Virus record (IMG/VR): IMGVR_UViG_3300035698_003942
Location: 1 to 21,903 of that record
DNA: 21,903 bases
DNA from: a virus
Strand: one strand, 5' to 3'
A program made the translations under genes and the position numbers. Below, piece by piece: positions 1 to 21,903 of this stretch; position 1 is the first letter of the stretch, and the number at the start of each line of letters is the position of its first letter. Below the pieces are notes generated by a model. That model saw only the letters and a list, made by a program, of their open reading frames with translations. It made no database searches and was not told where the DNA came from.

Positions 1-441
1 AAGAGTGAGACATTAAACGAAAACCTAACAGAAAATGAGCAGTTATTTGTAGAATACTATTTTATTCAATCCAGTGATACATTCGGTAACGGTACTCAAT
101 CTATAATAAGAGCTTTCGGCGAGAAGGAATTTCTTAACAAAGAGGGTAATATAAACTATAATTTAGCTGGCGTTAAAGCACATGAACTGTTAAGAACACC
201 TAAGATATATAAAAAAGGGAGTGAGTATCTTAATAACCAAGGATTTAATGATTCCTCAGTAGATTCCCAACACTCATTTTTAATTAATCAATCTGCGGAC
301 CTACCAGTAAAACAAAGAAGTATTGATATGTATAACAAACTTATGGGTAGATATGAAAAGAACAATACCCAAGTTGGCGATGCAATAGGTAAACTATTAG
401 CAGATACCCAAGACTTAATCGGGACAAGTGAAGCTACTTAA
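1..441 (+). CDS. Terminase small subunit (5'-truncated)
   Basis: An open frame runs in from the left edge, so the start codon is missing; 146 residues are visible. The visible N-terminus reads LTENEQLFVEYY, followed by a stretch like the helix-turn-helix region of small terminases (repeated Asn/Gly, then residues 56-70 ending HELLRTPKIY). A long charged helix with MYNKLMGRYEKNN (110-122) follows, as in phage TerS proteins of the 'LT..q..Fv..Y' type. TerS recognises the packaging site on phage DNA and regulates the large subunit. The 3' end overlaps the GTG start of terL by 14 bases, the usual translationally coupled terS-terL pair. The family call rests on pattern resemblance and position. 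Confidence 0.8.
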   Translation, partial: KSETLNENLTENEQLFVEYYFIQSSDTFGNGTQSIIRAFGEKEFLNKEGNINYNLAGVKAHELLRTPKIYKKGSEYLNNQGFNDSSVDSQHSFLINQSADLPVKQRSIDMYNKLMGRYEKNNTQVGDAIGKLLADTQDLIGTSEAT

Positions 442-2032
442 AAGCTTTAAGATAATAGAACAGCTACAGCTTTGGGATAGCTCAATAGGCCAGTATATCC
501 AATTCAAGCTTTGGCCCAAACAAATAGAGTTTTTAAACCTTATCCTAACTAGCCTAAAAGTCATTATCCTCAAAAAGAGACAGACAGGCATATCTCAGCT
601 AACCGGAGCTGATAGCTTAGTCCAATGTATGTTTAGAGAGAACTTTACTGTATTGATCTTGTCTATCACCGGAGGGGATGCAGTTGAGTATTTGAAGCGT
701 ATTAGAGATATGTATAGGCTTTATAACGGACCTATAAAGAAAGTCAATCCATGTGTCAAAGGCGAAGACGCCGGGGATGAAATGGTGTTTGCGTCCGGGT
801 CTAGGTTGATATCGTTATCAGCACAAAAAGGGCGTGGGCGCACAGGTGATCGGATAATTATAGACGAGGCAGCCTTTATTAATAGCAAACTATCTCATAT
901 CGAGTTAACTGAGGTGCTAAAGGCTATTGAGGCTGTAATAGAAAAAGCTGGTGGCCAGATAATATTAGTGTCTACAGCCAACGGCAGTAATAAGTTCAAA
1001 GAAATGTTCAACGACGCTATGAAAAAAAGGAATAACTATTCATCGTTCTTTTTCAGTTGTTGGGATGACCCTACTTTCACAGGGGAGAAGAGGCAAGGGA
1101 TCATTGACGACTACGGAGAAGATCACGCTAACCAGGAGCACCCACGCACCCACCAAGAGGCGTTCTTATCGTCCGGCTCTCCAAGGTTTGATAAGAAAGC
1201 TTTAGAGTATTATACCCCACTGATAGTTAAGCCGTTATTAATAGGTAACATAACAGAGAATGGTGTTGAGAAGACAGAGCAAGGCGACATACAGTTCTTT
1301 AAAAAGAAAAAGAACAGAGGCCAATATATTATCTTTGCTGATGTAGCCGAAGGTTTGGAGCACGGGGATAGATCAATAGCTAAAGTATTTGATATCGAAA
1401 CCCAAGAGCTAACTGCTGAATGGGCTGGCTTAATCGAACACGGTGAGTTTGGCTCTGTTTTATATTACATGGCTATCCACTACAATAATGCTCATGTAGC
1501 ACCAGAAGCAAATAACCACGGCCACGCATCTATTATCCAGTTAAAGAACGTTCATAACTACCCTGAAATGCTTATCTTTGAATCTAACTTTGTACGCGAG
1601 AAACCAGACGATGACTTTAAGAACCCTGAAAAGCGGTTTGGTTGGCTAACCACAAGCAAGACCAAGAAGATTATTATTGATAACTTAGCGCAGATGTTAA
1701 TCAAACACCTGGTCCCTTATCTCAGCTTTGAAGATATAGAAGAGTTGAAAACATATATCAAAGACAAAGACGGCAAGACTAACGCTGAACGTGGGTACTT
1801 TGACGATAGGGTAATGTGTAGCGCTATAGCTTATTACTTACTACAGTTCTATGAGCTTGTGTTGTACCTCGATTGGCAGAAGTGTACTAACTGCCAATAC
1901 TATAACGAGGACACCCAAACATGCCGAGAGACACAAAGGAAACTTAAAGATAATGATATATGTGTTTTATACCAAGAGGACGAGTTAGAGTTTGACGAGA
2001 AAGAGTTTGCAAAACTAGGTGGTAAGTTATAA
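428..2032 (+). CDS. Terminase large subunit (packaging ATPase/nuclease)
   Basis: This is the DNA-packaging motor that docks on the portal, pumps DNA with ATP and cuts concatemers. The N-terminal ATPase shows a Walker A-like KKRQTGIS at residues 49-56, Walker B RIIIDEAAF at 142-150 (D146, catalytic E147) and a coupling motif VSTAN at 181-185. The C-terminal RNase H-like nuclease shows acidic residues in order: D305 in IIFADVAEG, E360 in VAPEANNHGH, and D459/D460 in YFDDRVM. At 534 residues it is slightly long for the family because of a C-terminal tail with four cysteines (C486, C489, C499, C512; CX2C-X9-C-X12-C) that looks like a small metal-binding knuckle. The GTG start overlaps terS; no better start precedes the ATPase motif. 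Confidence 0.95.
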   Translation: MKLLKSFKIIEQLQLWDSSIGQYIQFKLWPKQIEFLNLILTSLKVIILKKRQTGISQLTGADSLVQCMFRENFTVLILSITGGDAVEYLKRIRDMYRLYNGPIKKVNPCVKGEDAGDEMVFASGSRLISLSAQKGRGRTGDRIIIDEAAFINSKLSHIELTEVLKAIEAVIEKAGGQIILVSTANGSNKFKEMFNDAMKKRNNYSSFFFSCWDDPTFTGEKRQGIIDDYGEDHANQEHPRTHQEAFLSSGSPRFDKKALEYYTPLIVKPLLIGNITENGVEKTEQGDIQFFKKKKNRGQYIIFADVAEGLEHGDRSIAKVFDIETQELTAEWAGLIEHGEFGSVLYYMAIHYNNAHVAPEANNHGHASIIQLKNVHNYPEMLIFESNFVREKPDDDFKNPEKRFGWLTTSKTKKIIIDNLAQMLIKHLVPYLSFEDIEELKTYIKDKDGKTNAERGYFDDRVMCSAIAYYLLQFYELVLYLDWQKCTNCQYYNEDTQTCRETQRKLKDNDICVLYQEDELEFDEKEFAKLGGKL

Positions 2033-2061
2033 GATTAGCTAATGAGATTTAGAGGGGAACA

Positions 2062-2205
2062 GTGCCAAAAAAAGAAAAGAACTATGATCCTAACCAAAAG
2101 TATATTGAAGCGTTTACCAGTACCGCATCTATCATTGTCCCTCAAGAAGACCTCTACGATGAAATCAGTATTGACCAATTTATTCAAAAGAAAGCAACAG
2201 ATTGA
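2062..2205 (+). CDS. Small hypothetical protein (47 aa)
   Basis: A short frame starts at GTG 2062, eight bases or so downstream of an AGAGGGGAAC stretch. The same AGGGGAAC-type site precedes the GTG start of the portal gene at 4341, which supports this start. It encodes 47 residues, charged at the N-terminus (MPKKEKNYDPNQKY) and acidic in the middle. No domain is recognised. Its TGA stop (2203-2205) overlaps the TTG start of the GroES-like gene, so it probably also delivers ribosomes to that gene, which lacks a good ribosome binding site of its own. Confidence 0.5.
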   Translation: MPKKEKNYDPNQKYIEAFTSTASIIVPQEDLYDEISIDQFIQKKATD

Positions 2206-2435
2206 AAATCCTAAATAAAAATATATTAATTATAATCAATGACGACAAACAGTTATTTGAAGATGACACCGGCAAATGCCTTGGTAAAGTCTATGGCATA
2301 GGAGAAGATGTTGAGATAAGTATCAAAGTAGGCGAAGAGATATATTTTCATCCATCAAACATAACAGTTATCCCCGGTGAGAAGTGGGACGTAATCACAG
2401 AGTCAAGTGTGATCTGTAAGAAAGAGGATGAATAG
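2202..2435 (+). CDS. GroES-like co-chaperonin, short form
   Basis: This 77-residue protein resembles GroES (about 97 residues) over the beta-barrel: NILIIIND (7-14) matches the first strand, GKVYGIGE (28-35) matches the GxVxAVG strand, IKVGEEIYF (41-49) matches the VKVGDxVLF motif, and ITESSVICK (65-73) matches the terminal 'I.ESDILA' strand. The segment between the first strand and GKV is only about 13 residues and lacks the Ile-Val-Leu mobile-loop tripeptide that binds GroEL in classical GroES. Position directly before a groEL homologue strongly supports the assignment. The start is TTG, overlapping the previous stop; an in-frame stop lies just upstream and no ATG is available. It should be cytoplasmic, acting as lid or partner for the neighbouring chaperonin. 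Confidence 0.75.
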   Translation: MKILNKNILIIINDDKQLFEDDTGKCLGKVYGIGEDVEISIKVGEEIYFHPSNITVIPGEKWDVITESSVICKKEDE

Positions 2436-3986
2436 ATGTCAGAGTTTACGCCAAAGGAATTATATTTTAACAACGAAGCTATCCAACCATTACTAACAGG
2501 AGCAGAGAAGGTTTATAAAGCCGTATCATCTACCTATGGAATAGCCGGGCATTTAGTTGGTTTTGATAGTCCCAACTCAGTGTATCCGCGCTTCTCAAAA
2601 GATGGCGTCAGTGTTTCCCGGCAAATTGCCCTCCCAGATAAGGCTGAGAACATTGGCGCTATGCTACTTATCCAAGCAGCAAACAAACAAGTAAGCGACA
2701 CAGGCGATGGCACAACGCTAACAGTTATCCTTGCTTATGAAATCATCAAAGCAGGTTTAAAGTCTGTTAATTCCGGCGTAAACCCTACAGTATTAAGAAA
2801 TGAGATCAATGAATGTGTAGGCCGAATCATCGAGAAGCTAACCCTGGCGAGTATTAAAGTAACACCAAAACTATTGCACGATGTAGCTATAATCTCATGT
2901 AACAACGATAGTAAGCTAGGTGGCTTAATAGCGGATGCTATCCTTAAAGTTGGTGAGTATGGGGTAGTAACACACGATAAGTCAAAGACGGGGTGCACAT
3001 ACACTGAATATTCAGATGGGTATCAATTCAACTATGGTATAAAATACCAACAGTTTATCACTAACCAACGTAAACAAATTTTAGAGTTAGAAAACCCACT
3101 TGTTATTATTTCAGAGAAACCATTATCTTGGGGGGACGATCTAAACAAATTAGTACAAGCATCAAACAAAAAACCTATTGTTATTATTAACGATGAACTA
3201 AGTGAAGACGGGGAAGCATTCCAAACTATCCTTGAAGCAGCTAAAAAAGGGTTTAGGTTATACGTTATTAAAACAAACATTAATGAACCAATGCGCAGAA
3301 AATATGTATTGGATGATCTAGCAACGTTATGTGGGACTAAAGTTTACACTAAGGGATGGGCTAAGTTTGAAAAGTCTGATTTTGGTACATGCGAAAAGAT
3401 AGTATCAATGCCAAGTAAAACAACTATCATAACTGACAAGGTAGCTCTTCGTAGGATCAAAGAGCTCAAAGTCTCGCTATCAAATACAGACAACGACGCT
3501 GAGAAAGAGTTAATCAAAGAGAGTATTGCCAGACTATCAAACGGTGTAGCTACTATTAGAGTCAGTGGCGCAACTGAAACAGAACAGCTTGAAATATTAG
3601 ACCGTGTAGACGATGCTATCCGTGCCTGTAAGTCAGCACAAGAGGAAGGTGTTATTGATGGTGGTGGCGTAGCGTTATTAAAAACAGCCAATGGGTTTAA
3701 CCAACTTGCACCGGGCTGGAATATAATCCTAGAGGCTATCCAAAAACCTATCGCTAAGTTATTAAGTAATGCTAACCTTAAATCTGACTTAATAGTTGAG
3801 AAGATATTAACAGGTGAGGCCAAAGGATACGATATCTTTTCCGGTGAAACAACCAAGACCTCGATGATAGAAAACAATATCATTGACCCGTTAAAGGTAG
3901 TACGGACAGCGTTAATCAATGCTGTGTCAGTGGCCAGTATTGTACTTCAAACTAATGTTTTAATAACAGATTGTAAAGAGGAATAA
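2436..3986 (+). CDS. groEL: GroEL-like group I chaperonin
   Basis: A 516-residue homologue of GroEL (about 548), a double-ring ATP-driven folding chamber. Equatorial ATP-site motifs are present: RFSKDGVSVSRQIALPD (52-68, equivalent of E. coli D52) and DTGDGTTLTVILA (88-100, equivalent of the essential D87). RVDDAIRA (390-397) carries the equivalent of hydrolytic D398, and DGGGVAL (408-414) follows. The apical domain spans roughly 190-370 and includes GYQFNYG, IVIINDEL and YVLDDLATLCGTKVYT. The intermediate-domain hinge is near 371-405, and the C-terminal equatorial half is 406-516, ending LITDCKEE. The Gly-Gly-Met tail of bacterial GroEL is absent. It starts directly after the GroES-like stop. 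Its place between terminase and portal suggests it folds a phage late protein. Confidence 0.95.
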   Translation: MSEFTPKELYFNNEAIQPLLTGAEKVYKAVSSTYGIAGHLVGFDSPNSVYPRFSKDGVSVSRQIALPDKAENIGAMLLIQAANKQVSDTGDGTTLTVILAYEIIKAGLKSVNSGVNPTVLRNEINECVGRIIEKLTLASIKVTPKLLHDVAIISCNNDSKLGGLIADAILKVGEYGVVTHDKSKTGCTYTEYSDGYQFNYGIKYQQFITNQRKQILELENPLVIISEKPLSWGDDLNKLVQASNKKPIVIINDELSEDGEAFQTILEAAKKGFRLYVIKTNINEPMRRKYVLDDLATLCGTKVYTKGWAKFEKSDFGTCEKIVSMPSKTTIITDKVALRRIKELKVSLSNTDNDAEKELIKESIARLSNGVATIRVSGATETEQLEILDRVDDAIRACKSAQEEGVIDGGGVALLKTANGFNQLAPGWNIILEAIQKPIAKLLSNANLKSDLIVEKILTGEAKGYDIFSGETTKTSMIENNIIDPLKVVRTALINAVSVASIVLQTNVLITDCKEE

Positions 3987-4300
3987 TGATAAAGAGGGAA
4001 GGTGAACAAGCACCGTTATTTTATGGGTACTGCTATTCAGACCCATGTAGATTAGTTACTATATTTTATTTGTGGCCGTTTAATCATGTAATCAAATGGA
4101 CAAGAGAACTTTATTTTTTAATACTGTATTGTAACCCCACGAAAAGAGAACAGCGAGAATTAGATATTGCTTGTAAAATCAGAGAACATTGTAATAAACT
4201 TCATCAAGAAGAAGTTGTGGAACTAAATATAAAATATAGCAATTTATTAATAGAGACTCTTAATAAATGTAACCATAAGGATATACAAAACAACAGTTAA
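3986..4300 (+). CDS. Hypothetical protein following groEL (104 aa)
   Basis: The ATG overlaps the last base of the groEL TAA, with AGAGGA upstream, so it is probably translationally coupled to the chaperonin. The protein has an aromatic, hydrophobic stretch at about residues 22-50 (LVTIFYLWPFNHVIKW, then LYFLILYC) that could be a membrane-associated or amphipathic segment. A Lys/Arg/Glu-rich helical tail with several cysteines follows. No family is recognised. It could be a small membrane-associated phage protein or an accessory to the chaperonin genes; only its co-transcription with groES/groEL is supported. Confidence 0.7.
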   Translation: MIKREGEQAPLFYGYCYSDPCRLVTIFYLWPFNHVIKWTRELYFLILYCNPTKREQRELDIACKIREHCNKLHQEEVVELNIKYSNLLIETLNKCNHKDIQNNS

Positions 4301-4340
4301 TATGATATGATAAATAAGAGGGCATATACGAGGGGAACTT

Positions 4341-6515
4341 GTGCCTATTAATGATACTAAGCTAGATTCAGAAAAGGTTAAGAAATACCGCGAGGACACA
4401 ACCCTCAACCAACACCAAGCAGACATTGAAACATCTTTTGAAACAGGGACTATTAAGATCACCGAAGAGCTTTATAAACAAGCTGAACACGCTTTGAGTT
4501 CACGCATCAAAGAAACTAAAGATTATACTGAGAAAAGGATAGCACGAATAAATAAGAACTATGAATTATATTATGGTCAAGTGCTACCGATAATTAGAGA
4601 CTCAGTAGATGATTGGGTAGATAAACTATATAACATCTTTGATGATTTTGGCGACGCAATGAAAATCAAATCAGACGGCGTAGATTTAGATTCTTTCATA
4701 ACTAAAAAGCTTGACGTGGCAGAGGCAGAAGACAAAGCACCAGAGGGTAGGCTAAGATCGCTACTTAAATTTGTGCTTAAAGATAAGTTTGTTGAAAAAG
4801 ATATCTATTACTTTATGAAAAAAGAAGTAACCAAATCATTCTTACAGAGCCGTATCAAAAAAGCAGAGATTAAAACAAAGATGGAAGATTTCCTTTTCAA
4901 AGGTGTTATCTCAGGAATGTTTTGTATGAAAGAGGGATGGGGCGAAACTGCTGACTTTAAGATTAATGTTCACAAGGAAACAGAAGGATCAAAGAAGGGC
5001 AAAGAATATACATCACTTGGTAAGTTCGGATATGATATCGAATCAGAACATATTTATAAGGTTACTGTCCCAGACACACGCCAACTTATATTTAGGAAAG
5101 ATAGCCTTGATTGGGTAATGGAGCATATTAAAACTAACTTTTGGAAACTGATAGAGGACTCAGTAGACGAAAAAGGCAAGCCAAAAAAGAACGCTGTTTA
5201 TGATTGGGAAATGTTGGCCAGAGTTAAAGACATGTTAAAGAAGAACCCTAACGCCATGCCCCTAGACGCAGATAAAAGAATAGCGTTAAACTTCCAAGAT
5301 GAATGTGATATGACAGGCATTTATGAACTTGAGGGGAATGTTGAGGTAGTTGAAAGCCATCATATTCCATTGGTGTTAAAAGGTAAGCCAACTAAATGCG
5401 TTATCGCAGCACTAAACATTGAAGAGAAACTTATCCCGGTAAGGATACAGCCAACCTCATTTATTAGAAACAACCCATATAAAACAAAAGAGTTCTTATA
5501 TAAAGAAGGCGATATATCTGGCCAAGGGCTACCAGAGAAACTAGAGCTACTTAGCAAAGAAGTAAACGACATGAATGTTGATATCCAAGAATTAGTTAAA
5601 ATGTCTGTCAAAGGGATAACAGCAGGCGACCATAACTATATTTCAAACCCTGGCAAACTAAATAACTTATCAAGTGGCGATCATATCCAACTCAAAAACA
5701 CCAAGGGCCGTCCTATCAGAGAAGTACTTGAGTTCTTTATGCCTAACCTGTCCGGCATAGGCACAGCGTTTGACGTGCTTAAATTTAATTTAGACTTTAT
5801 CGCTAAACTCTCACGCAAGGGCGCAGGCGAGAAGATAGCGCCTAACCCATCAGCTACAGAGGCTAATGTTATTATGGACACCCAAGAGCAACCCATTAAT
5901 AGGGTAGGTATGAGACTTAACAATTTCTTTGGTGGGATATTAGAAAATATGTATTTTTATACTTTACTCAACCGCGACTCTAGGTTTGCATTAAAATTAC
6001 AAGGCTCAAGAATAAAAAAACAAGCTGACCCAACTATGCCAGGAGTACAGGGGATAGACACCTTAGAAAAAGACATAGAGCTTACACGGGATGAATTGTT
6101 AATAGAGGGAGTACAGTTTACAGTTGAGGCAGTACAGCTCGAAGACAATAAACAACCAGTACAAAAACAACAGTATATGCAAGCAATGACTTTGTTATAC
6201 AACACTATTAAAACTACTGAGCAATCAGTTGATCCGGCTACAGGCCAACCAAAAGAAGTGCCTAAAGTATTCAAAGACGACAACGGAAACGATGTTGAGC
6301 TAAATACTTTTGGGATACTCTCTGACTATTTAGAGAAGATGAATATAAGTAATCCTTGGAAGCCAGTAGAGCAAGACCCAGTTATGCCGGGGAACCCAAA
6401 TCCTGATGCCCTCACGAATGGACAACCCGGCACCCAACCACCACAGGTTAACCAACCACCTTTAACCGCAACCCCAGCCAACGGGGATATTTTAGCAGGA
6501 GCACAACAAGTCTAA
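4341..6515 (+). CDS. Portal protein
   Basis: A 724-residue protein whose size matches portals of P22-type short-tailed phages (about 725). The portal forms the dodecameric ring through which DNA enters and leaves and on which the tail is built. Supporting features: a charged helical N-terminus with YYGQVLPIIRDSVDDWVDKL (about 77-96), and a central core with NPYKTKEFLYKEGDISGQGLP, the portal 'G.G.pe.l' signature. A long stem helix (EKLELLSKEVNDMNVDIQEL) follows, and then the post-stem segment RKGAGEKIAPNPSATEANV. The C-terminal 60 residues are Pro/Gln/Asn-rich and probably disordered or interior-facing. The start is GTG behind an AGGGGAAC site. Position after terminase and before scaffold fits. 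Confidence 0.92.
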   Translation: MPINDTKLDSEKVKKYREDTTLNQHQADIETSFETGTIKITEELYKQAEHALSSRIKETKDYTEKRIARINKNYELYYGQVLPIIRDSVDDWVDKLYNIFDDFGDAMKIKSDGVDLDSFITKKLDVAEAEDKAPEGRLRSLLKFVLKDKFVEKDIYYFMKKEVTKSFLQSRIKKAEIKTKMEDFLFKGVISGMFCMKEGWGETADFKINVHKETEGSKKGKEYTSLGKFGYDIESEHIYKVTVPDTRQLIFRKDSLDWVMEHIKTNFWKLIEDSVDEKGKPKKNAVYDWEMLARVKDMLKKNPNAMPLDADKRIALNFQDECDMTGIYELEGNVEVVESHHIPLVLKGKPTKCVIAALNIEEKLIPVRIQPTSFIRNNPYKTKEFLYKEGDISGQGLPEKLELLSKEVNDMNVDIQELVKMSVKGITAGDHNYISNPGKLNNLSSGDHIQLKNTKGRPIREVLEFFMPNLSGIGTAFDVLKFNLDFIAKLSRKGAGEKIAPNPSATEANVIMDTQEQPINRVGMRLNNFFGGILENMYFYTLLNRDSRFALKLQGSRIKKQADPTMPGVQGIDTLEKDIELTRDELLIEGVQFTVEAVQLEDNKQPVQKQQYMQAMTLLYNTIKTTEQSVDPATGQPKEVPKVFKDDNGNDVELNTFGILSDYLEKMNISNPWKPVEQDPVMPGNPNPDALTNGQPGTQPPQVNQPPLTATPANGDILAGAQQV

Positions 6516-6518
6516 TAT

Positions 6519-6737
6519 ATGCAATTAGAGGACACACTCAAATACTTTAAAGAGGATTTTTATAAACAGCTTGAGCAAAAGGGTGCTAAAGATGCGTTAT
6601 CATTTTACGAACGATGTAATGATTCTGGGTTTGAAAGCGCCAAAGAGTTGGCTGATTTAAGACGTACCAAAGAGGCAATCGACATTATCTTGCCGTTATT
6701 TGAATCATCGTATACCACTGCTTTAGGGGGTGAATAA
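6519..6737 (+). CDS. Small hypothetical protein between portal and scaffold
   Basis: A 72-residue, helix-rich, charged protein beginning three bases after the portal stop. Residues 1-25 (ending YKQLEQKGAKDA) and 40-60 (ELADLRRTKEAIDI) look like two amphipathic helices. No family is recognised. The tight spacing implies co-translation with portal; many short-tailed phages carry small accessory proteins here. The start is ATG 6519 with only a weak site inside the portal 3' end. Confidence 0.7.
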   Translation: MQLEDTLKYFKEDFYKQLEQKGAKDALSFYERCNDSGFESAKELADLRRTKEAIDIILPLFESSYTTALGGE

Positions 6738-6776
6738 TAATTCTCAGGACCTATCAAAAATAAAGGAGGCTAAAAA

Positions 6777-7733
6777 ATGGGTAAACAAGAGGATGAAAAG
6801 GAAATAATTTCAATAGAAGATATGCAAGCTGAACTAGCACAGGCTAATAAAGACAAAGAAGCTGCTATTGTTCAAAGAGACACTATTTCAGAAGACTACA
6901 GATCACAGCGAAGCGAGGCCGATAAGTTAAAAGACTTCACTGCCAAAATGAAGCATACTTTAGAAGATAAAGGGATTGCTAAATTTGACGATGGGTTTAA
7001 TATCACATTGCTTGAAAAGCAAGAGGTAGCAGACTCAGAGGAGGCCAAGTACGAAACCCAATTACAAGAGGTTGAGGTTAAGTTTGAAATGTTAACAGAG
7101 AAGTTTGACGCTGGTGAGATTGAGCCTGATAAATACACTAAAGAACATAACAAGTTGATTAGAGAACAAAATAATGCTAGTAGGGGAAAAGATTCTGCTA
7201 TATTAAAGCAGACTATCTTAGAAACACAGGCCAACGCCGATAGAGAACGCAAAGAATTACAGGTTGCAGATAAGCAACAGTTTGATAAACAATCAGAGCA
7301 TGATTACTTTTCAAGCAAGTTAACTAACCAGTTCCCAGAGCATAACTCACTTAATGGGTTACCGGACGTTAATTCTGATCTAGTAAAAGAAGTTAACGCT
7401 ATTATTGCCGAAGACCCTAGAGCGTGGGATACAACAGAGCTTAACGAAGACATGAAAGAGCGATACAAGATATTTGAACGTGCCAAAGATAGGTTAGTAG
7501 CTAAAGGTGTGATGACCAGAGAGGAAGCCACCAACAGAACTAAAACCACTAATGCTAGATTCAGCACTCTTGATTCAACACCTTATGAACCAACAGAAAA
7601 GAAGTCAACTTTTTTAACTGAAACACCGATGGGCGATTATGTTAAAAACAAGTTTGGCAAAGATACACTGAAAGATTTAAGCGGTCGATTTGATGAATAT
7701 GAAAAATCAGGGACTATGACAATAGAAAGCTAG
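6777..7733 (+). CDS. Scaffolding protein (candidate)
   Basis: A 318-residue, strongly charged, nearly cysteine-free protein dominated by predicted coiled coil (about residues 12-65 and 88-165, rich in Glu, Lys, Gln and Ala). This profile and its position between portal and coat are typical of the internal scaffold that guides procapsid assembly and then leaves. The C-terminal segment after residue 260 (TPYEPTEKKS, then FGKDTLKDLSGRFDEYEK) may be the coat-binding part; in P22 the coat-binding helix-turn-helix is C-terminal. A good AAAGGAGG site precedes ATG 6777. No protease motif is visible. The assignment rests on composition and synteny, not on a motif. Confidence 0.75.
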   Translation: MGKQEDEKEIISIEDMQAELAQANKDKEAAIVQRDTISEDYRSQRSEADKLKDFTAKMKHTLEDKGIAKFDDGFNITLLEKQEVADSEEAKYETQLQEVEVKFEMLTEKFDAGEIEPDKYTKEHNKLIREQNNASRGKDSAILKQTILETQANADRERKELQVADKQQFDKQSEHDYFSSKLTNQFPEHNSLNGLPDVNSDLVKEVNAIIAEDPRAWDTTELNEDMKERYKIFERAKDRLVAKGVMTREEATNRTKTTNARFSTLDSTPYEPTEKKSTFLTETPMGDYVKNKFGKDTLKDLSGRFDEYEKSGTMTIES

Positions 7734-7743
7734 GAGGCTTACC

Positions 7744-8556
7744 ATGACAAAATTAGAAGAGTATATTAAACAGGGTATTGTAAAAAAGGAGAAAAATTGG
7801 TATTATTATATTAGTGGTGATAAGAAGACGACTTTAGGTAACTCAGCAACCAAGGCGGCAGAAAAACTTAAACTACTAGAACCCGAAGGTAACCAGTCTG
7901 GTCCTTCAAAAGCTGAGACTTCACAAGTTGAACAATCTCAAAAAACAGAAAAGGCTCTCGGCAAAGAGATAACCTCAACGGAAAGTGAATCTTTTGCAGA
8001 TTTTCTTGGCAAGGTCCAAAAAATTAGCGCAAAGGAAACAGGCAAAAATATAGCGTTTTTTATAAACGGTATAAAAAGCACCTTGATAGATCATCCTGAG
8101 GTTTTAAAATGTCCCCTCTATTTTAGATGGAGAAAAAAGGAAAACATGGTTGATAATGGCGACGGCTACACAAACAGAGGTTATGTAGTTATCTCCAAAA
8201 AGATTATGAAAGAAGCTAACTTTACAATAGATGTATCGCGTGATGATACCCCAAAAGAGGATTATTACACGGTAGGCGATTCGATACTTTGCTGTACTGA
8301 TAAAAAGATTAGAACCAAGAGAAAAGCCGACCAACAGGTTAAAGGCATTCTCAGAGCTAAGAAAAGTAAAGAGCAAAGAAACGAGTTTGCTAAACAACAA
8401 GCCAAAACAGGCGACGTTGACAAAGTTGTAGATAGTTTTGCTAATGTCAACACTGGCGATAGTAAGACAATGAAAAGCAATTTTAAGGGATCAGAAGATT
8501 ACGGAAAGATGATCGAAGAAGCTAAGAAGTCAGCAGGCGAAAGCGACGACTTCTAA
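7744..8556 (+). CDS. Lys-rich hypothetical protein with a 'DDTPK' module
   Basis: 270 residues, preceded by AGGAGG. Residues 1-45 form a small lysine/aromatic N-terminal unit (KKEKNWYYYISGDKKTT), followed by a polar Ser/Glu/Gln linker (50-90). A globular part spans about 95-195 and contains FFINGIKSTLID, CPLYFRWRKKE, GYVVISKK and DVSRDDTPKEDYYTVGDSILCC. A basic, helical, probably disordered tail ends DDF. The globular part, from xxNG to DDTPKxD and the following LxC, recurs in the smaller protein at 8629, so the two are paralogues. Function is unknown; lying between scaffold and decoration/coat genes it is probably a head-associated structural protein. It is the last gene before a terminator. 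Confidence 0.75.
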   Translation: MTKLEEYIKQGIVKKEKNWYYYISGDKKTTLGNSATKAAEKLKLLEPEGNQSGPSKAETSQVEQSQKTEKALGKEITSTESESFADFLGKVQKISAKETGKNIAFFINGIKSTLIDHPEVLKCPLYFRWRKKENMVDNGDGYTNRGYVVISKKIMKEANFTIDVSRDDTPKEDYYTVGDSILCCTDKKIRTKRKADQQVKGILRAKKSKEQRNEFAKQQAKTGDVDKVVDSFANVNTGDSKTMKSNFKGSEDYGKMIEEAKKSAGESDDF

Positions 8557-8580
8557 GTTTAGATTATTAATAACTTAAAC
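8557..8580. repeat. 24-bp imperfect palindrome before terminator
   Basis: A 24-base stretch matches its own reverse complement at 20 of 24 positions. Its core TTATTAATAA (8564-8573) is a perfect palindrome, and the GTTTA/TAAAC arms match at the ends. It lies between the stop at 8556 and the intrinsic terminator. It could be a protein-binding operator-like site, or simply an AT-rich hairpin extending the terminator region. Confidence 0.4.
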
Positions 8581-8585
8581 AAGAG

Positions 8586-8609
8586 GGCAGTTTAACGACT
8601 GCCTTTTTT
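8586..8609 (+). terminator. Rho-independent terminator
   Basis: A six-base-pair stem GGCAGT (8586-8591) pairs with ACTGCC (8598-8603) around a six-base TTAACG loop and is followed directly by six T residues (8604-8609). Weaker A/G-T pairing could extend the stem outward. It separates the packaging/portal/scaffold block from the decoration/coat block. No obvious promoter fits in the 19 bases before the next start, so it may be a partial terminator that tunes expression. Confidence 0.85.
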
Positions 8610-8628
8610 GTTGCATGGAAGGAGAATT

Positions 8629-8859
8629 ATGTCAGTTAAAACAGCCATTATTGTTAATGGCAAAGAAAGCAAAGACAATCCTAACTTGCGCTTATGTAGG
8701 GAAAATAAGATACCAGAAGGTTATTTACCTGTATCAAAAAAAGAGTCAAAAGGCTTGATTGGTTTAGGGAAAGATGACACACCAAAAAAAGATATTCTTA
8801 CATCAGGCAAATTAGTCCTTTGTATGAAAAAAGCTAAAAAAAAGAAAGGGGATAAATAA
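8629..8859 (+). CDS. Small 'DDTPK' module protein, paralogue of the preceding gene
   Basis: 76 residues from ATG 8629, which has GGAAGGAG directly upstream; an in-frame ATG at 8608 lies inside the terminator T-tract neighbourhood and is a poorer choice. The protein contains IIVNGKES, YLPVSKKESKG, GKDDTPKKDIL and LVLCMKKAKKKK. In the same order, these match the globular part of the protein at 7744 (FFINGIKS, YVVISKKIMKE, SRDDTPKEDYY, ILCCTDKK). It therefore looks like a stand-alone copy of that module with a basic tail. Function is unknown; it stands two bases ahead of the decoration-like gene pair and is probably a capsid-associated protein. Confidence 0.7.
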   Translation: MSVKTAIIVNGKESKDNPNLRLCRENKIPEGYLPVSKKESKGLIGLGKDDTPKKDILTSGKLVLCMKKAKKKKGDK

Positions 8860-8861
8860 TC

Positions 8862-9377
8862 ATGGCTAATGCAAATTTACCAAATGGGTTTACTTTATTC
8901 TCTAATGACGCAGTTGTTATCAAATACCTAGTGGCTAACGCTGATTCTTTAAAAGCTAATGATACAGTTTATTTAGATTCAAGTGGCTACGCATCAGACA
9001 CAGCCTCTAAGATAGCTTTGGGTGTAGCTCAGAGTGATATTATAGACGGTTACACAGGTGCTATTAACGCAACCGCAGCGACCGCTTCTTACGATTACAT
9101 TTATGTAAACGTTAATACCAATTCTGTCTATACAGCGCAGATTAGTACAGGAGCTTTAACTAGCCCATACACTACCAAATCAAGTGCAGCATCTTATGAT
9201 GAAGCAGGAAGCGCAGGAGTTCAATATATTAATGCAGCAGCTCACTCTCACGATCTTTGGAAAGTGGTCGGGTATGCTACAGAATATAAGGACGGTTCAG
9301 AATCAGCAGCAGGAAATTACCAAAAAGTATATTGCAAGTTGAACTCAGCGGCATGTGCTTTTGGCACGATAGCATAA
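8862..9377 (+). CDS. Capsid decoration-like protein, copy 1
   Basis: A 171-residue Ala/Ser/Thr-rich, probably all-beta protein beginning MANANLPNGFTLFSND. It includes TLGV/ALGVAQSDIIDGYTGAINATA and ends YQKVYCKLN. Its position immediately upstream of the coat gene and its small beta-rich nature match head decoration/stabilisation proteins, although no named family is certain. It is colinear, without gaps, with the next gene (about three quarters identical by eye). It lacks a signal peptide, unlike the later fibre-block proteins. RBS GAAAGGGGAT precedes the start. Confidence 0.7.
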   Translation: MANANLPNGFTLFSNDAVVIKYLVANADSLKANDTVYLDSSGYASDTASKIALGVAQSDIIDGYTGAINATAATASYDYIYVNVNTNSVYTAQISTGALTSPYTTKSSAASYDEAGSAGVQYINAAAHSHDLWKVVGYATEYKDGSESAAGNYQKVYCKLNSAACAFGTIA

Positions 9378-9396
9378 AAAAGAAAGGAGATTAATT

Positions 9397-9912
9397 ATGG
9401 CTAATGCAAATTTACCAAGAGGTTTTACATTATTTTCTAACGATGCAATCGTTATTAAATATCTAGCAGCAGACGGAGAATCACTAGCAGCAGGCGACAC
9501 AGTTTACATGAACTCTGACGGGTATGCTGGCGACACAGCAACAGACCCAACTCTAGGTGTAGCGATGAGCGACATCATAGACGGATATACCGGAGCGATT
9601 AACGCAACAGCCGCAAGTGCATCTTATGATTATATCTATGTAAATATCAATATCAATTCTATTTACACAGCACAAATCAGCACAGGCGCGCTAACAAGTC
9701 CTTACACAACTAGATCAGCAGCCGCAGCTTATGACGAGGCTGGCGATTCAGGTGTTCAATACATAAATGCAGCAGCATCTGATAATGACACATGGAGATG
9801 TGTAGGTTACGCGACAGAGTATAAAGAAGGGGCAGAATCAGTAGCAGGAGTTTATCAGAAAGTATATTGCAAGCTTAACCCGCTTGAATGTATTTTAGGA
9901 ACAATAGCATAA
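9397..9912 (+). CDS. Capsid decoration-like protein, copy 2
   Basis: Tandem paralogue of the preceding gene with exactly the same length (171 residues) and no gaps in alignment. The best-conserved parts are the N-terminus (MANANLPxGFTLFSNDA), the centre (SDIIDGYTGAINATA) and the segment AQISTGALTSPYTT. Differences cluster at residues 24-60 and in the last 50, with two extra cysteine-context changes (RCVGYATEY, LECILG). It is probably a second capsid decoration protein, or a minor subunit with a distinct surface. RBS AAAGGAG lies upstream and the coat gene starts 23 bases after its stop. Confidence 0.7.
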   Translation: MANANLPRGFTLFSNDAIVIKYLAADGESLAAGDTVYMNSDGYAGDTATDPTLGVAMSDIIDGYTGAINATAASASYDYIYVNININSIYTAQISTGALTSPYTTRSAAAAYDEAGDSGVQYINAAASDNDTWRCVGYATEYKEGAESVAGVYQKVYCKLNPLECILGTIA

Positions 9913-9935
9913 AATAACGAAAGGAGAAAATAATT

Positions 9936-10850
9936 ATGGCTACAATGTTTAGTACAATGTTTAACAAGACAGATATTGATATTTCAAAAAATGTCAAGAT
10001 TCTAACAACAGCAATCTATAAAGGGTTCGATAGCGAGTGGAAACAAGTTATTGAAAAAGAGACTACAGACTTAAAGATCAATAAGAGAATGCCTTATGAG
10101 GGCATCGGAGCAGCACCAGAGAAAGCAGAGGGAGCAGACGCACAATCTAGCAGACTCTATGAAGGATATCAGGAGACTGTTAAGTTAGCCACCTTTGTTT
10201 ATGAGTTACCTATGACTTGGGAGCACAGAAAATATGCTACTAAGAGCGCAAAATTCATTGAACAGGTTGGCGAATATATGGCTCGTTCTGTTAACTTACG
10301 TTATGAGTACACAGGTATTTCACCGATAGACAACGGCTTTACTGCTGCTGCTTACGCAGGTGGAGATACTAAGGCTTATTTTGCATCAGATCACGCATGG
10401 AAATCAGGCGGTACTTTTGACAATCTATTAACAGCAGCAGACTTGAGCAAAACAAGTTTAGAATCTGCTTTGATCGAGATTGCACAAGCAACTCAAGAGT
10501 TGAGTATCCCAGCCAAGATTATCCCTGGCAAGATAACAATTTCTAGCGACAATATTTTTGTATTGCCTGAATTGTTAAAAACTGTTCAAGACCCTGAATC
10601 TGCTAACAACACCATTAATGCTATTAAGAGTGAATTTTCTTTGAAAAAGAATCTTAATCATTACATGGTTGATACTGATTCATGGGTAATTGACGGACAA
10701 AACCCATCAAGAGTTTTATACGAATCTCAGGGACCAAGCTTTTCACAGTATATGGTAGATTCTAGCAAGAACCTTGTTGAAACTGGGATGTGCGCAATCG
10801 CACCTGGTTTTCACAGTATGGTTAATAGTTACGGAAACGACGGATCATAA
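9936..10850 (+). CDS. Major capsid protein (HK97-fold type)
   Basis: 304 residues. The N-terminal part has a charged arm (KILTTAIYKGFDSEWKQVIE). A segment with KRMPYEGIGAAPEKAEGADA follows, and then the strand/helix pair TVKLATFVYELPMTWEHRKY and the long spine-like helix FIEQVGEYMARSVNLRYEY. Downstream, SLESALIEIAQATQELSIPAKIIPGKITIS and NIFVLPELLKTVQDPESANN are typical of HK97-fold major heads of the Mu gpT-like or related type, where 'A-x-I-P-x-x-I-x-I-S' precedes a Leu-rich helix. It has no long N-terminal delta domain, in keeping with a separate scaffold gene. Strong GAAAGGAG RBS. It is followed by an intercistronic hairpin. Confidence 0.88.
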   Translation: MATMFSTMFNKTDIDISKNVKILTTAIYKGFDSEWKQVIEKETTDLKINKRMPYEGIGAAPEKAEGADAQSSRLYEGYQETVKLATFVYELPMTWEHRKYATKSAKFIEQVGEYMARSVNLRYEYTGISPIDNGFTAAAYAGGDTKAYFASDHAWKSGGTFDNLLTAADLSKTSLESALIEIAQATQELSIPAKIIPGKITISSDNIFVLPELLKTVQDPESANNTINAIKSEFSLKKNLNHYMVDTDSWVIDGQNPSRVLYESQGPSFSQYMVDSSKNLVETGMCAIAPGFHSMVNSYGNDGS

Positions 10851-10858
10851 ATTAAACC

Positions 10859-10880
10859 GGGGCTGGTTAATTTCAGCCCC
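10859..10880 (+). promoter_or_regulatory. Intercistronic hairpin after coat gene
   Basis: GGGGCTG (10859-10865) pairs perfectly with CAGCCCC (10874-10880) around an eight-base loop GTTAATTT. No T-tract follows, so it is not a standard terminator; it may stabilise the upstream coat mRNA, act as an RNA-processing site or weakly attenuate. A near copy follows the next gene. Confidence 0.65.
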
Positions 10881-10901
10881 ACACGAAAGGAGTAAAAAAT
10901 T

Positions 10902-11882
10902 ATGACAGTAACAAATTTTCCGAATGGAGCCTCAAGTTTTGGAATCCCATTACTCGGCGGCGGTGGATTACCCGCTACAAAAGGAACAACTTTCTTTGTT
11001 GACGCTGGGGACGGCAAAGACAGTGATATTGGTACAGAGATTGGCAAGCCGTTCAAGACTCTTGAATACGCTTTAACAAGATGTACCTCTAACGCTTATG
11101 ATGTTATCGCTTTAATAGGAAACACAACACACGACCTAGCAGCAATGTTGACAGTAGATATTAACAGACTGACAATTATAGGGCTAGACGGTTCACCAGG
11201 ACGTAGATACGGGCAAAGATCAAAAGTATCTTTAGGCGTAACCGCCGTGGTTACTGATATTGCTACTATGATAAACACAGGTGTTGGTAACGTGTTTTCT
11301 AACATTAAGTTTATCGATGATAATACGGTTAACGAAAGTCTTTATTGTGTTATTGAGGGTGGCGAATATGCCCAATACAATAGTTGTGAAATGTATAAAT
11401 CCGACCAAATGGACGATGCAGACGCAGCAGAATTGTGTTGTAACGGAGACTCAGCTGAGTTTAATAACTGTTTCATCGGATCAACTACAACAGCAACAGT
11501 TGGCGCAATCATCAGACCTTGTGTTACTTTAACACCAGAACTAGCTGGCTCTGGCTTATATGCGGTTGACGTTTCTTTTCGCAACTGTATCTTTGCAAGA
11601 AATTGCGGGGATGTAGCTAATAACTTTATCTATGGACTAGGCGCAGATTCAGTTAAAAGAATGTTGTTATTAGAAAATTGTATTTTATGGAATAACTTAT
11701 CAGCAGCAGCAGTAATGGCAGAAGCTATTGAGTTTGGATCAGACCAAACAGAAGGTTCAGTATTGTTGAAAAACACTACTGCTATCAATGTTACGGGAAT
11801 AGCGTCTACAGGACAAGGTGTATACAGTAGTGAGAATGCCGAAGCAGCTGCAACTTCAAGTATTGCATTAGCACTTGCTTAA
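10902..11882 (+). CDS. Right-handed beta-helix (pectate-lyase-like) structural protein
   Basis: 326 residues. The N-terminus TVTNFPNGASSFGIPLLGGG followed by TTFFVDAGDGKDSD, GKPFKTLEYALTRC and DVIALIGNT is the start seen in phage proteins that continue as parallel beta-helices. Residues 130-300 then show ladder-like repeats with hydrophobic strands ending in Asn-Cys or Asp-Asn pairs (FSNIKFIDDN, YNSCEMYK, FNNCFIGS, FRNCIFARN, LENCILWNN). It starts with a charged/hydrophobic strand set rather than a signal peptide, unlike its downstream neighbours. Position right after coat suggests a head fibre or tailspike-type appendage. No catalytic residues can be named. Strong AAAGGAG RBS; bracketed by two hairpins. 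Confidence 0.7.
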   Translation: MTVTNFPNGASSFGIPLLGGGGLPATKGTTFFVDAGDGKDSDIGTEIGKPFKTLEYALTRCTSNAYDVIALIGNTTHDLAAMLTVDINRLTIIGLDGSPGRRYGQRSKVSLGVTAVVTDIATMINTGVGNVFSNIKFIDDNTVNESLYCVIEGGEYAQYNSCEMYKSDQMDDADAAELCCNGDSAEFNNCFIGSTTTATVGAIIRPCVTLTPELAGSGLYAVDVSFRNCIFARNCGDVANNFIYGLGADSVKRMLLLENCILWNNLSAAAVMAEAIEFGSDQTEGSVLLKNTTAINVTGIASTGQGVYSSENAEAAATSSIALALA

Positions 11883-11902
11883 TAGGGTACTATAAATTCA
11901 TA

Positions 11903-11924
11903 GGGGTTAATTAATTTTAGCCCC
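11903..11924 (+). promoter_or_regulatory. Intercistronic hairpin after beta-helix gene
   Basis: GGGGTTA (11903-11909) pairs with TAGCCCC (11918-11924; one T-G pair) around an eight-base loop ATTAATTT. The length, position after a stop and loop sequence closely match the hairpin after the coat gene, with differing stem bases that keep pairing. No long T-tract follows. It probably has the same mRNA-stability, processing or attenuation role. Confidence 0.65.
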
Positions 11925-11944
11925 TTGATAACAGGAGGCGATCA

Positions 11945-12271
11945 ATGAAAAAATTACTGATAGCAATGTTAGTGTTAACTTCACTATCTTTTGCTAGTTT
12001 AGATTGGCGGTTATATTCAGAGGAAGTAGTTACGGTAAGCACAACTGCCGCGACTGAAACAGTAGACGGATATCCAACTTATTATTCTTTCAAGATATTA
12101 ACCGGGAACATGAATATCTCTTTATCAGGGGCGACTACGCCGAACACAATGGACGAGATAACAGAAGGAACTCTATACTCGCCTGATTTAAGGTTTAAAG
12201 TAGGGGAAACAATAACCTACTCCTCAACGTCCGGCACAGCATATATGTATATATTAAGATACTTACAATAA
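11945..12271 (+). CDS. Small secreted beta-protein (signal peptide)
   Basis: 108 residues starting MKKLLIAMLVLTSLSFA, a clear Sec signal peptide (basic start, 12-residue hydrophobic core, likely cleavage after A17). The mature part of about 90 residues is Thr/Ser/Tyr-rich and probably a beta-sandwich (SGATTPNTMDE, FKVGETITYSS, YMYILRYL). No family is recognised. It is the first of three adjacent genes with near-identical signal-peptide starts and lies 62 bases after the beta-helix gene behind AGGAGG. It is probably an exported accessory of the fibre/adhesin block. Confidence 0.75.
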   Translation: MKKLLIAMLVLTSLSFASLDWRLYSEEVVTVSTTAATETVDGYPTYYSFKILTGNMNISLSGATTPNTMDEITEGTLYSPDLRFKVGETITYSSTSGTAYMYILRYLQ

Positions 12272-12282
12272 AGGGGTCAACA

Positions 12283-12720
12283 ATGAAAAAAATACTTACG
12301 TTATTAATAGTAATATCCTCTTTGTTTGCAGCACCACAACTATATTATATGCCTAACCAAACACTAGGGATAACCCAGACACCAGTTGAAATAATTGCAT
12401 TAGATGCAGGGGCAACGATCCCAGCAGGGACCAGTATGGTTTTACCAAATAGCTCTACTGCTAACGCATGGTTCACTTTACCTGCATTAGTAACAGGGCA
12501 TGTAGTTACTTTATTAATAGATGCTGGTGCCACCGGATATGAGGTAAGACCAGCAATCCCAATCCAGTGTATTAATGCTGTATCGTGTACCCCTAACCTA
12601 GAGTTGGCTGTAGCGGCTGACACTTTGGTACGGTTTACTTGTATTAGTAGTTTAGGATGGATTGCGGAAAAAGTTAGTACTGCGGGAGTAATGGCAACAG
12701 CCGGGACACCTGATTCTTAA
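12283..12720 (+). CDS. Secreted fibre-domain protein (signal peptide)
   Basis: 145 residues with a Sec signal peptide MKKILTLLIVISSLFAA (cleavage about residue 16-17). The mature part resembles a common phage tail-appendage beta-domain: a run of strands ending in a LP-type loop (NAWFTLPALVTGHVVTLLID), then GYEVRPA, an inner strand pair and a terminal LGWIAEKV, in the style of 'x-x-G-W-x-x' ends of such domains. Two cysteines (IQCINAVSC) could form a disulfide outside the cytoplasm. AAGGGG RBS, 11 bases after the previous stop. Function inferred as an exported adhesin or fibre accessory; not proven. Confidence 0.72.
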   Translation: MKKILTLLIVISSLFAAPQLYYMPNQTLGITQTPVEIIALDAGATIPAGTSMVLPNSSTANAWFTLPALVTGHVVTLLIDAGATGYEVRPAIPIQCINAVSCTPNLELAVAADTLVRFTCISSLGWIAEKVSTAGVMATAGTPDS

Positions 12721-12732
12721 AGGATAATCAAA

Positions 12733-15700
12733 ATGAAAAAGCTATTATTAATAAGTTTATTACTAATAGCCAATTTGTTTGCAGTTGGTCCTTACCGATA
12801 TAGCGACAGCTCAGAAAGTTGGTTTTATTCTACCCGTACAGAGGGAATAACTATCTCTAAAAACGGTTATGTTGGGATAGACACCACAACCCCATCGTAT
12901 GAATTAGATGTTGCTGGTACTTGCCAAGCCACTAAATTTGTTGGATCAGGCGCAGAAATAACAGATATCACAGTTACAGAGGTTATTGTTTCAGAGGATA
13001 TCATAGTAGTAAATATTGATGCGTCAGGAATAATTACAGCCAATAAATTCACAGACAGCACCGCTATCATCACAGGTGGCGATATCTCAGGAACTACGGT
13101 TGACGTTACCTATGCTGAAATAGACGACCTTTACGCTACTAACCTTGAATCTGATATGGATGGTACAGGCTACGATATTATTATTGAAGATATCAACGCA
13201 GGGGGGACAGTTACAGCCGATACCAAACTGTATTCAGCCTTAATAGAGGGGGTAAACGCTAAATTTACTAACCTAGAGCAAGACTTAGACGGCACAAGCT
13301 TTGATCTAATAATTGCAGATATTAACGCGTCAGGCACTATCACAGCCAATAAGTTTACTGATGGTATAGCTATTATTACTGACGGGGATATATCAGGTAC
13401 TACAGTTGACGTAACAGTAGCAGAGGTAGACGATCTATACGCGACCAACTTAGAAGCCGATATGGACGGTACCGGGTTTACAATCACTACTAATACCCTT
13501 GACACAACCGATCTTAAAGCCACCAATCTTGAAAGAGATCTTGACGGTACAGGACAAGATTTAATTATTGCGGATATTAACGCGAGCGGGACTGTAACGG
13601 CTAATAAATTTGTTGGCAATATAGAATCTAACTACGTTCAAATGAATGATCTTTCTGGCTCAACATATACCTCATTAGAAGATTGGATCAATAACTCTCA
13701 ATCAGCAGGAAAAATTAGTGGGTTTGAACTTACTGACAATGATGACGGGACGATAGATATTACAGAAGGCACCGGGATATTAAAAACATCTAACTCAGAT
13801 ATTGGGGAAACAATAATGTTTGATCTTGCAGCAAGTACAAACGTTGTTTTAACAGATGAATCAATTAATTATATTTTAGTAGATTATAATTCTGGTATTC
13901 CTATATATGAAGTAGACACAGACATTGCAAATGTTGACTTTAACACGGAGTTTGTTATTGGATATTGTTATCTTAAAAATTCCGTTAGTGCTGATATTTT
14001 AGAAGCAGGAAATAAAATACCTAATTATAATAATAATAATTGCGCTAGGTTATTCTATCGTGGGATTGAGCGAATGACCGGAGCATCTATAGGAGAGAAA
14101 GCAACATTATATTTAACCTCTACAGAGGGAGTATTTTATTTAGGTAATTGCATTGTTACCACTAACTCACAAGATACAGAAACTGATGGTATAGAAAGTT
14201 ATTATTATTATGATGGATCAGACTGGCAAGTAAGCTCAGACAGGACTATTATAGACAATACTTATTATAACGATATAACATCTGGGCTTTCCGAGCTTAC
14301 TGCAAATAGATACGGGGTACATTGGATTTATGTATGTCTTGAGGAAGATATTAATGTAGTTTTTGGGCAAGGTAATTATACGCTAACACAGGCTAATAAT
14401 GCAGAACCGCCAGCCTCTATACCTGATTATCTAAGTAAATATGCGATCCTTGCAGCAAAAGTAATTGTTAAAAAATCAGCAACAAGTTTTATTTCGATAC
14501 AGTCAGCTTATACAACTAAATTTACACCGGGGAGTGCTAATAATCATAATGATTTATCAGGGTTACAGGGTGGGACCACAGACCAATATTATCACCTAAC
14601 AAGCACAGAGGACGGTTATTATACTGGCGCAACCGCTCAATCTGTTTTGACTACCGCTTCCCCTGCTTTTGTAGGTGTATCATTATCGGGCACGATCACC
14701 GCTAATAAACTAACTGATGGTACGGCAATAATTGAGGATGGCGATATATCCGGCACTACGGTTGACGCGACGGTAGTCGAGGTTGACGATCTTTACGCCA
14801 CTAATTTAGAGGCAGATTTAGACGGCACAGATTATGATTTAATAATAGCTGACTTAACTGTTATTAACCTTGAATCTGATATGGATGGCACGGGATATGA
14901 TATTACTATCGAGGACATTAATTCGGGGGGGACAGTAACCGCAGATACCAAACTATATTCAGCATTAGTAGAATGTACCAATTTAAAAGCAACTAATTTA
15001 GAATTAAGCCTAGACGGCACAGGGTTTGATATTACAGCAGATACTTTTATAGGTGCTCTAACAGGAACGGCCACTACGGCCAATAACGCAGACACTCTTG
15101 ATCTACACGATACAAGTTATTTTACTAACGCCAGCAACATAGCATCAGGAACATTAGACAAAGCATATATAGATAGCGAAGTAGTAACACAGACCTATTC
15201 AAGCGCAGTAACGTTGAGTAGTGTTGATAATGTATTTTATGGCGACGGCTCTAATTTAACGGGTGGGGGATCAGGAACAGTAACCGACAACTATTATAAT
15301 GCTGTAACATTAAATAGTGTTGATAATGTCTTTTATGGGGATGGCAGTAATTTAACGGGTGGGGGGGCAGGCACAGTAACAGATAATTATTCAACTGCCG
15401 TAACATTAAGTAACGTGGCAAATGTGTTTTATGGGGATGGAAGCAACCTAACAAATCTAACCGATACAGGAATGAAGTTCGGACAAGTAAACGGCTATTC
15501 AGCACAAGCGTATTCTGCTGACAGGCACCACGCAACAAGGGTGCTTTGTCCGTCAATATGTACTATAACAAAGCTTATTTTCCAAGTAGGGAACACTAAC
15601 GCTTTTAATATAAAATGGGCGCTATATGCTGATAACGCTGGACAGCCAGGAGCATTACTTGCTCAAACTACAGCAATGAATGTAGGCGCTACTGATGATT

Positions 15701-15927
15701 ATTTCCAAAAAGGTGCTACTTTTACATCAGCTTATACTTGTGCTGCCGATACAATATATTGGATAGCCTGGTGTGCTGATTCTGCCCCTAATTTAAAATA
15801 TGATACAAATTTAAGTACATCACCGGGCGGTAAATATAAAGATGGAAGTAACTACGCTGGGTTCCCTGTCAGCCCTTGGGGGGCGTCAACTGGTGATTAT
15901 CATTCAGAATTTACTATGATATTTTAA
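12733..15927 (+). CDS. Large repeat-rich tail-fibre/adhesin protein with signal peptide
   Basis: 1064 residues. A Sec signal peptide MKKLLLISLLLIANLFA is cleaved near A17. A fibre-start motif GYVGIDTTTPSYELDVAGT (about 45-63), like the 'GIGTTSP..LDV' entry of phage and adhesin shafts, follows. Residues 102-330 and 656-770 hold repeats built on TANKxTDxxAII, GDISGTTVD, DDLYATNLE and DMDGTGYDI. Residues 330-640 contain a middle fibre domain ending NNHNDLSGLQGGTTDQYYHL, a motif frequent in tail fibres. Three 32-residue repeats (NVFYGDGSNLTGGG) occupy 825-911. A C-terminal beta domain (about 915-1064; IKWALYADNAGQPGALLAQTT, DTIYWIAWCAD) looks like a carbohydrate-binding-type jelly roll. Likely receptor-binding fibre or secreted adhesin. 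The signal peptide is unusual for a tailed-phage fibre. Confidence 0.85.
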   Translation: MKKLLLISLLLIANLFAVGPYRYSDSSESWFYSTRTEGITISKNGYVGIDTTTPSYELDVAGTCQATKFVGSGAEITDITVTEVIVSEDIIVVNIDASGIITANKFTDSTAIITGGDISGTTVDVTYAEIDDLYATNLESDMDGTGYDIIIEDINAGGTVTADTKLYSALIEGVNAKFTNLEQDLDGTSFDLIIADINASGTITANKFTDGIAIITDGDISGTTVDVTVAEVDDLYATNLEADMDGTGFTITTNTLDTTDLKATNLERDLDGTGQDLIIADINASGTVTANKFVGNIESNYVQMNDLSGSTYTSLEDWINNSQSAGKISGFELTDNDDGTIDITEGTGILKTSNSDIGETIMFDLAASTNVVLTDESINYILVDYNSGIPIYEVDTDIANVDFNTEFVIGYCYLKNSVSADILEAGNKIPNYNNNNCARLFYRGIERMTGASIGEKATLYLTSTEGVFYLGNCIVTTNSQDTETDGIESYYYYDGSDWQVSSDRTIIDNTYYNDITSGLSELTANRYGVHWIYVCLEEDINVVFGQGNYTLTQANNAEPPASIPDYLSKYAILAAKVIVKKSATSFISIQSAYTTKFTPGSANNHNDLSGLQGGTTDQYYHLTSTEDGYYTGATAQSVLTTASPAFVGVSLSGTITANKLTDGTAIIEDGDISGTTVDATVVEVDDLYATNLEADLDGTDYDLIIADLTVINLESDMDGTGYDITIEDINSGGTVTADTKLYSALVECTNLKATNLELSLDGTGFDITADTFIGALTGTATTANNADTLDLHDTSYFTNASNIASGTLDKAYIDSEVVTQTYSSAVTLSSVDNVFYGDGSNLTGGGSGTVTDNYYNAVTLNSVDNVFYGDGSNLTGGGAGTVTDNYSTAVTLSNVANVFYGDGSNLTNLTDTGMKFGQVNGYSAQAYSADRHHATRVLCPSICTITKLIFQVGNTNAFNIKWALYADNAGQPGALLAQTTAMNVGATDDYFQKGATFTSAYTCAADTIYWIAWCADSAPNLKYDTNLSTSPGGKYKDGSNYAGFPVSPWGASTGDYHSEFTMIF
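13036..14832 (+). repeat. Three 45-codon fibre repeats (A1-A3)
   Basis: Three copies of a 45-residue unit, T-A-N-K-[FL]-T-D followed by AII, GDISGTTVD, DDLYATNLE and [ML]DGT, start at 13036, 13342 and 14698 (copies 135 bases long). The first two are 306 bases apart. The third sits downstream of the middle fibre domain. A second conserved unit (DMDGTGYDI to TKLYSAL) is at 13153-13248 and 14878-14973. Confidence 0.8.
15205..15460 (+). repeat. 96-bp (32-codon) tandem repeat in fibre gene
   Basis: Three direct copies start at 15205, 15301 and 15397, exactly 96 bases apart; the third breaks off after the NVFYGDGSNLT segment. Each encodes AVTL-x-x-V-x-NVFYGDGSNLT, and the first two continue with GGG and GTVTDNY. 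The repeats lie just before the C-terminal beta domain. Confidence 0.9.
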
Positions 15928-15936
15928 GGAAGAACA

Positions 15937-16170
15937 ATGGAAATAGGAAACGAAGATATTATTAAACATGAATGTATATATGAAAACAAAATAGAAAAGA
16001 TAGACGAGAAACAAGATTTAATAGCGATAGATATAGGTATTATTAAAAGCTATTTAGTAGGGAACGGGAGAGAAGGACTAATTAAAACAGTTGATAGACA
16101 TAATAAATATTTTTATATAGCTTATGGTTGTTTATTTGTTATAGGGGTTTTATTAGGGGTTAAATTATGA
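15937..16170 (+). CDS. Small membrane protein, holin-like candidate
   Basis: 77 residues: a charged coiled N-terminus (HECIYENKIEKIDEKQDLI), then YLVGNGREGLIKTVDRHNKYF and a single C-terminal membrane segment of about 17 residues (YIAYGCLFVIGVLLGVKL). This architecture (helical soluble part, 'GNGxxGL' motif, one terminal membrane helix) recurs in phage lysis-associated small proteins of the XhlA/holin-accessory type. No endolysin is visible in the window. It overlaps the next gene by four bases. It could instead anchor the exported fibre proteins; the lysis role is a guess from shape. Confidence 0.6.
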   Translation: MEIGNEDIIKHECIYENKIEKIDEKQDLIAIDIGIIKSYLVGNGREGLIKTVDRHNKYFYIAYGCLFVIGVLLGVKL

Positions 16171-16730
16171 ACGCATATTTAGGATTTTTAGAGTTAATAA
16201 GAAAAGGCCCAAAGGTTAGGTGCTCTCGTTCGGGTAGATACTTCCATAAAACCGAGACTGTTAACGACGGCAAAGGTGGGCGAGTCTCTAATGAATACGA
16301 TTATTTTGTTCATAATGAAAGCAAGAACCAAAGCAAATACAAAGAGGGTGTTGGTTGGCAAAGGGGCGGTATGCCTAAACCTACATCAATGAGCCATTTT
16401 TTGGTTAATGTAACAGCAGAGCCTGTAGCAGCTTATACAGTAGTAAATAATGTTAGGACTATAAACGCTGACACAACCGCAGGAGATTTAGTTGTATCAC
16501 TACTAGCTACACAATCATCGTCAGGCACGGTGTTAACAATAACTAAAGATTCGTCAGATGTTAATAGTGTTGTTATCACCGCCAATGGTAGCGACAAGAT
16601 AGTTGATACTAACGATGTTGAAAGCTCAACTTATTCTTTAGATGACGAGGATGAAAGTGTTGATTTAGTTAGTGATGGCATGACAACATCAGGGGACGTT
16701 GTTGGCCGATATTATATTTGTAGATATTAA
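16167..16730 (+). CDS. Tail-appendage beta-domain protein
   Basis: 187 residues, ATGA overlap with the previous stop. The N-terminal 75 residues are basic and polar (KVRCSRSGRYFHKTE, GVGWQRGGMPKPTSM) and may be an attachment segment. The C-terminal 110 residues read like the phage tail-appendage beta-domain: AYTVVNNVRTINADTTAGDLVVSLL, TVLTITKDSSDVNSVVI, GSDKIVDTND, ESVDLVSDG and a closing RYYICRY. No signal peptide is present, unlike its neighbours on both sides. Function inferred: minor structural tail or fibre component. Confidence 0.65.
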   Translation: MNAYLGFLELIRKGPKVRCSRSGRYFHKTETVNDGKGGRVSNEYDYFVHNESKNQSKYKEGVGWQRGGMPKPTSMSHFLVNVTAEPVAAYTVVNNVRTINADTTAGDLVVSLLATQSSSGTVLTITKDSSDVNSVVITANGSDKIVDTNDVESSTYSLDDEDESVDLVSDGMTTSGDVVGRYYICRY

Positions 16731-16747
16731 AAAAGGAGGAAAGAAAG

Positions 16748-17572
16748 ATGAATAGATTAAAAGGGTGGTTACTGGTTTTATTATTACTAGCAGGGATACA
16801 GGCAACATATATAACGGTGCCTAACACGTTTGAGGCGAAACAGCTAATAAGCTCAAGTAAAATAAACGCTAACTTTGATGCTTTTGAGGACGGCTTAAAC
16901 GACGCTTCAAAAGACTTAAATGTTTACAGGGTTTATGTATCAGGCCAAAAGGTTATTGACTATAACAAAGACATTAAGTGTGGTGATCTTGAGGCCACAG
17001 GAAACTTTCTTATATCAGGTAATGTAACTTGTACTGGTGATTTTACTATCACAGGCGATCTATCTGCTGCAAACTCAAGCTTATCTCTAGCAACTATTAA
17101 CGCAACTATTGTTACAGGAAGTGGCGTAGTAACCACAACAACAGGAAGCGCAGACGCTAACAAAGTGGTTAGGCTCAACTCAGTTGGGCATATTGACGAT
17201 GATCTTTTACCGTTCGATGTTTATAACTTTTATGTTAAATATCCTTACGCCGCATCATCTACCCTCGAGTCAATCCAGGAGCAATTTATCTATGCTAACG
17301 GCACTATTGATTCAATCAAAGCAGAGCTAGGCACCGATGCTACGGATGCAAATTTCATTATAGATGTACTAAATGAAAGCACCACCGTTAATTCTACCGG
17401 GCAAACATATTCTTTTAGCGATGTTGACGCTACCGTGTCTGTTAACTCAAGCTTAAATAACGGTGTTACATGCACCTCTAATAATGTAATAAAATTACAT
17501 ATCGTGCAAGTTGGCTCAACTATAGTTGGGCAGGATTTAAGGGTCCAAGTAGTAATCAAAAGGAGAGATTAA
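16748..17572 (+). CDS. Secreted fibre-like protein with tail-fibre entry motif (signal peptide)
   Basis: 274 residues with a Sec signal peptide (MNRLKGWLLVLLLLAGIQA, cleavage near residue 19). The mature protein opens with VPNTFEAKQLISSSKINANFDAF, the start typical of phage tail fibres ('…issaxvNaNFdal'), so an otherwise cytoplasmic fibre motif has been given an export signal. A strand-rich middle follows (LEATGNFLISGNVTCTGDFTITGDLS, the 'N-V/G-D' style of shaft repeats). The C-terminal beta domain (about 160-274, NSTGQTYSFSD, VGSTIVGQDLRVQVVIKRRD) resembles receptor-binding domains. Strong AGGAGG RBS. Confidence 0.75.
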   Translation: MNRLKGWLLVLLLLAGIQATYITVPNTFEAKQLISSSKINANFDAFEDGLNDASKDLNVYRVYVSGQKVIDYNKDIKCGDLEATGNFLISGNVTCTGDFTITGDLSAANSSLSLATINATIVTGSGVVTTTTGSADANKVVRLNSVGHIDDDLLPFDVYNFYVKYPYAASSTLESIQEQFIYANGTIDSIKAELGTDATDANFIIDVLNESTTVNSTGQTYSFSDVDATVSVNSSLNNGVTCTSNNVIKLHIVQVGSTIVGQDLRVQVVIKRRD

Positions 17573-18232
17573 ATGAAAAAATTAATATTAACATATCTTT
17601 TAATAACTTTTTGTTCGGCTACTATTATGTTTGTGCCAGCTTCCGGCGGTATGACTTATAACAAGGATACTTTTAATCGGGTTAATTCAGGAACAGTAGG
17701 TAACGGGTGGACGGAAGTTGAAACAGTTGGTTCTTGCTCAATCGCAAGTAATAGGCTTGAGCTTTCTAAGCCTCTAGGGATAAGAGTTTGTGTTTATAAA
17801 ACAACTACCATTGGTGATGGGTATACTATTGATAGATTCCCTGCAAAGGTTGTAGTTACCTTTAGAAGGAATGCTGGCTCAGATGCAAGAAACGCCATTA
17901 TTTGGGGTGGGGATACTGCCGCTAATGATTTTACAGGTGTGGATAACACTGGGCTAACTGTTTACTTCGAATCACCAGATAAAATTTATATAAGGGACAC
18001 ATCAGGCCAACTAGCAGTAACCGACCTATCTTATACAGCCGACACTGATTTTGATTTTGTTATTACATATTATAGCAGAAGACATATAAAGGTTGAGGTT
18101 GACGGGATTTCTAAAATCGACTTTACCAAAGGCAGCGATTTTACTATGGACTCTGTAAATTTTAAACTAGCATCTTATGTAGCGGCAACCGCTACATCAC
18201 TTTTTGATGATTTAGAAGTAACACAATTATAA
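17573..18232 (+). CDS. Secreted ConA-like lectin-domain protein (signal peptide)
   Basis: 219 residues directly abutting the previous stop, with the RBS (AAAGGAG) inside that gene. Signal peptide MKKLILTYLLITFCSA, cleavage near residue 16. The mature part begins DTFNRVNSGTVGNGWTEVE and runs through IASNRLEL, KVVVTFRRN, YIRDTSGQL, FDFVITYY and IKVEVDGISKID. This is the layout of concanavalin A-like lectin/LamG-type jelly-roll domains ('D.F.R....GW...'). Binding of surface carbohydrate, possibly host receptor, is the likely role. No catalytic residues of a glycoside hydrolase are evident. Confidence 0.75.
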   Translation: MKKLILTYLLITFCSATIMFVPASGGMTYNKDTFNRVNSGTVGNGWTEVETVGSCSIASNRLELSKPLGIRVCVYKTTTIGDGYTIDRFPAKVVVTFRRNAGSDARNAIIWGGDTAANDFTGVDNTGLTVYFESPDKIYIRDTSGQLAVTDLSYTADTDFDFVITYYSRRHIKVEVDGISKIDFTKGSDFTMDSVNFKLASYVAATATSLFDDLEVTQL

Positions 18233-18241
18233 GGAGGAATT

Positions 18242-19108
18242 ATGGCACTAATATTAAATGACGTATATACGACAATGGGCGACCTTATCCGTGGCACAAA
18301 AACCACTAATATAACTAGGAAATTGCTTGCAATCAATGAGGGTTATAAATACCTACAGCAAGCGATGATCGAAAAAGGGAGTGGGATAGAGGAATTAATA
18401 TCAACACCAACCGATATAACCACTACGATAAATATTAACTATGTTTCATTACCAACTGATTTTAGATCGTTAATTGGGTTGCACTATGAAACAGGCTCAG
18501 AGTATATCCCGTTTGAGTACGGTGCAAGCAGAAGCTATGAGGAACTTGTTAGATATGTAAGTCAGGACTTCTTTAATACTTCCGACACAGGAACACCATC
18601 GCTATATGCGATTAACCGTCCTTATATATATTTTGACAAACATGCTGCCGCAACCTCAACTACTGGGATAAAGATAATCTACCACAAGCGACATGCTGAA
18701 TTAGTAGCGTATGATCGGTTAACCGTTTCTGCTGCATCAGGTGATTTTACAGTAGGTGAAACAATTACTGGGGGCGATACAAGTGAAACGGCAACCGTTT
18801 ACGCGATAGGCACTAACTACATTGATGTAATCACCACAACGCGCACAGGAACGTTTAGCGCCACTGAAACGTTAACTGGTGGTACATCAAGTGAAACGGC
18901 TACTTATGCAAGCATAACAGAGAAACCACAGGAGCTAGAGGTAAGCGAAGATTACAAACTTATCCTTGCAACCTCGGCAGCAACAACATATTTGTTTATG
19001 GAAGACTCACCGGAAGCAGCTGCTAAGAACGCAACGCTTGAGGGGTTAATATCTAATATGGTTGTGATGGATGATAATAACAGAGATTTTAGCGTGAGGT
19101 TGGCATAA
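18242..19108 (+). CDS. Head-tail adaptor protein with an inserted repeat domain
   Basis: 288 residues, AGGAGG RBS. Residues 1-150 match phage adaptor/connector proteins: a helical N-terminus (KLLAINEGYKYLQQAM), then VSLPTDFRSLIGLHYETG, FEYGASRSYEELVRYV, TPSLYAINRPYIYF and TGIKIIYHKRHAEL. Residues 227-288 complete it with ELEVSEDYKLILATSAATTYLF. Between them, about 160-226, sits a Thr/Ser/Gly-rich insert with two similar halves (GDFTVGETITGGDTSETAT and GTFSATETLTGGTSSETAT) of a kind often found in phage fibre proteins. The adaptor ring joins portal and tail hub; the next gene overlaps its stop by one base. Confidence 0.8.
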   Translation: MALILNDVYTTMGDLIRGTKTTNITRKLLAINEGYKYLQQAMIEKGSGIEELISTPTDITTTININYVSLPTDFRSLIGLHYETGSEYIPFEYGASRSYEELVRYVSQDFFNTSDTGTPSLYAINRPYIYFDKHAAATSTTGIKIIYHKRHAELVAYDRLTVSAASGDFTVGETITGGDTSETATVYAIGTNYIDVITTTRTGTFSATETLTGGTSSETATYASITEKPQELEVSEDYKLILATSAATTYLFMEDSPEAAAKNATLEGLISNMVVMDDNNRDFSVRLA

Positions 19109-20778
19109 TGGTATTTCAAGTAAGCCAAAACACTAATTTAGTAAACAGTACACCGATAACCTCTTTTAAAGGGCAGAAAGATTCTAAGGACGCTAACGTG
19201 TTAAGTATGCCTATCGGCCAGTTAATCTATAACCAGAACATGGAATATATATCTTCAGGCAACTCTGTATATTTACGCACCAAGAGAGGTAGTACATTAA
19301 TAAAAGATATCGATTACCAAGCAGTAGGGGCAGGTGATTATAGATATAACCTAGACGATGTTTATTTGGTTTGGGCTGATAACACTGGCAACCTAAAATA
19401 TTATGATGAATCAGCAACTACAGTAACTACGTTAAAAACAGGGCTAGCAGTAACCGATAATATCTTTGTACCGTTTGGGCTAGGTACTAGCTCAGCTTTG
19501 TACGGTTGCAACGCCACTGATGGCGTGTATAAGGTGTCCGGTGAGACACTAGCTTATTCAGCTATTGCCGATTCACCCAACCTAGATTTCATGGCATTTA
19601 GCTCTATCTCAGGCAGAATGTTTGGTGTTAAAGATCAGCTTGTTTATTATACAGAAATACAACAAACAAGCGCGGTTACAAGCACAAACATTGAAACATG
19701 GAATAAAACTGTTAACACCGCTCAACCATCGCCAGACGCAGGCAAAGGGTTGGTGTGTGTTGTTGACACCGGACACGCTATGGTGTTCTTTAAAGATACT
19801 GGTATTTGGATGCTCCCTAACGCAGACGAAGATTCTATACATTGGATTTTCCCAAAAGCTAACGCAGATATAGGGACCAAATCCCCAATGACTTGTAAAT
19901 TGGCGCGGTATGGTGGCGCAGAGGGGATTATATATTTAGCTAGTGATAAGACATTAAGATTCTTTACAGCTAAAGTAGAATTAAACGCTGGCCCAAAACC
20001 AACTATATCAGGTGGGGATAGCAAGATTATCTCTAAATTGTTTCAAACAGTACTTGACGAGATACCAACTGCTTATCTTAGTAAGTGTACGTCTTCATAT
20101 TTCGGTAGGTATTATATTCTAAACGTTGTTGCTGCTGGCGATAACAAAATAAGTAAAACTATTATTATCGATACTGAGAAGTTAATACAAGAATCAAACC
20201 TCGATTTCCCGCAAGCTTTTCATTTTTACGCTACTAATATGGATAACACCGCTTATGTAGTTAGAAGCGCTGCTAACGAGCTATATGGGTTTAACCTTGA
20301 TGGATATATCAGTAAGTTACTTGTTGACGGTACTTATAATGAAGGGGTACCAACAAGGATAGACAGCACCAAATCACTTGCGGTTAACTGGTATGCTTAT
20401 ACAGGTTGGATCAAAGCCTCTAATTCAGAGGTAGAGTTAGCCCACGGTTATTTATATTGGGCAGTTGAAGGACGTTGGAATATTGAATTTATGATTAATA
20501 ACTTTGTCTTAGGCCAAGAGGTCCCTGAATACGACGCTGGGACATGGACAACTCTTAAACCTCAAGCGGTTGGTGGTAGTTTTTTTGATGTAGACAGTTT
20601 TGATGTAGCTAGGTTTGGAGCAGATAATATTAAGTTATCTCAAAACATTAACGCACCTGGCAGAGGAAACTATTTTTTATATGGTGTTAGAGGCACAACT
20701 AAAAACCAATGGGCTAAAATTATGGGGCTAGAACAATTATTTAAAAGTGTAAGATCAAGTCCACTAGGGCGTAGATAA
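19108..20778 (+). CDS. Tail hub beta-propeller protein, P22 gp10-like
   Basis: 556 residues starting on the last base of the adaptor stop. It has an extended N-terminal arm (VLSMPIGQLIYNQNMEY, SVYLRTKRGSTLIKDIDYQ) and repeated strand blades with Asp/Gly turns (YLVWADNTGNLKYYDE, SALYGCNATDGVYKVSG, MVFFKDTGIWMLPN, IIYLASDKTLRFFT, YYILNVVAAGDNKIS, YLYWAVEGRWNIEF). This fits the beta-propeller tail stabilisation/hub proteins of short-tailed phages (P22 gp10, T7 gp12-like). Position after the adaptor and before internal proteins agrees with P22 order (gp4, gp10, then ejection proteins). No enzymatic motif is visible. Confidence 0.78.
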   Translation: MVFQVSQNTNLVNSTPITSFKGQKDSKDANVLSMPIGQLIYNQNMEYISSGNSVYLRTKRGSTLIKDIDYQAVGAGDYRYNLDDVYLVWADNTGNLKYYDESATTVTTLKTGLAVTDNIFVPFGLGTSSALYGCNATDGVYKVSGETLAYSAIADSPNLDFMAFSSISGRMFGVKDQLVYYTEIQQTSAVTSTNIETWNKTVNTAQPSPDAGKGLVCVVDTGHAMVFFKDTGIWMLPNADEDSIHWIFPKANADIGTKSPMTCKLARYGGAEGIIYLASDKTLRFFTAKVELNAGPKPTISGGDSKIISKLFQTVLDEIPTAYLSKCTSSYFGRYYILNVVAAGDNKISKTIIIDTEKLIQESNLDFPQAFHFYATNMDNTAYVVRSAANELYGFNLDGYISKLLVDGTYNEGVPTRIDSTKSLAVNWYAYTGWIKASNSEVELAHGYLYWAVEGRWNIEFMINNFVLGQEVPEYDAGTWTTLKPQAVGGSFFDVDSFDVARFGADNIKLSQNINAPGRGNYFLYGVRGTTKNQWAKIMGLEQLFKSVRSSPLGRR

Positions 20779-20794
20779 AAAAAGGAGGAAAAAA

Positions 20795-21538
20795 ATGGCT
20801 ACAGGACAAGTGTCGCAAGACGCATATTTAAGTGATACGTTACAAACACCAGATAGAGGTGATGTTAACACAAACAGTCAGCCGACGTTACAGGATTACA
20901 TAGGTGAGGCACAAAAGCTAGGCCAACAATCTGTAGAGGCACAACAGGGTATCTTGAGGCAAGACACCAAACAAGTTGGTGAGGATTTATCAAGATCACT
21001 CTATGGTCAAAACGTAGGTCAATCAGGAATAGGCCAAAAAGTTATTGGCAAAGCTATCTCCGACCAACAAAAAAGACTTGAGCCTTACGCAGTTCAGGCA
21101 GGTGTTGAAACAGGCAAGCAAGCCTTACAACAAAAGTATGAAATGACTAACAAAGCTATTGATATGGCTATCGCTGGAAACTTAACAGGCCCAGCCGCAC
21201 AACAGATAGTTAGTGCTGCTTTTGGTGAAGGTGCTCAAATAACTAATGTTGACCAACAAGATTTACAAAACGCTGCTAGAGCATCAGGCTTAACAGACCA
21301 AGAGTTTGCATTAATGAAACGTGCTATGGGCACGGCACAGTGGGATGATATCCAAAATAACCCGCAAGACTATGTCGAGAACCCACAAAGAATGAGAAAC
21401 TTCCAAGAGCATTTAGCTAGGATGCAAGTTGACGCTATGACTGAATCATCAAGTTCAAGTGCAAACGCAATGGGATCAGCCGCAGGGTTAGACGCCGTTG
21501 GTAATATAGCAAGCTCGGTAATTGGAATGTTTAAATAA
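20795..21538 (+). CDS. Internal virion/ejection protein candidate
   Basis: 247 residues, strongly helical and Gln/Ala/Gly-rich (AQKLGQQSVEAQQGILRQDTK; AGVETGKQALQQKYEM). A Ser-run linker (SSSSSANAMG) and a small hydrophobic C-terminus (AAGLDAVGNIASSVIGMF) follow. Composition and position, after the tail hub and before another internal protein, match ejection proteins of P22-like phages (gp7-like), which are carried in the head and help DNA cross the host envelope. No transglycosylase motif is seen in this copy. AAAGGAGG RBS. Confidence 0.65.
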   Translation: MATGQVSQDAYLSDTLQTPDRGDVNTNSQPTLQDYIGEAQKLGQQSVEAQQGILRQDTKQVGEDLSRSLYGQNVGQSGIGQKVIGKAISDQQKRLEPYAVQAGVETGKQALQQKYEMTNKAIDMAIAGNLTGPAAQQIVSAAFGEGAQITNVDQQDLQNAARASGLTDQEFALMKRAMGTAQWDDIQNNPQDYVENPQRMRNFQEHLARMQVDAMTESSSSSANAMGSAAGLDAVGNIASSVIGMFK

Positions 21539-21550
21539 GGAGTTAATATT

Positions 21551-21903
21551 ATGGGTTTTGATTTAGGCGACGCTTGGGATAGAGCCACTAACCAAGGTAA
21601 ATATAGTAAATTCCGACACAAAGGCAGTATGATTGATAATATGAGCCCTTGGGGTAAGACTGAGAGAGAGTTTTCTTTAGGAGTAGTAAATCCTTTCGGG
21701 AAAGACCACGAAAAAACAGCAAAGCTATTTGACAAGGGCGACACGATGTATGCGATTAACCAATATCACGCAGACAATCCTATTGGTGAACCTATAAAAA
21801 AAGACATGCTAAATAAAGGGTACAATGACAGAGAGGCTTCCGAAAAGGCACACACAGGAGTTGGCCAAGGCATAGGCACGGCTATAGCTACTATATACGG
21901 CGG
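21551..21903 (+). CDS. Internal virion protein candidate (3'-truncated)
   Basis: An open frame from ATG 21551 (preceded by AAGGAG in the end of the last gene) runs to the window edge; 117 complete codons are visible with no stop. The sequence is MGFDLGDAWDRATNQG, KTEREFSLGVVNPFGK, KLFDKGDTMYAINQYHAD and a Gly/Ile/Ala-rich segment ending GVGQGIGTAIATIYGG at the edge, which may begin a membrane-active region. Position suggests another ejection protein (P22 gp20/gp16 place), but the family is not recognised. Confidence 0.55.
   Translation, partial: MGFDLGDAWDRATNQGKYSKFRHKGSMIDNMSPWGKTEREFSLGVVNPFGKDHEKTAKLFDKGDTMYAINQYHADNPIGEPIKKDMLNKGYNDREASEKAHTGVGQGIGTAIATIYG

Follow-up and report, generated by a model that had tools for sequence, protein, structure and literature searches.

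Why would a phage carry the genes for a chaperonin and a co-chaperonin between those for its packaging motor and its portal? The question is raised by an IMG/VR virus record of 21,903 bases, a linear fragment that was analyzed as a whole and is referred to here as the window. The source is an uncultured, probably short-tailed phage. Few clients of phage chaperonins are known, and a complete pair between packaging motor and portal offers a direct and testable link to head assembly. The explanation preferred here, which is considered moderately probable, is that a GroES/GroEL folding cage is made by the phage from its packaging/head operon, with head-assembly proteins as the most likely clients.

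Gene Content of the Window

The open reading frames of the plus strand run in the order terS-like, terL, 47-aa ORF, GroES-like, groEL, 104-aa ORF, and 724-aa ORF, followed by the head and tail genes (Table 1). The 724-aa protein was identified as the portal using hhalign with a portal family of 44 members, among them the portal of Podoviridae sp. ct52p938 (94%, E 1e-7, 310 columns); it has no match in Pfam and no strong match in PHROG. The first-pass annotation had placed a GroES/GroEL pair between terminase and portal. This order is upheld by the PHROG assignment of terL and by the portal alignment, but the 47-aa and 104-aa ORFs intervene. No relatives of the 47-aa ORF were found in a comparison with related contigs, and the same holds for the 104-aa ORF, which has no Pfam match and resembles just one uncharacterized PHROG family, weakly.

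The gene order terL–portal–scaffold–coat fits that of ct52p938, with the coat placed by position and size only. The putative coat protein has no family match in Pfam, PHROG, or hhalign. Relatives of the 288-aa head-closure-like protein are encoded by the TerL-related contigs L155 and L162. A tape-measure-like gene was not recognized in the 22 kb of the linear fragment.

Several other features of the head and tail region were recorded. Two tandem 171-aa paralogues (8862–9377 and 9397–9912; phmmer E about 1e-82 to each other) lie just upstream of the putative coat gene and are possibly decoration or head-fiber proteins. The ORFs at 7744–8556 (270 aa) and 8608–8859 (83 aa) have a related segment in common (phmmer E about 7e-5), and this likeness suggests a partial gene duplication. 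A putative fiber of 1064 aa with many internal repeats of type TNLEADMDGTGYDIIIEDINAGGTVTAD is encoded at 12733–15927.

Table 1. Features of the chaperonin locus and of the surrounding packaging, head, and tail genes in the window
Feature	Coordinates	Strand	Remarks
Terminase small subunit-like ORF	1–441	+	Truncated at the record's 5′ end; PHROG 51 terS, E 2.2e-6; Pfam Terminase_2, E 0.001, below cut-off
terL (terminase large subunit)	428–2032	+	GTG start; PHROG 2 terL, E 1.6e-32
47-aa ORF, no assigned function	2062–2205	+	GTG start, preceded by AGAGGGGAA; stop overlaps groES start (TTGA)
GroES/Cpn10-like co-chaperonin, 77 aa	2202–2435	+	TTG start; short mobile loop, no roof loop
GroEL/Cpn60 chaperonin, 516 aa	2436–3986	+	D56, D91, and D393 kept; no GGM tail
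104-aa ORF, no assigned function	3986–4300	+	ATG overlaps groEL stop (TAATG); AGAGG motif upstream
Portal protein, 724 aa	4341–6515	+	GTG start, preceded by CGAGGGGAA; identified by hhalign
Putative scaffold-like charged coiled ORF, 318 aa	6777–7733	+	From position and composition only
Probable major coat protein, 304 aa; candidate client	9936–10850	+	From position and size only
Tail accessory/head-closure-like protein, 288 aa	18242–19108	+	PHROG 2941 virion structural, E 4e-4; PHROG 460 head closure Hc2, E 0.005

Identity of the Chaperonin

The product of groEL (516 aa) is a full-length but diverged member of the group I chaperonins. Pfam Cpn60_TCP1 matches residues 28–511 with 146.6 bits against a cut-off of 34.3 (E 1.3e-42). 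The best PHROG is 5725, chaperonin groEL (E 3.4e-101), and GroEL chains in the PDB are matched with E values down to 3e-79. The ATP-site residues that had been picked out in the first-pass annotation are all present, in the motifs K55-D56-G57, G90-D91-G92-T93-T94, and R390-V391-D392-D393. The ATPase aspartates D56, D91, and D393 correspond to D52, D87, and D398 of E. coli GroEL, and all three are intact in a residue map that uses standard E. coli numbering (initiator Met as residue 1).

The same alignment was used for positions that bear on the ring and on its contact with a lid. In SR1, the E. coli mutant that forms single rings, the altered positions are R452, E461, S463, and V464. The phage GroEL differs from E. 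coli GroEL at all four (A for R452, K for E461, D for S463, and L for V464), which hints at a single ring. Apical lid-contact positions are also altered, Y203 to Q and V264 to E (E. coli numbering). At 35% identity, the SR1 and apical substitutions are suggestive only.

Gene Junctions and Translation Signals

The TAG stop codon of the groES-like gene (2433–2435) directly adjoins the ATG of groEL (2436) on the same strand, with no gap between them, and the two genes abut as the first reading had them. The groEL ATG has an AGAGGA Shine–Dalgarno motif. From the 47-aa ORF to the 104-aa ORF, Shine–Dalgarno motifs accompany the junctions TTGA, TAG-ATG, and TAATG, and every junction either has a translation signal or overlaps with one. 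In codon usage, groEL matches the remainder of the window (z 0.9), and base composition is uniform. The flanking genes are phage genes, in keeping with the proposed phage-encoded pair in a packaging/head operon. The GroES/GroEL pair is probably coproduced with the packaging and head proteins.

Phage Ancestry of GroEL

No close relative of GroEL was found. When GroEL, TerL, and portal were scanned as single sequences against viral contigs, nothing close was returned; profile scans did yield matches. Bacterial genomes were scanned using a 3-row GroEL profile, a profile from 8 diverse GroELs being too loose. Among the matches listed, identity to any sequence is at most 38–39%.

In the phylogenetic tree, GroEL is located outside the clade of all bacterial sequences and together with elemovirus-like phages, with support of 98/95. 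A tree in which GroEL was forced with the bacteria was rejected in the AU test (p 0.015). The tree had been proposed as a check on the first-pass annotation, and its outcome is that GroEL is of phage rather than host ancestry. A tree in which GroEL was forced out of the elemovirus-like group gave p 0.09 and was not rejected. The GroEL branch is very long, and long branches meet in the elemovirus-like group. The exact sister of GroEL is unsure because of this branch length and of the p value for exclusion from the group.

The phage ancestry bears on an alternative explanation, in which a host groESL was fused to a phage contig through mis-assembly or contamination. Public records do contain host groESL labeled as phage. 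However, GroEL in the window reaches no more than about 38% identity with anything found and falls outside the bacterial clade, its gene junctions overlap by bases, and composition and codon usage are uniform. A host fragment or an assembly chimera was rejected on these grounds, and the probability of such an artifact is close to negligible.

Identity of the GroES-like Protein

The assignment of the 77-aa protein as a GroES is weak and marginal by sequence alone. The Pfam Cpn10 score of 15.8 bits is below the gathering cut-off of 21.1 (E 0.015), and an HMM of 64 viral Cpn10 sequences, from which the window sequence was excluded, gave E 0.12. An earlier HMM value of 6e-7 was discarded because that HMM had been trained with the window sequence included. 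No match was obtained using tblastn in GenBank phages or phmmer in the PDB. In an hhalign comparison with 27 viral Cpn10 rows, the protein scored 45% (E 2e-4) and two control proteins of the window scored 0.2%. When all were compared against all with hhalign, it was the top window protein for the GroES profile, at 24% versus 4% for the next protein.

A structural model was obtained using AlphaFold2 with 24 viral GroES rows. The pLDDT is 86.4 and the pTM is 0.77; confidence is low at residues 17–20, in the loop, and nowhere else. Foldseek matched this model with Thermus Cpn10 (TM 0.74) and T4 gp31 (TM 0.75), both with a probability of 1.00. An AlphaFold model built from the single sequence was of poor quality and had no structural matches. 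Because the viral GroES rows bias the confident model and the unaided model failed, a Cpn10 β-barrel fold is likely rather than certain for the 77-aa protein. The fold model, the hhalign controls, and the gapless junction with groEL support the GroES identity given at first reading, but the lid is highly reduced and marginal by sequence, a point that had been underexamined.

The mobile-loop segment has 16 residues, 8 fewer than the 24 of E. coli GroES and of most viral GroES proteins. The canonical hydrophobic IVL-type tripeptide (IVL/IIV) is absent from this loop, in which L18-F19 is a possible remnant only. The roof segment has 9 residues versus 17, and the elemovirus-like lids have 8. T4 gp31, the lid for the T4 coat protein gp23, is also without roof loops, an absence that may help it to take in this 56-kDa protein, and its mobile loop is longer (PMC6318259). 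Since the loop of the 77-aa protein is without the canonical motif, and that of gp31 is longer and not shorter, the binding of the lid to GroEL could be weak or absent.

The GroES of contig L030 (4456–4891) is apparently split across two reading frames, probably by a sequencing error. This short GroES was rejected as a parallel for the short lid because its reading frame is apparently broken.

The reduction of the lid raises the alternative that GroEL functions without one, as in the giant phages EL, OBP, and AR9, and that the 77-aa protein is a Cpn10-derived β-barrel with another role, for example in the virion or in regulation. The subthreshold Pfam score, the shortened mobile loop, and the changed lid-contact face (V264 to E and Y203 to Q) are consistent with this explanation, as are the three characterized phage chaperonins, from EL, OBP, and AR9, that work without needing a lid (PMC9598537). 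It is nevertheless quite unlikely. A GroES gene is found within 300 bp of GroEL in 54 of the 80 closest IMG/VR relatives, among the matches listed. The 77-aa gene directly adjoins groEL, the best structural matches of its product are co-chaperonins, and the changes in lid and ring may have coevolved.

In the preferred explanation of a phage-made folding cage, the GroEL subunits would assemble into a seven-fold ring, perhaps a single one, that forms an ATP-driven folding chamber. The GroES-like protein would form a roofless, short-looped, seven-fold lid matched to this ring, as the shortened mobile loop and the apical changes at V264 and Y203 may indicate. As a GroES/GroEL machine, such a pair would be one of the most diverged, with a lid among the shortest seen here, and could be used to ask how little lid suffices and whether the pair is orthogonal to the host system.

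Distribution of Phage Chaperonins

GroEL is matched by 236 GenBank phage records, a few of which are mislabeled bacterial DNA, and a GroEL relative is encoded by at least 588 IMG/VR stretches. One GenBank “phage”, Acinetobacter phage MD-2021a (L006, CAKLQH020000021), has bacterial chromosome genes around a host groESL and is probably mislabeled. Both partners are present in the short-tailed isolates of the Flavobacterium elemoviruses and the Cellulophaga calleviruses and in dozens of IMG/VR contigs. Many viral chaperonins have been reported from marine genomes, and among the genomes of the phi38:1 group there are 36 that encode GroEL (PMC5332604). GroES is a core gene in HTVC023P-type podophages (PMC9599517). 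The possession of both partners by a short-tailed phage, which the first-pass annotation had regarded as much less usual, is hence not exceptional.

The pair is located elsewhere than in the head operon in elemoviruses, calleviruses, and immuto, for example, beside the DNA polymerase or in accessory regions. From these locations, it follows that chaperonin genes are not generally tied to the head operon.

The Interval between terL and Portal

The gap between terL and portal is 2.3 kb in the window and holds groES–groEL. The gap is 0–1.27 kb in 36 of the 38 contigs with a homologous TerL and a downstream portal, some of which are near-duplicates. The other two long gaps, 3.1 kb in L143 and 3.5 kb in L158, each hold a tandem double-Cpn10 gene. 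The encoded proteins have 224 aa (L143:4453–5127) and 233 aa (L158:9831–10532), with Pfam E values of 1.4e-26 and 3.9e-22, respectively. A further scan for tandem-Cpn10 genes returned only L143 and L158, plus one single-domain contig. The two Cpn10 domains in each protein constitute a Cpn20-like architecture in uncultured phage contigs.

GroEL is encoded by none of the 50 TerL-related contigs tested. Among 50 other GroEL contigs, many of them short, a search with selected families found terminase or portal in few and never adjoining groEL. In the elemovirus-like phages, a second Cpn10-like gene of about 180–200 aa lies upstream of terL–portal, either immediately adjacent or with one small gene in between. 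This second GroES-like gene (L002:9306–9848, elemovirus gp32, with homologues in L053, L069, L076–L080, L086, and L088) is additional to the groEL–groES pair.

Co-chaperonin genes occur near terL and portal in three separate settings, and the exact order terL–groES–groEL–portal occurs once. The terL–portal junction is a recurrent site for co-chaperonin genes in this TerL lineage, which gives the location firmer support than was apparent at first reading. The exact order was not seen in the other phages examined; the ISME J survey of viral chaperonins by Marine et al. (2017) may report it. The position is that of one fragmentary genome. It suggests a folding machine that is dedicated to the virus head, and the recurrence of co-chaperonin genes at the junction suggests the same link with head assembly.

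A more specific proposal can be put forward tentatively. The junction may be a chaperonin slot of a short-tailed lineage, occupied either by a lid alone (the tandem form) or by a full miniaturized pair. The latter would probably be single-ringed, with a roofless, short-looped lid, and would provide an orthogonal cage for portal or coat that is independent of the host GroEL.

Candidate Clients of the Chaperonin

In the favored explanation of a dedicated cage, the pair would be made along with terminase, portal, and probably coat, presumably late in infection. Given this production, the most likely clients would be head-assembly proteins, with coat or portal first; the first-pass annotation had proposed the coat, a fiber, or the portal. 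A point against a role in the head is that the tested client of the phage EL chaperonin is an endolysin and not a head protein (PMC9598537).

The pair could instead be a general-purpose chaperonin that adds folding capacity, either for many phage proteins or in hosts that are short of GroEL, with its place in the operon reflecting no more than strong late expression. The chaperonins of EL, OBP, and AR9 fold endolysin with little specificity (PMC9598537, PMC5934643), and the pairs of other phages adjoin DNA polymerase or sit in accessory regions, both of which agree with this explanation. The recurrence of co-chaperonin genes at the terL–portal junction of this TerL lineage argues against it, and a general-purpose role is regarded as rather unlikely.

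A role directed at the host was also considered, in which a modified GroEL or lid would titrate or redirect the host chaperonin or block a defense system. Moonlighting chaperonins are known, the apical face of the phage GroEL is strongly diverged, and its branch is very long. However, the intact ATPase residues and the cognate lid point to a genuine cycle of protein folding, and the genes are located among head genes, which makes a host-directed role very improbable.

Comparison with Known Systems

In the GroEL tree, subject to the long-branch reservation given above, the closest group is formed by the elemovirus pair (NC_062741, from a short-tailed phage of about 60 kb) and its marine relatives L053, L069, L076–L080, L086, and L088. 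The elemovirus-like GroES is short and roofless, as is the lid of the window. In the marine relatives, terL and portal are further along the same strand as the pair, which is roughly 3–5 kb upstream of terL, and the second Cpn10-like gene is just before terL. In the elemovirus isolate, the pair is on the strand opposite to the structural genes. The elemovirus-like order is groEL–groES, whereas that of the window is groES–groEL, and the GroEL proteins are 35% identical.

The calleviruses (Cellulophaga phi38:1 and Calle_1) also carry a phage pair, in the same order of Cpn10 and then GroEL as in the window. Unlike the pair of the window, the callevirus pair is located by DNA polymerase and exonuclease genes and has a small gene between the partners, and its GroEL forms a separate deep branch.

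The giant phages EL, OBP, and AR9 encode GroEL homologues with intact ATPase residues, like that of the window. The OBP and AR9 chaperonins are single rings. None of the three phages has a co-chaperonin, whereas the window has a GroES-like gene. The EL GroEL covers only 28% of the window protein in tblastn, at 33% identity, and lies on a separate, very long branch of the tree. T4 gp31 is a phage lid without roof loops, as the lid of the window is, but gp31 relies on the GroEL of the host, whereas the phage of the window encodes its own ring.

The terL–portal interval itself is shared with L143 and L158, which have a homologous TerL and a co-chaperonin in the same place. These two contigs differ from the window in having two Cpn10 domains per protein and no GroEL on their 13–15 kb. 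The closest TerL in GenBank phages is that of Podoviridae sp. ct52p938 (MW202803; 29% identity, 7e-35). Its terL–portal–coat order is that of the window, and one 105-aa gene is present where the window has groES–groEL.
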